From assembly GCF_900091445.1 (NCBI RefSeq), contig NZ_LT607733.1, positions 4,553,001 to 4,617,000 of the forward strand: DNA of 64,000 nucleotides, given 5' to 3'. The DNA is from Micromonospora echinofusca. GTDB lineage: Bacteria > Actinomycetota > Actinomycetes > Mycobacteriales > Micromonosporaceae. Below the pieces are notes generated by a model. That model searched no databases, was not told where the DNA came from, and saw nothing but the letters and a program-made list of their open reading frames with translations. Shown piece by piece: positions 1 to 64,000 of this stretch (within the stretch, counting starts at the first letter, position 1; each line of letters starts with the position of its first letter). Both the position numbers and the translations under genes were made by a program.

Positions 1-493
1 CCAGCGTGGCGTAGTCGGCGAAGCGCGCGGCGGTGTCCCGGGCCGGCCAGCCGCCGGCGTCCTCCAGCGGCTGCGGCAGGTCCCAGTGGTAGAGGGTGAG
101 CCACGGCTCGATCCCGTGCCCCAGCAGCTCGTCGACGAGCCGCCGGTAGAAGTCGAGCCCCTCGGCGTTGGCCGGGCCGGTGCCGCCGGGCTGGACCCGG
201 GGCCAGGAGACCGAGAACCGGTACGACTTCAGCCCCAGCTCGGCCATCAGCGCGACGTCGGCGCCCATGCGGTGGTAGTGGTCGCAGGCCACGTCGCCGG
301 TGTGCCCCTCGACCACCCGGCCGGGGGTGTGGCTGAAGGTGTCCCAGATCGACGGGGTCCGGCCGCCCTCGGCCGCCGCGCCCTCGATCTGGTACGCGGC
401 GGTGGCCGCGCCCCAGAGGAAGCCGGGCGGGAAGGTCAGCGGCGGACGGTCGTCGACGACGCCGACGGCGGGCGGGCTGGCGGGGTTGCTCAC
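1..493 (-). CDS. GH1 family beta-glucosidase, N-terminal part (truncated by window edge)
   Basis: About 164 N-terminal residues are present; the rest lies beyond base 1. The translation shows the GH1 opening [18 protein letters not shown], then SIWDTF, then [11 protein letters not shown] and YHWDLPQPL, all typical of family 1 beta-glycosidases that hydrolyse beta-linked di- and oligosaccharides in the cytoplasm. The catalytic acid/base and nucleophile glutamates are outside the window. The GTG start overlaps the stop of the upstream permease (GTGA), so it is translationally coupled to the ABC importer. Substrate-binding protein, two permeases, then GH1 is the order of the actinobacterial cebEFG-bglC locus, so cellobiose or another beta-glucoside is the likely substrate (inference). 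Confidence 0.9.
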
Positions 494-1332
494 GACTTGA
501 CGGCACCTTCCATGATCCCGCCTACGATCTGGCGGCCGAACACGATGAACACGATCACCAACGGTAGAGTGCCGACCGCCGTGGCGGCGAACACCTGCGA
601 GTAGTCGGTGTAGTAGGCGTACGACAGGAAGGCCAGCGAGACCTGGAGGGTCGGGTTCTCGGAGGTGAGCACCGCGTACGGCCACAGGAACGAGTTCCAG
701 GTCTCCATGAACGTGAGCAGGCCGAGCACGGCGGCGGCCGGGCGCAGCGCGGGCAGCACGATGTTCCAGTAGATCCGGAACGTGCTCGCCCCGTCCACCC
801 GGCCCGCCTCGATCAGCTCGTCGGAGATGGCCTGGGTGGCGTACTGCCGCATCATGAACACGCCGAACGCGCTGACCAGGAACGGCACCGTCACCGCGTA
901 GAGGGTGTCGAACCAGTTCAGGTCCTGGATCATGCCCCACAGCGGGATGAGCCCGAGCTGCGTCGGGATCATCATGGTGACGATGATCGTCAGCAGCAGG
1001 GCGTTGCGGCCCCGGAAACGCAGCTTCGCGAAGGCGAAGCCGGCCAGCGAGCCGGTGATCACCACGGAGACGGTCACGATGCCGGAGACGATCACCGAGT
1101 TGAGCAGGCCGGTGAGGAAGTTCGCCGCCTCGTTGTCGAGCACGCGGCCGAAGTTGTCGCCGAACGACCCGGCGGGCGCGACCGGCGGCGGGACGTCGTT
1201 GATCGAGTCCAGGCTGCGGGTGGCGATGACCACCATGTAGTAGAACGGGTAGATCGAGAAGAGCGTCGCCAGGACGAGCGCGACGTAGGTCAGCGGGCTG
1301 GTGCGCCACAGGCGCCGGGATGCCGAGTTCAT
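490..1332 (-). CDS. carbohydrate ABC transporter permease (MalG/CebG-like)
   Basis: This 280-residue inner-membrane protein has about six hydrophobic segments and the EAA loop [20 protein letters not shown] near residues 171-190, which docks on the ATPase in sugar importers. It should pair with the permease immediately upstream. The ATG at 1332 is preferred because GAGGA lies about 8 nt upstream; a GTG at 1347 overlapping the previous stop would add five residues. It sits between the first permease and the GH1 gene. No ATPase is encoded here, as in ceb loci, where a shared MsiK-type ATPase encoded elsewhere energises the importer (family knowledge). Confidence 0.9.
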
Positions 1333-1343
1333 CTGGGCGTTCC

Positions 1344-2309
1344 TCACTTCACCGTGCGGCGGACGAGCAGGAAGTTGATCCCCGAGACGAGGGCGATCAT
1401 CAGGAACATCGCCCAGGCGACCGCCGCGCCGTAGCCGGCCGTGTTGAGGTTCTCGATGCCCAGCTCGTACATGTACATGGCCAGGGTCTGGAACTCGCGC
1501 TGGTCGCCACCGATGATGTTGCCGTTGGCGAAGACGAGCGGCTCGGTGAAGAGCTGGAGCCCGCCGATGGTGGAGAGGATCACCACGAAGACGAAGGTCG
1601 GCGTGAGCATCGGCAGGGTGATCCGCCAGAACTGCTTCCACTGGCTGGCCCCGTCGAGCGCCGCCGCCTCGTACAGGTCGCGCGGGATGGCCTGCATGCC
1701 CGCGAGCAGGATCAGGGTGTTGTAGCCGGTCCACCGCCAGTTGACCATCGAGGCGATGGCGGTCCAGGAGCTCCAGCGCTCGGCGTCCCAGTCGATCGCG
1801 TCGATCCCGACGAAGCTCAACAGCCAGTTGATCACGCCGAAGTCGCGCTGGAAGAGCATGCCGAAGACGATCGCCACGGCGGCCACCGAAACCACGTTCG
1901 GCATGAAGATCGCCATCCGGAAGAACGTGCGCGCGCGCAGGAAGGTGCGGTTGAGCAGGTTCGCCAGGAACAGGGCGAGCAGCAGCTGAGGGATGGTCGA
2001 CAGCAGGAAGATGCCGAACGTGTTGAGCGTGGCGTTCCAGAAGTACTCGTCCTTGACCAGGGCGACGTAGTTGTCGAACCCGATGAAGCTGTGGTCGCCG
2101 ATCAGGTTCCAGTCGTGCAGGGACATCCAGGCGGTCCGCAGCATCGGGTAGAGCCCGAAGATGCCGAAGACCACGAAGAACGGCGCGATGTAGAGGTACG
2201 GCGAGTACTTCAGGTCCAGCCGGGTCAGCGAGTGCGACCGGCGCCGCGCGGGCGGGCGGGGTGGCGGTGCGGCGGGTGACGGCGGCGCCGTCGTGGCCGA
2301 GAGGCTCAT
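1344..2309 (-). CDS. carbohydrate ABC transporter permease (MalF/CebF-like)
   Basis: This 321-residue membrane protein starts with a proline/arginine-rich cytoplasmic tail. The first transmembrane segment follows ([18 protein letters not shown]), and the EAA loop [20 protein letters not shown] lies near residues 212-232. It is the first permease of the heterodimeric channel of a CUT1-type sugar importer. It follows the binding-protein gene after a 159-bp gap that holds an inverted repeat and precedes its partner permease. The ATG at 2309 is preceded by a GGACC sequence, which is a weak ribosome site. Function is assigned from family membership and gene order. Confidence 0.9.
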
Positions 2310-2386
2310 GCGGGGTCCTTTCCCGGCGTCGGCACGGGCGCGCGCCGACGCTCAGGCGCTCTTACGCGAAAACGGGACGGCGCCGA

Positions 2387-2451
2387 TGGCGTCCGGGGAC
2401 GGAACGGGGACGGCGCCGGTGGCGCCCGGGTGTGTGAGGACCCGGACGCCA
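2387..2451 (-). other. intercistronic stem-loop between binding protein and permease
   Basis: An 11-bp perfect inverted repeat, TGGCGTCCGGG at 2387-2397 and CCCGGACGCCA at 2441-2451, encloses a GC-rich loop that can itself fold. It lies just after the binding-protein stop. In other sugar importers such structures keep the 5' binding-protein mRNA more abundant than the permease mRNA. That role is inferred here. Confidence 0.5.
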
Positions 2452-2468
2452 CCTGGCGACGAGATGGG

Positions 2469-3761
2469 TCAGAAGGCGCCCTGCGTCTTGGCGTCCTTGG
2501 CGAACTGCTCCCAGGCCTTGTCCTTCGTGGCCTGTCCCTGTTCGTACGAGCGCAGCGCCGGCTCGAACGCGTTCTCCTTCACCGCCTGGTGCTTCGGGCC
2601 GAGGTGCAGCGGCTGGATCTTGGCGACGCTCTCACCGAAGATCTTGCCGGTCGGCGCGTTGTTGAAGTACTCGTTGGTGTAGGCGAGGAACTCCGGGTTC
2701 TTCAGCGCCTCCAGGTTGGTCGGCAGCGGGCCCTTGAGCTTGAACGCCGCCACCTGGCTCTGCGCGTTGGTCAGGTACTCGGCGAGCTTCGCCGCCTCCT
2801 TGGGGTACTTGCTCTGGGTCGGGACGCCCAGCCAGGAGCCACCCCAGTTGCCGGCGCCGCCGGGCACCGGGGCGACGTCCCACTTGCCCTTGTTCTCGGG
2901 GCCGGAGTTGTCCGCGACGATGCCGAGCATCCAGGACGGGCAGAAGGTCGCCGCGAAGGTGCCCTGCTTGAAGCCGGCCGACCACTCCGGCGACCACGTG
3001 GCCGTCTCGGCGGTGATGTTGGCGTCGGCCATCGCGACCGCGGTGTCCCAGGAGGTCTTCACCGCCGCGCTCTTGTCGGCGACGATGTTGTCGTCCTTGT
3101 CGTAGAACAGGTCGCCGCCCTGCTGGAACATCACCGCGCTGGCGGCGGTGGTGACCGAGTCGACCAGGCCCTTGCCGGTGGCGGCGCGGTACTTCTTGCC
3201 GGTCTCGATGAAGGCGTTCCAGTCCGGCCAGAGGGCGGCGACCTGGTCCCGCTCGACCGGCAGCTTGGCGGCCTGGAAGAGGTCGCGGCGGTAGCAGACG
3301 GCAAGGCTGCCGACGTCGGTCGGCAGACCGATCAGCCGGCCGTCGGGCGCCTTGCCCAGCTCCCACTTCCAGGGCAGGTAGTCCTTGCTGTGGTCGGCGA
3401 CCAGCGGGGCGAGGTCGGCCCAGTTGGCGGGGTTGGCCTTGAACTCGTTGAGGATGCCCTCTTCGAGGGCGACCACGTCGGCCGCGCCCTTGCCGGTGGC
3501 CAGCGCCCGGACGATCTTCGGCCGGTACTCGTTGAGCTGGGCGGTCTTGCGCAGCTCGACCTTGATGCCGGTGTCCTTCTCGTACTGCTTGATGATCTCG
3601 TCGTAACCGAACTCGCCGAACGTGTCGACGACCAGCTTGGCGGGCTTCTCGCCGGCCGCGGGCGCGTCGTCGTCCTTGCCGCAGGCCGCGAGACCGCCGA
3701 TGGCGGTGATCGCGGCCAGTGCGGCAGCCGCCATGCGGGTGCGCCGCGTGGTGAGGCTCAT
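2469..3761 (-). CDS. extracellular sugar-binding lipoprotein (CebE-like)
   Basis: This 430-residue solute-binding protein begins with a basic N-terminus, a hydrophobic stretch and the lipobox LAAC with Cys27, so it is exported and lipid-anchored. The mature part (KLVVDTFGEFGYDEIIKQYE, then KGAADVVALEEG) has the pattern of family 1 extracellular solute-binding proteins. AGAGGGG precedes the ATG at 3761 and sets the start. It is the first gene of the importer operon, directly downstream of the promoter/operator region. The operators and the downstream GH1 gene suggest cello-oligosaccharides as ligand, but ligand choice cannot be read from the sequence. Confidence 0.9.
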   Translation of the reverse strand: MSLTTRRTRMAAAALAAITAIGGLAACGKDDDAPAAGEKPAKLVVDTFGEFGYDEIIKQYEKDTGIKVELRKTAQLNEYRPKIVRALATGKGAADVVALEEGILNEFKANPANWADLAPLVADHSKDYLPWKWELGKAPDGRLIGLPTDVGSLAVCYRRDLFQAAKLPVERDQVAALWPDWNAFIETGKKYRAATGKGLVDSVTTAASAVMFQQGGDLFYDKDDNIVADKSAAVKTSWDTAVAMADANITAETATWSPEWSAGFKQGTFAATFCPSWMLGIVADNSGPENKGKWDVAPVPGGAGNWGGSWLGVPTQSKYPKEAAKLAEYLTNAQSQVAAFKLKGPLPTNLEALKNPEFLAYTNEYFNNAPTGKIFGESVAKIQPLHLGPKHQAVKENAFEPALRSYEQGQATKDKAWEQFAKDAKTQGAF

Positions 3762-3890
3762 CGGAGACCCCTCTTTCGGTGGTGAGGCTGACTGGGTGTG
3801 GTGGGGGGGTGCCGTGCGCGTCGTCGGTGCCGGCCGGGGCCGGCGCTCGACGACCGGGAGCGGGGCGCGGGTGAGTCGTGCCACGTTCGC

Positions 3891-3902
3891 GGGAGCGCTC
3901 CC
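3891..3902. promoter_or_regulatory. LacI-family (CebR/CelR-type) operator 1
   Basis: GGGAGCGCTCCC is a perfect 12-bp palindrome. It matches the core of the TGGGAGCGCTCCCA box bound by the cellobiose-responsive repressors CebR of Streptomyces and CelR of Thermobifida. It lies just downstream of the candidate -10 element, where a bound repressor would block transcription initiation. Confidence 0.75.
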
Positions 3903-3905
3903 ATG

Positions 3906-3934
3906 AGATTGCCGGCGGGTGTCGAGGGTGTCAA
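3906..3934 (-). promoter_or_regulatory. candidate promoter for the sugar importer operon
   Basis: On the minus strand, TTGACA (3934-3929) is followed after 17 bp by CAATCT (3911-3906). The -35 is consensus-like and the -10 is weak. The element is bracketed by the two operators, which supports it as the regulated promoter. The transcription start is inferred, not shown. Confidence 0.4.
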
Positions 3935-3942
3935 TAGGCCTA

Positions 3943-3956
3943 TGGGAGCGTTCCCA
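3943..3956. promoter_or_regulatory. LacI-family (CebR/CelR-type) operator 2
   Basis: TGGGAGCGTTCCCA differs at one central position from the TGGGAGCGCTCCCA box of CebR/CelR repressors. It lies upstream of the candidate -35, and its centre is about 53 bp from the centre of operator 1, close to five helical turns, so cooperative binding or looping is possible. Confidence 0.7.
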
Positions 3957-4139
3957 GATCGTTACCGCGAACGCGTCCGCGCGGAACGCCACGCGGCGCC
4001 AGCCGATCCGCACCCCGGCGCCACCTGGGCATCCGTCGGGTTGAAGCGGTTCAGCTCGCCAGCGCGGGCACGAGGGGCCCGCTCAGCGGCCAGCCCGGCA
4101 ACCGGGTACCGGCCGCGGACGCGTCCCGCCGAAAGCGGT

Positions 4140-4685
4140 TCAGCAGAAGCGGCGGAGCAGGGTGCCGGCCCGGCGCGCGTCGAAGGCGTCCGGGTCGAAC
4201 CGGTCGCCCACCCAGTCCCGCGTGCGCGCGTGCTCGGGGTGCCCCGCGTCCGCCAGCACGGCCAGCAGCGCCTGCCAGCCGGCCGGGCCGCCGGTGTCCT
4301 CGGGCGGGCACGCCCGCTCGCCGCCCGAGCAGGTCGGGTACCGCTCGTCCGGGTCGGCCGTGAAGGCGTCCTCCACCACCAGGTCGTGCTCCCACCAGTC
4401 GCCGAAGTCGTACGTGTAGTGGAAGCGGCTGCCCTTTCCGACGACGGCGTCGAGGCGGACGTCCAACTCGTCGCGCAGGGCCAGCTCGCCGTCGGGGTCG
4501 GGCTCGCCGTACTGGCGGCCCTCGATCTCGAACGAGTGCAGGTGGCAGTCCCGCCAACCCATGGCGTGCTGCACCACCCGGTGCAGCCGGTCCAGCGTGT
4601 AGCCACCGGGGACGAGGACCCGACGCCAGACGGGCGGCCGGACCCCGGCCAGGGAAATCTTCAGCTGGAAGATCTGACGCGGCAT
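4140..4685 (-). CDS. plasmid pRiA4b ORF-3 family protein (IS1096 TnpR-like)
   Basis: This 181-residue protein has the family pattern throughout: QLKISLAGVRPPVWRRVLVP at the N-terminus, LHRVVQHAMGW, FHYTYDFGDWWEHDLVVED in the middle and YPTCSGGERACPPEDTGG near the end. Members occur as passengers of IS1096-type elements and on plasmids, but also as stable chromosomal genes; their biochemical role is not established. The ATG at 4685 follows a GGAAGG ribosome site. No transposase or terminal repeats are visible nearby, so a resident gene is more likely than an active insertion element. Confidence 0.85.
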   Translation of the reverse strand: MPRQIFQLKISLAGVRPPVWRRVLVPGGYTLDRLHRVVQHAMGWRDCHLHSFEIEGRQYGEPDPDGELALRDELDVRLDAVVGKGSRFHYTYDFGDWWEHDLVVEDAFTADPDERYPTCSGGERACPPEDTGGPAGWQALLAVLADAGHPEHARTRDWVGDRFDPDAFDARRAGTLLRRFC

Positions 4686-4835
4686 GCTGTCCCATCCTTC
4701 CTCGGCATAGGCTGCGGGCATGATCTGCCGAGCGTGCCGGGCCAGGCGGCACGACGACTGCCCGGGGCGGAACTGGTGCGACTGCCAGCACCGTACCTCC
4801 CGACCCACCCCTCCGGTCACTGGTCCGGCCGGCGA

Positions 4836-5582
4836 ATGAGCGTCGGAATCCCGATCTCGGCGCTCTGGCCGCGACCGTCGGCGCGCCCGTTGGACGACGC
4901 CGCGCTCACCGCGCTCTACGGCCGGGTCGGCCGACCCCACCTGCGGGTCAACTTCGTGACCAGCGTCGACGGCGGCGTCTCCGTCGACGGCTACTCCGCC
5001 GGGCTCTCCGGGGAGCCGGACAAGCGCGTCTTCGGGCTGCTGCGCATGCTCTGCGACGCCCTGGTCGTCGCCGCCGGCACGCTGCGGCACGAGGGCTACC
5101 GGGCGGTACGCCTCGACGAACGGCGCCGGGCGTGGCGCCGCGAGCACGGCCTGCCCGAGTACCCGACGCTGGTCGTCGTCTCCGGCTCGCTCGACCTCGA
5201 CCCGGCGCAGGCCGCGTTCGCCGACGCGCCGGTGCGGCCCGTGGTGCTCACCCGGGCCGGCGCCACGGCGCCGCCCGGCCTGAGCGACGTCGCCGACGTG
5301 GTGCGCCGCGGCGACGACCGGGTGGACCTGGCGGCGGGCCTGGCCGAGCTGCGCCGCCGCGGGCTCGGCCAGCTGCTCTGCGAGGGCGGTCCGCAGCTGT
5401 TCGGCGCGCTCACCGCCGCCGACCTGGTGGACGAGGTCTGCCTCACCGTCGCCCCGCTGCTCGCCGGGGCGGGCCCGGGGCGGATCACCGCCGGCGACGC
5501 CAGCGACGTACGCCACCTGCCGCTGCGGCACGTGCTCGCCGCCGACGACGGCGTGCTCATGCTCCGCTACGCCCGCGACTGA
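4836..5582 (+). CDS. RibD C-terminal domain (pyrimidine reductase-like) protein
   Basis: This 248-residue protein has the dihydrofolate-reductase-like fold of the RibD reductase domain: NFVTSVDGGVSVDG near the N-terminus, DALVVAAGTLRHEGYRAVR, and LLCEGGPQLFGALTAADLVDE near the C-terminus. Such proteins use NAD(P)H; the classical member reduces the riboflavin precursor. Because it lacks the RibD deaminase domain and no other rib genes are nearby, a dedicated riboflavin role is uncertain and it may act on another substrate. It is transcribed divergently from the pRiA4b-like gene across a 150-bp gap. Confidence 0.85.
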   Translation: MSVGIPISALWPRPSARPLDDAALTALYGRVGRPHLRVNFVTSVDGGVSVDGYSAGLSGEPDKRVFGLLRMLCDALVVAAGTLRHEGYRAVRLDERRRAWRREHGLPEYPTLVVVSGSLDLDPAQAAFADAPVRPVVLTRAGATAPPGLSDVADVVRRGDDRVDLAAGLAELRRRGLGQLLCEGGPQLFGALTAADLVDEVCLTVAPLLAGAGPGRITAGDASDVRHLPLRHVLAADDGVLMLRYARD

Positions 5583-5724
5583 CCGTGGCCGGACGGGCAC
5601 CCTGCGGCTGAGGGCACCGCCGACGGCGTGGCGTCCGCCGCGTCGCGTGGCAACCTGTCGTACTCCTCGGGCAGGATGCAGGCGTGTGCCCCGACCGCGA
5701 CGACCAGCCGACCGGAGTTGCCCG

Positions 5725-7479
5725 ATGACTGACGACGGGTTCGACGGCCCGGGCGAGGCGGTCGGCCGGGTACTGGGCACCGCCGACGCCACCCCCCTGC
5801 AGTTCTGGACGGCGGTCTCCCCCGGCAGCTACCTCCAGCTCGACGACGTCGTGGTGACCCGGCGCGAGCTGCCCGACCGCGAGCCGGTGACGATCGCCGG
5901 GGTGGTCACCCAGGTGCGGGCCCGGCACGAGGGCGCCCAGTTCGAGTCCGACGTCTTCGCCATCGCCGACGGCACGCTGCCCGCCCAGGTGCAGGAGGCC
6001 GCCGAGATCACCACCACCCGCGTCGACCCGGAGCTCTACGTGCCGCCGTCGCCCGGCGCCGTGGTGCACCGCGCCGAGGGCGACGCCCGGGCGCGCGCGC
6101 TGCACTTCGACCGGATGGAGCGGCGCATCCCCATGGGCATGGGCCGCGACGGGGTGCCGGTCTACCTCAACGCCGACTTCCTCGACGGCAGCCGGGGCGC
6201 GCACGTGTCGATCTCCGGCATCTCCGGCGTCGCCACGAAGACGAGCTTCGCCACCTTCCTGCTCTACTCGGTGTTCCGCTCCGGCGTGCTGGGAGGCGAC
6301 GCGGTCAACGCCAAGGCGCTCATCTTCAACGTCAAGGGCGAGGACCTGCTCTTCCTCGACCACCCCAACACCCGGCTCGACGACGCCACCCGCGCCTCCT
6401 ACGCGAAGCTCGGCCTGGTCGCCGGTGCCTTCCCCGACGTGCGGGTCTACGCCCCGCCCCGGGTCGGCGACTCCTCCGGCACGCCCGACGTGAGCAGCCG
6501 CCTAACCGGGGTCGACAGCTTCTACTGGACGCTGAGCGAGTTCTGCGCCGACCGCCTGCTGCCCTACGTGTTCGCCGACGCCGACGACGAACGCCAGCAG
6601 TACACGATGGTGGTGCACTCGGTCGCCGCCCACCTGGCCCGTTACGCCCAGCCCGCCGACGGCGGGGTGAGCATCGACGGGGTGCGTCTCGGCTCGTACG
6701 CCGACCTGGTCGACCACATCGTCGAGCAGCTCAACGACGACGAGACCCGCTCCGACTGGGCCGGCAGCGCCGTCGGGCTGGGCACGGTCAACGCGTTCGC
6801 CCGGCGGCTGATCGGCAGCAAGAAGGACCTGTCCCGGCTGATCCGGGGCGACCTGGCCACCCGTCGCCCGCACAGCATCAACACCGCCGAGAGCGCCCAG
6901 GTCACCGTGGTCGACCTGCACAACCTCCCCGACCGCGCGCAGCGGTTCGTGGTCGGCGTGACGCTCAAGAGCGAGTTCGAGCGCAAGGAGAAGGCCGGCA
7001 CCGCCAAGCCGCTGCTCTTCGTGGTGCTCGACGAGCTCAACAAGTACGCCCCCCGCGAGGGCTCCTCCCCCATCAAGGAGGTGCTGCTCGACATCGCCGA
7101 GCGGGGCCGCTCCCTCGGGGTGATCCTGGTCGGCGCCCAGCAGACGGCGAGCGAGGTGGAGCGGCGCATCGTCACCAACTCGGCGATCCGGGTGGTGGGC
7201 CGGCTCGACCCGGCCGAGGCGTCCCGCCCGGAATACGGCTTCCTGCCGCCCGCCCAGCGGCAGCGCGCGCTGCTGGCCAAGCCGGGCACGATGTTCGTCA
7301 ACCAGCCCGACATCCCGGTGCCGCTCTGCCTGGAGTTCCCGTTCCCGGCCTGGGCCACTCGGGTCTCCGAGGCCGGCCGCGCCCCGTCCGAGACGCTCCG
7401 GTCGCTCACCCAGTCCGTCGACCCGTTCGCGGTGGTCGGCTCCGGCGGGGGCACCTCCGACGACGACATCCCCTTCTAG
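5725..7479 (+). CDS. HerA-like DNA translocase (HAS-barrel plus HerA/FtsK ATPase)
   Basis: This 584-residue protein has an N-terminal beta-rich region like the HAS barrel (QLDDVVVTRRELPDREPVTI), then an ATPase core. Its P-loop is unusual: GISGVATKTSF with Lys172, lacking the glycine normally before the lysine. Walker B is FVVLDELNKYAP with Asp436 and Glu437, followed by the sensor-like region LVGAQQTASEVERRIVTNSA. HerA proteins form hexameric rings that move along duplex DNA and drive the NurA nuclease. Here it heads a unit with sbcD, sbcC and a NurA-like gene, the partners found together in archaea. The ATG at 5725 has GGAG about 7 nt upstream. The specific role in this organism is inference. 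Confidence 0.85.
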   Translation: MTDDGFDGPGEAVGRVLGTADATPLQFWTAVSPGSYLQLDDVVVTRRELPDREPVTIAGVVTQVRARHEGAQFESDVFAIADGTLPAQVQEAAEITTTRVDPELYVPPSPGAVVHRAEGDARARALHFDRMERRIPMGMGRDGVPVYLNADFLDGSRGAHVSISGISGVATKTSFATFLLYSVFRSGVLGGDAVNAKALIFNVKGEDLLFLDHPNTRLDDATRASYAKLGLVAGAFPDVRVYAPPRVGDSSGTPDVSSRLTGVDSFYWTLSEFCADRLLPYVFADADDERQQYTMVVHSVAAHLARYAQPADGGVSIDGVRLGSYADLVDHIVEQLNDDETRSDWAGSAVGLGTVNAFARRLIGSKKDLSRLIRGDLATRRPHSINTAESAQVTVVDLHNLPDRAQRFVVGVTLKSEFERKEKAGTAKPLLFVVLDELNKYAPREGSSPIKEVLLDIAERGRSLGVILVGAQQTASEVERRIVTNSAIRVVGRLDPAEASRPEYGFLPPAQRQRALLAKPGTMFVNQPDIPVPLCLEFPFPAWATRVSEAGRAPSETLRSLTQSVDPFAVVGSGGGTSDDDIPF

Positions 7480-7486
7480 GGGGAGA

Positions 7487-7602
7487 CCGGTGAGCGCGAG
7501 GAGTGAGCTTGCGAGCCCCGCAGTCGCGAACGAAAGGCTGGCACCGGTGAGCGCGAGGAGTGAGCTTGCGAGCCCCGCAGTCGCGAACGAAAGGCTGGCA
7601 CC
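7487..7602 (+). repeat. 57-bp tandem repeat, two copies, between herA and sbcD
   Basis: Two identical 57-bp units start at GTG 7490 and GTG 7547, the second running directly up to the sbcD start. Each unit is exactly 19 codons and contains no stop in the frame read below. Related, diverged copies lie at 50770-50855 on the other strand. The same kind of interspersed sequence seems familiar from Micromonospora-type genomes (recollection, not searched). Confidence 0.9.
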
Positions 7603-7606
7603 GTGA
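7490..7606 (+). CDS. possible repeat-encoded leader peptide upstream of sbcD
   Basis: The two repeat units read as one 38-residue frame, MSARSELASPAVANERLAP twice, the second copy beginning with Val. GGGGGAG lies 4 nt before the GTG. The frame ends at a TGA that overlaps the GTG of sbcD (GTGA), the usual arrangement for translational coupling. Nothing in the peptide resembles a domain, so if translated it may only pass ribosomes from herA to sbcD. It may equally be a chance open frame within a repeat. Confidence 0.25.
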   Translation: MSARSELASPAVANERLAPVSARSELASPAVANERLAP

Positions 7607-8751
7607 AGATCCTGCACACCTCCGACTGGCACGTCGGCAAGGTCCTCAAGGGGCAGTCGCGGGCCGAGGAGCACAAGCGGGTCCTGGCCGGCGTGATCGA
7701 CGTCGCCCGCGCCGAGGCGCCCGACCTGGTCATCGTCGCCGGTGACCTCTACGACACCGCCGCCCCGACTCCGGAGGCCACCCGGCTGGTCACCCGGGCG
7801 CTGACCGCGCTGCGCCGCACCGGCGCCGACGTGGTGGCCATCGGCGGCAACCACGACAACGGCCAGGCCCTCGATGCGCTGCGACCATGGGCCGAGGCCG
7901 CCGGCATCACCCTGCGCGGCGGGGTCCGGGACAACCCCGACGAGCACGTCATCGACGGCACCACCGGCGGCGGCGAGCGGTGGCGGCTGGCCGCGCTGCC
8001 GTTCCTCTCCCAGCGCTACGCCATCCGCGCCGTGGAGATGTACGAGCTGACCGCCGCCGAGACCACCCAGACGTACGCCGACCACCTGGGCCGGGTGCTG
8101 GGCCGGCTGACGGAGAGCTTCACCGAACCGGACCGGGTGCACCTGGTCACCGCCCACCTGACCGTGGTGGGCGCGACCACCGGCGGCGGCGAGCGCGACG
8201 CGCACACCGTGCTGGGCTACGCGGTGCCCGCCACCGTCTTCCCGGGCACGGCGCACTACGTGGCGCTGGGCCACCTGCACCGCTCGCAGCGGGTGCAGGG
8301 CCCCTGCCCGATCCGCTACAGCGGCAGCCCGCTCGCGGTCGACTTCGGCGAACAGGAGAACGTGCCGTCGGTGACCGTCGTCGAGGTCACCGCGACCACG
8401 GCGGCGCAGGTGCGGGAGGTGCCGGTGACCGCCGCCACCACGCTGCGTACGGTCCGGGGCACCCTGGCCCAGCTCGCCGAGATGGACGTGCCGGACGCCT
8501 GGCTGCGGGTCTACGTGCGGGAGCAGCCGCGCGCCGGGCTGCGCGAGGAGGTGCAGGAGCTGCTCCCGCAGGCCCTGGAGATCCGGATCGACCCGGAGCT
8601 GGTGCCCGCCCCGGGCAGCGGCGCCCGGGTGGCGCAGCGGGCGGGCCGCTCGCCCCGGCAGCTCTTCGCCGACTACCTCGACAGCCGGGGGCACACCGAC
8701 GACGGGGTGCGGGAGCTCTTCGACGAGCTCTTCGAGGAGGTCGACCACTGA
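7603..8751 (+). CDS. sbcD: exonuclease SbcCD, nuclease subunit D (Mre11-like)
   Basis: This 382-residue metallophosphoesterase shows the Mre11/SbcD metal motifs in order: HTSDWHVGK (Asp8, His10), GDLYD near residue 47, GNHDN near residue 84, VTAHL near 183 and ALGHLHRSQ near 223. With SbcC it forms an ATP-driven nuclease that opens hairpins and trims blocked double-strand ends. The GTG start at 7603 directly follows the tandem repeat, whose terminal GAAAGG lies 8 nt upstream and probably acts as the ribosome site. The stop shares a base with the sbcC start (TGATG). Confidence 0.95.
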   Translation: MKILHTSDWHVGKVLKGQSRAEEHKRVLAGVIDVARAEAPDLVIVAGDLYDTAAPTPEATRLVTRALTALRRTGADVVAIGGNHDNGQALDALRPWAEAAGITLRGGVRDNPDEHVIDGTTGGGERWRLAALPFLSQRYAIRAVEMYELTAAETTQTYADHLGRVLGRLTESFTEPDRVHLVTAHLTVVGATTGGGERDAHTVLGYAVPATVFPGTAHYVALGHLHRSQRVQGPCPIRYSGSPLAVDFGEQENVPSVTVVEVTATTAAQVREVPVTAATTLRTVRGTLAQLAEMDVPDAWLRVYVREQPRAGLREEVQELLPQALEIRIDPELVPAPGSGARVAQRAGRSPRQLFADYLDSRGHTDDGVRELFDELFEEVDH

Positions 8752-11225
8752 TGCGGCCGATGCGGCTGGACATGGCGGGCTTCACCGTCTTCCGCGACGA
8801 GACCACGATCGACTTCACCGACGCCGACTTCTTCGCGCTGGTCGGGCCGACGGGCTCCGGCAAGTCGACGGTGCTGGACGCGATCTGTTTCGCCCTCTAC
8901 GGCACGGTGCCCCGCTGGGGTGGCGCCCGGGGCCTGACCAACGCCCTGGCGCCGTCGGCCACCGAGGCGCGGGTCCGGCTGGTCTTCGAGTCCGCCGGTT
9001 CCCGCTACGTGGCGACCCGGGTGGTCCGCCGCGACGGCCGGGGCAACGTCAAGACGGCCAACGCCGGATTGCAGCTGATGCCGGCCGGTTTCGACGTGAC
9101 CAAGCTCGACACCGGGCTGAGCCCGGAGGACCTCGGCGAGGTGGTGGCCGGCACCCCCGCCGAGATGGAGCAGGCGGTGCTGGAGGCGGTCGGGCTGCCG
9201 TACGAGCAGTTCACCAGCTGCGTGGTGCTGCCACAGGGGCAGTTCGCGGACTTCCTGCACGCCAAGCCGGCCACCCGGCAGCAGATCCTGGTCAACCTGC
9301 TGGGCCTCGGGGTCTACGAGGACGTGCAGAAGAAGGCGACCGCGCGGGCCGCGCAGGCCGAGGCGAAGCTGGAGGCGGTCGACCAGGCGCTCGCCGGGCT
9401 CACCGACGTCGACGACGCCGCGCTGGAGGCGGCCACCGGGCGGGTCGACCGGATGCGGGAGCTGGCGGGGGCGGTGGCGAGCGCCGTACCGGAGTTGGAG
9501 GCGGCCCGGGCGTCGGCGCGGGAGGCGGGCGCGGCCCTGGCGGCCCTCGACGCCGACCTGGCGGTGTTGACGGCCGTGCGCGCGCCGGACGGCGTGGCGG
9601 AGGTGGCCCGGGCGGTGGCGTCGGCGCGGGCCGGCGCGGACGAGGCGGCGACGGCGGTGTCGCTGGCCGAGGAGGGGGAGGAGAAGCTACGCGGCGAGCT
9701 GGCCACCGCCGGTGACGAGAGCGCGCTGCGGCTGCTGCTGCGGGCGTACACCGACCGGGAGAAGCTGGCCGGCGAGGCGGCGGCGGTCCGCGCGGCGGTG
9801 ACCGGGGCGCAGGCCGAGCACGGCGCGGCCGTGGCGGCGCTGGCCGAGGCGCGGGCGGCGGCCGAGCGGGCCGAGGCGGAGCTGGAGGCGGCCTTCCGCG
9901 CCCACGAGGAGGCGAAGGCGACCGACCAGGCGGTGGCGTTGCGCGCGCACCTGCGCGCCGGGGCGCCCTGCCCGGTCTGCGAGCAGACCGTCGCGACGGT
10001 GCCGGCGGTGCCGGCCGACTCGGCGGTGGCCGCCGCGACGGCGGCGGGACGGGCGGCGCGGGCCGCCAGCAAGGCCGCCCAGTCGGTGGTGCAGGAGCGC
10101 GACGGGGCGGCGCGGGAGCTGGAGCGGGTGCTGCTGCGCGCGCGGGCCCGGCAGGACCAGGTGCAGGCCCGGCTAGCCGAGCTGGACGACCATCTGGCCG
10201 GGGCGGCCGAGCCGGTGGTGCTGCGCCGCGAGCTGGACGACCACGCGCGGCTGCGCCGGGCGCTGGAGGAGTCGGCGGCGGCGGTGCGGGCCGGCCGGGA
10301 GGCCGCGCGGCGGGCCCGGGCGGCGGTGGACGCCGCCGAGGAGCGGTTGCGGGCGACCTGGCGCGCGTTCGACGCGGCCCGCGACGGGCTCGCCCGGTTC
10401 GGGCCGCCGACGGCGGACCGCGACGACCTGGGGGCCGCGTGGGCGGCCCTCACCGGCTGGGCCGGCGAGGAGGCGGAGCGTCGCCGCGCCGAGCGGGCCG
10501 GGCGGGCCGGGGCGGTGACGCAGGCCGAGGCGGCGGCCGCCGAGGTCGGCGAGCGCATCGCGGGCGTCCTCGCCGCCGCCGGGCTGCCGCCCGCCGACGA
10601 TCCGCTGCGCGCCACCGACCGCGCCCTCGAGCGGGCCGAGGCCGACCTGCGCGAGCTGGAGCGGCGCCGGGAGCAGGCTGGTGGCCTGCGCGAGCAGCGG
10701 GCCGGCTACGAGCGCGAGGCGCAGGTGGCCCGGGCCCTCGCGGGGCACCTGCGGGCCAACAACTTCGAGCGGTGGCTGCTCGCCGAGGCGCTGGACCTGC
10801 TGGTCGACGGCGCCTCGGGCATCCTGCGGGAGCTCTCCGGCGGGCAGTACGACCTGATGCACGACAAGGGCGAGTTCTTCGTGGTCGACCACCACGACGC
10901 GGGGTTGCGTCGGGGCGTTCGCACCCTGTCGGGCGGCGAGACCTTCCAGGCGTCGCTGGCGCTGGCGCTGGCGTTGTCGGAGCAGCTCGCCGGGATGTCC
11001 ACCACGGCGGCGAGCCTGGAGTCGATCGTGCTGGACGAGGGCTTCGGCACGCTCGACGCGGCCACCCTCGACACGGTGGCCGCCACGCTGGAGAACCTGG
11101 CCGCCCGGGGCGACCGGATGGTCGGTGTGGTCACCCACGTGCCGGCCCTCGCCGAACGCATCCCGGTCCGGTTCGAGGTCAGCAAGGACGCCCGGTCGGC
11201 CCGCGTCGAACGGACCGGCCGGTGA
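8751..11225 (+). CDS. sbcC: exonuclease SbcCD, ATPase subunit C (Rad50-like)
   Basis: This 824-residue SMC-like ATPase has Walker A GPTGSGKST with Lys38, a Q-loop region FTSCVVLPQGQFADFL, then long alanine/glutamate-rich coiled-coil arms. The zinc hook CPVC falls at residues 407-410, almost mid-protein. The C-terminal lobe has the ABC signature TLSGGETFQASLALALA and Walker B SIVLDEGFGTLD. It dimerises through the hook and works with SbcD on DNA ends. The ATG overlaps the sbcD stop by one base. It is shorter than E. coli SbcC (about 1050 residues), as is common in actinobacteria. Confidence 0.95.
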   Translation: MRPMRLDMAGFTVFRDETTIDFTDADFFALVGPTGSGKSTVLDAICFALYGTVPRWGGARGLTNALAPSATEARVRLVFESAGSRYVATRVVRRDGRGNVKTANAGLQLMPAGFDVTKLDTGLSPEDLGEVVAGTPAEMEQAVLEAVGLPYEQFTSCVVLPQGQFADFLHAKPATRQQILVNLLGLGVYEDVQKKATARAAQAEAKLEAVDQALAGLTDVDDAALEAATGRVDRMRELAGAVASAVPELEAARASAREAGAALAALDADLAVLTAVRAPDGVAEVARAVASARAGADEAATAVSLAEEGEEKLRGELATAGDESALRLLLRAYTDREKLAGEAAAVRAAVTGAQAEHGAAVAALAEARAAAERAEAELEAAFRAHEEAKATDQAVALRAHLRAGAPCPVCEQTVATVPAVPADSAVAAATAAGRAARAASKAAQSVVQERDGAARELERVLLRARARQDQVQARLAELDDHLAGAAEPVVLRRELDDHARLRRALEESAAAVRAGREAARRARAAVDAAEERLRATWRAFDAARDGLARFGPPTADRDDLGAAWAALTGWAGEEAERRRAERAGRAGAVTQAEAAAAEVGERIAGVLAAAGLPPADDPLRATDRALERAEADLRELERRREQAGGLREQRAGYEREAQVARALAGHLRANNFERWLLAEALDLLVDGASGILRELSGGQYDLMHDKGEFFVVDHHDAGLRRGVRTLSGGETFQASLALALALSEQLAGMSTTAASLESIVLDEGFGTLDAATLDTVAATLENLAARGDRMVGVVTHVPALAERIPVRFEVSKDARSARVERTGR

Positions 11226-11262
11226 GCGGGGCCGCGGCGCGCGCGACGGGAGGTCCGCTGCG

Positions 11263-12222
11263 GTGACCGATCCCCGGTTCTTCGTCGACGCGTGGGACCC
11301 GGCGTACGGCGCGTCGTTCGAGGCGTCCGGCGGCGGCCCCGCCGCGCCGAGCAGCGCCCAGGTCGACGCGGACGCCGAGCTGCCGGCGGTGGACTGGCGG
11401 GCGATCGGGCCGCGCTCCGACGTCCGGGCCCCCGACGTGGTGCTGCTCGTCGACGGGGTGCGCCGCATCGACGCGAGCGTGTGGACGGCCGAGGACGACG
11501 GCGCGTCCTTCCCCGGCCTCGCCGCGTCGTACGCCGCCGGCGTGGTCCGGTGCGACCTGGAGCGCGGCGCGGCACAGCTCGCCGGGGCGAAGGTGGGCCG
11601 GGGCCTGTTCACCGCCAGTCCGTCGGCGGTGGACGTGGTGGCCGGCAGCGTCCGCTACCCGGTGCACCGGGTGAGCGGCACGGGCGAGCTGAACAAGCTC
11701 CCGGCCGCCGTGCAGGGGCCGCTGACGGCGCTGGAGGTGGAGGTCTCGGGGGCGGCCCGCACCGACGGCGACCTGCTGGTGGTCGACGGCCCGCTGCGCA
11801 ACCGGCGGCAGCTGCCGCGCACCCTCGGCTACATCAAGACGCAGCACAGCCAATACCTGGACGCCCGGCTGACCGCCGTGGTCACCGGGTTGGCGGCCGG
11901 CGAGCGCTCCCCGGTGTTCAAGCTCGGCACGGCCTGGGGCGGCTGGTCGTGGTACCTGCGGCTGCCGGTGGCCCTCGGCGCGCCGTGGGCGGGCATCGTC
12001 CGGATGGAGTGCTCCGCCGAGCTGGGCATCGACGAGGCGGTGGGGCTCGCCGACCTGTCGCTGGTCACGCTGCCCCGGTTCGCGTCCACCCCCTATAAGG
12101 ACCCGCGGGCACCGCAGAACCTGATCCCGATCGCCGGCCTGGAGCGCCGGCTGCGGTCGCTGCTCGGCGACGCGCGGCTGCTGCACCGGGTGCTCACCAC
12201 CGCCGCCCGGGCCCGGCGCTGA
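11263..12222 (+). CDS. NurA-like nuclease domain protein
   Basis: This 319-residue protein has two spaced Asp-Gly motifs in the NurA pattern: VVLLVDGVRRIDASVW (Asp64) and DLLVVDGPLRNRR (Asp175), followed by LGYIKTQHSQYLD. NurA is an RNase H-fold 5'-3' nuclease that works with HerA in end resection. The C-terminal stretch QNLIPIAGLERRLRSLLGD also resembles the end of NurA proteins. GGGAGG lies 9 nt before the GTG start. It is 37 bp after sbcC in the herA-sbcD-sbcC unit, exactly where a HerA partner would be expected. The family call rests on motifs and context, not on a search; catalytic activity is inferred. Confidence 0.72.
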   Translation: MTDPRFFVDAWDPAYGASFEASGGGPAAPSSAQVDADAELPAVDWRAIGPRSDVRAPDVVLLVDGVRRIDASVWTAEDDGASFPGLAASYAAGVVRCDLERGAAQLAGAKVGRGLFTASPSAVDVVAGSVRYPVHRVSGTGELNKLPAAVQGPLTALEVEVSGAARTDGDLLVVDGPLRNRRQLPRTLGYIKTQHSQYLDARLTAVVTGLAAGERSPVFKLGTAWGGWSWYLRLPVALGAPWAGIVRMECSAELGIDEAVGLADLSLVTLPRFASTPYKDPRAPQNLIPIAGLERRLRSLLGDARLLHRVLTTAARARR

Positions 12223-13079
12223 TGGGCCGCAAGCGGGCGGCCGACACGGTGGCCGCGCGGGTGGACACCGGCCAGGCCGAGCTGGTGCCCGATCCGGACC
12301 GGCCGGGATCGTGGACCCTGCTGCTCGACGGCGCCCCGCAGTCGCACGTGGACCTGGCCGATCCCACGCACCTGGAGTTCGAGTACGTCCGGCGGCTCGC
12401 CGCCGCGATCGACCTGCTGGCCCCGGCCGGGGCGCCGCTGCGGGTGCTGCACCTCGGCGGCGGCGCGCTCACCCTGCCCCGCTACGTGGCGGCCACCCGG
12501 CCCGGCTCCACCCAGCGGGTCGTCGAGGTGGACGGCGCGCTCGTGGACCTGGTCCGCCGGGCCCTGCCGTGGCCGCCGGACCCCCGCCTCAAGGTGCGGG
12601 TGGCCGACGCCCGGGCGGTGCTCGCCGCCAGCCGGGACGCCAGCTACGACGTCGTGCTCGCCGACGTCTTCGCCGGTGCCCGCACGCCGGCGCACCTGAC
12701 CTCGGTGGAGTACGCCGCCGAGGTGGCCCGGGTACTGCGTCCCGCCGGTTTCCACCTGGCCAACGTGGCCGACGGCCCGCCGCTGCGCCACGCCCGGGCG
12801 CAGGTCGCCACGGTCCGCTCGGTGCTGCCGCGGGCCTGCCTCGTCGGCGACGCGGCGGTGCTGCGCGGGCGTCGTTACGGCAACCTGGTGCTGGTGGCCG
12901 GCCGGGTCGAGCCGCCAGTGCCGGAGCTGACCCGGCGCGCGGCCGGGGACTGGTTCCCGGGGCGGGTCCTGGCCGGCGAGGAACTCGACCGCTTCGCGGG
13001 CGGCGCGGCGGTGGTCCGCGACGTCGACGCCACCGACTCGACCCCGCCGCCGCCCGGGATCTTCTCCGTGGGTCGGTGA
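12222..13079 (+). CDS. spermidine synthase-like SAM-dependent methyltransferase
   Basis: This 285-residue Rossmann-fold protein has the glycine-rich binding motif LHLGGGALTLPRYVAATRPG followed by VVEVD, then DARAVLAASRDASYDVVLADVF, the layout of spermine/spermidine synthase-like proteins. The N-terminal beta region of true spermidine synthases is much reduced, so the substrate is unknown and aminopropyl transfer is doubtful. Its ATG overlaps the NurA-like stop by one base (TGATG), placing it last in the resection unit. The coupling may be functional or incidental. Confidence 0.8.
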   Translation: MGRKRAADTVAARVDTGQAELVPDPDRPGSWTLLLDGAPQSHVDLADPTHLEFEYVRRLAAAIDLLAPAGAPLRVLHLGGGALTLPRYVAATRPGSTQRVVEVDGALVDLVRRALPWPPDPRLKVRVADARAVLAASRDASYDVVLADVFAGARTPAHLTSVEYAAEVARVLRPAGFHLANVADGPPLRHARAQVATVRSVLPRACLVGDAAVLRGRRYGNLVLVAGRVEPPVPELTRRAAGDWFPGRVLAGEELDRFAGGAAVVRDVDATDSTPPPPGIFSVGR

Positions 13080-13137
13080 GCGGAATCTTTTCCGCGCGCC
13101 GTTGATCCGTTCGCCCCGTGGCCGCGTACCACCGGGC

Positions 13138-13160
13138 GGCCGTGCCCGCGGGGCACGGCC
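13138..13160 (+). terminator. candidate terminator of the herA-sbcDC-nurA unit
   Basis: A perfect 10-bp inverted repeat (GGCCGTGCCC and GGGCACGGCC) with a 3-nt loop lies 59 bp after the methyltransferase stop. A smaller 6-bp hairpin, GCGGAA-TCTT-TTCCGC, lies at 13080-13095. There is no U tract, which is usual for actinobacterial terminators. Confidence 0.5.
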
Positions 13161-13322
13161 GATGTCATCGGACACCCGGAGGTCTGCATGCATGCGGTGG
13201 CGGCGGCCGGTTGGCCCGGCGACGGGGCGCGGGGGGACTGGATGTCCGCGCGGTCCCAGTCCCGGCCGGGCACGGCGGCACGCCGGGTCGACGCCCGCGA
13301 GGCGCCTCGCCAGAATGGGCCG

Positions 13323-13886
13323 GTGACGCCGAGATCCGCCCCCGGACGCCACCAGGCGGCACCGTCCACCGAGGCGGGTCACTCGGACCGGCTGATCCGG
13401 CTGCTCTACGCCGAGCACGCCGGGCCGTTGCTGGCGTTCGTCATGCGGCTCACCGGCGGCGACCGGCAGCGGGCGGAGGACATCGTCCAGGAGACGCTGC
13501 TGCGGGCGTGGCGCAACGCGCACCGGCTCGGCGCGCAGGGGCAGGGCTCGCTGCGGCCGTGGCTGGTCACGGTGGCCCGCCGCATCGCCATCGACGAGCA
13601 CCGCAGCGAGCAGGCCCGGCCGGCCGAGACGTACGACCGGGACCTGACCGCGTTCGCCGAGGCGGACAGCACCGACCGGGTCCTGCGCACGATGACGGTG
13701 GCGGACGCGCTGCGTACGCTGAGCCAGTCGCACCGGGAGATCCTGGTGGCCACGTACTTCCGGGGTCGGACGGTGCCGGAGGCGGCCGAGGAGCTGCGCC
13801 TGCCGCTCGGCACCGCGAAGTCGCGGGTCTACTACGCGCTGCGCGCGCTGCGCACGGCTCTGCAGGAACGGGGGGTGACGGAATGA
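13323..13886 (+). CDS. ECF-family RNA polymerase sigma factor
   Basis: This 187-residue protein has sigma region 2 (LLYAEHAGPLLAFVMRLTGG, then AEDIVQETLLRAWRN) and region 4 (LRTLSQSHREILVATYFRG and VPEAAEELRLPLGTAKSRVY, a helix-turn-helix). It directs RNA polymerase to a small regulon. The GTG at 13323 gives a family-typical length but has no clear ribosome site. An ATG at 13242 preceded by GGGGGG would give 214 residues and is a real alternative. It overlaps the next gene by ATGA, the usual sigma/anti-sigma arrangement. Confidence 0.9.
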   Translation: MTPRSAPGRHQAAPSTEAGHSDRLIRLLYAEHAGPLLAFVMRLTGGDRQRAEDIVQETLLRAWRNAHRLGAQGQGSLRPWLVTVARRIAIDEHRSEQARPAETYDRDLTAFAEADSTDRVLRTMTVADALRTLSQSHREILVATYFRGRTVPEAAEELRLPLGTAKSRVYYALRALRTALQERGVTE

Positions 13887-14662
13887 GCCGGGCGGACCAC
13901 ATGGACGTCGCGGCGTACGCGCTCGGCGTGCTGGACGAGCACGACACGCAGCGGTTCGAGGAGCACCTCGCCGCCTGCTGGGCGTGCGCCGCCGAGCTGG
14001 AGACGATGGTGCCCGTCGTCGGCCTGCTCTCCGACATCGACGGCGAGACGATGGCCGCGCTGGAGCAGACCCGGACCGATCCGGCCCTGCTGGACCGGAC
14101 GCTGGTCGCGGTCCGCGCCCACCGGCGGCGCAACCGGGTCCGGCAGCTGCTGGCCACGGCCGCCGCGGTGCTGGTCCTGGGCGGGCTGACGGGGCTCGGT
14201 TTCGCCCGGATCGCCGGTGACGGCGCGCCCGAGGTGGTGGCCGAGCCGACCGCGACCGCGCTGGTCGCTCCGCCGACGGCCAGCCGCTCCAGCGACCCGA
14301 ACGACCCGGACATCGGCGGTACGCTGCCGGAGGGCGACCCGGTCAACGTCGTCGACCCGACCACCGGCGTCGAGGCGACGTTCTTCGTCGTGTCGAAGGA
14401 CTTCGGCACGGGCGTGGACTTCATCCTCGCGAAGCTGCCCGGGCCCCGGACGTGCCGGCTCGTCGTGGTGCGGCAGAACAACAGCACCGAGGTGATCTCC
14501 AGCTGGTCGGTGCCCGGCACCGGGTACGGCACCAACGCGCGCGCCGACAAGCTGAGCCTGTCGGCGTCGACGTCGACGCGCCTCGGCGACATCAAGCAGA
14601 TCCAGGTGCAGTCGGTGGACGCCGGCGGGGTGGCGAGCCCGCTGGTCACGGTGCAGCTGTAG
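13883..14662 (+). CDS. zinc-finger anti-sigma factor, membrane-anchored
   Basis: This 259-residue protein has an N-terminal anti-sigma zinc-binding motif, His28-x3-Cys32-x2-Cys35 (EEHLAACWACAAELE), a single membrane segment near residues 90-110 (LLATAAAVLVLGGLTGLGFA) and an extracytoplasmic C-terminal domain, like RskA/RslA-type regulators. It should bind the ECF sigma factor encoded just upstream (ATGA overlap) and release it on an envelope signal. The cytoplasmic zinc motif suggests possible redox sensitivity; the signal itself is not evident. Confidence 0.88.
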   Translation: MSRADHMDVAAYALGVLDEHDTQRFEEHLAACWACAAELETMVPVVGLLSDIDGETMAALEQTRTDPALLDRTLVAVRAHRRRNRVRQLLATAAAVLVLGGLTGLGFARIAGDGAPEVVAEPTATALVAPPTASRSSDPNDPDIGGTLPEGDPVNVVDPTTGVEATFFVVSKDFGTGVDFILAKLPGPRTCRLVVVRQNNSTEVISSWSVPGTGYGTNARADKLSLSASTSTRLGDIKQIQVQSVDAGGVASPLVTVQL

Positions 14663-14873
14663 CGACCGCCACGACGACCGGCGCCGGCCAGCACGACGAC
14701 CGGCGCCGGTCCCGCGTGCCGTCGCGGCACGAGGAACTGCCCTCGTGGCGGGAAACGGATTTCCGGCCCGTTCGGTTCAACAGTTTCCGGTGACATCGAC
14801 CACGATCGCGCGTTCAACCTTGACAACGCCCCCTCCGTATCAATCGGTGAACCGCCATAACCGAGGAGGGCAC

Positions 14874-15494
14874 GTGGCACAGATGAAGCGAACCGTCATC
14901 GTCGCGAGCGCGATGGTCGCATTGACGGCCTGCGCTCCCGCGGGTTACGAGGGGGCGAACTCGGGCGCGGCCGAGCCGGTCGCCGTGACCGCCGCCGAGC
15001 CCAGCGCGGCCGTCGAGCCCGAGGCGTCGCCGTCCCCCACCGCCGCGCCGTCCGACGCGGAGCTGACCGACGAGCTCAACGGCAGGAAGGTCGCCCGGAT
15101 GGGCAGCGTGGTCACCGACCAGGACGGTTGGATCCTCTACCGCTTCGACAAGGACACCAACGACCCGCCCTCGTCGAACTGCGTCGACAAGTGCGCCCAG
15201 GTGTGGCCGCCGGCGCTGACCGACGGCGCCCCGGACCTCAACGGCGTCTCCGACGACAAGGTCGGCACCGTCACCCGGCAGGACGGCACCCGGCAGATCA
15301 CCCTCGACGGCTGGCCGCTCTACCGCTACGTCGGCGACAAGAAGCCCGGCCAGTGGAAGGGCCAGGGCGTCGGGGGCACCTGGTTCGTGGTCGCCCCGGA
15401 CGGCAAGAAGAACCTGAGCTGCCTGCCGACGGGCACCCCGAAGCCGGTCGCCCCGCCGACGGACGAGAAGGCCGACTCGAACTACTCGTACTGA
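14874..15494 (+). CDS. secreted-repeat lipoprotein (COG4315 / Lipoprotein_15 family)
   Basis: This roughly 206-residue lipoprotein has a short signal with lipobox ALTAC. A threonine/proline/alanine-rich linker leads to two copies of the family repeat: DQDGWILYRFDKDTNDPPSS followed by CVDKCAQVWPP, and LDGWPLYRYVGDKKPGQWKG. The molecular function of the family is unknown. GAGGAGGG precedes both GTG 14874 and ATG 14883; the GTG is close to it and the ATG far, so the start is uncertain by three codons. It lies 211 bp after the anti-sigma gene, in the same direction, and could be a target of that sigma factor (inference). Confidence 0.85.
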   Translation: MAQMKRTVIVASAMVALTACAPAGYEGANSGAAEPVAVTAAEPSAAVEPEASPSPTAAPSDAELTDELNGRKVARMGSVVTDQDGWILYRFDKDTNDPPSSNCVDKCAQVWPPALTDGAPDLNGVSDDKVGTVTRQDGTRQITLDGWPLYRYVGDKKPGQWKGQGVGGTWFVVAPDGKKNLSCLPTGTPKPVAPPTDEKADSNYSY

Positions 15495-15498
15495 CCTG

Positions 15499-15544
15499 CA
15501 CGGGACCCGGTCGCGGCCTCGGCGGGGCGCGACCGGTCCCCGTG
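15499..15544 (+). terminator. candidate terminator after the secreted-repeat lipoprotein
   Basis: A 17-bp imperfect stem (15 of 17 pairs), CACGGGACCCGGTCGCG at 15499-15515 against CGCGACCGGTCCCCGTG at 15528-15544, with a 12-nt loop, lies 4 bp after the stop codon. Confidence 0.6.
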
Positions 15545-15639
15545 CCGCGCGGTCGACGCGGTGGACCGGCCGGGCCGCCGGTGACGAGGCAGGACGCGTC
15601 GGCCGTGTCGCCGGTCACGGGGCCGGGACGTGACAGCAT

Positions 15640-16566
15640 GTGCGGGTGACCGGGACCGAACCCACCGCGCGTCGGGAGCTGCGCCCGCCCACCGGGTACC
15701 GGCTGGCCGCCTCGGTGCGGGCGCTGACCTTCAGCCCGTACGACCCCTGCGCGCGCGTCGCGGCCGGCACCTTCTGGTGGGCCACCCGGACCCCGGAGGG
15801 GCCGGCCACCCTCGCCCTGCGGCCGTCGGGTGGCGCCCTGCTGGCCGAGGGCTACGGCCCGGGGGCCGACCGGGTGGTGCAGCGGGCGGACGCGATCGCG
15901 GGGCTGCGCGACGACGTCAGCGGGTTCGCGGCGCTCGCCGCGACCCACCCCGTGGTGGCGCGGCTCGCGGCCCAGCACCGGGGGCTGCGGATGCCGGCCA
16001 CCGGGCAGGTCTTCCCCCGGCTGCTGCGGGCGGTCTTCGAGCAGAAGGTCACCGGCAAGGAGGCGTACCGCGCGTACGCGGCGACGATGCGGCACTTCGC
16101 CGAGGCGGCACCCGGGCCGATGCAGCCGCTGCTGCTCCCGCCGGACCCGGCGGCGGTGGCCGCCACCCCGTACTGGGTGTTCCACCCGTTCGGCGTGGAG
16201 CAGCGCCGGGCCGAGACGCTGCGCCGTGCGGCGGCCGTCGCGGACCGGCTGGAGCGCTGCGCGGACTCCGCCGAGGCCACCCGCCGGCTCACCGCCATCG
16301 CCGGCATCGGAGCCTGGACGGCCGCCGAGGTGGTGCGGATCGCGTACGGGGACCCGGACGCGGTCAGCGTCGGCGACTTCCACGTGCCGAACACGGTGGC
16401 GTGGGCGCTGGCGGGCGAGCCGCGCGGCGACGACGCCCGGATGCTGGCCCTGCTGGAGCCGTTCCGGGGTCACCGGGGGCGGGTCTGCGTACTGCTGGCG
16501 GCCGGTGGCGTCCAGGCGCCGAAGTACGGTCCACGGATGCCGATCCGCTCCTTCGCCCGCTTCTGA
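15640..16566 (+). CDS. DNA-3-methyladenine glycosylase-like HhH-GPD protein (AlkA-like)
   Basis: This roughly 308-residue protein has a C-terminal HhH-GPD domain: LTAIAGIGAWTAAEVVRIAY is the helix-hairpin-helix, followed by SVGDFHVPNTVAW with the catalytic Asp246. The AlkA superfamily excises alkylated purines to start base-excision repair. The N-terminal half resembles the AlkA-N-like domain of actinobacterial homologues. Two GTG codons (15640, 15646) could start it, with no clear ribosome site for either. It stands alone, convergent with the DUF1990 gene. Confidence 0.87.
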   Translation: MRVTGTEPTARRELRPPTGYRLAASVRALTFSPYDPCARVAAGTFWWATRTPEGPATLALRPSGGALLAEGYGPGADRVVQRADAIAGLRDDVSGFAALAATHPVVARLAAQHRGLRMPATGQVFPRLLRAVFEQKVTGKEAYRAYAATMRHFAEAAPGPMQPLLLPPDPAAVAATPYWVFHPFGVEQRRAETLRRAAAVADRLERCADSAEATRRLTAIAGIGAWTAAEVVRIAYGDPDAVSVGDFHVPNTVAWALAGEPRGDDARMLALLEPFRGHRGRVCVLLAAGGVQAPKYGPRMPIRSFARF

Positions 16567-16586
16567 GGCGGGACGGCGGCGCGGGG

Positions 16587-17090
16587 TCAGCGCCGGGCGC
16601 AGAGCCGGCGCAGGGTGCGCCCGAGCCACCAGGCGTACGCCCGCTGGAAGGCCCGACCGGCGGGCCCGGCGGCGCGCATGACCCAGCGGTCCGGCCGGCT
16701 GAACGCGAGCACCTCGAACCAGACGTGGCCGGCGGCGTCGCGGCTGACCACGAACGCCTCCTCGCCGCGCGCCGGATGCCCGGGCAGCGTGCCGTAGCCG
16801 AAGCCGACCCGCCGCCCGTCCTCGACGGCCCAGACCACCTGGCAGGGCGCGGCCAGCCGCAGCGGGCCGACGCCCAGACCGGAGACCACCCGGACCCCGG
16901 GCGCGGCCCGCTCGGCGTCGGCGTCCATCCGGATGCCGGCCGCCCGGTGCAGCCGCCAGCCGAGCACGGCGTCCCCGGCGGTGGCGAAGCAGGAGTCGGG
17001 CAGCCGGACCCGGTGCCGCACGTGCCGCCAGCCGGGCGGCAGCTCGCCGGTCTCGGTGGCGCCCACGTGCGGATAGGTCAGTGCCGGCAC
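16587..17090 (-). CDS. DUF1990 family protein
   Basis: This 167-residue protein starts LTYPHVGATETGELPPGWRH, the characteristic opening of DUF1990, and later has RVGFGYGTLPGHPARGEEAF, its most conserved segment. The function of the family is unknown; members are common in actinobacteria and plants. The GTG at 17090 with GGGGG 6 nt upstream fits the family start; longer frames upstream run into the promoter of the divergent GNAT gene. It is convergent with the AlkA-like gene. Confidence 0.82.
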   Translation of the reverse strand: MPALTYPHVGATETGELPPGWRHVRHRVRLPDSCFATAGDAVLGWRLHRAAGIRMDADAERAAPGVRVVSGLGVGPLRLAAPCQVVWAVEDGRRVGFGYGTLPGHPARGEEAFVVSRDAAGHVWFEVLAFSRPDRWVMRAAGPAGRAFQRAYAWWLGRTLRRLCARR

Positions 17091-17172
17091 GACGTACCCC
17101 CACGACTCGACGGAACCACCGCCAGCGTACGGGCGGTGCGGGCGGCCCGGTGGCCTGTGGTTGGCTGTCGAG

Positions 17173-17667
17173 GTGATCACCGAGCCGCGCATCGCCCCCG
17201 CCGACGTCGCCGACGCCGGCGAGATCCTCACCGTGCAGCGCGCCGCGTTCCTCACCGAGGCACAGCACTACGCGGACCCGTTCCTGCCCCCGCTGACCGA
17301 GACCCTGGACGAGGTGCGGGCCGCGCTGGCGGGGCCGGCGACGGTGCTCACCGCCCGGCTCGGCGACCGGTTGGTCGGTTCCGTCCGGGCGCACGTCGAC
17401 GGCGACACCGCGCACGTGGGTCGGCTCTCCGTCGCCCCCGACCAGCAGGGCCGGGGCGTCGGCGGGCGGCTGCTGCGCGCCGTGGAGGCGGCCTGTGCCG
17501 CCCGGGTACGCCGCTTCGCGCTCCTCACGGGCGCCGACAGCGCACAGAACCTGCGGCTGTACCAGCGGCACGGCTACCGGGTCGTCGGGCACCGGCCGGA
17601 CGCGAACGGCATCCGGCTCGCCCTGCTGGAGAAGACGCGGGTCAGTCCCGCTCGCAGCGACGCCTGA
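17173..17667 (+). CDS. GNAT family N-acetyltransferase
   Basis: This 164-residue acetyltransferase has motif A, LSVAPDQQGRGVGGRLLRAV, for acetyl-CoA binding, and the C-terminal motif B region QNLRLYQRHGYRVVGH. The substrate cannot be told from sequence. GTG 17173 is chosen because the frame upstream offers only a TTG at 17161; no strong ribosome site is visible. Its 3' end overlaps the convergent SRPBCC gene by 26 bp. Confidence 0.85.
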   Translation: MITEPRIAPADVADAGEILTVQRAAFLTEAQHYADPFLPPLTETLDEVRAALAGPATVLTARLGDRLVGSVRAHVDGDTAHVGRLSVAPDQQGRGVGGRLLRAVEAACAARVRRFALLTGADSAQNLRLYQRHGYRVVGHRPDANGIRLALLEKTRVSPARSDA

Positions 17668-18064
17668 GCCCGTCGGCCTCCTGTCGCAGGTAGCGGCGCA
17701 TCAGGTCGCCGTAGAGCCAGCCGACGGGCCCGGCCAGCGGCCCGGTCTGCGTGATGGCCAGCTCGACGCGGCTGCGCCCGCCGGGCAGCGGCAGCACCCG
17801 GTGCTCGCCGAGGGTGCGCACCCCCGGGCTGCCCGACACCCAGGAGAACGACCGCCCCTCCGTCAGCTCGGTGACCCGCCACACCGCCGGTCGCAGCTTC
17901 GGCTGCTCCAGCCGGGCGGTGGCGCCCACCGCGAGCGGCCCGGCCTCCCCCCGTCGCGCCCGGCGCACCGAGGGCGTCCACTCCGGCCACCGCTCGACGT
18001 CCACCAGCACCGCCCAGACCCGTCCGGCCTCGGCGGCCACCTCCGTACCGGCCTCGAACCGCAT
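17642..18064 (-). CDS. SRPBCC (START-like) family protein
   Basis: This 140-residue protein starts MRFEAGTEVAAEAGRVWAVL and continues DVERWPEWTPSVRRARR, the standard opening of small polyketide-cyclase/SRPBCC proteins with a hydrophobic ligand pocket. The middle carries WRVTELTEGRSFSWVSGSPG. Ligand and role are unknown. GGGAGGGGG lies just before the ATG at 18064, so the start is well supported. It overlaps the 3' end of the convergent GNAT gene. Confidence 0.85.
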   Translation of the reverse strand: MRFEAGTEVAAEAGRVWAVLVDVERWPEWTPSVRRARRGEAGPLAVGATARLEQPKLRPAVWRVTELTEGRSFSWVSGSPGVRTLGEHRVLPLPGGRSRVELAITQTGPLAGPVGWLYGDLMRRYLRQEADGLRRRCERD

Positions 18065-18210
18065 CGTGCCCCCTCCCCGTGGCGGCGCCCGACCGGCACC
18101 CGCTGCCCGTCCCGACGACGCTGCCCCACCGATCGTGACAGCGGCGGGCACCGGCCGGCGTGCCGGGCCGGCGGATCGCCGGGTGTCCGCCGGGCTCGCC
18201 CGCCGCCGGG

Positions 18211-18423
18211 TCAGGCGGCCTCGCGCAGGTCGGCCAGCCCGAGGGGGGTACGCCGGCGCAGCAGCTCCGCCAGCTCTTCGACGGAGCCGACCTCGCCGAG
18301 CACGTCCTTGCCCCCGCCGAACTGGCGGGGGTAGCGGCGCACCAGGCGGTACCGGTAGCGGCCCCGGATCAGCTCGACGCTCACCCGCCACCGCCCGCAG
18401 CACCCGCAGACCCACTCCGACAC
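18211..18423 (-). CDS. small conserved-type hypothetical protein with CGCC motif
   Basis: This 70-residue basic protein begins VSEWVCGCCGRWRVSVELIR, with a Cys-Gly-Cys-Cys cluster, followed by RGRYRYRLVRRYPRQFG and an acidic/leucine-rich tail ending in ADLREAA. The N-terminal cysteines could bind a metal. No family is recognised. GTG 18423 is the only sensible start and has a weak GCGGGG site. Codon bias matches its neighbours, supporting a real small gene, but confidence is limited by its length. Confidence 0.5.
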   Translation of the reverse strand: MSEWVCGCCGRWRVSVELIRGRYRYRLVRRYPRQFGGGKDVLGEVGSVEELAELLRRRTPLGLADLREAA

Positions 18424-18558
18424 CCCGCGAAAGTAGCTCTGAGCTGCGGTTTCCTGATTCGCCCGGTGCGGCACGAGCGGTGCGGTGCGGGACACGCCGC
18501 CCACGTACCGACCGTGATCTGCCTCACCACTGTCGGTGTGGTCTGGTTGACTGTCGCC

Positions 18559-19671
18559 GTGAAGCTGCCGATCAGTCCGCCGGTCGAGCCGATGCTGGCC
18601 AAGAGTGTCCCGCGGGTCCCCACCGCGCCCGGGATGACCTACGAGCCGAAGTGGGACGGCTTCCGGTGCATCGTGTTCCGCGACGGCGACGAGGTGGAGC
18701 TGGCCAGCCGGGGCGGCAAGTCCATGACCCGCTACTTCCCCGAGGTGGTCGAGCAGGCCCGCCGCCAGCTGCCCGAGCGGTGCGCGGTCGACGGCGAGCT
18801 GATCGTCATCCGGCGCGACGGCCCGGGCGGGCAGCCCCGGCTCGACTTCGAGCTGCTGGCCCAGCGCGTGCACCCGGCCGCGTCGCGGGTGAAGCTGCTG
18901 GCCGAGACCACGCCGGCCGACTTCGTCGCCTTCGACCTGCTCGCCCTCGACGACGAGACGCTGCTCGGCGAGCCCTATCCCCGGCGTCGGGCCCGGTTGG
19001 AGTCGGCGCTGGCCGGGGTCCGCCCGCCGGTGCACGTCACCCAGGTCACGACCGACGTCGACACCGCGCACCGCTGGTTCGACGTCTTCGAGGGCGCCGG
19101 CCTGGACGGCCTGATCGCCAAGCCGGCCGACCTGCCCTACGAGCCGGGCAAGCGGCTCATGTTCAAGGTCAAGCACGCCCGTACGGCCGACGTGGTGGTG
19201 GCCGGCTTCCGCTGGCACAAGTCGGGCCCCGTGATCGGTTCGCTCCTGCTCGGCCTCTACGACGACGACGGGGTCCTGCACCACGTCGGGGTGAGCGCCT
19301 CGTTCACCATGGCCCGCCGGGCGGAGCTGCTGGAGGAGCTGGAGCCCTACCGCGAGGTGGGCGCCGACCACCCGTGGGTGCACGGCGACCACGAACGCGG
19401 CCAGCGCCTCCCCGGCGGGGTGAGCCGCTGGACAGGCACCCGCAACCTCGAGTGGGAACCGCTGCGCCCCGAGTTGGTGGTCGAGGTCGGCTACGACGCC
19501 ATGGAGGGCGACCGGTTCCGGCACACCGCCCGGTTCGTCCGCTGGCGGCCCGACCGTGATCCCCGCTCCTGCCGCTACGACCAGCTCGACCGGCCCGTAC
19601 GGTTCGATGTGGACCAGGTGCTGCGCGGCGATCCCACGGCGACCGTGGGGCCCGCCACCGGTCCGGCGTAG
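18559..19671 (+). CDS. ATP-dependent DNA ligase, LigC type
   Basis: This 370-residue ligase starts PPVEPMLAKSVP and has adenylation motif I YEPKWDGFR with nucleophile Lys31, then CAVDGELIVI (motif III), DFVAFDLLALDDE, GLDGLIAKP (motif IV) and FKVKHARTADVVVAGFRW (motif V). The C-terminal OB-fold region carries the ligase end GDRFRHTARFVRWRPDRDP. Its length matches stand-alone LigC of actinobacteria, which can join breaks in end joining or base-excision repair. GTG 18559 is chosen by family start; an upstream GTG at 18538 is possible. Confidence 0.9.
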   Translation: MKLPISPPVEPMLAKSVPRVPTAPGMTYEPKWDGFRCIVFRDGDEVELASRGGKSMTRYFPEVVEQARRQLPERCAVDGELIVIRRDGPGGQPRLDFELLAQRVHPAASRVKLLAETTPADFVAFDLLALDDETLLGEPYPRRRARLESALAGVRPPVHVTQVTTDVDTAHRWFDVFEGAGLDGLIAKPADLPYEPGKRLMFKVKHARTADVVVAGFRWHKSGPVIGSLLLGLYDDDGVLHHVGVSASFTMARRAELLEELEPYREVGADHPWVHGDHERGQRLPGGVSRWTGTRNLEWEPLRPELVVEVGYDAMEGDRFRHTARFVRWRPDRDPRSCRYDQLDRPVRFDVDQVLRGDPTATVGPATGPA

Positions 19672-19704
19672 CCTGGCCGTCGACCCGACCACGGAGGCTC
19701 GCTC

Positions 19705-21294
19705 GTGACCCGCACCCCCGCCCGGACCCGCCGGTTCCGGCTCACCCTCGCCGGGCTGGCCGCCGCCGCGCTGGTCGCGGCCGGTTGCACCCTGCCGGCG
19801 ATCGCACCCCGGACGGAGGCCGGCGGCGAGGCCGCCGCGCCCGGCACCGCGCCCACCTGGCGGGCCTGTCCCGAGGTGGCCGAGGAGCTGGTCGGGCGCG
19901 GTGCGTCGAACATGCGCTACGAGTGCGCGCGGATCAAGGTGCCCCGCAACTGGGGCACGGGCGCGGCCGGCGGGGCGACCGCCGGCCCGGGCGCCGGGCA
20001 GACCTTCGAGATCGCGCTGCTGCGGGCCCGGTCGACCAAGCAGCGCGACCGGATCGGCTCGCTGGTCGTCAACCCGGGCGGGCCGGGCGGCTCCGGCGTG
20101 GACACCGCCGTCTACCTCTCCTTCGGCCCGGCGTTCGGCGGTCTGCCCGCCTCGATCACCGACCGGTTCGACATCGTCGGCTTCGACCCGCGCGGGGTGT
20201 CCCGCTCCAGCCCGGTGGAGTGCATCCCCGACAAGGACCTCGACGCCAGCTTCGGCTACGACCCCGACCCGCGCAGCCAGGAGTCGTTCGACGGGTTCGT
20301 GGCGCTCAGCCAACGGATCGGGCGTGGCTGCGGCGACCGTTACGGCGACCAGCTGCCGCTCTACGGCACCGAGCAGGCCGCCCGCGACATGGACGCGGTC
20401 CGCGCCGCCGTCGGCGACGACAAGCTGACCTACCTCGGCTACTCCTACGGCACCCTGCTCGGCGCCACCTACGCCCAGCTCTACCCGCAGCGGGTGCGGG
20501 CGCTGGTCCTCGACGGCGCGGTCGACCCCCGGCAGGGCCTGGTCGCCGGCTCGGAGGGCCAGGCCAAGGGCTTCGAGCGGGCCTTCGGCAACTTCACCAC
20601 CTGGTGCGCGGCCAACGCCGGGCGCTGCCCGATCGCCCCGGACGCCCGGGCCGCGGTCACCTCGGCGATCGACAAGGCGCGGGTGTCGCCGGTACGCGGG
20701 GACGACGGCCGGGAGGCCACCGCGGGCTGGGTCTTCTACGCGATCATCTCGTCGCTCTACACCGAGTCGGGGTGGCAGGAGCTGGCCGGCGCCATCGACA
20801 AGCTGGAGGGCGGCGACCCGGCAGACGTGTTCCGCCTCGCCGACGCGTACGCCGACCGGGACTCCGACGGGCGCTACTCGAACATGTTCGACGCCAACCT
20901 GGCGGTCAACTGCGCCGACGAGGAGGAGAAGCCGAGCCACGAGCGGATCCGGCAGCTCCAGTCGCAGTGGCGGGCGAAGTACCCGCTGTTCGGGCCGGCC
21001 CTGGCCGTCGGCCTGCTCTCCTGCACCGAGTGGCCCGGCGGTCGCGACCCGTACCCGACGGGCCCGGCCACCGGGGCGCCGCCGATCCTGGTGGTGGGCA
21101 CCACGGGCGATCCCGCGACGCCGTACGAGCAGACCCCGGCGCTGGCCGCGATGCTGGGCGTGGGCCGGGTGCTCACCTGGGAGGGCGAGGGGCACACCGC
21201 GTACCCGCAGACCTCCTGCATCACCGAGGCCGTCGACGCCTATCTGATCGACCTGACCGTGCCCAGGGAGGGGCTGCGCTGCCCGGCCCGCTGA
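19705..21294 (+). CDS. alpha/beta hydrolase lipoprotein, tripeptidyl aminopeptidase (TAP) type
   Basis: This 529-residue exported hydrolase has a signal with lipobox LVAAGC. Its alpha/beta-hydrolase core opens with LVVNPGGPGGSG (oxyanion hole), followed by the nucleophile elbow YLGYSYGTLLG with Ser247. The TAP C-terminal domain ends with GEGHTAYPQTSCITEAVDAY, which contains the catalytic His. Such enzymes of Streptomyces remove tripeptides from protein N-termini; some relatives are esterases. ACGGAGG precedes the GTG at 19705. Its last 74 bases overlap the convergent K+ channel gene. Confidence 0.9.
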   Translation: MTRTPARTRRFRLTLAGLAAAALVAAGCTLPAIAPRTEAGGEAAAPGTAPTWRACPEVAEELVGRGASNMRYECARIKVPRNWGTGAAGGATAGPGAGQTFEIALLRARSTKQRDRIGSLVVNPGGPGGSGVDTAVYLSFGPAFGGLPASITDRFDIVGFDPRGVSRSSPVECIPDKDLDASFGYDPDPRSQESFDGFVALSQRIGRGCGDRYGDQLPLYGTEQAARDMDAVRAAVGDDKLTYLGYSYGTLLGATYAQLYPQRVRALVLDGAVDPRQGLVAGSEGQAKGFERAFGNFTTWCAANAGRCPIAPDARAAVTSAIDKARVSPVRGDDGREATAGWVFYAIISSLYTESGWQELAGAIDKLEGGDPADVFRLADAYADRDSDGRYSNMFDANLAVNCADEEEKPSHERIRQLQSQWRAKYPLFGPALAVGLLSCTEWPGGRDPYPTGPATGAPPILVVGTTGDPATPYEQTPALAAMLGVGRVLTWEGEGHTAYPQTSCITEAVDAYLIDLTVPREGLRCPAR

Positions 21295-21733
21295 CCGGCC
21301 GCTCCGGCGGCAGGTCGGGCAGGTCGATGCCCTGCCGGGCGGCGATCTCCTCCAGCAGCGCCCGCATCCGGCGTACGTCGGCCTTGAGCTGCTCCTGCTC
21401 CTCGTGCTCGAAGGCGTCGTCGTCGACGATGAGCTGGCTGGCGAAGTGCGCCGTGATCAACGGGATGACCAGCAGCACCATGGTGGAGATGAGCAGCGCG
21501 GCGAGGGTGCGGCCCTGCCAGCTCACGGGTGAGATGTCGCCGTAGCCGACGGTGGACGCCGTCACCACCGCCCACCAGACGGCGTCCGCCGGGCTGCGGT
21601 TCTCCACGCGGCCGTAGATCACGCCGGCCACCACGATCATCAAAAGGTACGAGATGATCAGCGTCCGGGGCGAGTTGGCGAACCAGACCAGCCCCCGGTA
21701 GATCAGCCGGAACGGCAGCAGCAGGGCGTCCAT
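21221..21733 (-). CDS. two-transmembrane potassium channel
   Basis: This 170-residue membrane protein has a first hydrophobic helix (LIISYLLMIVVAGVIYG), a pore loop with the K+ selectivity filter TVGYGD and a second helix (LAALLISTMVLLVIPLIT). A charged C-terminal helix (FEHEEQEQLKADVRRMRALL) may form a tetramerising coiled coil. It lacks a voltage-sensor or RCK domain. Its 3' end reads through the last 74 bp of the convergent hydrolase. The C-terminal 30 residues are Arg/Pro-rich and overlap that gene, so they are probably poorly constrained. Confidence 0.88.
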   Translation of the reverse strand: MDALLLPFRLIYRGLVWFANSPRTLIISYLLMIVVAGVIYGRVENRSPADAVWWAVVTASTVGYGDISPVSWQGRTLAALLISTMVLLVIPLITAHFASQLIVDDDAFEHEEQEQLKADVRRMRALLEEIAARQGIDLPDLPPERPVSGPGSAAPPWARSGRSDRRRRPR

Positions 21734-21807
21734 GGACAGTCATGTTGCCTGGCCCGGGCAAGCGCCGCCCGTCCATCGGTCCGGCTCGCTGTGCCACGCT
21801 GGGCGGC

Positions 21808-22260
21808 ATGAGTGATGTGATCTTCCGCGAGGCCGTCCGGGCCGACCTGCCGGCCGTGGTCGCCCTGCTCGCCGACGACGTGCTCGGCAGGACCCGCGAC
21901 TTCACGGAGGTCGACGCCGCGTACGAGAAGGCGTTCGCCGACATCGACGCCGACCCGCGCAACCAGCTGATCGTGGCCGACGCGGACGGCGAGTTGCTCG
22001 GCTGCATGCAGCTCACCTACATCCCCGGCCTGGGCCGGCACGGCGCCGAGCGACAGTTGATCGAGGCGGTCCGGGTCCGCTCCGACCTGCGCGGGCGGGG
22101 CGTCGGCGGGCAGATGATCAACTGGGCGATCGACCAGGCGAAGCAGCGTGGTTGCGCCCTGGTCCAGCTCACCACCGACAAGACCCGCCACGACGCCCAC
22201 CGCTTCTACCTCAACCTGGGCTTCCTCCCCACCCACGAGGGCCTGAAGCTCCCCCTCTGA
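21808..22260 (+). CDS. GNAT family N-acetyltransferase
   Basis: This 150-residue protein starts MSDVIFREAVRADLPAVVAL and has motif A, EAVRVRSDLRGRGVGGQMI, and C-terminal DAHRFYLNLGFLPTHEGLKL. The last part closely follows GNAT proteins that acetylate amines, but the substrate is unknown. The ATG at 21808 agrees with the family start. It is transcribed divergently from the K+ channel across 74 bp and is followed by a repeat-like intergenic region. Confidence 0.87.
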   Translation: MSDVIFREAVRADLPAVVALLADDVLGRTRDFTEVDAAYEKAFADIDADPRNQLIVADADGELLGCMQLTYIPGLGRHGAERQLIEAVRVRSDLRGRGVGGQMINWAIDQAKQRGCALVQLTTDKTRHDAHRFYLNLGFLPTHEGLKLPL

Positions 22261-22301
22261 CATCCCACCCCACCACCTGCCCCGCCCCGCCCCGCAGCGT
22301 C

Positions 22302-22370
22302 GATGATGCAGTTGCGGCGCCCCGCATAGGGACGCGGCGGCTCGAACCCCCACCACGACTGCATGATCCA
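22302..22370. repeat. imperfect intergenic inverted repeat (GATCATGCAGT type)
   Basis: GATGATGCAGTTG (22302-22314) is mirrored by CGACTGCATGATCCA (22356-22370) with a few mismatches around a GC-rich middle. It lies between the 3' ends of convergent genes and resembles, in design, the element at 43828-43886. It may serve as a bidirectional terminator. Confidence 0.5.
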
Positions 22371-22395
22371 CCTCGCTGGGGGGGGTGGGGTGGGG

Positions 22396-23178
22396 CTAGG
22401 TGGGGAGGAGGTGGCCGTCGCGGAGGGTGAGGACGCGGTCGGCGAGGTCGATCAGGGCCGGATCGTGGGTGGCGACCAGCGCGGTCATGCCCCGGGCGTG
22501 CACCACCGCCCGGAGCAGGTCCATGATCGACCGGCCCGTCTCGGAGTCGAGCTGACCGGTGGGCTCGTCGGCGATCAGCAGGTCCGGCTCGTTGGCCAGG
22601 GCCCGCGCCACCGCCACCCGCTGCTGCTGCCCGCCGGAGAGCTCGTACGGGCGCTGGCCCGCGTGCCCGCCGAGGCCGACCAGCTCCAGCAGCACCGCCA
22701 CGCGCTCCTCCCGCTCGGCCGCCGGGACCCGCGCCAACCGCAGCGGTACGCCCACGTTCTCGGCGGCGGACAGGATCGGCACCAGTCCGAACGTCTGGAA
22801 CACGAAGCCGACGGTGCCCCGGCGAAGCTCCAGCAGCTCCTTCTCGCCGGCGCCGGTGACGTCGTGCCCGGCCACCACCACCCGGCCCGAGTCGGGGCGG
22901 TCCAGCCCGCCGACCAGGTTCAGCAGGGTCGTCTTGCCCGCCCCGGAGCGGCCCCGCACCGCGACCAGCTCGCCCCGCCCGGCGGAGAACGAGACGTCCC
23001 GTACGGCATGCACGGCGTGCTCGCCCCGACCGAACGTGCGGTTGACCCCCTCGGCCCGGACCACCTCGTCGGTGACCGTGGCACCCGCCGCCCCACCGGC
23101 ACTCCCCATGCCAGCCGCCCGGTTGGCACCGCCCACGCCCGCCGCCGTTCCGGCCGGTCGTCCGTCCCGTTCGCTCAC
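22396..23178 (-). CDS. ABC transporter ATP-binding protein (MacB/LolD-like), second ATPase
   Basis: This 260-residue ATPase has Walker A GRSGAGKTT, Q-loop FQTFGLVPILSAAENV, signature LSGGQQQR, Walker B LLIADEPTGQLD and the switch region VATHDP. It belongs to the LolD/MacB/FtsE group that works with FtsX-type permeases. The first 40 residues are a Gly/Ala-rich extension. GTG 23178 overlaps the stop of the other ATPase (GTGA). It is the last gene of the four-gene unit starting at 30116. Confidence 0.9.
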   Translation of the reverse strand: MSERDGRPAGTAAGVGGANRAAGMGSAGGAAGATVTDEVVRAEGVNRTFGRGEHAVHAVRDVSFSAGRGELVAVRGRSGAGKTTLLNLVGGLDRPDSGRVVVAGHDVTGAGEKELLELRRGTVGFVFQTFGLVPILSAAENVGVPLRLARVPAAEREERVAVLLELVGLGGHAGQRPYELSGGQQQRVAVARALANEPDLLIADEPTGQLDSETGRSIMDLLRAVVHARGMTALVATHDPALIDLADRVLTLRDGHLLPT

Positions 23179-24173
23179 TGCCCCGCCTCCCGCTCCTCCT
23201 GCGCCCGGTCGCCCGGCCGCACCTCCACGTGGTCCGGCTCCAGGTTGAGCCGCACCCGGTCGCGCAGCGACAACGCGTCCACGAACGGCGCCGGCAGCTG
23301 CAACCGGCCGCTGCGGTCCAGCACGGCGTACTCCTCGCTGACCAGTTCGGTGCTGCCGTCCGCGCCGATGCGCGCGGTCCGGCGTACCTCGGAGGCGGTC
23401 CGGCCGTCGCGGATCGCGACGGTCCGGCGGACCTGGGTGGCCACGGCGTGGTCGTGGGTGACCACCACGATCGTGACGCCGAGTTCGGCGTTGATGGTGC
23501 GCAGCGCCCCGAAGACCTCGGCCCCGGTCGCCTCGTCCAACTCGCCGGTCGGCTCGTCGGCGAAGAGCACCTCGGGGTCGTTCGCCACGGCCACCGCGAC
23601 CGCGCAGCGCTGCTGCTCGCCGCCGCTGAGCTGCCCGGGCCGCCGGTCGGCGCAGTAGCCGACCCCGATAAGGTCGAGCAGTTCCCGGGCCCGCTCGCGG
23701 TGGGCCCGCCGGCCGCCCCGCCGCCCGGCCAGCCGCATCGGCAGCTCGACGTTCTCCAGCGCGGTCAGGTACGGCAGCAGGTTGCGGCCGGTCTGCTGCC
23801 AGACGAAGCCGACCATGCTCCGCCGGTAGCTCAGTCGCCGCCGCGCGGAGAGGTTGAGCAGGTCGTACTCGCCGACGCGGGCGATGCCGGCGGTGGGCGT
23901 GTCCAGCCCGGAGAGGATGTTCAGCAGCGTCGACTTTCCGGACCCGGAGGCGCCCACGATCGCCACCAGCTCGCCCCGGTCGATGACCAGGTCGAGCCCT
24001 TGCAGGGCGACCACCTCCACCCCCTCGGTCTTGAAGATCCGCACCAGCCCGTCGCAGACGATGTGCCCGCGCAGCCGGTCCCGGCCGCCGGCCCGCTCCG
24101 CCGCCCGCTGGGCGGCCCGCTGTTGCAGGGTGGCGAGGTCCGGCGCGGCGGTGCTCTCCGCGGTAGCGGTCAT
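23175..24173 (-). CDS. ABC transporter ATP-binding protein with AbrB-like C-terminal tail
   Basis: This 332-residue protein has an N-terminal Ala-rich helix, then an ABC domain: Walker A GASGSGKST, Q-loop WQQTGRNLLPYLTALENV, signature LSGGEQQR, Walker B LFADEPTGELD. The last 50 residues, VLDRSGRLQLPAPFVDALSL then VRLNLEPDHVEVRPGD, have the beta-hairpin pattern of SpoVT/AbrB-type domains. Such a tail is unusual on a MacB-type ATPase and may mediate dimerisation or regulation (inference). The ATG at 24173 follows the permease stop by 2 bp. Confidence 0.88.
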   Translation of the reverse strand: MTATAESTAAPDLATLQQRAAQRAAERAGGRDRLRGHIVCDGLVRIFKTEGVEVVALQGLDLVIDRGELVAIVGASGSGKSTLLNILSGLDTPTAGIARVGEYDLLNLSARRRLSYRRSMVGFVWQQTGRNLLPYLTALENVELPMRLAGRRGGRRAHRERARELLDLIGVGYCADRRPGQLSGGEQQRCAVAVAVANDPEVLFADEPTGELDEATGAEVFGALRTINAELGVTIVVVTHDHAVATQVRRTVAIRDGRTASEVRRTARIGADGSTELVSEEYAVLDRSGRLQLPAPFVDALSLRDRVRLNLEPDHVEVRPGDRAQEEREAGQ

Positions 24174-24175
24174 GG

Positions 24176-26920
24176 TCAGTTCTCCTCTCCGAGCCGGAGC
24201 ACCTCGCCGAGGCGCATCCGACGGTTGTTCAGGGCCTCGACGGCGACCGCGAAGCCGAGGGCGAGCGCCCCGAGGGCGACGACGGCGGCCACCAGGCCGG
24301 GCTCGAACGCCACCCGGACCTGGACGCCGTCGGTGAAGGCGGACAGTCCGAGCACCGGGTTGAGCAGCAGCGGCAGGGCCGTGCCGACCAGCGCTCCGGT
24401 CAGCACCGAGACGCCCACCAGTGGCGCCAGCTCCACCAGCAGCAGCCCGCGCCACTGACGTCGGGACAACCCGAGGGTGCGCAGCCGGGACAGCACCTGG
24501 CCACGTTCGCGGGCGCCGGCGAGCACCGTGAAGGCGATCGCGAGCAGCCCCAGCGCCGTCCCGCCGGCCGCGCCGGCGGTGAAGCCGAAGGCGAGTACGC
24601 CGTTCGCGCCGCCCTCGCCCACCTGGCGGCGGGTGTCCGCGTACGTCAGCACCTCCACGCCGCGCGGGGGCTCCCGGCCGGCGACCGTCCCGCCCGTCTG
24701 GAAGCGGGACTGTCCCGCGTCGCCGGCCCGGCGCAGCGCCTCGGCGTCCAGGTCGTCGCCGGCCACCAGGAAGCCGGTCGGCACGGCGGCGTAGTCGCGG
24801 CGGGGCAGGGCCTGCCAGGGCAGGACGACGAACCGGGCGCTGTCGGCGCGCAACAGCGGGAAGCTCTCCGCCCGCTCGGCCACCCGGAACTCGTACCGCT
24901 GGCCCTGGGCGCTGACGAAGGCGGAGCCGGTCAGGCCGGCGTCGGCCAGTTCGGCGGCGACCGTCGGGGAGACCACGGCGGGCAACGGGCCGGTGCCGCC
25001 GGCGGGGGCGAGCAGCGCCGCCGGCACCGTCATGTCGACGTCGGCCTCCCGGGCCATCCGGGCCAGGGCCGGGCCGTCGACCATGAGCACGGTCACCCCG
25101 CCGAGCCGGGTCTCGGTGCCGATCGCGTCCTTCGCGAGGCGCTGGCCGGCCTCGCGCAGCACCGGGCTCGCGGCGCGTACCCCCGGCAGCCGCTCCAGTT
25201 CGGCGCCCGTGTCCGCGGCGATGCGCTCCCCCAGGATCAGGGCGTCGGCCGGCACCACCCGGCTGGCGGCCCGGTCCCGGCTCGCCTCGATCGCGGCGGC
25301 CGTCACCGCGCAGAACGCCGCCGTCGCGATGGCGAGCACGACGACCACCAGCGGTACGGCGACGACCGACCGGCCGGCCCGCGCGGTGCCCAGGAACGCG
25401 ACGCTGCCCCGGGCGCGGGCCGCGAGCCGGCTGACCAGCCGCAGCGGCCACGGGTACACCCGCATCGCGACCAGCGCCGCGGCGACGGCCAGCAGCACCG
25501 GCACCGAGACCAGCAGCGGGTCGACCTCGCCGGGGGTGAGGCCGCGGCGGCGCAGCAGCACGACCGCGAGGCCCGCGAGGACCAGCAGTCCCGCCTCCAC
25601 CGTGAGCCGGCGCGCGGAGGGGCGCGCGCGGACCAGGTCGCGCCGCCCGCCGCCGGTGGACGCCGCGAGGGTGGCCACGGGCAGCGCCGCCGCCACCAGG
25701 ACGGCCGCGGCGAGGGCGTACCACCGGGTCTCCCCCGGCGCCCCGGGGACGAGGCCGCCGACCAGCCAGCCGAGTACGGCGGCGGGCGGCACCACGAGCA
25801 GCGCCTCCGCCAGGCTGCGGCCCGCGCTCGTGGTTCTCGCCCCGCCCCGGGCGCGCAGCAGGGTGAACTCCGCCCGGCGCCGGCGCACCAGCAGCCCGGC
25901 GGCCAGCACGACGAGCCCGGCCAGCGTGGCCAGTACGCCCGCCGCGATCACCCCGAGCACCGTCCGGGCGCTGTCCACCTCGGCGGAGAACTGCCGCAGC
26001 GGGATGTCCAGCCCCTGGACGATGTCGCGGCCCGCCGCCTCCCGGGTCATCTGCTGGAGGCCATCGATCACCTGGTCCAGCTCGCGGATGTCGATGCCGT
26101 CGGCGCCCAGGCGGTAGCGCCAGCTGAACGCCAGCGGCCAGCCGGCGACGGCCTGACGGTTCAGCGCGCCGGCGTCGACGACCCCGACGGCGATGAAGGG
26201 ATCGCCGTCCCAGGGCGGCTCGCCGATCCGCAGCAGCGGCGGCAGCCCGTCCCAGATCCCGTCGGAGTCGTCGCGGGGCTCGAAGAGACCGACCACGTGG
26301 ACTGGGGCGCGGGGCGGGGCAGCGGGCGAGACGGGTCCCGGCGCGGCGAGGGTGAGCCGGCTGCCGACCCGCAGGTTCAGCTCGCGGGCCACGCGGGAGG
26401 CCAGCGCCACCTGCACCGGCTGGCCCTTCGGCGCGTCGGCCGGCCAGCGCCCCTCGACCAGCGTGCCGGCCTCCTCCATCCCGGGTACGGCCCGCAGACC
26501 GAGGTCGACCAGGAGGTTCTTCGCCGCCAGGTCCGGACCGACCACCCGGCTGGGCCTGGTCTCCGCGGTGAACCACCGCCGTTCGACCATCCGGCGTACG
26601 ACCGGCGGCATCCCGGCCTCCACCGTCGCAAGGTCGCCCTGGCGCGCGGCCACCGGGGAGCCGCCCTCGCTCGTCGGAACGAGCGGGCCGGTCGAGTACG
26701 TCACGTCCCGCTGCTGCGGCGGCACGGCGTCCAGGTGCGTCCGCAGGCCCTCCTGGGCGTGCCCGTTGACGATCCTGGGCACCCCGCTGATCACCAGCGT
26801 GGTGACCAGCGTCAGGGTCGCGAGGAGCAGGAACTGCCCCCCGTACGCCCGCACCCGGCGCGCGACCGCCCCGATGCTCACCACGCCCCGACTCCGATCC
26901 CGCTCGTCCCTACGCTCCAC
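24176..26920 (-). CDS. FtsX/MacB-type ABC transporter permease 2
   Basis: This 914-residue membrane protein has an N-terminal helix (YGGQFLLLATLTLVTTLVIS), a large extracytoplasmic region, an FtsX block around residues 330-480 (GVLATLAGLVVLAAGLLV), a second periplasmic region and a final FtsX block near 780-900. Such permeases do not import but transmit mechanical force or extrude lipids, peptides or lipoproteins. The start is uncertain: GTG 26920 has a distant GGGGAG, while a GTG 36 bases downstream (RGVVSIG) has a closer GGAG. It is 4 bp after the paralogous permease, so they probably pair. Confidence 0.87.
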   Translation of the reverse strand: MERRDERDRSRGVVSIGAVARRVRAYGGQFLLLATLTLVTTLVISGVPRIVNGHAQEGLRTHLDAVPPQQRDVTYSTGPLVPTSEGGSPVAARQGDLATVEAGMPPVVRRMVERRWFTAETRPSRVVGPDLAAKNLLVDLGLRAVPGMEEAGTLVEGRWPADAPKGQPVQVALASRVARELNLRVGSRLTLAAPGPVSPAAPPRAPVHVVGLFEPRDDSDGIWDGLPPLLRIGEPPWDGDPFIAVGVVDAGALNRQAVAGWPLAFSWRYRLGADGIDIRELDQVIDGLQQMTREAAGRDIVQGLDIPLRQFSAEVDSARTVLGVIAAGVLATLAGLVVLAAGLLVRRRRAEFTLLRARGGARTTSAGRSLAEALLVVPPAAVLGWLVGGLVPGAPGETRWYALAAAVLVAAALPVATLAASTGGGRRDLVRARPSARRLTVEAGLLVLAGLAVVLLRRRGLTPGEVDPLLVSVPVLLAVAAALVAMRVYPWPLRLVSRLAARARGSVAFLGTARAGRSVVAVPLVVVVLAIATAAFCAVTAAAIEASRDRAASRVVPADALILGERIAADTGAELERLPGVRAASPVLREAGQRLAKDAIGTETRLGGVTVLMVDGPALARMAREADVDMTVPAALLAPAGGTGPLPAVVSPTVAAELADAGLTGSAFVSAQGQRYEFRVAERAESFPLLRADSARFVVLPWQALPRRDYAAVPTGFLVAGDDLDAEALRRAGDAGQSRFQTGGTVAGREPPRGVEVLTYADTRRQVGEGGANGVLAFGFTAGAAGGTALGLLAIAFTVLAGARERGQVLSRLRTLGLSRRQWRGLLLVELAPLVGVSVLTGALVGTALPLLLNPVLGLSAFTDGVQVRVAFEPGLVAAVVALGALALGFAVAVEALNNRRMRLGEVLRLGEEN

Positions 26921-26924
26921 CCGG

Positions 26925-29900
26925 TCACCGGTCTCCCCCGATCCGCAGCTGCGCCACGGCCACCCGCTGCCGGATGCCGAGGGCGATGAACGCGCTGAAG
27001 GCGAGTGCCGCCAGCAGCAGGCCGAGCGCGGTCAGGCCGATGGGCAGCCAGGGCAGCACGAAGGCGGCCTCCGGCACCGGCCGGCCGGCGGACGGCGTGA
27101 GGATGACCAGCGGGGCCATGGTCGCGCCGACCGCGGCACCCAGCAGCAGGCCCACGCCGACGCCGATCCCGGCCAGGAAGGTCTGCTCGGCCAGCAGCGC
27201 CCGGGCCAGCAGCCGAGGGCTGGCGCCGAGCGTGTGCAGCACGGCGAACTCCCCCAGCCGGTGCCGGGCGGTCGCCCAGACGTCGACGATCAGCCCGACG
27301 AGGGCCAGCAGCACCGATCCGAGCGCGGCGGCGAGCAGCCCGGTGCGGGCCCCCTGCCAGTACGGGTCGTCGGCGGCCCGCTCCGCCACCTCCCGCCGGT
27401 CGAGCAGCGTGGTGCCGGCCAACCCGGCCGCCGCGCGGGCCGCCTCGGCGTGGCCGTCGCCGTCGGTGCTCAGCCACCAATCCGCGACCGGTCGGACGCC
27501 GCCTCGGTCCCGGATCAGCCACTGCGCCGCCGCCGGCAGGTCCAGCAGCACGCCCGCGCCGGCCGTGGACGGCACCTCGTCCAGCTCGCCGACCAGCGTG
27601 ACCGGCACCGTCGCGCCGGACAGCACGAGGTCGACCGTGTCGCCGGTGCGCAGGCTCAACGCGTCGCGCACGGCCGGGGTCATCAGCGCCGGCACCGGCC
27701 GGTTCTCGCCGGCCGGCACCACGGCGAACCGGCTCGGCGGCTGGAACGCGAACCGGCCGCCCGCCCGGTAGTCGACCTCCCGCTCGGCGCTCAGGCCGGT
27801 GGTCGTGACCGCCGCACCGGCCGCCTCGCCCTGCCCGTCGACGGCCGCCCAATCGCCGTCCAGCGACGCCGGCCGGGCCGCGCCGTCGGCGCCGACCAGC
27901 CGCAGGTCCGACAGCTCCACGCGGTACGCCCGCCCACGCGCGCTCCCGCCGTCGACCTCGAAGCCGGCCAGTCGCACGGGGCCCTCCCCGTCGGGAACGG
28001 CGACCGTGAACGGCGCCGGCCGCCCGTCGCTGCCGCTGCTGCCCGCCGGCAGCCGGAAGGCCTGCCCGTCCGCCCGGGTCAGCAGCACCCAGAGGCCGAT
28101 CTGGTGCGGCGTCACGGCGGCGCGCACGGGCGTACGCACCGTGCCGGTGAGCGATCGGGTGCCGGCGGGCAGCTCCAGGCCGGTCGGCGCGGCGCGCGCC
28201 CGGGCCAGCCGGTCCAGCAGCGCCGGGGCCGGCTCGTCGGCCAGCCGTTCGTTGAGCCGAAGCACACCGGCCGCGCTCGCGGCGTCGAGGCTCACCACCG
28301 TCGTCGGCAGGTCGCCGCGGCCGAGGCGGATCTCGTCCCGCCAGGCCGGCAGCGCCGCGCCGACGCCGGGCAGCGCGCCGAGCTGGGCGGCCCGCCCGTC
28401 CGGTGCCGCGCCGGTGCGCTCGACCACCCGCAGGTCGGCACCGACGCTGTGGTCGGCCTGGTCGGCCTGCGACCGTTCGCCGGTGGTCACCAGCGACCAG
28501 GCCAGGGTGCTGCCGCCGACGGCGAGGGCGAGCAGCAGCACCGGGCCGGCGTGCGGGCGCCGGCCCGCCTGCCACATGCCGAACATGGTCGCGGTCCACG
28601 GTTTGCGGTCGACGAACCGCTCGGCGAAGCGGGTCGCGGGCGGCAGCAGCCGCAACGCCACGACCGCGCCGGCCAGCACGCCCAGCGTCGGCGCGGCGAC
28701 CAGCAGCGGGTCCACCCCGAGCCGGCCGGCCGCCCCGGCGACCGGCGACGAGTACTGGCGCAGCTGGGTCCAGGCCAGCACCGCGAAGCCGACCAGCACC
28801 AGGTCGACGCTGGCGCGTTGCACGCTCGCGGCGCGGGTGGGACGGGACCGGGCCGCCATGTCGGCGACGTACGTGCCGGCCCCCCGCAGCGTCGGGACGA
28901 CCATCGCCACCAGGCAGCCGGCGGCGGTGGCGGCAGCGGCGGCCCAGACGAGCGTGGTGTTGCCGGGGGAGAGCGTCAGCGGCGCGGCGCCGCCGGTGCC
29001 CACGTGCCGCAGCGCCTCGCCGGCGATCAGGGGTCCCAGCACGCCGGCGGGCAGGACGACCAGGGCGGCCTCCCGGGCCGCCAGGCCGGCGAGTTGCCGC
29101 CGCGCGGCGCCCCGGGCCCGCAGCAGGGCGGTCTGGCTGCGCCGGTCCTCGTGCAGCAGGGCGGCGACCAGCACCAGCGCGTACCCGCCGAGGACGACGA
29201 TCAGCAGCAGCGGGGTGGCCAGCGAGGAGCGGCCCACCAGGTCGGCCCGGGTGACCCGGTCGAGGAGCCGGTCGACGGCCGTGACGGTCTGCCCGGAGGA
29301 GCCCAGCCCGGCGGCCTCGGGCACCTCGGCGAGGGCCGTGTCCAGCGCCTGCCGCACGTCGGGCAGCCGACCGGCGCCCGCCACCGCCACGAGGTCCGGC
29401 TCCACGATCCAGGACGCCGAGACCGGGCCCGGGTAGGTGGCGACGAAGTCCGCCGGGTCCAGCACGAACGGCCCGTACGAGGTGTCGGCCTCGACGGCGC
29501 CGGCCCCCACTCCCGGCGCCAGCCGCCAGTACGCCTCGGCGGGGTCGCGGGGCCGCCAGGTGCCGACGAGAACGACCCTGCTGGCCTCGTCGGAGCGACG
29601 GTCCAGCATCGGCACCTGGTCGCCGACGGCCATCCCGAGCACGGCGGCCACCTTCTCGGGCAGCGTGACCTGCAACGGCGTGGCTCCCGGGGCGGGCCAG
29701 GCGCCGCTGGTCAGCTCGGCGTGGGCGGCCAGGTCGTCGAGGGTCGCCAGGCTGGCGAAGACCGGGTCGTCGCCGTCGCGGACGACGGAACCGAGGTCGC
29801 CGGTCAGCTCGCGGCCACCGCCGTACCGGGCGGCCCCGACGGTGATCGGCACCCCGCCGAGACGGGCGGCGAACCCGTCGCGGATCGCCCGGTCCCTGGT

Positions 29901-30116
29901 GGCGAACTCGGCGGCGTCCCGGCCGCCCGTGCCGCTCACCAGGAGGCTGCGCTCCTCGAACGACGCGCCGCTGAGCAGGGCGCGCTGGCCCGCCTCGACC
30001 GCCCGCCGGTTGTAGTCGGACAGGCCGGTGACCAGTGCGACCGCCACCAGGGCCGCGACCACCGCGGCGAGCAGCAGCCCGCGTGCCTCGCGGGCCCGCC
30101 TCCACACCAGCTTCAT
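26925..30116 (-). CDS. FtsX/MacB-type ABC transporter permease 1
   Basis: This 1063-residue membrane protein begins MKLVWRRAREARGLLLAAVV with a signal-anchor helix. A large extracytoplasmic domain follows, then a multi-helix FtsX block near residues 300-400, another external domain and a C-terminal FtsX block ending LGIRQRVAVAQLRIGGDR. Architecture and gene order (two large permeases, two ATPases) match actinobacterial MacB-like exporters of unknown cargo. It opens the unit; no specific operator was recognised in the 169 bp upstream. Confidence 0.88.
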   Translation of the reverse strand: MKLVWRRAREARGLLLAAVVAALVAVALVTGLSDYNRRAVEAGQRALLSGASFEERSLLVSGTGGRDAAEFATRDRAIRDGFAARLGGVPITVGAARYGGGRELTGDLGSVVRDGDDPVFASLATLDDLAAHAELTSGAWPAPGATPLQVTLPEKVAAVLGMAVGDQVPMLDRRSDEASRVVLVGTWRPRDPAEAYWRLAPGVGAGAVEADTSYGPFVLDPADFVATYPGPVSASWIVEPDLVAVAGAGRLPDVRQALDTALAEVPEAAGLGSSGQTVTAVDRLLDRVTRADLVGRSSLATPLLLIVVLGGYALVLVAALLHEDRRSQTALLRARGAARRQLAGLAAREAALVVLPAGVLGPLIAGEALRHVGTGGAAPLTLSPGNTTLVWAAAAATAAGCLVAMVVPTLRGAGTYVADMAARSRPTRAASVQRASVDLVLVGFAVLAWTQLRQYSSPVAGAAGRLGVDPLLVAAPTLGVLAGAVVALRLLPPATRFAERFVDRKPWTATMFGMWQAGRRPHAGPVLLLALAVGGSTLAWSLVTTGERSQADQADHSVGADLRVVERTGAAPDGRAAQLGALPGVGAALPAWRDEIRLGRGDLPTTVVSLDAASAAGVLRLNERLADEPAPALLDRLARARAAPTGLELPAGTRSLTGTVRTPVRAAVTPHQIGLWVLLTRADGQAFRLPAGSSGSDGRPAPFTVAVPDGEGPVRLAGFEVDGGSARGRAYRVELSDLRLVGADGAARPASLDGDWAAVDGQGEAAGAAVTTTGLSAEREVDYRAGGRFAFQPPSRFAVVPAGENRPVPALMTPAVRDALSLRTGDTVDLVLSGATVPVTLVGELDEVPSTAGAGVLLDLPAAAQWLIRDRGGVRPVADWWLSTDGDGHAEAARAAAGLAGTTLLDRREVAERAADDPYWQGARTGLLAAALGSVLLALVGLIVDVWATARHRLGEFAVLHTLGASPRLLARALLAEQTFLAGIGVGVGLLLGAAVGATMAPLVILTPSAGRPVPEAAFVLPWLPIGLTALGLLLAALAFSAFIALGIRQRVAVAQLRIGGDR

Positions 30117-30285
30117 CCGACGCCCTCCCCTGGCCCGGGGTCGGGCCGACGATCAGGGAGAGCGGCGACGGGCCGGGAAAGGTTCGCGCCCGTTACTTGA
30201 TCGTTATCCGGGCGCGTGGCAGGGTCGCCGCGCGGGCGGACCGGGCGACGGCGGCGCGGTGGTGTGGATGTGCTTCCATCACCGG

Positions 30286-30579
30286 ATGGAGATCACCCTC
30301 GCCCTCCTGATGGTTGTCGTCGTCGCGCTGCTGGCCGCCCAGTTGCCGGGCAGGACCGAGCAGGCGCGGACCGCGTACCGGCTGGCCGAGATCGAGCGCC
30401 GGCTCCGGCTGGTGATGGACCACCTGGGCGTGGTGGACCCCTCGCCCGTGCCGCCGGAGGTGCAGCAGCACCTGGCCCGGGGCGACAGGATCAAGGCGAT
30501 CGCCGCGTACCGCAAGGCGACCGGCGCGGACCTGCTCTCGGCGAAGCAGGCGGTGGAGGCGTACGAGGGCCGGCGGTGA
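30286..30579 (+). CDS. membrane-anchored ribosomal L7/L12 C-terminal-like protein
   Basis: This 97-residue protein starts with a membrane segment (MEITLALLMVVVVALLAAQL), then a short helical linker, then RIKAIAAYRKATGADLLSAK and QAVEAYEG, which match the C-terminal domain of ribosomal protein L7/L12 (where the family has KIAVIKVVRE..GLGLKEAKDLVE). It lacks the L12 dimerisation domain, so it is not the ribosomal stalk protein. Similar small proteins occur in actinobacteria; their function is unknown. The ATG at 30286 is chosen because it directly precedes the membrane helix. Confidence 0.75.
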   Translation: MEITLALLMVVVVALLAAQLPGRTEQARTAYRLAEIERRLRLVMDHLGVVDPSPVPPEVQQHLARGDRIKAIAAYRKATGADLLSAKQAVEAYEGRR

Positions 30580-30648
30580 CGGCGCGTGCCACCGGGCGGG
30601 TGGCGCCGGGCGGGCGTCGGGTGACGACGCCGTGCCGGGGCGCGGCGG

Positions 30649-31674
30649 TCAGCGGGGGCGGTCGCGGTCCTTCGAGGGCTGCACGCGCTTCGGCTCGCCG
30701 GGCATCTTCGGGTGGTCCGGCGGGTAGGGCATGTCGCCCTGGCCGGCGGCGGCGTCCCGGTCGGCCCACTCCAGCAGCGGGGTGATGTCCCACCCGGTGT
30801 CGTCGATGCCGGCGTGCGGGTCGCCGCACTCGGCCAGCCGGGCCGGGACGGTGCGCAGGTCGAAGTCGTCGGGGTCGACGTCGGGCAGCTCGTCCCAGGT
30901 GACGGGGGTGGACACGGTGGCCCGGGCGTTGGCCCGCAGCGAGTACGCGCAGGCGATCGTGCGGTCGCGGGCCATCTGGTTGTAGTCGACGAAGACGCGC
31001 TCGCCCCGCTGCTCCTTCCACCAGGCGGTGGTCACCAGCTCCGGCCGGCGCCGCTCCAGCTCGCGGGCCAGCGCGATGGTGGCCCGCCGCACCTCGGTGA
31101 ACGTCCAGCGCGGCGCGATGCGCAGGTAGACGTGCACGCCCCGGCCGCCGGAGGTCTTCGGCCAGCCGGTGACGCCCAGCTCGTCGAGCAGCCCCCGCAG
31201 CTCACCGGCGGCGGTCGCCGCGTCGGCGAAGTCCGTGCCGGGCTGCGGGTCGAGGTCGATGCGCAGCTCGTCGGGGCGGTCGACGTCGGCGGCGCGCACC
31301 GGCCACGGGTGGAACACGATGGTGCCCATCTGGGCGGCCCACGCCACGTGGGCCAGGTCGGCCGGGCAGAGCTCGGCGGCGCTGCGACCGCTCGGGAAGC
31401 TGATGGTGGCGGTGCGCACCCACGGCGGCACGCCCCGCGCGGGCACCCGCTTCTGGAAGAACGCCTCACCCTCGACGCCCTCGGGGAAGCGCTGCAACGT
31501 GGTCGGTCGATCGCGCAGCGCGCGCATGATGCCGTCGCCCACCGCGAGGTAGTAGTGGAAGACGTCGCCCTTGGTGAAGCCGCGCTGCGGGAAGATCACC
31601 CGGTCGGGGCTGGTCAGCCGGACGTCGCGCCCGGCCACCTCGATCTGCTCGGCTGCGGCCTTCGTGCCACCCAT
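30649..31674 (-). CDS. LigD-type DNA polymerase domain protein (end-joining primase-polymerase)
   Basis: This 341-residue protein is a stand-alone PolDom: LTSPDRVIFPQRGFTKGD at the start, metal-binding LRIDLDPQPG in the middle, GGRGVHVYLRIAPRW, and ERVFVDYNQMARDRTIACAY with the third acidic residue. This archaeo-eukaryotic primase-type enzyme fills gaps with ribonucleotides during Ku/LigD end joining. Ligase and nuclease domains are absent, so they would be supplied by separate proteins; a LigC-type ligase lies 11 kb away, and no ku gene is in the window. ATG 31674 is chosen; GTG 31692 is possible. Confidence 0.92.
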   Translation of the reverse strand: MGGTKAAAEQIEVAGRDVRLTSPDRVIFPQRGFTKGDVFHYYLAVGDGIMRALRDRPTTLQRFPEGVEGEAFFQKRVPARGVPPWVRTATISFPSGRSAAELCPADLAHVAWAAQMGTIVFHPWPVRAADVDRPDELRIDLDPQPGTDFADAATAAGELRGLLDELGVTGWPKTSGGRGVHVYLRIAPRWTFTEVRRATIALARELERRRPELVTTAWWKEQRGERVFVDYNQMARDRTIACAYSLRANARATVSTPVTWDELPDVDPDDFDLRTVPARLAECGDPHAGIDDTGWDITPLLEWADRDAAAGQGDMPYPPDHPKMPGEPKRVQPSKDRDRPR

Positions 31675-31721
31675 TGCGCGACCATATGCCACACCCCCGA
31701 CGTCCGACGTACCGTTGGCGG

Positions 31722-32135
31722 GTGAGTCTTGACGAGAGTGAACTGCCCCGTACCGAGGAAGAGTGGCGGGTCCGGCTCAGCCCGGAGGAGTTCCGGGTGC
31801 TGCGGGAGGCCGGCACCGAGCGCCCGTGGACGGGCGAGTACGTCGACACGAAGACACCGGGCACCTACCACTGCCGGGCGTGCGGCGCGCAGCTCTACCC
31901 CAGCGACACGAAGTTCGACTCGCACTGCGGGTGGCCCAGCTTCGACGACGCCATCCCGGGTGCGGTCAAGGAGATCGAGGACCGCAGCCTGGGGATGAGC
32001 CGCACCGAGATCCGCTGCGCCCGCTGCGACAGCCATCTCGGGCACGTGTTCCGGGGCGAGGGCTTCACCCCGAAGGACACCCGGCACTGCGTCAACTCCG
32101 TCTCCATCCGCCTGGAGCCGCGCACCGACGCCTGA
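31722..32135 (+). CDS. msrB: peptide-methionine (R)-S-oxide reductase MsrB
   Basis: This 137-residue enzyme reduces methionine-R-sulfoxide in proteins using thioredoxin. It shows the zinc cysteines Cys51/Cys54 (YHCRACGAQLY) and Cys99/Cys102 (IRCARCDSHLGHVF) and the catalytic Cys123 in RHCVNSVSI. The sequence FDSHCGWPSFDDAI is the standard MsrB core. GTG 31722 fits the family length; only 47 bp separate it from the divergent polymerase gene, so the two share a control region. Confidence 0.95.
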   Translation: MSLDESELPRTEEEWRVRLSPEEFRVLREAGTERPWTGEYVDTKTPGTYHCRACGAQLYPSDTKFDSHCGWPSFDDAIPGAVKEIEDRSLGMSRTEIRCARCDSHLGHVFRGEGFTPKDTRHCVNSVSIRLEPRTDA

Positions 32136-32188
32136 GGACGTACGCCCCGGGTGTCCCCGGCGGGCGGCCGGGCCGCCGCCCGCCGGGG

Positions 32189-32758
32189 TCACGGCCGGGC
32201 CGGCGTCAGCCCGGCCATCAGCGAGACCTCGGCCGTACGCGAGCGTTCGACGCGCCCGGCGAGGTCGCGTACGCGCGGATCGGCGCCGACCGTCTGCTGC
32301 GCCCGGGCCAGGTCGGCGGCCGCCTCCTGGTGCGGGGCGAGCAGGTCGAGCAGGACGCGGTCGACCTCCCCGTCCGGGGCGGTCCGCAGGCGTGCCATGT
32401 CCTCGGCCGCGATCCCGTGCCCGTCGTGGTCGTGCCGACGGGCGGCCTCGGCGGCCTCCGGCCCGGCGTCGCGCAGCCAGCCGCGCATCGTGGCGAGTTC
32501 GTCGGTCTCGGTGACCTCGATGGCGGCGACGAGGGTGCGCAGCTTCCGGTCGGTGATCCGGTCGCGGCTGATCCGCACCATCTCCAGCGTCTGCTCGGTG
32601 TGCGCCGCCAGCGTGGCGAGGAAGACCACGTCGAGGCCGTTCAGCCCGGTCCCGGCGCTCGCCGCGGGACCCGTCGGCGCGGGGGCGGGCGGCGCCGGGG
32701 CGCAGGCGGGGACCAGCAGCAGGGCGGTGAGCAGGACGACCGTGCGCAGCCGTCGCAT
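32189..32758 (-). CDS. DUF305-like lipoprotein
   Basis: This 189-residue protein has a signal with lipobox LVPAC followed by a proline-rich linker and a helical domain. The pattern LDVVFLATLAAHTEQTLEMV and the later DLLAPHQEAAADLARAQQ resemble the paired His-containing helices of DUF305, a ferritin-like fold sometimes linked to metal handling. The usual double-His MIPHH motif is weakened to AAH and APH, so metal binding is uncertain. GGAG 6 nt before ATG 32758 supports the start. It is convergent with msrB. Confidence 0.75.
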   Translation of the reverse strand: MRRLRTVVLLTALLLVPACAPAPPAPAPTGPAASAGTGLNGLDVVFLATLAAHTEQTLEMVRISRDRITDRKLRTLVAAIEVTETDELATMRGWLRDAGPEAAEAARRHDHDGHGIAAEDMARLRTAPDGEVDRVLLDLLAPHQEAAADLARAQQTVGADPRVRDLAGRVERSRTAEVSLMAGLTPARP

Positions 32759-32826
32759 GGCGTACTCCGATCCACAGAGGGGTGACGGGTGCGGCGGGCG
32801 CCGGTGGGCGGGCCGCACCCGTGCGG

Positions 32827-33573
32827 TCAGACCTGGGTCCAGAGCGCCGGCACGTACGGCGGTTCCCAGCCGGGGATCGCGGTGTGCGCCTGCCGGCAGC
32901 GGTACGTCAGCCCGCCGTAGGTGACCCGGTCCCCGACCTGGTAGGCCCGGCCCGCCGTCCAGCTGCCGCCCGGGGCGGGCGGGGTGGTCGGGGCGGCGGT
33001 GGGGGTCGGGGTGGGCGACGGGGCCGGCGGCGTCGGGCTCGCGGTGGGCGACGGGTTGCCGCCCCCGCCGACCTGGAGGTCGACGCAGGAGTAGAACGCG
33101 TTGGCGGTGTCGGCGATGTTCCACACGGCGAGGACCTTCTGCCGCCCGGAGTAGCCGCCCAGGTCGACGGTGTGCGAGACGCTCGCCCCGGGCTGCTGCC
33201 CGCCGCCGCTGAAGACGGCCACCCGGGTCCCGCCGATGAAGTACTCCCAGTTGCTGGTGGCGTGCCGGGCGGTGTTGGTCCAGGTGAAGGTGACGGAGCT
33301 GCCGACCGAGGTGGCGGGCCAGCCCCGGCTGTCGTCGTTCAGCACGGCGAACTGGTCGATCCCCGCGTGGCAGCTGCGCAGCCCCTTGGGCCCCTCGACG
33401 CTCTGCGGCTCGTACTTGATCTGCCCGCAGTCGGGGACCCGGCCCTGCGCGCAGAGCGCCTGGCGGCTCGGCGGGCCGGAGACGTAGCCGTGGGCCTGGG
33501 CGGGCGCCGCGACGGCCAGTGCGGAGACGACGGCGCCCGTCGCCACGAGCGGGATCGTGATTCTTCGGCGCAT
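32827..33573 (-). CDS. AA10 lytic polysaccharide monooxygenase with C-terminal CBM5/12-like domain
   Basis: This 248-residue secreted enzyme has a 27-residue signal ending AQA, so the mature protein starts at His28 (HGYVSGPPSR), the first half of the copper histidine brace. ARHATSNWEYF holds the second His. A Pro/Thr/Ser linker leads to a chitin/cellulose-binding module, WTAGRAYQVGDRVTYGGLTY with RCRQAHTAIPGWEP. The start GYVSGPPSR and the CBM5/12-like module favour chitin (inference). GGAGCTGCC lies before the ATG at 33573. It is transcribed away from the second LPMO 1.5 kb on. Confidence 0.93.
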   Translation of the reverse strand: MRRRITIPLVATGAVVSALAVAAPAQAHGYVSGPPSRQALCAQGRVPDCGQIKYEPQSVEGPKGLRSCHAGIDQFAVLNDDSRGWPATSVGSSVTFTWTNTARHATSNWEYFIGGTRVAVFSGGGQQPGASVSHTVDLGGYSGRQKVLAVWNIADTANAFYSCVDLQVGGGGNPSPTASPTPPAPSPTPTPTAAPTTPPAPGGSWTAGRAYQVGDRVTYGGLTYRCRQAHTAIPGWEPPYVPALWTQV

Positions 33574-33616
33574 GGTGGCAGCTCCTTCGGACTTAAGCCT
33601 GGTGAGGTGCCCTCCA

Positions 33617-33661
33617 ACATAAATTAAACCTTGTTAACAGTAAAGACTCCTGTCGATAGGA
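33617..33661 (-). promoter_or_regulatory. AT-rich control region of the CBM5/12 LPMO gene
   Basis: In otherwise GC-rich DNA, 33617-33646 is strongly AT-rich (contains GTTAAC and TTAATTTATG on the minus strand). Just upstream lies the imperfect palindrome TCCTATCGACAGGA (33648-33661, 12 of 14 symmetric positions). This is the likely promoter with an operator; no regulator is assigned. Confidence 0.5.
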
Positions 33662-33693
33662 ACATCGAACCAAGCGAGCAGTAGCGTGACCGG

Positions 33694-33969
33694 TCAGAGC
33701 AACAGCAGGCTGCCCCGCTCGTCCACCCGGTCGGCGGACTCGTCGTCCAGCCACACCCCGCCGGTGGCGAGGTAGCGGAAGCGGTGCTCCCCCGGGCCGA
33801 GCCGCACCGTGACCGTCCGGGTGCCGTCGCGGCGTGGGACGAGCTCGTGCCGCCCCGGCTCCCAGCCGTTGAAGGAGCCCACCACGCTGACCGGGCCGGG
33901 CGGGGCGTCGCGGGGCAGGCTGAAGGTCACCCGCACCTGGTTGCCGAAGAGCTTGTTCCGCTTGATCAT
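33694..33969 (-). CDS. small CBM48-like (isoamylase N-terminal / glycogen-binding) protein
   Basis: This 91-residue protein is essentially one carbohydrate-binding fold: VRVTFSLPRDAPPGPVSVVG, then SFNGWEPGRHELVPRRDGT and GEHRFRYLATGGVWLDDE. This is the pattern of CBM48 domains of glycogen-branching enzymes and AMPK beta subunits, without any catalytic part. It has no signal peptide, so it is cytoplasmic and may bind glycogen. GGAGGAA 7 nt before the ATG supports the start. It lies between the two LPMOs but is unlikely to act with them because it is not exported. Confidence 0.85.
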   Translation of the reverse strand: MIKRNKLFGNQVRVTFSLPRDAPPGPVSVVGSFNGWEPGRHELVPRRDGTRTVTVRLGPGEHRFRYLATGGVWLDDESADRVDERGSLLLL

Positions 33970-34130
33970 GTCGTGTTCCTCCGGGGTCGTACGCGGTCAC
34001 CGGGTACAACGCCCGACACGCCGGGGGCGACACGCCGCCGGACCCGGGTGACCTGGGCGGTTTCGCCCGTCCGGCGACGCGCGGTGCCGCAGGCTGGGAC
34101 AAAGGTGTCCGCGTTTCGGGGGGTTCTGTC

Positions 34131-34391
34131 GTGGCGACGTGCGAGGTCTGCGGTAACGAGTACTGGATGGCGTTCGAGGTGCGGACCGTCAGCGGCGACG
34201 TGCACACCTTCGACTGTTTCGAGTGCGCCGCGCACAAGTTGGCGCCGATCTGCGAGCACTGCCAGGTCAAGATCGTCGGGCACGGGGTGGAGGTGTCCGG
34301 CCGGTTCTTCTGCTGCGCGCACTGCGCCCGCGCCGAGGAGGGCACCCAGGGCGCCGAGATCCGCGACGCGGTCGGCGCCCGCCCCGCCTGA
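34131..34391 (+). CDS. small double zinc-ribbon protein
   Basis: This 86-residue protein holds several CxxC pairs: CEVCGNEYWMAF at the start, FDCFECAAHKLAP, ICEHCQVKIVGHGVEV and FFCCAHCARAEEG. These could bind two zinc ions in LIM-like treble clefs. No enzymatic motif is visible, so a protein- or nucleic-acid-binding role is likely. The GTG at 34131 is preceded by GGGGGG. It is divergent from the CBM48-like gene and upstream of the GNAT gene. Confidence 0.72.
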   Translation: MATCEVCGNEYWMAFEVRTVSGDVHTFDCFECAAHKLAPICEHCQVKIVGHGVEVSGRFFCCAHCARAEEGTQGAEIRDAVGARPA

Positions 34392-34455
34392 GCGCGGAAC
34401 CGGGTCGGACGACGGCCGGGGCGGCGGGCCCGGGGGCGCGGCCTACCATCGCAAA

Positions 34456-34914
34456 GTGCCGCAGACCCCCGTGACGAGGGCCGCCTCGTTCGCCGACCTC
34501 GACACCCGCACCTTCCACGACCTGCTCCGGCTCCGGATCGACGTGTTCGTGGTGGAGCAGGAGTGCCCGTACCCGGAACTCGACGGACGCGACGTCGAGC
34601 CGGGGACCCGGCACCTCTGGCTCGACGACGGCGGCGCGCCCCTGGCGTACCTGCGGATCCTCGCCGACCCGGGCGGCGTGGCGCGGATCGGTCGGGTGGT
34701 GGTGGCGCCGCGGGCGCGCGGCGGCGGCCACGCGGGCCGACTGATGGCCGCGGCGCTGGAGCTGGTCGGCGACCGGCCCTGCGTGCTGGAGGCCCAGTCC
34801 CACCTGGTCGGCCTCTACGCCCGTCACGGCTTCGCCGTCGCCGGCCCCGAGTACGTCGAGGACGGCATCCCGCACACCCCCATGCGACGCGAAGGCATTG
34901 ACCAGAGCCGATAG
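34456..34914 (+). CDS. GNAT family N-acetyltransferase, ElaA-like
   Basis: This 152-residue protein shows the ElaA pattern: DLLRLRIDVFVVEQECPYPE near residue 25, HLWLDDGGAPLAYLRIL, motif A IGRVVVAPRARGGGHAGRLM and YARHGFAVAGPEYVEDGIPH at the end. ElaA proteins are predicted acetyltransferases with unknown substrate. GTG 34456 is the best start by homology, without a strong ribosome site. It ends 110 bp before the second LPMO gene, in the same direction. Confidence 0.9.
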   Translation: MPQTPVTRAASFADLDTRTFHDLLRLRIDVFVVEQECPYPELDGRDVEPGTRHLWLDDGGAPLAYLRILADPGGVARIGRVVVAPRARGGGHAGRLMAAALELVGDRPCVLEAQSHLVGLYARHGFAVAGPEYVEDGIPHTPMRREGIDQSR

Positions 34915-35024
34915 ATATGGGAGCCTCCGGGCAGAGCCGTCGCGGAAGCCACGCAGCGCGCACGGGAGGGGCAACTCCCGCGCCGTCCGGGCGTCGTCGT
35001 CCGACCTCTCCCCCCGGGGGCTCC
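34914..35024 (+). promoter_or_regulatory. leader of the CBM2 LPMO gene with a CebR-like half-site
   Basis: The leader contains TGGGAGCCTCC (about 34919-34929), which resembles the CebR/CelR box TGGGAGCGCTCCCA with one central base missing and a damaged right arm. It also holds an inverted repeat CGGGAG-GGGCAA-CTCCCG at 34963-34980. Either could regulate the gene; neither is established. Confidence 0.35.
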
Positions 35025-36116
35025 ATGTCCACTCAACTTCGATCATCCCGCCTGGCGTGGCTGCTCGCCGTCGCGGCGACCGCCGTGCTGCTGCTGACCA
35101 CCGCCCTGGCCAACCCCGTGTCGGCGCACGGCTCCGTGGTGGACCCGGCGTCACGCAACTACGGCTGCTGGCAGCGCTGGGGCAGCGACTTCCAGAATCC
35201 CCGGATGGCCACCGAGGACCCGATGTGCTGGCAGGCCTGGCAGGCCAACCCGAACGCCATGTGGAACTGGAACGGCCTGTTCCGCGAGGGCGTCGCCGGC
35301 AACCACCAGGCCGCCATCCCCAACGGGCAGCTCTGCTCCGGCGGCCGCACCGAGGGCGGCCGCTACAACGCCCTCGACACGGTCGGCGCCTGGAAGACCG
35401 CCCCGGTCTCCAGCAACTTCCGGGTCCGCCTGTACGACCAGGCCAGTCACGGCGCCGACTACATCCGGGTGTACGTGACGAAGCAGGGCTTCGACGCGCT
35501 CACCGAGCCGCTGGGCTGGGACGACCTGGAACTGGTCGGCCAGATCGGCAACACCCCGGCGTCGGGGTGGAAGCCGGAGCCCACCGGCGTGTCCATCGAG
35601 ATCCCGGCGAACGCGCCGGGACGGACGGGGCGGCACGTCGTCTACACCATCTGGCAGGCCAGCCACCTGGACCAGTCGTACTACCTGTGCAGCGACGTCG
35701 ACTTCTCCGGCGGGCCGACCACCCCGCCACCGACGACGCCGCCGCCGACCACTCCCCCGCCCACGACCCCGCCGCCCACCACCCCGCCGCCGCCGACGAC
35801 CCCGCCGCCGGCCGGGGCCTGCACGGCCGCCTACCGGGTCGTCGGGCAGTGGGGCGGAGGCTTCCAGGGTGAGGTGACGGTGACCGCCGGCGGCGGCGCC
35901 GTCAAGGGCTGGTCCGTGACCTGGACCTACGCCGACGGCCAGCAGGTCACGTCGGCGTGGAACGCGACCGTGACCACCAGCGGCACGCGGGTCGTCGCCC
36001 GCAACTCGGCCCACAACGGGGCGCTGGCCCCCGGGGCGAGCACCACCTTCGGGTTCCTCGGCTCGTGGTCCGGCACCAACGGCACCCCGACGCCCACCTG
36101 CACGACCGTCGTCTGA
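35025..36116 (+). CDS. AA10 lytic polysaccharide monooxygenase with CBM2
   Basis: This 363-residue secreted enzyme has a 34-residue signal ending VSA; mature His35 (HGSVVDPASRNYGCW) starts the copper brace typical of cellulose-active AA10 enzymes. A TTPPP-type linker with about seven repeats follows, near residues 231-263. The C-terminal CBM2 (CTAAYRVVGQWGGGFQGEVT to FGFLGSWSGTNGTPTPTCT) should bind cellulose. GGGGG 4-5 nt before ATG 35025 sets the start. The domain set resembles Thermobifida E8-type LPMO, whose gene is under CelR control, in line with the half-site in the leader. Confidence 0.94.
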   Translation: MSTQLRSSRLAWLLAVAATAVLLLTTALANPVSAHGSVVDPASRNYGCWQRWGSDFQNPRMATEDPMCWQAWQANPNAMWNWNGLFREGVAGNHQAAIPNGQLCSGGRTEGGRYNALDTVGAWKTAPVSSNFRVRLYDQASHGADYIRVYVTKQGFDALTEPLGWDDLELVGQIGNTPASGWKPEPTGVSIEIPANAPGRTGRHVVYTIWQASHLDQSYYLCSDVDFSGGPTTPPPTTPPPTTPPPTTPPPTTPPPPTTPPPAGACTAAYRVVGQWGGGFQGEVTVTAGGGAVKGWSVTWTYADGQQVTSAWNATVTTSGTRVVARNSAHNGALAPGASTTFGFLGSWSGTNGTPTPTCTTVV

Positions 36117-36130
36117 TCCGCACCGGGACC

Positions 36131-36177
36131 CCGGCCGGGGTCGCGTCCCACTCCCTCCGGGACGCGACCCCGGCCGG
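36131..36177. terminator. bidirectional terminator between the CBM2 LPMO gene and hemQ
   Basis: A perfect 19-bp inverted repeat (36131-36149 and 36159-36177, loop ACTCCCTCC) separates the convergent genes. It is the strongest hairpin seen in the window and should stop transcription from both sides. Confidence 0.85.
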
Positions 36178-36185
36178 CCCGCGCG

Positions 36186-36887
36186 TCAGACCAGGCAGTT
36201 GACGATGTCGGCGACCGACCGACGGCGGCCGGTGTAGAACGGGATCTCCTCCCGGACGTGCCGGCGGGCGCCGGAGCCCCGCAGGTCGCGCATCAGGTCG
36301 ACGATGCGGTGCAGCTCGTCGGCCTCGAACGCCAGCATCCACTCGTAGTCGCCGAGCGCGAACGAGGCGACCGTGTTGGCCCGCACGTCCGGGTAGCCGC
36401 GGGCCATCTTGCCGTGCTCGGCGAGCAGTTCGCGCCGCTCGGCGTCCGGCAGCAGGTACCACTCGTAGGAGCGGACGAACGGGTAGACGCAGACGTACGG
36501 GCGCGCCTCCTCGCCGGCCAGGAACGCCGGGATGTGGCTCTTGTTGAACTCCGCCGGCCGGTGCAGGGCCATCTGCGACCAGACCGGCGTGAGCGCCCGG
36601 CCCAGCGTGGTGCGACGGAACCGCAGGTACGCGTCCTGGAGGTCGTCGCTGGAGGCGGAGTGCCACCAGATCATCAGGTCGGCGTCGGCGCGCAGCCCCG
36701 AGACGTCGTACGTGCCGCGCACCACCACGTCCTTGCCGGCCAGCTCCGCGAAGAGGGCCTCGACCTCGCCGGTGACGTTCTCACGCAGCGACGGCAGCGG
36801 GCTGCTGGCCCGGTACACCGACCACATCGTGTAGCGGATGCTGTCGTTGAGTTCCCGCAGCCGGGCCGCGTTGGTCTGCTCGGTCAT
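36186..36887 (-). CDS. hemQ: coproheme decarboxylase HemQ
   Basis: This 233-residue protein of the chlorite-dismutase-like family performs the last step of the coproporphyrin-dependent haem pathway, oxidative decarboxylation of coproheme to haem b. It shows [11 protein letters not shown] at the start, [35 protein letters not shown] and the haem-ligand region [15 protein letters not shown]. The arginine that marks true chlorite dismutases is not evident in the expected place. ATG 36887 overlaps the hemG stop (ATGA), confirming a coupled haem operon. Confidence 0.93.
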
Positions 36888-38293
36888 GTCCCCGATCCTC
36901 CCAGTGCTGTGATGATCTCCTCGGCTGCCGTCTCGCCGGAGCGGACGCACACCGGGATGCCGACCCCGTCGTACCCGGCGCCGGCCAGGACCAGCGTCGG
37001 ATGGCCCGCCCGCAGCGCCGCCCGCGCGGCGGCCACCCGGTCGCCGTGGCCCGGGGTGTACTGCGGCAGCGACCCGCCCCAGCGCTGCACGTGGCCGGCG
37101 ACCGGCGCGGGCAGCGGCACGCCGAGCACCGCCGACAGCTCCCGGTGCACGGTGGCGGCCAGGTCCTCGTCGGTGCGCTGCACCTGCCGTTCCTCGCCGT
37201 AGCGGCCCACGGAGGCGCGGACCAGCGCCAGCCCGTCGGTGCGGCGCAGGTGGCCCCACTTGGTGGTGAAGAAGGTCGACGCCTTGATCAGCAGGCCCTC
37301 GGTGCTCGGCACCAGGAAGCCGGACAGCTCCGGCAGCTCCGGCTCGGGCAGCGCCAGGGTGACCAGCGCGACGCTGGCGTAGTCCAGCCCGCCGACGCCT
37401 TCGGCCACCCGCGGCACCCAGCCGGCGAGCAGCCGGGCCGCCGGGCGGGCCGGCACGGCCAGCACCACGGCGTCGACGTCGACCAGCTCCGCGTCCCGGG
37501 TGGAGCCGACGGTCAACCGCCACCCGGGGCCGGCCGGCGTCAGCTCGCGGACCGCCGCGCCCCGCCGGACCGCCGCCCCGCTGGCCGCCGCCGCGGCCTC
37601 GACCAGGGTGCTGAGCCCGCCGGCCAGGGTGCCGAAGACCGGCGCCCCGGGCGCGCGGGGGGCCGCCGCCTGCGCGGCGCGCACCGCGCCGACCAGGGTG
37701 TGTTCCACCCGGGCGGCCCGGGCCAGCGCCGGCATCGTGGTCACCAGGGACAGGTTGTCGGCCCGGCCGGCGTAGACGCCGCCGAGCATCGGGTCGACCA
37801 GCCGGTCGACCACCTCGTCGCCGAACCGGGCCCGCACCAGCGCGCCGACGGAGACGTCGTCGTCCGCGCCGAGCAGCGGGCGGCCGGCGTCGGGGTCGGC
37901 GTCCGCCGCCGGGCGCGCCACCGTGGTCACCCGCTCCAGGTCCCCGGGTACGCCCACCAGCGTGCCGCCCGGGATCGGGCGCAGCCCGCCGTCGACGACG
38001 AGCGCGGCCTGCCCGACGGTGGGGTGCACGATCCGCTCGCCGAGGCCGAGCCGGCGGACCAGGGCCACGGCGGCGGACTCGCCCCCGGCCGGGTCGCGCA
38101 TCAGGAACGACTCGGCGCCGAACTCCACCGGTGAGCCGGCCAGCTCGCCGGTGCGCAGCTTGCCGCCGAGCCGACCGGACTGCTCGTACACCGTGATCTC
38201 GGTGCCGGCGGGGGCCCGCTCGCGCAACCGGACCGCGGCGGCCAGCCCGGCGATCCCGCCGCCGACCACCGCCACCCGCCACGGCGCCCGCAT
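36884..38293 (-). CDS. hemG: coproporphyrinogen III / protoporphyrinogen oxidase
   Basis: This 469-residue FAD enzyme starts with the dinucleotide motif [20 protein letters not shown] and has [25 protein letters not shown] and the C-terminal FAD-binding stretch [20 protein letters not shown]. In actinobacteria this HemY-type enzyme (also called CgoX) oxidises coproporphyrinogen III to coproporphyrin III, feeding HemQ. It lies 5 bp after hemE and overlaps hemQ. The symbol follows common actinobacterial usage; hemY/cgoX would be equally right. Confidence 0.93.
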
Positions 38294-38298
38294 GCCGC

Positions 38299-39396
38299 TC
38301 AGCCCCGGTCGCCCGACTGGGCGGACAGCTCGTGCACCAGGGCGACCACCCGGGTCAGCACGTCGGGGTCGGTCTCCGGCAGCACCCCGTGCCCCAGGTT
38401 GAACACGTGCCCGGGGGCGGCCCGGCCCTGCTCCAGGATCCGCCGCACCTCGGCCTCGACGACCGGCCACGGCGCGAACAGCACACACGGGTCGAGGTTG
38501 CCCTGCACCGCCCGGTCCGGCCCGATCCGCCCGGTCGCCACGTCCAGCGGCGTACGCCAGTCGACGCCCACCACGTCGGCGCCGGCCTCGCCCATCGCGG
38601 TGAGCAGCTCGCCGGTGCCCACGCCGAAGTGGATCCGGGGCACGCCCGCGTCGGCCAGCCCGGCCAGCACGCCCGCCGAGTGCGGCAGCACGAAGCGGCG
38701 GTAGTCGGCCTCCGACAGCGCGCCGGCCCACGAGTCGAACAGCTGCACGGCGGAGACCCCGGCGGCCACCTGGACCCGCAGGAACGCCAGCGTCACCTCG
38801 GCCAGCCGGCCGCAGAGCGCGTGCCACAGCTCCGGCTGGCCGTACATGAGGGCCTTGGTCTTCGCGTGGGTACGCGACGGCCCGCCCTCGACCAGGTAGC
38901 TGGCCAGCGTGAACGGCGCCCCGGCGAACCCGATCAGCGGGGTGTCGCCCAGCTCGGCGACGAGCATCCGCACCGCCTCGTCCACGTAGGAGACGTCGTC
39001 GCGGGTGATCGGTCGGATCCGTTCCACGTCGGTCAGGGTGCGTACGGGCTCGGCGACCACCGGGCCGGTGCCGGGCACGATGTCGAGGTCCACCCCGGCG
39101 GCGGCGACCGGCACCACGATGTCGCTGAAGAGGATCGCGGCGTCCACCGCGTGCCGGCGTACCGGCTGGAGGGTGATCTCGGTGACCAGGTCGGGGCGGC
39201 GGCAGGACTCCAGCATCCCCACGTTGGCCCTGATCGCACGGTACTCCGGCAGCGACCGGCCGGCCTGGCGCATGAACCAGACGGGGGTGTGCGGGCCGGG
39301 CTGGCGACGACAGGCCCGGACGAAGGGCGAGTCGGCCGGACCGCCGGGACGGGGGTCTTCGTCTCGGGCGTCGGCGCCCGTCGTCGTGGTGCTCAT
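38299..39396 (-). CDS. hemE: uroporphyrinogen decarboxylase
   Basis: This 365-residue enzyme converts uroporphyrinogen III to coproporphyrinogen III, the branch-point step of haem synthesis. Motifs are [19 protein letters not shown] near residue 40, ILFSDIVVP with the catalytic Asp, [27 protein letters not shown] and [14 protein letters not shown] near the end. ATG 39396 is chosen; another ATG three codons upstream is possible. It heads hemE-hemG-hemQ and is divergent from DUF3000, as in many actinobacteria. Confidence 0.96.
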
Positions 39397-39576
39397 CGCG
39401 GCCATCGTGCCACGCGGGACGCGGCCGGCAGCGGGCACTGCCGCCTTTTGTGACCCGGTCGGCCCGTTGGGGAGCGGGTATCGAGGGACCCCTGTCCCAG
39501 ACGGTAGGGGTCGCGGCGTGGGCGGCCTCGGCGCGCCTCTCGGGCGGGCGGGCGGCTTGCGGCATAGGCTGCCGGC

Positions 39577-40149
39577 ATGGCCCCCCCGATCGCGCTTCCG
39601 GAGACCTTCGCCCGCGCGGTCACCGGGCTGCGGTCCGCGGCGCCCCGGTCGGAGATCGTGCTGGAGGAGGTCGGCGCCCCGCAGCGACTCGCCCCGTACG
39701 CCTTCGCGCTCTCCGCCACCGTCGGACGCGACGGCGACGAGGTGGCCTCCGGGCGGCTGATCCTGCTGCACGATCCGGCCGGCCACGAGGCGTGGCAGGG
39801 CACCCTGCGGCTGGTCACCTACGTGACGGCGGAGCTGGAGGTCGACCTGGCCGCCGATCCGCTGCTGCCGGGGGTGGGCTGGACGTGGCTGACCGACGCC
39901 CTGGAGGCGCAGGACGCGCGGCACCGGGCGATCGGCGGCACGATCACGCAGACCCTGTCGACCCGGTTCGGTGACCTGGCCGGCCCGCCGGCGGCCGGCG
40001 ACATCGAGATCCGCGCCTCCTGGACGCCGGTCGACGACGACCTCGGCCCGCACCTGCTGGCGTGGTGCGCGCTGCTGGCCTCCACCGCCGGGCTTCCCCC
40101 GCCCGGGGTGACCGCGCTGCCGGAGCGTCGCCCCGCCGGCGCGGCCTGA
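39577..40149 (+). CDS. DUF3000 family protein
   Basis: This 190-residue protein shows the actinobacterial DUF3000 pattern: [53 protein letters not shown] and [20 protein letters not shown]. Its function is unknown. Neighbourhood (divergent from hemE, near an rnd-type gene) is strongly conserved in Streptomyces and relatives, hinting at a link with haem or RNA metabolism (inference). It is convergent with the proline-rich membrane protein, 17 bp apart. Confidence 0.9.
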
Positions 40150-40166
40150 CCCCGGTTCGGGTCACC

Positions 40167-41006
40167 TCACAGATACTTCTCGGCCTCGTTGCAGACCTTG
40201 TCCATGCCCTGGATGGCCTTGTCGTAGGCCGGCTTGTTGCCGTTCGCCGCCGCGGCGAGCGCGGTGGTGAGCTTGTCGAGGCAGCTCGCGATGACCTTCT
40301 TCTGCCGGGCCTGCTCGTCCCGGTCGTTGCGGGTGCCCGTGAGGTCCTGCTCGGTGTCGCCGAGCTTGTCCCGGACCGCCTGGAGATCGGTCTTGAGCTT
40401 CTCGATCTCCTTGCCGTTCGCCGCGATGGTGCCGTCGCGCTGGCTGACCTCGCTGGCCATCTTCTTCTCGGTCCGGTCCAGCTCGTTCGTGGTCGACACG
40501 AACAGGCCGGTCATCACCCCGCCCAGGACGAAGAGCAGCCCGGCCACGACCGCCAGGATCAGCACCTTGTGGCTCTTGCCGGGGCCACCTGGCGCGGGGG
40601 CGCCGAAGGGCGGGGCGGAGCCGGGCGGCGTGGACATCGGCTGCCCGAAGGCCGGACCGGAGGCCGGGGGGACCGACATCGGCTGCCCGAAGGCCGGCCC
40701 GCCGGAGGCCTGCCCGGCGTGGGGCGACGCGCTGCCGGGGCCGTAGCCGGGCGACGCCGGCGGCGCGGACTGCGGGTAGCCAGAGGGCCCGGCCGGCGGC
40801 GCGGACTGCGGGTAGCCGGCGGACGGGGCCGGGTTGTACTGCTGCGGGGGCGCGGCGTACTGCTGGCCGGCGTCCGGCTGTTCGGGCGAGTACTGGCGCG
40901 GGCTGCCGTAGGTGGTGCCGTGCGGGGCGCCGCCCGACGGCGGCTGACCGGGCGCGGCCGGCGGGTACGGCGGGTAGCCCTCCGGCCCGGTCGGTGGCTG
41001 GGACAT
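40167..41006 (-). CDS. proline-rich single-pass membrane protein with coiled coil
   Basis: This 279-residue protein has a roughly 150-residue Pro/Gly/Ser/Tyr/Gln-rich cytoplasmic tail, one membrane helix (VLILAVVAGLLFVLGGVMTG), a coiled coil (ELDRTEKKMASEVSQRDGTI to KLGDTEQDL) and a short helical end with two cysteines. The tail holds near-identical repeats such as GPAFGQPMS. No enzyme domain is seen; a scaffold or envelope role is possible. GGAGGAAGA just before ATG 41006 sets the start. It is next to a protease of similar layout. Confidence 0.75.
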   Translation of the reverse strand: MSQPPTGPEGYPPYPPAAPGQPPSGGAPHGTTYGSPRQYSPEQPDAGQQYAAPPQQYNPAPSAGYPQSAPPAGPSGYPQSAPPASPGYGPGSASPHAGQASGGPAFGQPMSVPPASGPAFGQPMSTPPGSAPPFGAPAPGGPGKSHKVLILAVVAGLLFVLGGVMTGLFVSTTNELDRTEKKMASEVSQRDGTIAANGKEIEKLKTDLQAVRDKLGDTEQDLTGTRNDRDEQARQKKVIASCLDKLTTALAAAANGNKPAYDKAIQGMDKVCNEAEKYL

Positions 41007-41081
41007 TCGTTCTTCCTCCACGTGTGCTGGTCCGGGGGCGTGCTCCGCCGGGCCGAGGGGGTGGGTCGGACGCTGACGGGG

Positions 41082-42278
41082 TCAGCAGATCTTGAAGCCG
41101 TCGCAGGCCACCTTGATGGGTACGGCGAGGCCGATCCCCTCGGCGTTACGGGCCTTGGCGGTGGCGATGCCGACGACCTGCTTGCTGCCGTTGATGACCG
41201 GGCCGCCGGAGTTGCCGGGATTGATCGGGGCGTCGAACTGGATGACCGGGCCCTCGCCGCCGCCGGCCTGACGGAAGGCGCTCACGACGCCGGTGGTGAC
41301 GCTGTCCTCCAGGCCGAGCGGCGCGCCGACGACCACGATCTGCTGCCCGGACTTCACGGCGGCGGGCGCCGCGACCAGGCCGGTGAACTTGCCGTTGGTG
41401 CGCAGGTGGGCCACGTCGTTCGCCTCGTCGACCCGGACGATGGTCGCCGGGAAGCGCTGGTCGGTGCGCTCCAGGAAGACCTCGCGCTCGCCGGTCTGCC
41501 AGAGCGCGTCCACCACGTGGTAGTTGGTGAACAGGTTGGTGCCCCCGCCCGCGGCCGGCTTGCCGATCGCGAACGCGGTGCCGGTGGAGTTGCCGGCCCG
41601 GACCCGGAACACGCTGGGCAGCACGGCGCTGGCGACGGCCTCCGGGTTGAACGCGGCGCCGGCCTGCTTCTCCAGCGCCCCCGCCCGGGACTCCAGGCCG
41701 TCGAGCCGGGTGCTGTCGGCCGCCTGCCCCGCCGCCACCTTGCTGTCGGTGTCGCCCAGCCGGTTCGAGAGGCGGTTGATCTGGTACGCCTGCACGCCCG
41801 TCACCACGGCGAGCAGGCCGGCGAGCACGAGCGCGGCGACGGTGAGCCCGCGCCCCCTCGTCGCCGGGGCGGGGTACGGCTGGCCCGGTCCGGGACCCTG
41901 GGGGTGGCCCGGGGCGGCGACGCCCGACGGCACCGACCCGGACGCGGGGGGCCAGGCGGGCCCCGGCGGGTTCCCGGGCGGCGTCGACGGGCCCGGGATC
42001 GTGGACGGCGCGCCGCCCTGCCGCCAGCCACCGGCGGCGGGCGTGGCGGCCGGGGCGGGCGCGTTGGCCGGAGCCGCGCCCCACTGGCCCGGCTGTGCCG
42101 GCGGCGACCAGGCGGGCCGGGCGGGCGAGGGCTGCCCGGGGGCCCCCGGCGGCAGGTACGCGGGGGCGGCCGGCTCGATCCGGGGCGGCAGGGGCCCGGG
42201 ACGAGCCGTCCCCGGCGGGAACCCGCCGTCGCCCGGTCCCGCCGGGCCCGTGTCCGCCGACCCGTAGCCAGCAGTCAT
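41082..42278 (-). CDS. membrane-anchored HtrA-like serine protease
   Basis: This 398-residue protein has a Pro/Ala-rich cytoplasmic tail of about 140 residues, a membrane helix (LTVAALVLAGLLAVVTGVQA), a short coiled coil and a trypsin-like protease domain. The triad is His in FTNYHVVD, Asp in EANDVAHLR and Ser in PINPGNSGGPV. It has no PDZ domain, ending soon after ATAKARNAEGIGLAVP. Such proteases act in envelope quality control or signalling. It is followed by the second proline-rich membrane protein, 75 bp downstream in the same direction, so the two may form a unit. Confidence 0.88.
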   Translation of the reverse strand: MTAGYGSADTGPAGPGDGGFPPGTARPGPLPPRIEPAAPAYLPPGAPGQPSPARPAWSPPAQPGQWGAAPANAPAPAATPAAGGWRQGGAPSTIPGPSTPPGNPPGPAWPPASGSVPSGVAAPGHPQGPGPGQPYPAPATRGRGLTVAALVLAGLLAVVTGVQAYQINRLSNRLGDTDSKVAAGQAADSTRLDGLESRAGALEKQAGAAFNPEAVASAVLPSVFRVRAGNSTGTAFAIGKPAAGGGTNLFTNYHVVDALWQTGEREVFLERTDQRFPATIVRVDEANDVAHLRTNGKFTGLVAAPAAVKSGQQIVVVGAPLGLEDSVTTGVVSAFRQAGGGEGPVIQFDAPINPGNSGGPVINGSKQVVGIATAKARNAEGIGLAVPIKVACDGFKIC

Positions 42279-42484
42279 TCGCCTTGCCCTCCCCGTAGAC
42301 GCCCCGCTCCGTTCCGGGACCTGATGATGCCCTACCCGCGCAACGGCTCGATGGACCGTACCTGCGCCAACGGTCTTTGTCTTCCCCTATGTCCGGCTCC
42401 CGCGGGGACGCGTGGCGGTCGTCCCGTCGACACACACCGGACCGGCTTCACCCACCGCGTCGCGTCGCGCACTAGGGTTGTCAG

Positions 42485-43813
42485 GTGACCGACGAACCAC
42501 CCCTGCGCCGTCGGCCCGCCGAAAGCCGTACGGGAAACGATGCGCCCCACCCGCCGTCGGCCCGACCGGAGCCGGAGGCCGCGGGGACCGAACCGACCGC
42601 CGACGGGCCCGTGCCGCTGACCGCTCCGCGCGAGGGCACACCCCAGCCGGCCGCCACGCCCGACGAGCTTGCCGAGGTCGTGGCCCGCTTCGCGGCGGGC
42701 AGCGGCCCCGTCGCCCTGGACGCCGAACGCGCCTCGGGCTACCGCTACAGCCAGCGCGCCTACCTGGTGCAGCTGCGCCGGGCCGGTTCCGGCACGGCGC
42801 TGATCGACCCGTTGCCGCTGCCCGACCTGAGCACCCTCGACACGGTGATCGGCGAGGCCGAGTGGGTGCTCCACGCGGCCAGCCAGGACCTGGCCTGCCT
42901 GGCCGAGCTGGGGCTGCGCCCGCGCCGGCTGTTCGACACCGAACTGGCCGCCCGGCTGGCCGGATTCGAGCGGGTCGGCCTGGCCGCGCTGACCGAGCAG
43001 CTACTCGGGTTCAGCCTGGAGAAGCACCACTCGGCAGCCGACTGGTCGAGCCGCCCGCTGCCGGAGTCCTGGCTGACCTACGCGGCGCTCGACGTGGAGA
43101 TGCTGGTCGACCTGCGCGACGCGCTCGACGAGGAGCTGACCCGGCAGGGCAAGTCCGCGTGGGCGGCGGAGGAGTTCGCCGCGCTGGTGCGCACCGGGGC
43201 CCGCCCGCCGCGGGCACGCGCCGAGCCGTGGCGTCGCACGTCCGGCATCCACCGGGTGCGCGGGGCACGGGCCCAGGCCCGCGTCCGTTCCCTCTGGTAC
43301 GCGCGGGACCAGATCGCCGCCCGGCGCGACGCCGCTCCCGGGCGGGTGCTGCCGGACTCGGCCATCGTCGCGGCGGCGGAGCTGGATCCGAAGGACGAGA
43401 AGACCCTGCTCACCCTGCCCGGCTTCGGCGGCCGCTCGGTGCGTCGACTGGCCCGCACCTGGCTGGCCGCGCTGGACGACGCGCGGCAGTTGCCCGACGA
43501 CGCGCTGCCGGCCGCCCCGACGGTCGAGGGTCCCCCGCCGCCGCACCGCTGGGCCGAGCGGGACCCGGTGGCGGCGGCCCGGCTGGCCCGCTGCCGGGAG
43601 GTGGTGGTCCGCGTCGCCGGCGCGCACCAGCTGCCGCCCGAGAACCTGATCGCCCCCGACTCGATCCGCCGGCTGGCCTGGGTGCCCCCGGAGGAGGTCA
43701 CGGAGGCGACGGTCGCCGAGACCCTCCGAGGCCTCAACGCCCGCGAATGGCAGATCACCCTCCTCCTCCCCGCCCTCGCCGAGGCCCTCACAGACCCACC
43801 CCCCACTCCCTGA
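42485..43813 (+). CDS. ribonuclease D-like 3'-5' exonuclease with HRDC domain
   Basis: This 442-residue protein has a DEDDy exonuclease domain: PVALDAERASGYRYSQRAYL (first Asp and Glu), VLHAASQDLACLAELG and WLTYAALDVEMLVDL. A C-terminal helical HRDC-like region follows (LLTLPGFGGRSVRRLARTWL). RNase D family members trim the 3' ends of structured RNAs. The first 60 residues are a disordered Pro/Glu-rich extension. GTG 42485 is the start. It is upstream of the repeat element and fadA, a neighbourhood shared with other actinobacteria. Confidence 0.9.
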   Translation: MTDEPPLRRRPAESRTGNDAPHPPSARPEPEAAGTEPTADGPVPLTAPREGTPQPAATPDELAEVVARFAAGSGPVALDAERASGYRYSQRAYLVQLRRAGSGTALIDPLPLPDLSTLDTVIGEAEWVLHAASQDLACLAELGLRPRRLFDTELAARLAGFERVGLAALTEQLLGFSLEKHHSAADWSSRPLPESWLTYAALDVEMLVDLRDALDEELTRQGKSAWAAEEFAALVRTGARPPRARAEPWRRTSGIHRVRGARAQARVRSLWYARDQIAARRDAAPGRVLPDSAIVAAAELDPKDEKTLLTLPGFGGRSVRRLARTWLAALDDARQLPDDALPAAPTVEGPPPPHRWAERDPVAAARLARCREVVVRVAGAHQLPPENLIAPDSIRRLAWVPPEEVTEATVAETLRGLNAREWQITLLLPALAEALTDPPPTP

Positions 43814-43827
43814 CCCTCCCTCCCCCC

Positions 43828-43886
43828 TTGATCATGGAGTTGTTGTCGCCCAACCCGGTGTGTCGGCACGACAACTCCATGATCAA
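43828..43886. repeat. intergenic inverted repeat (TTGATCATGGAGTTGT type)
   Basis: A perfect 16-bp inverted repeat (43828-43843 and 43871-43886) with a 27-nt loop lies 15 bp after the RNase D-like stop. Its arms are much more AT-rich than their surroundings. It resembles an interspersed palindrome I associate with Micromonospora-type genomes (recollection). It may act as a terminator here. Confidence 0.75.
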
Positions 43887-43946
43887 CGAGCCGGTCGCTG
43901 GCAAGGTGGTGTGGGGTGGGCCACACGGGGGCGGGTGCCGGCGATG

Positions 43947-43962
43947 GTTACTGGCGAGTAGC
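43947..43962. promoter_or_regulatory. candidate operator upstream of fadA-fadB
   Basis: GTTACTGGCGAGTAGC is a 16-bp near-palindrome of form GYTACTSGCSAGTARC, centred about 104 bp before the fadA start. Boxes of the TTACT-N4-AGTAA kind precede fatty-acid degradation genes in actinobacteria, where TetR-type repressors bind them (general knowledge, not checked). Assignment is tentative. Confidence 0.5.
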
Positions 43963-44057
43963 ATCCGGGGGAACACGCCCGTGCCGGCGACCTTCGTTCC
44001 GTCCGTGGTGCCGCCCGTCGGCGCGGCGGCCGGATCGTGGTCGAAGAGGAGGCTCAA

Positions 44058-45254
44058 GTGCCCCGTGAAGTCCGGGATGTCGTCTTCGTCGACGGCGTCC
44101 GTACCCCGTTCGGCAAGGCGGGTGGCATGTACGCCAACACCCGCGCCGACGACCTGGTGATCCGCTGCATCCGCGAGCTGCTGCGCCGTAACCCGCAGCT
44201 GCCGCCGGAGCGGGTCGAGGAGGTCGCGATCGCCGCCACCACCCAGATCGGCGACCAGGGCCTGACCATCGGCCGGACCGCCGCCCTGCTGGCGGGCCTG
44301 CCCAAGACCGTCCCCGGCTTCGCGATCGACCGCATGTGCGCCGGCGCCATGACCGCGGTGACCACCGTCGCCAGCGGCATCGCCATGGGCGCCTACGACG
44401 TCGCCATCGCCGGCGGCGTCGAGCACATGGGCCGCCACCCGATGGGCGAGGGCGTCGACCCCAACCCGCGGATCGTCGCCGAGAAGCTGGTCGACCCGTC
44501 CGCGCTGGTCATGGGCGCGACCGCGGAGAACCTGCACGACCGGGTCCCGCACATCACCAAGGAGCGCACCGACGCGTTCGCGCTCGCCTCGCAGCAGAAG
44601 ACCGCCAAGGCGTACGCCAACGGCAAGCTCCAGGACGACCTCGTGTCGGTGGCGGTCCGCGACGAGGAGAACGCCTGGGGCATGGCCACGGTCGACGAGG
44701 CCCCCCGGGACACCTCGCTGGAGAAGCTCGCCACCCTGAAGACCCCGTTCCGCCCGCACGGCAAGGTCACCGCCGGCAACGCGGCCGGCCTGAACGACGG
44801 CGCCACGGCCAGCCTGCTCGCCTCCGAGGACGTCGCCCGCGAGCTGGGCCTGCCGGTCGCCATGCGGCTGGTGTCGTTCGGCTTCGTCGGCGTCGAGCCC
44901 GAGGTGATGGGCGTCGGCCCGATCCCGTCGACCGAGAAGGCGCTGCGCCTCGCCGGCCTAACCATCGACGACATCGGCCTGTTCGAGCTGAACGAGGCGT
45001 TCGCCGTGCAGGTGCTCGCCTTCCTCGACCACTTCGGCATCGCCGACGACGACCCCCGGGTCAACCCGTGGGGCGGCGCGATCGCCATCGGTCACCCGCT
45101 CGCCTCCTCGGGCGTGCGGCTGATGACCCAGCTCGCCCGGCAGTTCGCCGAGCACCCCGAGGTCCGCTACGGCGTCACCGCCATGTGCATCGGCATCGGC
45201 ATGGGCGGCACCGTGATCTGGGAGAACCCCCACTGGGAGGGTGGAGACAAGTGA
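44058..45254 (+). CDS. fadA: acetyl-CoA acyltransferase (beta-oxidation thiolase)
   Basis: This 398-residue thiolase cleaves 3-ketoacyl-CoA to acetyl-CoA and a shortened acyl-CoA. It has VFVDGVRTPFGKAGG at the start, nucleophile Cys94 in RMCAGAMTAV, ELNEAFAVQVLAFL, WGGAIAIGHPLASSGVR with the catalytic His, and CIGIGMGGTVIWE with the second Cys. GAGGAGG lies 6 nt before GTG 44058. It overlaps fadB by GTGA, so the two beta-oxidation subunits are co-translated. Confidence 0.95.
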   Translation: MPREVRDVVFVDGVRTPFGKAGGMYANTRADDLVIRCIRELLRRNPQLPPERVEEVAIAATTQIGDQGLTIGRTAALLAGLPKTVPGFAIDRMCAGAMTAVTTVASGIAMGAYDVAIAGGVEHMGRHPMGEGVDPNPRIVAEKLVDPSALVMGATAENLHDRVPHITKERTDAFALASQQKTAKAYANGKLQDDLVSVAVRDEENAWGMATVDEAPRDTSLEKLATLKTPFRPHGKVTAGNAAGLNDGATASLLASEDVARELGLPVAMRLVSFGFVGVEPEVMGVGPIPSTEKALRLAGLTIDDIGLFELNEAFAVQVLAFLDHFGIADDDPRVNPWGGAIAIGHPLASSGVRLMTQLARQFAEHPEVRYGVTAMCIGIGMGGTVIWENPHWEGGDK

Positions 45255-47320
45255 GCGCGCTCGCCGCTACGAACGAGGTCGTCACCAGGGCGCTGCTGCG
45301 CCAGGTGAACGTACCGGGGCTGGACCGGCCGGCCGCCCTGATCACCCTCGACAACGGCTTCGACCACACCAAGCCGAACAGCTTCGGCCCGGGCGGCCTG
45401 ACCAGCCTGGACGAGGCGATCACCGCCGCCCTCGCCGCGAACCCGGCGTTCGTCGCGGTCACCGGCAAGCCGTACGTCTTCTGCGTGGGCGCGGACATCA
45501 CCAGCCTCCCGCAGCTCGCCGACCGCGAGCAGGCGCTGGAGATCGGCCGGCTCGGCCACCGGGTCTTCGCCCGGCTCAGGGACAGCGAGATCCCGACCTT
45601 CGCCTTCGTCAACGGCGCGGCGATGGGCGGCGGCCTGGAGCTGGCCCTGCACTGCCACTACCGGACGCTCTCCGGTGGCGCGGCGGCGCTGGCCCTGCCC
45701 GAGGTCTCGCTCGGCCTGATCCCCGGCTGGGGCGGCACCCAGCTGCTGCCGAACCTGATCGGCATCCCGGCGGCGACGCAGGTGATCATCCAGAACCCGC
45801 TGATGCAGAACAAGATGCTCAAGCCGAAGCAGGCCGCCGAGATGGGCATCGCGGACGTCCTGCTGGAGCCGGCGGACTTCCTGGAGCGGTCCCTGGAGTG
45901 GGCCGCCGGCGTGGTCCGGGGCGAGGTCACCGTGACCCGGCCCGAGGTCGACAAGGACATGTGGGCGGGCGTGCTCTACTTCGCCCGGCAGACCCTCGAC
46001 GCGCGGCTGCACGGCGCGGTCCCGGCGGCGTACAAGGCGCTGGACCTGCTGGAGACGGCGAAGGACGCCGACTTCGCCACCGGCACCGCCGCCGAGGACG
46101 AGGCCCTCGCGGACCTGGTCTTCTCCGAGGAACTGCGCAGCGGCCTCTACGCCTTCGACCTGGTGCAGCGGCGGGCCAAGCGGCCGGCCGGCGCGCCGGA
46201 CAAGGGCCTGGCCCGCCCGGTCACCAAGGTGGGCATCGTCGGCGCCGGCCTGATGGCCAGCCAGCTCGCCCTGCTCTTCGCCCGCCGCCTCCAGGTGCCG
46301 GTCGTCATGACCGACCTGGACCAGGCCCGCGTCGACAAGGGCGTCGGCTACGTGCACACCCAGATCGAGAAGGCCGTCAGCAAGGGCCGGATGGACAAGG
46401 GCACGGCCGCCAAGCTGTACGGCCTGGTCAGCGGCTCGGTCGACAAGGGCGTCTTCGCCGACGCCGACTTCGTCATCGAGGCCGTCTTCGAGGACCTGGG
46501 CGTCAAGAAGCAGGTCTGGGCGGAGCTGGAGAAGATCGTCAAGCCGGAGGCGGTGCTCGCCACCAACACCTCCAGCCTGTCGATCACCGCGATGGCCGAG
46601 GAGCTGGAGCACCCCGAGCGGGTGGTCGGCTTCCACTTCTTCAACCCGGTCGCGGTGCTGCCGCTGCTGGAGATCGTCCGGGGCGAGCGCACCGACGACG
46701 CCACGCTCGCCACCGCGTTCGCGGTCGGCAAGCAGCTGAAGAAGTCGAGCGTGCTGGTGAAGGACGCCCCGGCGTTCGTGGTCAACCGGCTGCTCACCCG
46801 GTTCCTGGGCGCCGTGTTCGCGGCCGTCGACGCCGGCACCCCGCTGGAGGTGGCGAACAGGGCGCTGGACCCGCTGGGCCTGCCGATGCGCCCGCTGGCC
46901 CTGCTCCAGCTCGTCGGGCCGGCCGTCGCGTACCACGTGGGCGGCACCCTGCACGCCGCGTTCCCGGACCGCTTCGGCGTCAGCGAGAACCTCAAGCGGA
47001 TCGCCGACTCGGGCCAGCCGATCGTCGTCGACGACCAGATCAACGACGAGGTCGCCAAGCTGCTCGTGGTCGGCGACCAGCCGCTCACCGAGGAGCAGGT
47101 ACGCCAGAACGCGCTCGACGCGCTGGCGCAGGAGATCCGGCTGATGCTCGACGAGGGCGTCGTCGCCGAGGCGCAGGACATCGACCTGTGCATGATCCTC
47201 GGCGCGGGTTGGCCGTTCCACCTGGGTGGCGTCACGCCGTACCTGGACCGGACCGGCACCTCCGAGCGGGTCACCGGCCGCCGGTTCCTGCCGCACGGGG
47301 TGGCCAGCCTGCCCGCCTGA
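45251..47320 (+). CDS. fadB: fatty acid oxidation complex alpha subunit (enoyl-CoA hydratase / 3-hydroxyacyl-CoA dehydrogenase)
   Basis: This 689-residue bifunctional enzyme has an N-terminal crotonase domain (KPYVFCVGADITSL oxyanion region, FVNGAAMGGGLELALHCHYR, EVSLGLIPGWGGTQLLPNL). An NAD-binding domain follows (VGIVGAGLMASQLALLF) and then two 3HCDH C-terminal domains (LEHPERVVGFHFFNPVAVLP, and VLVKDAPAFVVNRLLTRFLG). It hydrates enoyl-CoA and oxidises the product for FadA. GTG 45251 has GGAG 5 nt upstream and overlaps the fadA stop. Confidence 0.95.
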   Translation: MSALAATNEVVTRALLRQVNVPGLDRPAALITLDNGFDHTKPNSFGPGGLTSLDEAITAALAANPAFVAVTGKPYVFCVGADITSLPQLADREQALEIGRLGHRVFARLRDSEIPTFAFVNGAAMGGGLELALHCHYRTLSGGAAALALPEVSLGLIPGWGGTQLLPNLIGIPAATQVIIQNPLMQNKMLKPKQAAEMGIADVLLEPADFLERSLEWAAGVVRGEVTVTRPEVDKDMWAGVLYFARQTLDARLHGAVPAAYKALDLLETAKDADFATGTAAEDEALADLVFSEELRSGLYAFDLVQRRAKRPAGAPDKGLARPVTKVGIVGAGLMASQLALLFARRLQVPVVMTDLDQARVDKGVGYVHTQIEKAVSKGRMDKGTAAKLYGLVSGSVDKGVFADADFVIEAVFEDLGVKKQVWAELEKIVKPEAVLATNTSSLSITAMAEELEHPERVVGFHFFNPVAVLPLLEIVRGERTDDATLATAFAVGKQLKKSSVLVKDAPAFVVNRLLTRFLGAVFAAVDAGTPLEVANRALDPLGLPMRPLALLQLVGPAVAYHVGGTLHAAFPDRFGVSENLKRIADSGQPIVVDDQINDEVAKLLVVGDQPLTEEQVRQNALDALAQEIRLMLDEGVVAEAQDIDLCMILGAGWPFHLGGVTPYLDRTGTSERVTGRRFLPHGVASLPA

Positions 47321-47479
47321 TCCGCACCGCCCCCCGCGTTCGCGGTGGTTGCCCCGTCCAGCTTGGATGGTGGTGGCCACCGCGATCGTCGTTGCGGCCG
47401 ATGCGGTCGGGATCGGGACAGCGGTACCGTGCCGTGGCTGGCTACGATCACCCGTTCGCAGACTCGCCTGGAGCTGATC

Positions 47480-48496
47480 ATGTCCCAACCGCCGGTCGAT
47501 CCCTGGTCCGGGCAGCCGGAGCACGACACGCACTACGACTTCCACCCGCCGCGGCCGGACGGCTACCCGGCACCGCCCGACGGCGGCTGGACTCCCCCGC
47601 CCGGCGGCCAGCACCCGTCCGGCGGCCAGCCCTCGCCGGGCGCGGGGTGGCCCGCCACCCCGCACCCCGGTCCCGCGCCGACCCAGCCGTACCCCGGCCC
47701 GCCGCCGGCCCAGCCGCACCCCACCCAGCCCTACGGCGGCTACCCCGTCACGCCCCAGGCCGGCTTCCCCACCAGACCGTACGCGGGCTACGCGCCGCCG
47801 GCGCAGGGCGCGGGCCGGCCGGCGAGGCCCCACCAGCTGATGCTGACCCTGGGCCTGGTCGGGCTGCTGGTGCTCTGCATCGGCGGCGGCGGCATCGCCT
47901 ACCTCGCCTACGAGGACGACCAGGGCGCCGACCCCCGGCCCACGCCGAGCGCGTCCCCGACCGCGGCGGCGTCGAGCGCCACCCCGAGCGCCGCCACGTC
48001 GTCCGAGGCCGCACCGTCACCGGAGTCCAGCGACCCCCCGCAGATCCGGGTCGTCACGCCGGAGACCCTCGCGGGCCGCCCGAAGAGCACCGAGCCGACC
48101 CTGCGCAAGGCCGCCGACGACATGGTCCGCGAGCTGCGTGCCTCGGTACGCGGCGAGACCGGCGTAGCCGGTGCCTTCTACGGCAGCGCCGACGAGCGGA
48201 ACATGGTCATGGTGATCGCCGCCGCGAGCTTCGTGCTCAATCCCGAGCGGGAGCTCGACGACACGATCAAGGGCATCTCCAAGAACCTCGCCGTCACGAA
48301 GATGACCACCATCGCCCCGGGACCGCAGGGCGGCCTGGCCAAGTGCGGCGACGGCGAGTCCGCCGGCGTCCCCCTGGGCGTCTGCGCGTGGGCCGACCAC
48401 GGCAGCGTCGGCATGATCGTGATGTTCTTCTCCTCCGCGGCCGCCTCGGCGGCGGAGTTCGTCGCCATCCGCGGCCAGATCGAGCAGAAGTACTGA
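47480..48496 (+). CDS. proline-rich single-pass membrane protein
   Basis: This 338-residue protein has a Pro/Gly/Tyr-rich cytoplasmic tail of about 115 residues, a membrane helix (LMLTLGLVGLLVLCIGGGGI), an Ala/Ser/Pro-rich spacer and an extracytoplasmic domain of about 150 residues with two cysteines (AKCGDGE and GVCAWADHGS) that may form a disulphide. The layout matches actinobacterial proteins of unknown function. TGGAG 8 nt before ATG 47480 supports the start. It is like the proline-rich proteins at 40-42 kb in design only. Confidence 0.75.
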   Translation: MSQPPVDPWSGQPEHDTHYDFHPPRPDGYPAPPDGGWTPPPGGQHPSGGQPSPGAGWPATPHPGPAPTQPYPGPPPAQPHPTQPYGGYPVTPQAGFPTRPYAGYAPPAQGAGRPARPHQLMLTLGLVGLLVLCIGGGGIAYLAYEDDQGADPRPTPSASPTAAASSATPSAATSSEAAPSPESSDPPQIRVVTPETLAGRPKSTEPTLRKAADDMVRELRASVRGETGVAGAFYGSADERNMVMVIAAASFVLNPERELDDTIKGISKNLAVTKMTTIAPGPQGGLAKCGDGESAGVPLGVCAWADHGSVGMIVMFFSSAAASAAEFVAIRGQIEQKY

Positions 48497-48509
48497 GCCG
48501 TACGGCAGC

Positions 48510-48549
48510 GCGCGGGGACCCGCCCACGACGTGGACGGGCCCCCTCGCG
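48510..48549. terminator. terminator hairpin between convergent genes
   Basis: CGCGGGGACCCGCCCAC is followed by a short loop and GTGGACGGGCCCCCTCGCG, giving a long imperfect stem between the membrane-protein stop and the convergent VOC gene. Confidence 0.55.
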
Positions 48550-48936
48550 TCAGCCCGCCGTGGCGGCCCGCTCGGCGGCGCTGCGCAGGACGCAGAACTC
48601 GTTGCCCTCCGGGTCGGCGAGCACCACCCAGCCCGAGCCGTCGGCGCGGCGCTGGTCGGCGACCTGGGTCGCACCGAGGGCCAGCAGGCGTGCCACCTCC
48701 TCGTCCCGGGTACGGTCCGCCGGCTCCAGGTCGAGGTGGAGGCGGTTCTTCACCGTCCTGCCCTCGGGCACCGCCACGAAGAGCACCTCCGGGCCACCCG
48801 GCGGCAGCAGCATGGCCTCCGGGTCGCCGGGGAAGTCGTCCGGCTGGCGGGGGCAGTCGAAGACCTGCGCCCAGAAGCCGGCAAGCGCGTACGTGTCGCG
48901 GCAGTCGATGCTGACGTTGTGGATCCGTGCGCTCAC
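48550..48936 (-). CDS. VOC (glyoxalase-like) family protein, paralogue B
   Basis: This 128-residue protein starts MSARIHNVSIDCRDTYALAG and has LHLDLEPADRTRDEEVARLL and GSGWVVLADPEGNEFCVLRS, the glyoxalase-like pattern with paired beta-alpha-beta3 motifs. Substrate is unknown. Its GTG at 48936 overlaps the upstream paralogue by GTGA and follows GGAGGAA. A 66-bp stretch near its 3' end is identical to the paralogue at 48933-49340. Confidence 0.88.
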   Translation of the reverse strand: MSARIHNVSIDCRDTYALAGFWAQVFDCPRQPDDFPGDPEAMLLPPGGPEVLFVAVPEGRTVKNRLHLDLEPADRTRDEEVARLLALGATQVADQRRADGSGWVVLADPEGNEFCVLRSAAERAATAG

Positions 48937-49046
48937 GGGTGTTCCTCCTCGATGGTCGTACCCGCCCACTCCGCCGCGCCGCGCAGGACGCAGAACTCGT
49001 TGCCCTCCGGGTCGGCGAGCACCACCCAGCCCGAGCCGTCGGCGCG
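48583..49046. repeat. 66-bp identical direct repeat in the two VOC genes
   Basis: Bases 48583-48648 and 48981-49046 are identical over 66 bp, while the rest of the two genes has drifted. The repeat encodes the conserved C-terminal WVVLADPEGNEFCVLR region. Confidence 0.85.
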
Positions 49047-49340
49047 CCGGCGGTCGCTCACCGGGACCGCACCGAGGCCGAGCACCCGCTCGACCTCCTG
49101 ATCCCGGGTCCGGCCGGTCGGTCGCAGGCAGACGTGCACCCGGTTCTTGACCGTCCTGGCCTCGGGAACCCGCTGGAAGAAGACGTGCGGGGTGGTGTCG
49201 TCCGGGGGCAGCAGCACCGCCTCCGGATCGCCCGGGGCGTCGTCGGCGTGCCGGGCGTACCCGAGCACCGCCGACCAGAAGCCGGCGAGGGCGTAGGTGT
49301 CGTGGCAGTCGAAACTGATGTTCTGGATCCGTGGATACAC
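48933..49340 (-). CDS. VOC (glyoxalase-like) family protein, paralogue A
   Basis: This 135-residue protein starts MYPRIQNISFDCHDTYALAG and has VHVCLRPTGRTRDQEVERVL and GSGWVVLADPEGNEFCVLRG. It is a tandem duplicate of the next gene, clearly related over its whole length and identical at DNA level over 66 bp near the end. The ribosome site GCGGAGGAACCC before GTG 49340 also resembles the one of the second copy. Metal ligands cannot be confirmed; function is unknown. Confidence 0.88.
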   Translation of the reverse strand: MYPRIQNISFDCHDTYALAGFWSAVLGYARHADDAPGDPEAVLLPPDDTTPHVFFQRVPEARTVKNRVHVCLRPTGRTRDQEVERVLGLGAVPVSDRRRADGSGWVVLADPEGNEFCVLRGAAEWAGTTIEEEHP

Positions 49341-49548
49341 GGGTTCCTCCGCTAGGGATGGAGGCGCCCCGCGTGCGTGGGAGTCAGCCGGCGAGACGGG
49401 GCGCGGAAGTCATGACGGTGGACATCGACGCACCCCCCTCCGATCCTCGTGCTGACGCCATGATCCTTCCACCGGGCCGGCGCCCGCCGCAACCCCCCGC
49501 AGCGCGAGCCGCACCCCCGCAGCGCGGGCCCTAACCCCCGCCGGCCCG

Positions 49549-50796
49549 TCAGCGGCGGGCCGCCGGCTCCTCGGCGGTGATCGCCGGTGCGGCCTCCGCC
49601 GCCGGCAGGGTCACCGTGACCTCCAACCCCCCGCCGGCCTGAGCGATCACCTTCACGGTGCCGCCGTGCGCGTCGCAGACCGCCCGGACGATGGAGAGCC
49701 CGAGACCGGAGCCGCGTGCGCCGGTACGCTCCCGGCCGCCGCGCCGGAACGGCTCGAACAGGCCGGGCACGTCGGCCTGGTCCACCTCGAAGCCGGTGTT
49801 GCCCACCACCAGCCACGACCGGCACCCGTCCGACCCCGTACGCACCCAGAGCCGGCCGTGCAGATGGTTGTAGCGGATCGCGTTCTCGATCAGGTTGCCC
49901 GCCAGCCGGTCGAGCAGCCCGGGATCGCCGACGACCGGCGCGGACTCCAGCGAGGTCTGCACCCGTAGCTTGATCCGCTCCACCTCCCGGCGTACCGCCG
50001 ACAGGGCGTTGGCGGTGCCGGCGGCGAGGTCGCACTCGGTGCGCCGGCCCAGCCGGCGGCCCGCCTGGGCCTCGCTGCGGGCGAGCACCAGCAGGGCGTC
50101 GACCAGCCCGTTGGCCCGCTCGGAGGCGTCCCGGACCACCATGGCCATCCGGCGGTACTCGACCGTGTCCGCCTCGTCGTCGCTGAGCGTCACGTCGATC
50201 TCGGTGCGCATCACCGCGAGCGGGGTCCGCAGCTCGTGCGAGGCGTTCGCCACGAACCGCTTCTGCGCCTCGAACGCGGCGGCTATGCGGTCCAGCATCT
50301 CGTCGAAGGTCTCCGCCAGCTCCGCGACCTCGTCGTCGGCGCCCGAGTAGCCGATGCGCTGGTCCAGCGTCGTCTCGCCGAGCCGGCGGGCGGTGGCGGT
50401 GACCTGGTGCAGCGGGCGCAGCGCCCGCCCGGCGACCGCGTACGCGCCGGCCACCCCGACGACGCTGATCGCCAGCAGCGCCACCAGCCCCTTGACCAGC
50501 AGCTCCCCGCTGGCGGCGTCGACCAGCTGACGCTGCCACTGCGCGGCGTCCATCGACCGGCCGTCGGCCAGCACCACCGTGGTGCCGGGCAGCAGCTCGT
50601 CGGTCGGTCGCAGCGCGTCGCGGACCAGCAGCCAGGCCAGCAGCACCAGGATCGCGCCCGCGCCGACCAGCAGCACCCCGTTGAGCAGGGTCAACCGCAG
50701 CCGCAGCGTGGGCCGCAGCCGGGCCCGCCGGCTCGTGGCGTCGGCCCTCTTCCGCGACCGCCCAGCCTTCAGCGCCGGCTCACTCCTCGCGCTCAC
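49549..50796 (-). CDS. sensor histidine kinase
   Basis: This 415-residue membrane kinase has a helix near residues 33-60 (LTLLNGVLLVGAGAILVLLA), a short extracytoplasmic sensor, a second helix (GLVALLAISVVGVAGAYAVA) and a HAMP domain. The H-box RFVANASHELRTPLAV with His187 follows, then the catalytic domain with NLIENAIRYN and GSGLGLSIVRAV. The signal is unknown. Its first six residues, MSARSE, come from the interspersed repeat that also lies before sbcD. The GTG start overlaps the stop of a 20-residue repeat-encoded frame. Confidence 0.93.
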   Translation of the reverse strand: MSARSEPALKAGRSRKRADATSRRARLRPTLRLRLTLLNGVLLVGAGAILVLLAWLLVRDALRPTDELLPGTTVVLADGRSMDAAQWQRQLVDAASGELLVKGLVALLAISVVGVAGAYAVAGRALRPLHQVTATARRLGETTLDQRIGYSGADDEVAELAETFDEMLDRIAAAFEAQKRFVANASHELRTPLAVMRTEIDVTLSDDEADTVEYRRMAMVVRDASERANGLVDALLVLARSEAQAGRRLGRRTECDLAAGTANALSAVRREVERIKLRVQTSLESAPVVGDPGLLDRLAGNLIENAIRYNHLHGRLWVRTGSDGCRSWLVVGNTGFEVDQADVPGLFEPFRRGGRERTGARGSGLGLSIVRAVCDAHGGTVKVIAQAGGGLEVTVTLPAAEAAPAITAEEPAARR

Positions 50797-50855
50797 CGTG
50801 CCACCTTCGTTCGCGACTGCGGGGCTCGCAAGACCGGCTCGCTCCTCGCGCTCAT
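50770..50855 (-). repeat. two diverged copies of the interspersed repeat at the regulator/kinase junction
   Basis: On the minus strand a unit starts at ATG 50855 and a second, partial unit at GTG 50796. Both open with GAGCGCGAGGAG; the first continues with TTGCGAGCCCCGCAGTCGCG as in the tandem copies at 7487-7602. The partial copy runs into the kinase coding sequence. Confidence 0.88.
50793..50855 (-). CDS. possible repeat-encoded linker peptide between response regulator and kinase
   Basis: The frame MSARSEPVLRAPQSRTKVAR starts at an ATG overlapping the response-regulator stop (ATGA) and ends at a TGA overlapping the kinase GTG (GTGA). GGAG lies 8 nt before the ATG. It could carry ribosomes from regulator to kinase. 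The peptide has no recognised domain. Confidence 0.25.
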   Translation of the reverse strand: MSARSEPVLRAPQSRTKVAR

Positions 50856-51520
50856 GCCGGCGTCTCCGCCGTGCGGTAACCCGCGCCGACCACCGTCTCG
50901 ATCAACGGCGGGTCGCCGAGCTTCTTGCGCAGCGTCATCACGGTGACCCGGACGATCGTCGTGAACGGGTCCGTGTTGGCGTCCCAGACCCGTTCCAGCA
51001 GCTCCTCGCTGGAGACCACCGCGCCGCGCGCCTTGAGCAGCTCGCAGAGCACGCCGAACTCCTTGTTGGTCAGGTCGACCGGCTGGCCGCCCCGGGTCGC
51101 CACCCGGCGGGCCGGGTCGAGGACCAGGTCGGCGAGTTCGAGCACCGGCGGCGCGGCCGGGGTGGCCCGGCGGCCGAGGGCCTGCACCCGGGCCACCAGC
51201 TCGTCGAAGGCGAACGGCTTCGGCAGGTAGTCGTCGGCCCCGAGCTGCAACCCCTCCACCCGGTCGGCGACGGTGCCGCTGGCCGTCAGCATCAGCACCC
51301 GGGTCAGGGTGCCGGAGGCGGCCAGCTCCGCGCAGATCTGGTCGCCGTGCACGCCGGGCAGGTCCCGGTCCAGCACCACCACGTCGTACCGGGTGACGAA
51401 CGCCATCTCGTGGCCGCTGTCGCCGTCGTAGGCGACGTCCACCGCCATGCCCCGCTTGCGCAGCCCCCGCGCGATCGCGTCGGCGAGGTTGCGCTCGTCC
51501 TCGACCACCAGTACCCGCAT
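50852..51520 (-). CDS. OmpR-family response regulator
   Basis: This 222-residue regulator has a receiver domain (acidic pocket EDE at residues 7-9, phosphorylation site Asp51 in VVVLDRDLPG, Lys in LPKPFAFDEL) and a winged-helix DNA-binding domain (LVLDPARRVATRGGQPVDLT, TTIVRVTVMTLRKKLG, VVGAGYRT). It is the partner of the kinase encoded downstream. The ATG at 51520 opens the unit. A short inverted repeat CCACT-N8-AGTGG lies about 20-40 bp upstream and could be an operator. Confidence 0.94.
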   Translation of the reverse strand: MRVLVVEDERNLADAIARGLRKRGMAVDVAYDGDSGHEMAFVTRYDVVVLDRDLPGVHGDQICAELAASGTLTRVLMLTASGTVADRVEGLQLGADDYLPKPFAFDELVARVQALGRRATPAAPPVLELADLVLDPARRVATRGGQPVDLTNKEFGVLCELLKARGAVVSSEELLERVWDANTDPFTTIVRVTVMTLRKKLGDPPLIETVVGAGYRTAETPA

Positions 51521-51671
51521 CCCGGCCTCCTCGCGCCCCTGACCACTGACAACCTAGTGGCGGTAGCCAAACCGGTCCGCACCCGCCGTCCCCGGCCCAC
51601 CCCGTTGCAGAAAACCTTCGTCGTACGCGATGCTCTCGGCACCAAGCTTCGTGCGACGGACGGGGAGACGC

Positions 51672-52880
51672 ATGACCGACGCGGCGCCGACGATCCGGCG
51701 GGACGTCACCTACCGGGGCTTCCGCCTCCCCGACGACGCCGCGCTGGGCGAGACGTCCGGGCTGCGCGCGGGCGGGCGCGGCCTCGAACTGGCCGACCCT
51801 GCCGACCGGCTCGAACACACCGACGCCGACGGCCGCACCCGCCGGTACGCAGCCGGCAGCTGGACGTCCCCGCCGGTGCCGGTCGGCTTCGCCGTACGCG
51901 ACGTGGTGCCCTCGTGGACCGGCGACACCCCCGGCGACTGCTGGCTGCGCGTGGAGCTGCGCGGCTGGCACGACGACGCCCCGGCCACCGGGTGGTACGT
52001 CCTCGCCGACTGGGCCGCCGACGACCACGCGCTCCGCCGGACGACCGTGCCGGGGCAGCGCGACGCCGACGCCCGGGTGGACACCGACACCCTGCTGGTG
52101 ACGGACGCGACGGTCACCGGCTGGCAGGTGCGGGTGACCCTGCTCCGGCCGGAGGACGCCGACGCGACCCCGGTGCTGCGCGCGGTCGGGGCGGTCGCCG
52201 CCGGCCCCCGCCCGACGGCGACGACCGGACCGTCCCGCCCGGCCAGGGAGGACGCCCCGCCCACGGGCTGGGGCACCGTGCTGGACGTGCCGCGCTACTC
52301 GCAGCGGCTGCACGCCGGCAGCCACCCGCAGTGGGGCGGCGGCGGAGACTCCTGGTGCAGCCCCACCTGCACCTCGATGGTGCTGGCCTTCTGGGGTGCC
52401 GCCCCGGCCCCGACCCGGTACGCGTGGGTGGCCCCGGCCGGCCCCCGCCCGGTGGTCGTGCACGCCGCACGGCACTGCTACGACCACGCCTACGCCGGGG
52501 CCGGCAACTGGGCGTTCAACACCGCGTACGCGGGCCTGCACGGCGTGGACGCCTTCGTCACCCGACTGCGCTCGCTGACCGAGGCGGAGGCGTTCGTGGC
52601 CGCCGGCATCCCGCTGATCGTCTCCGCCGCGTTCACCGCCGGTCAGGTGCCCGGGCTGGACTACGACACCGCCGGGCACCTGATGGTGCTGGTGGGCTTC
52701 ACCGACACGGGTGCTCCGGTGCTCAACGACCCGTACGCGCCGGACGACGACGCGGTGCGCCGGATCGTCGACCGGGACCGCTTCGAGGCCGCCTGGCAGG
52801 GCGGCAGCGGCGGGGTGGCGTACGTGCTCCGGCCGCCCGGCGTGCCGCTGCCCCCGGCGCCGGAGCAGCCCAACTGGTGA
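51672..52880 (+). CDS. C39-like cysteine peptidase family protein
   Basis: This 402-residue protein has an N-terminal beta-sandwich-like region (residues 10-190) and a C-terminal papain-like domain: DVPRYSQRLHAG, SWCSPTCTSMVLAFWG with Cys229 as probable nucleophile, GHLMVLVGF with His336 and VLNDPYAP. This is the peptidase_C39_2 pattern. No signal peptide or ABC domain is visible, so it is not a bacteriocin exporter. Role may be cell-wall or toxin related, but is unknown. GGGGAG 4-5 nt before ATG 51672 supports the start. Confidence 0.85.
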   Translation: MTDAAPTIRRDVTYRGFRLPDDAALGETSGLRAGGRGLELADPADRLEHTDADGRTRRYAAGSWTSPPVPVGFAVRDVVPSWTGDTPGDCWLRVELRGWHDDAPATGWYVLADWAADDHALRRTTVPGQRDADARVDTDTLLVTDATVTGWQVRVTLLRPEDADATPVLRAVGAVAAGPRPTATTGPSRPAREDAPPTGWGTVLDVPRYSQRLHAGSHPQWGGGGDSWCSPTCTSMVLAFWGAAPAPTRYAWVAPAGPRPVVVHAARHCYDHAYAGAGNWAFNTAYAGLHGVDAFVTRLRSLTEAEAFVAAGIPLIVSAAFTAGQVPGLDYDTAGHLMVLVGFTDTGAPVLNDPYAPDDDAVRRIVDRDRFEAAWQGGSGGVAYVLRPPGVPLPPAPEQPNW

Positions 52881-52920
52881 CCCCGGCGCCGCAGCCGGCA
52901 CACCGTGCCGGAGGGCGGGC

Positions 52921-54207
52921 TCAGCCGGGATAGCGCCAGACGCCCAGCTCGCCGGTGCGCAGCCGGCACACCACCGTGTCGGCCCGGCTGCGGCAGTTGC
53001 CGGAGGCCTCCCGGAGCACGTCCAGCACCCCGGCCCGACCGGCGGCGACGTCCAGCTCGGCCACCACCAGCCCGCCGCCGGCGACGGTCGGCCGCACGGT
53101 CAGGAGCCGCTCGTCGGGATACCAGGGCAGCAGCTGCCAGCTGCCCAGGTCGGCCACCTGCCGACCGGTCGCCGCGTCGAGCACGCCCAACCGGTCCCCG
53201 AGGGGCCCGGGCGCGACCGCCAGGAGCCGGTCGCCCCGGGTCGCCAGCACCCCGAACCACCGCTCGCCGGTCCACCGCTGCGCGCCGGTCGCCGGGTCGA
53301 GCGCGACGAACCTGTTCCCTCCGGGCGCGCACAGCAGCTCGCCGCACTCGTTGACGTGCTCCACCATGGGCACGCGCGCCTCCCACCGCCGCCGCAGCCC
53401 GTCCAGCCCGTAGGCGGTCACCACGCCCTGCGGCGGCCGGACGACCAGCAGCAGGTCGTGCGCCACCACCGCGTGCCCGGACGCCTCGCCGAGGCCCAGG
53501 TCCGCCGCGTGCACCAGCGCGCCGGAGCGGGGGTCGCGCACCTCGACACGGCCCGTGGCGGGGGCCAGCACGATCCGCTCGACGCGCCCGCCGCGCAGGG
53601 TGTACGTCGCGGCCTCGGGCGGCGTCGGCACCGACCACAGCGCCCTGCCGGAGGCCGGATCCACCGACCGTACGGTGCCGCCCTGCGCCCCGCCGGTCTG
53701 CATCAGCAGGATCCCGGTCGGGTCGGACCAGGGATGGCCGGGCTGCCGCCAGCGTTCGCGGCCGGTCCCGTCGTCGAGGGCCACCGTCTGCCCGTCGTCC
53801 TGGTCCCCGGTGATGGAGAACAGCACCGTCCCCGGCCCCGTCTGGACATGCCAGAACCGGCCCGCCGCCACGAGCCGGGTACGCCAGAGCGGGTCGGGCG
53901 GGCCGGCCTCGGCCGGCGCGCGTTCGGGCAGGGCGTACGCGCGCACCTCGACGGTCCCCTGGGGCTCTCCCTCGGCCGGTTCGACGACGTAGAGCCGGTC
54001 GCCGTGCGGGAACGCCTCCGCCCCGAGGCGGGCCGGAACGACGAGCGCGACCCGTGCCGACACCGGCGCGGCCGCCGCCACGGTGGCCAGGAGGAACGCG
54101 AGCGCCAGCGCGACCCGCAGCGGACTGCCGACGGCGCGGGGCGGGCGGGGCGGCGGCGCCTCCCGCTCCGGCTCGTCGCGCACCTCGCCGAGGTCGATGA
54201 CCGTCAC
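52921..54207 (-). CDS. membrane-anchored PQQ-like beta-propeller protein
   Basis: This 428-residue protein has a cytoplasmic Pro/Arg-rich N-terminus, a signal-anchor helix (LRVALALAFLLATVAAAAPV) and repeated blades of the PQQ/BamB-like type: ALDDGTGRERWRQPG, SVDPASGRALWSVPT, ALDPATGAQRWTGERW and VLDAATGRQVADLGS. Catalytic residues of quinoprotein dehydrogenases are not evident, so it is probably a binding or scaffold protein outside the membrane. It is divergent from the first GT-C-like gene. Confidence 0.83.
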   Translation of the reverse strand: MTVIDLGEVRDEPEREAPPPRPPRAVGSPLRVALALAFLLATVAAAAPVSARVALVVPARLGAEAFPHGDRLYVVEPAEGEPQGTVEVRAYALPERAPAEAGPPDPLWRTRLVAAGRFWHVQTGPGTVLFSITGDQDDGQTVALDDGTGRERWRQPGHPWSDPTGILLMQTGGAQGGTVRSVDPASGRALWSVPTPPEAATYTLRGGRVERIVLAPATGRVEVRDPRSGALVHAADLGLGEASGHAVVAHDLLLVVRPPQGVVTAYGLDGLRRRWEARVPMVEHVNECGELLCAPGGNRFVALDPATGAQRWTGERWFGVLATRGDRLLAVAPGPLGDRLGVLDAATGRQVADLGSWQLLPWYPDERLLTVRPTVAGGGLVVAELDVAAGRAGVLDVLREASGNCRSRADTVVCRLRTGELGVWRYPG

Positions 54208-54313
54208 GTGCCGTCCTCCCCGTCACACCGTGGCCTCCGGCGGGCCGGCAAATCGGCCGTGGGGGCACCGGCCCGGCAAAAGCGACGCCGCCGCGCCTGT
54301 ACGATGGCGCGTC

Positions 54314-56185
54314 GTGGCTGTGCCGGTGGTAGACCCCTCGCTGAACTCCGTCTCCGAGCCCGTCGCGGCCGAGCCGACGCGCCGGCCGCGGCGTAGGCCC
54401 TCCCGCGCCGACGTACTGGCCATCGGAGCCTATGTCCTGCTCGGCGTTCTCGTGTGCCTGAACTACTGGGCGGACGTGCACAACCGGGTGTCGTCGCACC
54501 TGCCCACCGACCACAGCTGGTTCGAGTGGCTCTTCTCGCACGGCGCCTACTCGGTGCGGCACCTGGAGAACCCGCTGTTCACCGAGCGGCAGAACGCCCC
54601 GGACGGGGTGAACATGATGGCGAACACCTCGCTGCTCGGGGTGACGCTGCCGCTGGCGCCGCTGACCATGCTCCTCGGCCCGCAGGTCATGTACGCGCTC
54701 TACCTGGGCGGCGCGCTGGCCGCGACCGCCGGCACGTCGTACTGGATGCTGTCGCGGCACCTGGTGCGCTCCCGCGCGGCGGCCTTCGTCGGCGGCGCGT
54801 TCCTCGGCTTCGCCCCGGGCATCGTGCACCACGCCAACGGCCAGCCCAACTTCGTGTCGAACTTCCTGCTGCCGCTGATCGTGGTGCGGGTGCTCCGGCT
54901 CGGCGAGCCCGGCCGGTGGCGGCGCAACGGCATCGTGCTCGGCCTGCTGGTGGCGTACCAGATCTTCATCAACGAGGAGATGCTGCTGCTCACCGCGTTG
55001 GCCTGCCTGGTCGTCGTGCTCGCGTACGCGATCATGCGCCCGGGGCGGACGCGGGCGGTGGCCGGCACCTTCGCCGCCGCGCTCGGCGTCGGCGGCGGGT
55101 TGGCGCTGCTGCTGACGGCCTACCCGATCTGGTTCCAGTTCAACGGCCCGCAGTCCTACCGAGGGTTGCAGGGCGGGGTGTTCCACAGCTGGGGCGAGGA
55201 CCTGGCCGCCTTCGTCACCTTCGCGCGGGACACCGTGGCCGGCGACGAGGCCGTGGAGAAGACCATCGGGCTCACCGAGCAGAACACCTGGTTCGGCTGG
55301 CCGCTGGTGCTGCTGTCGGTGGTGGCCCTGGCGCTGCTGGTCCGCCGCTCGCTCGCCGCCCGGATCCTCGCCGTGCTGGTGGTGGTCTTCACGGTGGCCT
55401 CGATCGGCCCGAAGGTGCGGATCAACGGCGTGGAGACGGAGACGGACGGTCCCTGGGCCTACGTCTCCGACGACCTGCCGCTGGTCGAGATGATGATGCC
55501 GACCCGGCTGGCCCTGGTGGCGGCGGCGGCGCTCGGCGTGCTGCTCGCCCTGGCCTGGGACACCGTCGCCCGCAGTGGCCGCCCGCCGGTGCCGGCCCCC
55601 CGCGCCGGTGCCGACGGCGACGACAGCGCGGCCGGTGCCGACGCCGCCGGGCCGCGGCGGCGCTGGCTGCGCCCGGTCGGGTACGCGGCCGTCGCGCTCG
55701 CCGTGCTGCCGCTGTTCCCGCGCCCGCTGCCGGCGCAGCCCGTCGAGCCGCCGCCGCACTTCATCACCGCCGGCGGCTGGCGCCCGTACGTGCCGGACGG
55801 CCGGACGCTGGTGCCGGTGCCGATCCCGAGCAACGTGCACGGCCTGCCCACGCTGCGCTGGAGCGCCCTGACGCAGCACGCGTTCCCGATCCCGGGCGGC
55901 TACTTCATCGGGCCGAACGAGCGGGGCGAGGGCGTCTTCGGCGCGCCGAACCGGCCGACCAGCACCCTGATCTACTCCACGATGGACTCCAACGCCGTCC
56001 CCGCGCTGACGGAGGAGAACCGTCGCCAGGCCGTCGAGGACCTGCGCTTCTGGCGGGCGTCCGTGGTCGTCCTCGGCGCGCATCCCCGCGAGGCGGTCCT
56101 GCGTGAGCTGATGACCGCGCTGATCGGCCCGCCGCAGCGCGTGGACGACGTGTGGCTCTGGGACGTCCGCCCGATCGTCGGCTGA
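54314..56185 (+). CDS. polytopic GT-C-like membrane protein, paralogue 1
   Basis: This 623-residue protein has about 10-12 membrane helices. The first external loop carries an Asp (LPTDHSWFEWLFSHG), where GT-C glycosyltransferases have their catalytic acid, followed by NAPDGVNMMANTSLLGVTLP. The C-terminal external domain contains PIPGGYFIGP and RRQAVEDLRFWRASVVVLG and ends WLWDVRPIVG. The same marks appear in the two paralogues downstream. A lipid-linked sugar transferase acting outside the membrane is likely, but donor and acceptor are unknown. GTG 54314 is the best start. Confidence 0.78.
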   Translation: MAVPVVDPSLNSVSEPVAAEPTRRPRRRPSRADVLAIGAYVLLGVLVCLNYWADVHNRVSSHLPTDHSWFEWLFSHGAYSVRHLENPLFTERQNAPDGVNMMANTSLLGVTLPLAPLTMLLGPQVMYALYLGGALAATAGTSYWMLSRHLVRSRAAAFVGGAFLGFAPGIVHHANGQPNFVSNFLLPLIVVRVLRLGEPGRWRRNGIVLGLLVAYQIFINEEMLLLTALACLVVVLAYAIMRPGRTRAVAGTFAAALGVGGGLALLLTAYPIWFQFNGPQSYRGLQGGVFHSWGEDLAAFVTFARDTVAGDEAVEKTIGLTEQNTWFGWPLVLLSVVALALLVRRSLAARILAVLVVVFTVASIGPKVRINGVETETDGPWAYVSDDLPLVEMMMPTRLALVAAAALGVLLALAWDTVARSGRPPVPAPRAGADGDDSAAGADAAGPRRRWLRPVGYAAVALAVLPLFPRPLPAQPVEPPPHFITAGGWRPYVPDGRTLVPVPIPSNVHGLPTLRWSALTQHAFPIPGGYFIGPNERGEGVFGAPNRPTSTLIYSTMDSNAVPALTEENRRQAVEDLRFWRASVVVLGAHPREAVLRELMTALIGPPQRVDDVWLWDVRPIVG

Positions 56186-56194
56186 GCCGGGTCG

Positions 56195-58012
56195 TCAGCC
56201 CACCAGCGGGCGGACGTCCCACACGTGGGCGCCGGCCACCTCCCGGCCCGGGCCGAGCAGCGCGTCGACCGTACGGCGCACCGGGTGGCCGTGGTGCAGG
56301 CCACCCTGGACCACCAGGGCGGCGCGCCAGTGGCGCAGGTCCTCGACCGCCTGCCGGCGGTGCTCGTCGGTGATCACCGGCACCTCGCCGGTCTCGGCGA
56401 CCCGGCGCAGCAGCGCGGCGGTGGGGCGGTCCGGGGCGCCCCACCGGGCGGTCGGATCGTCGGCGGCCCGGGGGCCGATGAAGTAGCCGCCCGGAGCCGG
56501 GAAGGCCAGCCCGGTGCGGGCCGACCAGAGCATCGCCGGGCTGACCCCGGCGCCGGTCACCGGCGGCACCGGGACCAGGGTCCGACCCGGCGGCACGTGG
56601 GCCCGCCAGCCGCCCTCGGCCACGAACGCCGGCACGGGCCAGGCCGGCACGGTCCGGATCGGGGTGGGGATCAGCGGCAGCAGCGCGGCGGCCACCGCCC
56701 CGCCCCAGAGCAGCCGCACCGGCACGGCACCCACCCGGGCCTCGGCCCCGGCCTCGGGGCGCAGCCGGCCCACCCCGGCCTCAGGGCGCAGCCGGTCCAG
56801 GGAGAGGGCGAGCAGGATGCCCAGCACCGGGACGCAGACCAGCGGGAAGCGCGCCGGCACCGCGTGGTCGAGCAGCGGCAGCTCGGCGACCAGCCGGTAC
56901 GGCCCGGGGATGCCGGTGGAGGTGCCGTCCAGGCGGACCTGCTCGCCCAGCGAGAGCAGCGCGAAGAGCAGCCCGCAGGCGGCCAACGCGCGCACCAGCG
57001 GCCGGCGCCACAGCCAGATCACGATCACCACGGCGAGCACCAGCAGCCCGGGGCCGAAGAAGGAGTTCTCCTCGGTGGGGTTCGGCGCGAGCAGGCCGGG
57101 CAGGTGGTCGTCGCCGAGCACCGTCTGCCGTGCCGAGGCGGTGAAGGACGCGGCGTCGAGCTGGTAGCCGTACGCGTGGAAGGGCATCCCCCGGTAGTGG
57201 CCGGGGCCGAAGAACTGGAACCACAGCGGGTACGCCAGCAGCGGCAGCGCGACCGCCACCCCGATCGCGAGCCGGCCCAGCAGCACCGGTGCCAGCCGGC
57301 GTGCCGTCGCCCGATCGGCCGCCGCGTACGCCAACGCGAAGGTGCCGGCGGCGAGGACCAGGAAGAACGCCACCTCCTCGCCGAGGAAGACCTGGTACGC
57401 CACCAGCAGCCCGAGCAGCGTGCCGTGCCGCCGCACCCGGCGCGGGTCGGGGTGGAACACCAGCGCCAGGATCATCGGCACGAGGAACTGCGCCGCCATG
57501 TGCAGGTGCGCCCCGGCCTGCGCGACCATGCCGGGGGCGAAGCCGCAGAAGAGCCCGCCGACGGCCGCCGCGGCCCGGGAGTCGACCAGCCGGTGGCGCA
57601 GCAGCGCGTACCAGGCGGTCGCGGTGCCGGCGAGGCAGCAGACCACGGCCACCAGGAACGCGACCTGCGAGCCGAAGAGCAGGGTGACCGGCGTCAGCGG
57701 CACCCCCAGGCCCAGTACGGAGGTGTTGGCCATCAGGTTCACCCCGTCCGGGGCGTTCAGCTCCGCGCTGTACAGCGGGTTCTCCAGGCGGGTCACCGCC
57801 CGGGCCGCGCGGGCCAGCATCCACTCGAAGAGGATCTGGTCGCCGGCCTGGTGGAACAGCCGCCCGGGGCGGCCCCACTGGCCGACGGTCAGCAGCACCG
57901 CCAGGGCGAGGTAGCCGGCGACGACCAGCGCGTCCGGCGCGCGTACCGGCAGCCGGCGGGACCGCCGGGCGGGTGTCGCCTCGGCGGTGCCGGTCGCCGC
58001 CGGGGCGGCCAT
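56195..58012 (-). CDS. polytopic GT-C-like membrane protein, paralogue 2
   Basis: This 605-residue protein has the same design as its neighbours: first-loop Asp in HQAGDQILFEWMLAR, NAPDGVNLMANTSVLGLGVP, many membrane helices, then FPAPGGYFIGP, RRQAVEDLRHWRAALVV and the end HVWDVRPLVG. Near residue 435 it carries a repeated LRPEAG motif inside a cytoplasmic loop. ATG 58012 shares a base with the stop of paralogue 3 (TGATG), so both are translated from one mRNA. It is convergent with paralogue 1. Confidence 0.78.
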   Translation of the reverse strand: MAAPAATGTAEATPARRSRRLPVRAPDALVVAGYLALAVLLTVGQWGRPGRLFHQAGDQILFEWMLARAARAVTRLENPLYSAELNAPDGVNLMANTSVLGLGVPLTPVTLLFGSQVAFLVAVVCCLAGTATAWYALLRHRLVDSRAAAAVGGLFCGFAPGMVAQAGAHLHMAAQFLVPMILALVFHPDPRRVRRHGTLLGLLVAYQVFLGEEVAFFLVLAAGTFALAYAAADRATARRLAPVLLGRLAIGVAVALPLLAYPLWFQFFGPGHYRGMPFHAYGYQLDAASFTASARQTVLGDDHLPGLLAPNPTEENSFFGPGLLVLAVVIVIWLWRRPLVRALAACGLLFALLSLGEQVRLDGTSTGIPGPYRLVAELPLLDHAVPARFPLVCVPVLGILLALSLDRLRPEAGVGRLRPEAGAEARVGAVPVRLLWGGAVAAALLPLIPTPIRTVPAWPVPAFVAEGGWRAHVPPGRTLVPVPPVTGAGVSPAMLWSARTGLAFPAPGGYFIGPRAADDPTARWGAPDRPTAALLRRVAETGEVPVITDEHRRQAVEDLRHWRAALVVQGGLHHGHPVRRTVDALLGPGREVAGAHVWDVRPLVG

Positions 58013-59961
58013 CAGGTCGGTCGGTCCGTCAGCGCCCGGACGTCCCAGACCCAGACGTCCAGCTCCCGGCGGCCGGGGCCGACCAGCTGCTCGACGGTGC
58101 GCCGCAGCTGCTCGGAGTGGTGCTGGCCGACCGGGAGCACGAGGATGGCCGCCCGCCAGTGCCGCAGCTCGTCGAGGGAACGGCGGCGCTGCCGGTCGTC
58201 CAGCTTCGGGATGCGGCCGGTCGAGGCGACGTCCTCCAGCAGCTGCCCGACGCCGCTGGGCCGGCCGCCGAAGCGGCCGGGGTCGCCGGTGTTGCCGTTG
58301 CGCGGCGCCAGGAAGTAGCCGCCGGGGATCTTGAAGTCGAGGTTGGTGGAGGCGGCCCAGCGCATGCCGTGGGTGTGTCCCATGTTCGGCACCGGGATCG
58401 GCACCAGGGTCTGGTCCGCACCGACGTAGCCGCGCCACCGGTCGGCGGTGATGAAGTCCGGCACCGGCGGGCGGGAGGTCACCTTCAGCGGCATCGGCGC
58501 GATCGGCAGCAGCGCGAGGACGAGGCCGGCCACGGTGAGCGTACGCAGCGTCCGCCGCTCCAGCGGCAGCGCCCGGGAGCGCTCGACGGCCAGCGCCAGC
58601 AGGATGCCCACCACCACGCTGGTGATCAGGCCGAAGCGGGTGGGCACCACCGCGTCGAGCAGCGGCAGCCGGACCAGCCACTCCCAGGGCCCGGTGAACA
58701 GCTCGCGGTCCCACCAGGACACCCGCTCACCGAGGGAGAGCACCGCGAAGAACGCCCCGGTCGCGGCGAGCGCCCGCACGAGCATCTCCCGGCGCAGCCA
58801 GGCCACGATGCCGACGGCGATCAGGGCGAGGCTCCAGCCGAAGAAGGCGTTCTCCTCGGAGTAGTTCGGCGCGAGGTTGACGTTGGCGCGTTCGTCGCCG
58901 CCGATCGTCGGCGAGCCGGGCGCGAAGAAGGCCGCGATGTCGTTGCCGTAGTCGCGGACCGCGTCGCTCAGGCCGTGGTACGCCATCGGCCCCGCGAACT
59001 GGACGTAGAGCGGGTACGCCAGCAGCGACCCGGCGAGCACGGTGCAGATCGCGAGGGCCTTGGCCAGGGGCCGCCAGGCCGTCGACCAGAGCGCGGGCCG
59101 CTGGGCGAGCACGGCGAGCAGGAAGACCCCGCAGGCGAGCGCCGTGAAGAGCAGGATCTCCTCGTTGATGAACGCCTGGGCGGTGACCATCAGGGCGAGC
59201 AGCACGCCGTCGCGCCACGGTCGCCGGGACCGGGTGATGACCAGCACCCGCCAGACGATGAACGGCAGCAGGAACTGCGAGATGATGTTGGGATGCCAGT
59301 TGGCGTGCGACAGCATCGCCGGCGAGAACCCGCAGAACCAGCCGCCGACGGCCGCCGCCAGCGGGCTGCGCACGACGTGCCGGGAGAGCACGAAGTACCA
59401 GGCCGAGGCGGTGCCGGCGAGCGCGAGCGTGACCAGCACCACGAAGGTCACGGCCGGCCCGAAGAGCAGCGTCACCGGCACCATCGGGATGCCCAGCGCG
59501 AGGATGGCCGTGTTGGCCATCAGGTTGACCCCGTCGGGGTAGTTGAACTGCTCGGTGAAGAACGGGAACTCGCCGTGCAGCACGACGCGTACCGAGTGGG
59601 CGAGGAAGAACTGCACCTGGGCGGGGTCGCTGCTGTAGAGCGAGGCCACCCGGCCGGCCGGGTCCACCCAGATCTGGCTGGTCACCCACACCGCGGCGAG
59701 CAGGAACAGGCCGAAGACCGTGAGGTCCTGCCGCCGCCGGCCCCACCGTCGGGGCCGGGCCGCGACGTCCGCCCCGCCGGCCTCGCCGGAGGGGGCGGCG
59801 GCGTCGGTCGTCGCGGCGGCCACGCCGGGATCGGCGTCGCGGGCGGCCCCGACCGGCGTACGGTCACCGGGGCCCACGGGCGGCGCCACGGGTTCGGACG
59901 CGGGGGCCTCGGCGGCGTCGGATTCCGACCAGGATTCGGCGCGGGTCTCGGCAGGCGTCAC
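58012..59961 (-). CDS. polytopic GT-C-like membrane protein, paralogue 3
   Basis: This 649-residue protein has a roughly 75-residue acidic/alanine-rich cytoplasmic tail, then the shared architecture: first-loop Asp in YSSDPAQVQFFLAHS, NYPDGVNLMANTAILALGIP, INEEILLFTALACG, then KIPGGYFLAP and LDELRHWRAAILVL, ending VWDVRALTDRPT. It is the first gene of the two-gene unit with paralogue 2. GTG 59961 is the start given by the open frame, and the tail could begin later. Function is inferred only from fold. Confidence 0.78.
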   Translation of the reverse strand: MTPAETRAESWSESDAAEAPASEPVAPPVGPGDRTPVGAARDADPGVAAATTDAAAPSGEAGGADVAARPRRWGRRRQDLTVFGLFLLAAVWVTSQIWVDPAGRVASLYSSDPAQVQFFLAHSVRVVLHGEFPFFTEQFNYPDGVNLMANTAILALGIPMVPVTLLFGPAVTFVVLVTLALAGTASAWYFVLSRHVVRSPLAAAVGGWFCGFSPAMLSHANWHPNIISQFLLPFIVWRVLVITRSRRPWRDGVLLALMVTAQAFINEEILLFTALACGVFLLAVLAQRPALWSTAWRPLAKALAICTVLAGSLLAYPLYVQFAGPMAYHGLSDAVRDYGNDIAAFFAPGSPTIGGDERANVNLAPNYSEENAFFGWSLALIAVGIVAWLRREMLVRALAATGAFFAVLSLGERVSWWDRELFTGPWEWLVRLPLLDAVVPTRFGLITSVVVGILLALAVERSRALPLERRTLRTLTVAGLVLALLPIAPMPLKVTSRPPVPDFITADRWRGYVGADQTLVPIPVPNMGHTHGMRWAASTNLDFKIPGGYFLAPRNGNTGDPGRFGGRPSGVGQLLEDVASTGRIPKLDDRQRRRSLDELRHWRAAILVLPVGQHHSEQLRRTVEQLVGPGRRELDVWVWDVRALTDRPT

Positions 59962-60150
59962 AGTCGGCGGAGTCTACCCGAGCGGGACATTCACCCTGAA
60001 ACCACGGCACTGTCCTCTGTGGTTCGTGTCGGGCAGGGGCCCCGACCTGCGCGCGGACGGCCGGCGAGGTGGCGCGTCCCGGTGATCCGACATCTCGTAC
60101 TATGGCGCTTTCCGTTGAACGACGGCTGAGGCGATCGAGGGGGCGTACAG

Positions 60151-61344
60151 GTGGCTCCAGTCCGCCGGCGCGGCATCACGGCCACCGCACTGCTGACCCT
60201 GCTGCTCACCGCGACGGCCTGCGGTCCGGTGGCCGACCGGCAGCCGGGCGACCTGCGGGCCGGCTACGACAGCCTGGACGGCGACCTCACGGTCTGGCCG
60301 CCACGCGGCACGCTCGCGGGCGACGACACCGTCCGGTCGGCCGTGACCGGGGCGGTACGCGACTGGCGTTCACCGGCCGACGACCGGGTGCACCTGCCCA
60401 CGTCCGGAATCCTCTGGTCCGGCGAGGTCGACGGCGCGCCGCTGGCGCTGGTGGCCGCCGACGTGCCCGGCGAGAGCGCCTCCTGGCTGCTCCAGGTCAC
60501 CGCCGAGGGCGGCCGGTACGCGGTCACCCGCGCCGCCGAGTACACGGACCCCGGCTACCTCGTCTACTCCGACGTGCTGCCCGTGCACACCTCCGACGGG
60601 CGGCGCTACCTCACGTCGGGCCGGGTGCAGCGGCTGCTCGGGCCGGACGGGCGCGCCCTGCGGGACACCGACGGCCTCACCGAGCCGGTGAACGTGCCGG
60701 CCTGCCGGGCGGTGCCGGTGACCGCCACGCTCAAGGCCACCCGGGCGCTGCCCCGGGGCCGGGCCGCCGACCGGCTGCTGGACCTCGGCACCGGCACCAC
60801 CGACCCGCGCTACCCGCTCGTACGCGACGAGAGCGGCTCCGGCAAGCGGGCCCTCACCGGCCTGGACACCTGCGTGCTCGCCGGCGAGGAGGGCCCGTTC
60901 GGCAGCCTCCCCCGGCGCATCGGCGACCGGGACGCGCCGCGCTCGGTGCCGTCGTCGTGGCCGATGACCAAGCTGACCGTACGCACCCTGGGCGAGGTCG
61001 CCCTCGGCGGCGGCGAGCCGGCGGAGCTGGAGCAGCTGACCTGGGAGACGGCCGACGGCACGATGAGCGCCGTGGTCTACCGGCCCGCCGACGGGGGCGC
61101 CCCGGTGGTCTCCCCCGCCGACCGGTCCCACCCGTTGCAGACGTACAAGCTGCCGGTGCCGGGTCAGCCGCTGGCCGTGCTGAGCTGGCGGCCGACCGCC
61201 GACAGCTCGCTGGCGACGCCGCCGGACACGCTGCGGCTGGTGGACCGGCCGGGGCTGGTCGTGGTGCCGATGCCGACCCGCTCGGAGACGTTCAGCCTCG
61301 CCGAGGCGGAGAAGACGCACTACCGCTCGCTCGGCAGCCGCTGA
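60151..61344 (+). CDS. lipoprotein of unknown function
   Basis: This 397-residue protein has a basic start, a hydrophobic stretch and lipobox TATAC, so it is a lipid-anchored exported protein. The mature part is beta-rich with no family recognised. It contains a possible disulphide pair (VPACRAVPV and LDTCVLAGEE). GGGGG before GTG 60151 sets the start. It is divergent from the GT-C pair and convergent with dxs, separated from it by a strong terminator. A link to the neighbouring membrane proteins is possible but unproven. Confidence 0.75.
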   Translation: MAPVRRRGITATALLTLLLTATACGPVADRQPGDLRAGYDSLDGDLTVWPPRGTLAGDDTVRSAVTGAVRDWRSPADDRVHLPTSGILWSGEVDGAPLALVAADVPGESASWLLQVTAEGGRYAVTRAAEYTDPGYLVYSDVLPVHTSDGRRYLTSGRVQRLLGPDGRALRDTDGLTEPVNVPACRAVPVTATLKATRALPRGRAADRLLDLGTGTTDPRYPLVRDESGSGKRALTGLDTCVLAGEEGPFGSLPRRIGDRDAPRSVPSSWPMTKLTVRTLGEVALGGGEPAELEQLTWETADGTMSAVVYRPADGGAPVVSPADRSHPLQTYKLPVPGQPLAVLSWRPTADSSLATPPDTLRLVDRPGLVVVPMPTRSETFSLAEAEKTHYRSLGSR

Positions 61345-61358
61345 ACCGGCACGCGAAA

Positions 61359-61404
61359 CGCCGACGGCGGGCGTCCCGGTCGCCCGGGGCACCCGCCGTC
61401 GGCG
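61359..61404. terminator. bidirectional terminator between lipoprotein gene and dxs
   Basis: CGCCGACGGCGGG (61359-61371) and CCCGCCGTCGGCG (61392-61404) form a perfect 13-bp stem with a 20-nt loop between the convergent stops. Confidence 0.8.
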
Positions 61405-61413
61405 GTCGGCAGC

Positions 61414-63366
61414 TCAGTTCTGCGCGGTCGCGTCGTCGGCGGTGATCACCGGCTCGACCGGCTCGACGTCCAGCCGGGAGATCCAGCCGGTGACGTCGCG
61501 GGCCACGTCCTGCGCGGTCAGGCCGAGGTCGGCGAGGATCTGGGCGCGGGTGCCGTGCGGGTGCCAGTCGGCCGGTACGCCCAGGTCCTTCAGCGGCACC
61601 CGGACGTCGGCGTCCCGCATCGCCTGGGCGAGGGCGTCGCCGACGCCACCGACGCGGACGCCGTCCTCGACGGTGACCACGAGCCGGTGCCCGGCGGCCA
61701 GCTCGACCAGCTCGGCCGGGACCGGGCGGACCCAGCGGGGGTCGACCACGGTGACCCCGAAGCCCTGCCCGGCGACCCGGGTGGCGACCTCCATGCCGAG
61801 GTGCCCGAACGAGCCGACCGCGACCAGCAGCACGTCCTTGCGCGCCGACTCGGCCAGCACGTCGACCGTGCCGACGCGGCGCACGGCCGGCAGGTCGGCG
61901 GCGACGGTGCCGGTCGGGAAGCGGACGATGGTCGGGCCGTCGTCGACGGCCACCGCCTCGCGCAGCTCCTCGCGCAGGGTGGCGGCGTCGCGGGGCGCGG
62001 CGATCCGCAGGCCCGGCACGACCCCGAAGACGGACATGTCCCACATGCCGTAGTGGCTGGGCCCGTCCGGGCCGGTGATGCCCGCCCGGTCCAGTACGAA
62101 CGTCACCGGCAGCCGGTGCATGGCCACGTCCAGCAGGACCTGGTCGAAGGCGCGGTTGAGGAACGTCGCGTAGACCGCCACCACGGGGTGCAGCCCGCCG
62201 AGCGCCAGGCCGGCGGCCGAGGTGGCCGCGTGCTGCTCGGCGATGCCCACGTCGTAGACCCGGTCGGGGTGCTTGCGGGCCAGCTTGGCGATGCCGGTCG
62301 GCTCGGCCATCGCGGCGGTGATGCCCACCACGTCGGGCCGCTCGTCGGCGATCGCGACCAGCTCGTCGGCGAAGACGTGGGTCCACTTCACCGACGGGGC
62401 GGCGACCAGCTTGCCGGTCTCGATGTCGAAGGCGCTGCCCGGGCCGTGCAGGCAGTCGGCCTCGTCCTCCTCGGCCGGGCGGTAGCCGTAGCCCTTGCGG
62501 GTGACGGCGTGCACGATCACCGGGCCGCCGAAGTTCTTCGCCGCCCGCAGCGCCGACTCGACCGCGGCCACGTCGTGCCCGTCGACCGGGCCGACGTACT
62601 TGATGCCGAGGTCCTCGAACATGGCCTGTGGGGCGACCGCGTCCTTGATGCCCCGCTTGACCGCGTGCAGCACCTCGTACATCGGCCTGCCGACCAGCGG
62701 CGTCGAGCCGAGCGCCTCCTTGACGGTGTCGAGGACCTTCTCGTAGCCGGGGTTGAGCCGCAGCGAGGAGAGGTGGTCGGCGAGGCCGCCGATGGTCGGC
62801 GCGTAGGACCGGCCGTTGTCGTTGACCACGATCACCAGCGGGTTGCGGGCGGTGGCGATGTTGTTGAGCGCCTCCCAGCACATGCCGCCGGTGAGCGCGC
62901 CGTCGCCCACCACGGCGACCACGCTGCGCTGCTCGCCCCGCAGGGCGTACGCCTTGGCCAGGCCGTCGGCGTAGGACAGGGCGGTGGAGGCGTGCGAGTT
63001 CTCGATGAGGTCGTGCTCGCTCTCGGCCTGGCTCGGGTAGCCGGAGAGGCCGCCGCGCTGGCGCAGCCGGTCGAAGCCGGCCTGCCGGCCGGTGAGGATC
63101 TTGTGCACGTACGCCTGGTGGCCGGTGTCGAACAGGAGCCGGTCGCGCGGGGAGTCGAAGACCCGGTGCATGGCCAGGGTGAGCTCCACCACGCCCAGGT
63201 TGGGACCGACGTGCCCGCCGGTGCGCGAGACCTTGGCGATCAGGAAGTCCCGGATCTCGGCGGCGAGGACGTCCAACTCCTCGGCGGACATCCGCTTGAC
63301 GTCCTGCGGACCCCGGACGGTGGCCAGCAGCCCGGTGTGGTGGACCGTGCCCTCTTCAACGCTCAT
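61414..63366 (-). CDS. dxs: 1-deoxy-D-xylulose-5-phosphate synthase
   Basis: This 650-residue enzyme joins pyruvate and glyceraldehyde 3-phosphate, the first step of the MEP isoprenoid pathway, using thiamine diphosphate. It has [29 protein letters not shown], the ThDP motif [44 protein letters not shown] and [15 protein letters not shown], in family order and length. ATG 63366 is the first sensible start; upstream frame is weak. It stands alone between the lipoprotein gene and anmK. Confidence 0.97.
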
Positions 63367-63483
63367 GACGCAAGAGTCTATCGGCCGTCCGGTACTCCGC
63401 AGCCTGGCCCGGACGCCCGCCCACCCGCCGGGGGCGCTGAGCGCCAGGTCAGGTGTCGGATGGATCGCGGGCACCCGGGGCGG

Positions 63484-64000
63484 TCAGGCCACGATCCGCA
63501 GCCGCCGGGGCGCCGCCACGGACGGGACGCCCCGGTACGCCGGGCCGGAGGGGGTCCAGGAGCCCAGCACGCTGGCCCGGGCGGCGCCGGTCACCGAGGG
63601 CAGCGCGCCGGGCAGCCCGTGCCAGGAGAGCCAGCCCAGCAGCGCGAACGCGTACGCCTCCTTGGCCTGCGCGGGCACCCCCAGCTCGTCGGTGGTACGC
63701 AGCCGCCAGCGCCCCGCCCCGAGGGCGGCCAGCCGGTCGGTCAGCGTCGGGTTGCGCACGCCGCCGCCGGCCGCGACCACCTCCGTCACGCCGTGCCGGT
63801 CGCACTCGGCGGCCACCACCCGGGCGGTCAGCTCGGTCAGGGTGGCGAGCACGTCGTCGGCCGGCACCGCCTCGCCGAGGGCGGCCAGCCGGGCGTCCAG
63901 GTAGTCGGCGTGGAACAGCTCCTTGCCGGTCGACTTGGGCGGCGGCGCCGCGTAATACGGCTCGGCGAGCAGCAGCTCCAGCAGGCCGGGGTGCACCCGA
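63484..64000 (-). CDS. anmK: anhydro-N-acetylmuramic acid kinase, C-terminal part (truncated)
   Basis: About 172 C-terminal residues are present; the start lies beyond base 64000. PPPKSTGKELFHADYLDARL, then VVAAGGGVRNPTLTDRLAAL and LGVPAQAKEAYAFALLGWLS are typical of AnmK, which phosphorylates and opens 1,6-anhydro-MurNAc during cell-wall recycling. The glycine-rich loop AAGGGVRNP is the phosphate-binding motif of the acetate/sugar-kinase fold. It lies 117 bp upstream of dxs in the same direction. Confidence 0.92.
   Translation of the reverse strand, partial: RVHPGLLELLLAEPYYAAPPPKSTGKELFHADYLDARLAALGEAVPADDVLATLTELTARVVAAECDRHGVTEVVAAGGGVRNPTLTDRLAALGAGRWRLRTTDELGVPAQAKEAYAFALLGWLSWHGLPGALPSVTGAARASVLGSWTPSGPAYRGVPSVAAPRRLRIVA

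Follow-up and report, generated by a model that had tools for sequence, protein, structure and literature searches.

The window analyzed here is a 64-kb stretch of the genome of Micromonospora echinofusca, a soil actinobacterium (contig NZ_LT607733.1), and all coordinates are positions in it. Four open reading frames follow one another on the plus strand just where an earlier note had placed consecutive genes for HerA, SbcD, SbcC and NurA: a HerA/FtsK-type hexameric ATPase/translocase of the Deinococcus type (HerA, 5725..7479, 584 aa, ATG at 5725), an Mre11-type nuclease (SbcD, 7603..8751, 382 aa), a Rad50-type ATPase (SbcC, 8751..11225, 824 aa) and an RNase H-like nuclease of the bacterial NurA type (NurA, 11263..12222, 319 aa, GTG start at 11263). 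The four identities, as well as the existence of a conserved unit, are supported by the analysis below. The most likely start of SbcC, the ATG at 8751, has one base in common with the SbcD stop codon (TGATG); this overlap, together with the short gaps, hints that the four genes might be co-transcribed and act jointly.

The span originally proposed extended to 13079. It includes the four-gene set, but its last part (12222..13079, plus strand) is a fifth, spermidine-synthase-like gene outside the conserved unit (Pfam PF01564, E 1e-6; NCBIfam MFS_SpdSyn, E 8e-29). The ATG of this gene overlaps the NurA stop codon by one base and, though outside the unit, it may be co-translated with NurA here. 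A gene of this kind was seen directly 3′ of NurA in 8 of the 53 NurA-bearing loci among our named loci (the best 80 of at least 581 relatives); all eight are titled Micromonospora. The gap between HerA and SbcD holds a 57-bp repeat in 2.1 perfect tandem copies (7486..7603, plus strand; TRF) with 43 matches across the genome; in two sampled congeners this gap is 15 and 16 bp long. The repeat is probably an insertion and no conserved part of the unit. Upstream of HerA, a candidate promoter of the PafBC/RecA-NDp type, TGTCGTAC-N8-CAGGAT (5656..5677, plus strand), ends 47 bases before the ATG.

SbcD and SbcC were recognized by domain models and motifs. SbcD matched Metallophos (E 6e-12), exceeded the cut-off of the sbcd subfamily model (175.5 bits versus 77.65) and carries the phosphoesterase motifs DWH, GDLYD, GNHD and GHLH. 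SbcC matched AAA_23 (E 1e-19) and SbcC_Walker_B (E 2e-10), each above the Pfam cut-off; its best NCBIfam model, TIGR00618 (sbcc), scored 271 bits, below the cut-off of 478.5. With Walker A GPTGSGKS at residue 32 and a CPVC hook at residue 407, it is a split ABC ATPase with a zinc hook.

For HerA, the domain-model check that had been suggested gave no convincing match in Pfam or NCBIfam, and the identity comes instead from the D. radiodurans HerA-NurA structure 7f6d: HerA matched chain 7f6d_B over nearly its full length (phmmer, E 7.4e-151; residues 10-308 and 317-550). The functional residues of drHerA and drNurA, with the Walker motifs and D220, were taken as the reference from PMC9960219. 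In the alignment, K172, T173, D207, D436, E437, R444 and R501 of HerA correspond to K175, T176, D220, D487, E488, R495 and R552 of drHerA.

NurA likewise had no convincing match among Pfam or NCBIfam models. The model proposed for checking it, PF09376, matched neither the protein nor anything else in the whole genome, yet the expected similarity was found by profile and structure, with a match to 7f6d at E 1.2e-18. The fold is the RNase H-like NurA fold, and a profile built from this NurA branch recovers both drNurA and TmNurA. D64, K192 and R282 align with the catalytic D53, K201 and R309 of drNurA; among 49 NurA sequences D64 and K192 are invariant and R282 is present in at least 90%. All ten catalytic, ATPase and translocation residues of HerA and NurA that were compared with the D. 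radiodurans proteins are kept. On the other hand, NurA is only 25% identical to drNurA in the structure alignment, and the interface residues are only partly kept: of the drHerA residues that bind NurA, D78, E80 and D81, which align poorly outside Deinococcus (PMC9960219), HerA has D, F and A, D78 alone being kept (as D76) with other acids close by, while among the basic interface residues of drNurA, of which seven of ten were compared, three remain basic (K299, K306 and R336). As PF09376 misses this NurA branch, surveys using it would underestimate the bacterial system; a search of one survey of bacterial repair genes (PMC6452273) for the word NurA found no mention.

The four-gene order recurs in relatives far beyond chance. 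All 61 sampled Micromonosporaceae genomes have HerA and SbcD, and 58 have NurA; SbcD lies downstream of HerA on the same strand in 60 of the 61, and at 35 of 35 HerA loci of the phylum sample with both genes on one contig. All four genes were present in 53 of the 80 named loci (again the best 80 of at least 581 relatives), a set leaning towards the NurA-last form because the query was of that type. Genome samples were scored for the order of HerA, SbcD and NurA, SbcC being seen in the fetched stretches of named loci. In the phylum sample 55 of 159 genomes matched and 35 (36 loci) were used, the rest having E >1e-40; in a sample of 246 genomes 44 matched and 16 were used, the remaining matches having E >1e-8. 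Matches broken into pieces were joined manually (e.g. HerA of genomes G189 and G195; SbcD of G159, G193 and G215), whereas HerA of G160 is represented by the larger of its pieces.

Such an arrangement could reflect nothing more than adjacency: two repair pairs, each independent of the other, that came to lie side by side by chance and use a common promoter with no joint work. Other, apparently unrelated genes, spanning 2.3-14 kb, do lie between HerA and SbcD in 5 of the 61 genomes from the family and at 6 of the 36 loci from the phylum sample (no common gene was seen in the 11 inserts when ORF starts were inspected by eye), and Thermus keeps nurA-hepA without adjacent sbcCD (PMC5448004). However, the HerA-then-SbcD order on one strand persists while NurA switches side, and linked SbcDs fall for the most part into separate lineages: in a tree of 50 of the 72 named SbcDs, kept after thinning, HerA-linked and unlinked SbcDs largely separate, with 4 label changes versus 34.6 in shuffles. 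We regard chance adjacency as rather unlikely. As to the side taken by NurA, drHerA attaches between the NurA-first and NurA-last groups in a tree built without three long rows; two NurA-first rows, L197 and L179, have very long branches in a tree without near copies and NurA-less loci.

The candidate promoter was compared with the published PafBC consensus, tTGTCRgtg-8nt-TannnT (PMC5656591); in M. smegmatis the PafBC regulon takes in RecBCD and AdnAB (PMC8223512). The TGTCR-N11 element was first spotted by eye in an alignment of 29 upstream regions (the window and 28 loci), then widened and tested with controls; the pattern was, therefore, chosen post hoc from Micromonosporaceae and Actinoplanes sequences. 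The motif at 5656..5677 is the sole TGTCR-N11-YANNNT match on both strands of the window. Among 114 loci, 52 have the pattern upstream of the first cluster gene: 27 of the 36 from Micromonosporaceae and 25 of the 78 from elsewhere. These last 25, no two of them alike in sequence, provide the more independent support. Other spacings gave 0-7 loci, and control gene starts, taken with a simple custom ORF picker from the named loci (best 80 of at least 581 relatives), had the pattern in 13 of 462 cases. It is absent from 62 of 114 loci; neither of the two Glycomyces loci has it, nor does any of the 7 of Gemmatimonadota type.

What the clusters share with the mycobacterial PafBC (RecA-NDp) regulon (PMC5656591, PMC8223512) is TGTCR followed, at precisely the distance given in print, by a -10-like hexamer. 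The clusters differ from the consensus in carrying other triplets for gtg (TAC in most Micromonosporaceae); moreover, the -10 element of Micromonosporaceae clusters starts with C, giving CANNNT where the mycobacterial consensus has TANNNT (CAGGAT in the window). The full consensus TGTCRGTG-N8-TANNNT was found upstream of 0 of 114 clusters, and the published PafBC pattern in none of the 29 upstream regions. No CGAAC-N4-GTTCG LexA box was present in these 29 regions either, and LexA control was dropped on this ground. Judged by its upstream sequence, the operon is probably induced by DNA damage via a PafBC-type promoter, independently of LexA.

A defence system, the other option offered in the earlier note, now appears less favoured. 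HerA-NurA would degrade incoming phage or plasmid DNA while SbcCD would sense ends or open them, on the model of HerA-SIR2, HerA-DUF4297, TdpAB or MADS. The likeness to TdpAB, HerA-SIR2 and HerA-DUF4297 is a HerA-type hexamer with a partner nuclease, and one TdpAB chain has the same NurA-like fold; also, one HerA copy on a Streptomyces plasmid adjoins genes that we take to be Wadjet-like. However, those systems have different partners, we know of no SbcCD linkage in them, and their PADLOC scores are weak here. HerA reached 33.7 bits at best (mad8), NurA matched nothing, and the matches of SbcC (93.7 bits, mad3) and SbcD look like shared domains; among 8 window neighbours there were two matches at E 1e-5, the SpeE-like gene (mad2, E 1.5e-10, 38.5 bits) and a TAP-like hydrolase (C3a206). 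PADLOC showed no system-level gene complement of MADS or HerA-type defence and no strong full-length model matches. HerA relatives were found in 2 of 50,697 phage records, both below 30% identity, and in 6 of 72,556 plasmid records. Near-universal presence in the family, the repair-type promoter motif and co-divergence of the four proteins (rho 0.77-0.90; distances from 61 of 82 loci) also argue against defence, which we consider unlikely.

The bacterial form, which the earlier note could not place, is partly known. D. radiodurans NurA-HerA, with structures and biochemistry (PDB 7f6d, 7wrw, 7wrx; PMC9960219), is homologous, with the same fold and the same catalytic, Walker and translocation residues; it is described as a two-protein system, whereas four genes including sbcCD are present here, and its link to sbcCD is called open (PMC4663267). 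The hepA (HerA) cluster of Oceanithermus profundus, with SbcD and SbcC downstream of HerA, is a printed bacterial precedent (PMC5448004); it concerns one genome, and its authors propose that O. profundus recruited SbcCD. NurA presumably precedes HerA there, as in Thermus; the sections of PMC5448004 examined describe neither a promoter nor a wider distribution of the cluster. The archaeal herA-mre11-rad50-nurA operon (PMC4351679, PMC2288612) unites the same four functions; PMC4351679 lists them in the window's order, as naming rather than a statement of gene order.

We consider it likely that these genes make up a core chromosomal operon that processes DNA double-strand ends. The conserved order, the separation of linked from unlinked SbcDs, the co-divergence of the four proteins and the enrichment of the promoter motif speak for this. 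The resection machine suggested earlier is still the best interpretation, given orthology to drHerA-NurA, SbcCD linkage and the PafBC-like promoter, with function predicted and the enzymology carried over from D. radiodurans and archaeal work; we infer that SbcCD cooperates with HerA-NurA. DNA damage would switch the operon on through the PafBC-type promoter, independently of LexA. SbcCD would recognise the break, its endonuclease clearing hairpins, adducts or bound protein; the HerA hexamer and NurA dimer would then load onto the cleaned duplex end. Driven by ATP hydrolysis, HerA would translocate on the duplex and feed it into NurA, whose pin-like element (known from drNurA) would split the strands; cutting of the 5′ strand by NurA would leave a 3′ tail for RecA. 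In M. echinofusca the operon would work alongside a helicase-nuclease of the AdnAB type: an AdnAB-like pair is encoded there by two adjacent genes, whose UvrD-PDDEXK products have 1,181 and 1,177 aa. This pair rules out the unit as an AdnAB replacement in this genome; its 14-kb stretch has no TGTCR-N11-YANNNT match. PDDEXK_1 (PF12705) matched in 246 of 246 class genomes, a count of the domain, not of AdnAB as such.

In published in vitro work drNurA-HerA resects 5′ tails (PMC9960219), and viability of Sulfolobus islandicus depends on resection activity (PMC4351679); knocking out both nurA and herA, though, raises the resistance of D. radiodurans to high UV and mitomycin C ∼10-fold (PMC9960219), and the authors of a T. 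kodakarensis study are doubtful of a role in resection (PMC12977600). We counted the last two against the resection reading, along with the partly kept interface, the missing full PafBC consensus, the AdnAB-like pair without the motif and the separated HerA-SbcD loci. That HerA-NurA limits or edits recombination (by trimming, as an anti-recombinase or in fork processing) and makes no RecA tails, and that SbcCD shares its palindromic or blocked substrates, would fit this raised resistance, that of Haloferax after Mre11-Rad50 loss (PMC12977600) and an AdnAB that could cover resection, but is quite unlikely in view of the in vitro activity and the S. islandicus requirement.

One could speculate further, tentatively and with considerable doubt, that HerA, NurA and SbcCD were one ancestral bacterial end-processing machine; that the Deinococcus/Thermus nurA-herA pairs, the basis of the bacterial experiments found, are reduced forms with odd and misleading knockout phenotypes; and that in actinobacteria short single strands released by NurA are sensed by ssDNA-sensing PafBC, which turns the operon on without RecA/LexA.

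The set of four end-trimming genes that archaea use jointly stays together in many actinobacteria, often behind a motif resembling a known DNA-damage switch. HerA-NurA end resection in cells is disputed, and the actinobacterial unit opens this contested repair machine to testing in ordinary bacteria: with a conserved four-gene unit and a damage-type promoter motif in mesophiles, both the resection role and the link to SbcCD could be tested by deletions and reporter assays.

Four genes stand head to tail on the + strand of the window, HerA (5725-7479), SbcD (7603-8751), SbcC (8751-11225) and NurA (11263-12222), as the earlier note had proposed; its range, 5725..13079, held for these genes but not for its end, which took in a spermidine-synthase-like fifth gene. 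Among the named loci (the best 80 of at least 581 relatives, leaning to the NurA-last form of the query), this fifth gene directly followed NurA in 8 of 53. G+C content of the cluster is 75.5% (window, 74.8%), the source genome is a single contig of 7.0 Mb, and the window's NurA shares 97-98% identity with proteins named Micromonospora, from which its family (f1) is taken to be Micromonosporaceae. A RibD_C-domain gene precedes HerA (window 4806-5582); 18 of 73 named loci from the best 80, all labelled Micromonosporaceae or Glycomycetaceae, have one <600 bp ahead of their HerA. The HerA-SbcD gap (7486-7603) carries 2.1 perfect tandem copies of a 57-bp element belonging to a repeat that is dispersed through the genome (43 matches, often tandem); a further copy is at 50778-50854 (- strand), and one match falls at the junction of two AdnAB-like genes (genome contig 530313-530360).

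Bacterial HerA-NurA is known and structures exist (PMC9960219); a review places Actinobacteria among holders of NurA and HerA homologues (PMC8708640), and a four-gene cluster has been published for one bacterium, Oceanithermus (PMC5448004). No description of the actinobacterial four-gene unit, its two arrangements or its promoter was found in the open-licence literature searched.

The gene order is kept in relatives. The complete set was present in 53 of the 80 named loci. Of the remaining 27, 21 stop ≤211 bp past the last gene found, and six (L086, L110, L118, L125, L126, L127) lack one part despite at least 2 kb more sequence. Among the names in the titles of the 80 are Micromonospora, Actinoplanes, Glycomyces, Acidimicrobiia, Nitriliruptorales and Gemmatimonadota. 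Genome samples were scored for HerA, SbcD and NurA. In the family sample (Micromonosporaceae) HerA and SbcD were present in 61/61 genomes and NurA in 58/61; in 60 genomes SbcD followed HerA on its strand, at ≤147 bp in 55 and 2.6-9.6 kb in five, and in the remaining one it was on another contig. NurA lay beyond SbcD in 54, again on one contig and strand. In the class sample a strong HerA match was seen in 16 of 246 genomes, and in each of these SbcD lay ≤221 bp and NurA 3.6-5.0 kb beyond HerA; none of the 16 belonged to f2 (of the same order) or f4, presumably Mycobacteriaceae and Streptomycetaceae. At phylum level, 159 genomes supplied 36 HerA loci for the comparison. Wherever the two genes shared a contig (35 loci), SbcD lay downstream of HerA on the same strand, at ≤300 bp in 29. 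NurA preceded HerA in 23 loci and followed it in 10; in three the search did not find it on HerA's contig. SbcC, scored in fetched stretches, followed SbcD in all cluster stretches (L160-L197, L199) except L189, which stops inside SbcD.

Some loci depart from this layout. HerA and SbcD of L180-L190 keep to one strand but stand 2.3-14 kb apart, with varied genes in between. SbcC of L191-L193 (f64 and f56 genomes) spans ~3.3-3.5 kb versus 2.5 kb in the window, which suggests an extended coiled coil or an inserted segment. One genome (G146) has, besides a standard cluster, a second, highly divergent NurA-HerA-SbcD-SbcC cluster (L197, contig C15), whose HerA shares 29% identity with that of the window.

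In the HerA tree of 70 loci, one branch (SH-aLRT 99) parted all NurA-first (23) from all NurA-last (47) forms, against a mean of 19.6 changes for shuffled labels; its support was 93 once HerA of Deinococcus radiodurans, which joined between the two groups, was added and three long rows were left out. Either form may be the older one. In the SbcD tree (130 tips) HerA-linked and unlinked proteins were parted by 4 label changes versus 34.6 in shuffles, though HerA-linked SbcDs did not form one clade and a few rows were long. Distances of the four cluster proteins correlate (rho 0.77-0.90, 62 clusters; permutations ≤0.27). The HerA-linked SbcD is nearly always the sole SbcD in the family: with split-gene pieces set apart, a second match beyond E 1e-4 occurred in 1/61 genomes, and two further matches (E 6e-5 and 6e-4) were short. 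The Oceanithermus cluster was explained by its authors as SbcCD recruitment (PMC5448004); given the breadth of the unit found here, an older four-gene unit with loss in Thermus would be at least as likely.

The earlier note also raised the alternative of a defence system. This is disfavoured because the unit is near-universal in the family and scarce in phages (2 of 50,697 records with the HerA query) and plasmids (6 of 72,556, one an 11.8-Mb chromosome-sized record). Defence retains some likelihood because of two mobile copies: one on a cyanobacterial conjugative plasmid (NurA-HerA-sbcD-sbcC), the other, in NurA-last order, on a 452-kb plasmid of Streptomyces sp. BB1-1-1 (L247), where it is adjoined by an ImmA/IrrE protease and TIGR02680/TIGR02678/DUF2397 genes, which we take to be Wadjet-like.

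Processing of DNA ends, the dedicated resection machine of the earlier note, is the most economical account. SbcCD would open or clean an end, HerA-NurA would resect the end so prepared, and AdnAB would act in parallel with the unit, with enzymology borrowed from D. radiodurans and archaea. Counting against it are the raised resistance of the D. radiodurans nurA-herA double knockout (PMC9960219) and the doubts of a T. kodakarensis study (PMC12977600).

Alignment of upstream regions revealed a shared element. Put in general terms as TGTCR-N11-YANNNT, it precedes the first cluster gene in 52 of 114 regions (44 before HerA, and 8 of 21 NurA-first); other spacings, N6-N17, gave 0 to 7 and the opposite strand 1, and 13 of 462 other gene starts in the best-80 named loci had it. 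Outside Micromonosporaceae it was present in 25 of 78 regions, as 25 different sequences. The candidate upstream of the window's HerA (5656-5677) is the sole match in the 64 kb. TGTCR and the spacing agree with the published consensus of PafBC, an ssDNA-sensing mycobacterial damage regulator, tTGTCRgtg-8nt-TannnT (PMC5656591). The lower-case gtg is where the two differ, and the consensus in full was seen in 0 of 114 regions upstream of clusters. In a check set of unlinked actinobacterial SbcDs (L200-L239), 15 of 40 carried the element, 14 of these with G after TGTCR, so sbcCD in general may be part of a PafBC-type damage response; in 14 of the 15 the element lies 29-34 bases ahead of the SbcD match. 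The PafBC-type element, the activation of PafBC by ssDNA (PMC11804915) and the presence of AdnAB and RecBCD in the M. smegmatis PafBC regulon (PMC8223512) together suggest, rather than show, that the HerA-SbcD-SbcC-NurA unit is induced by DNA damage.
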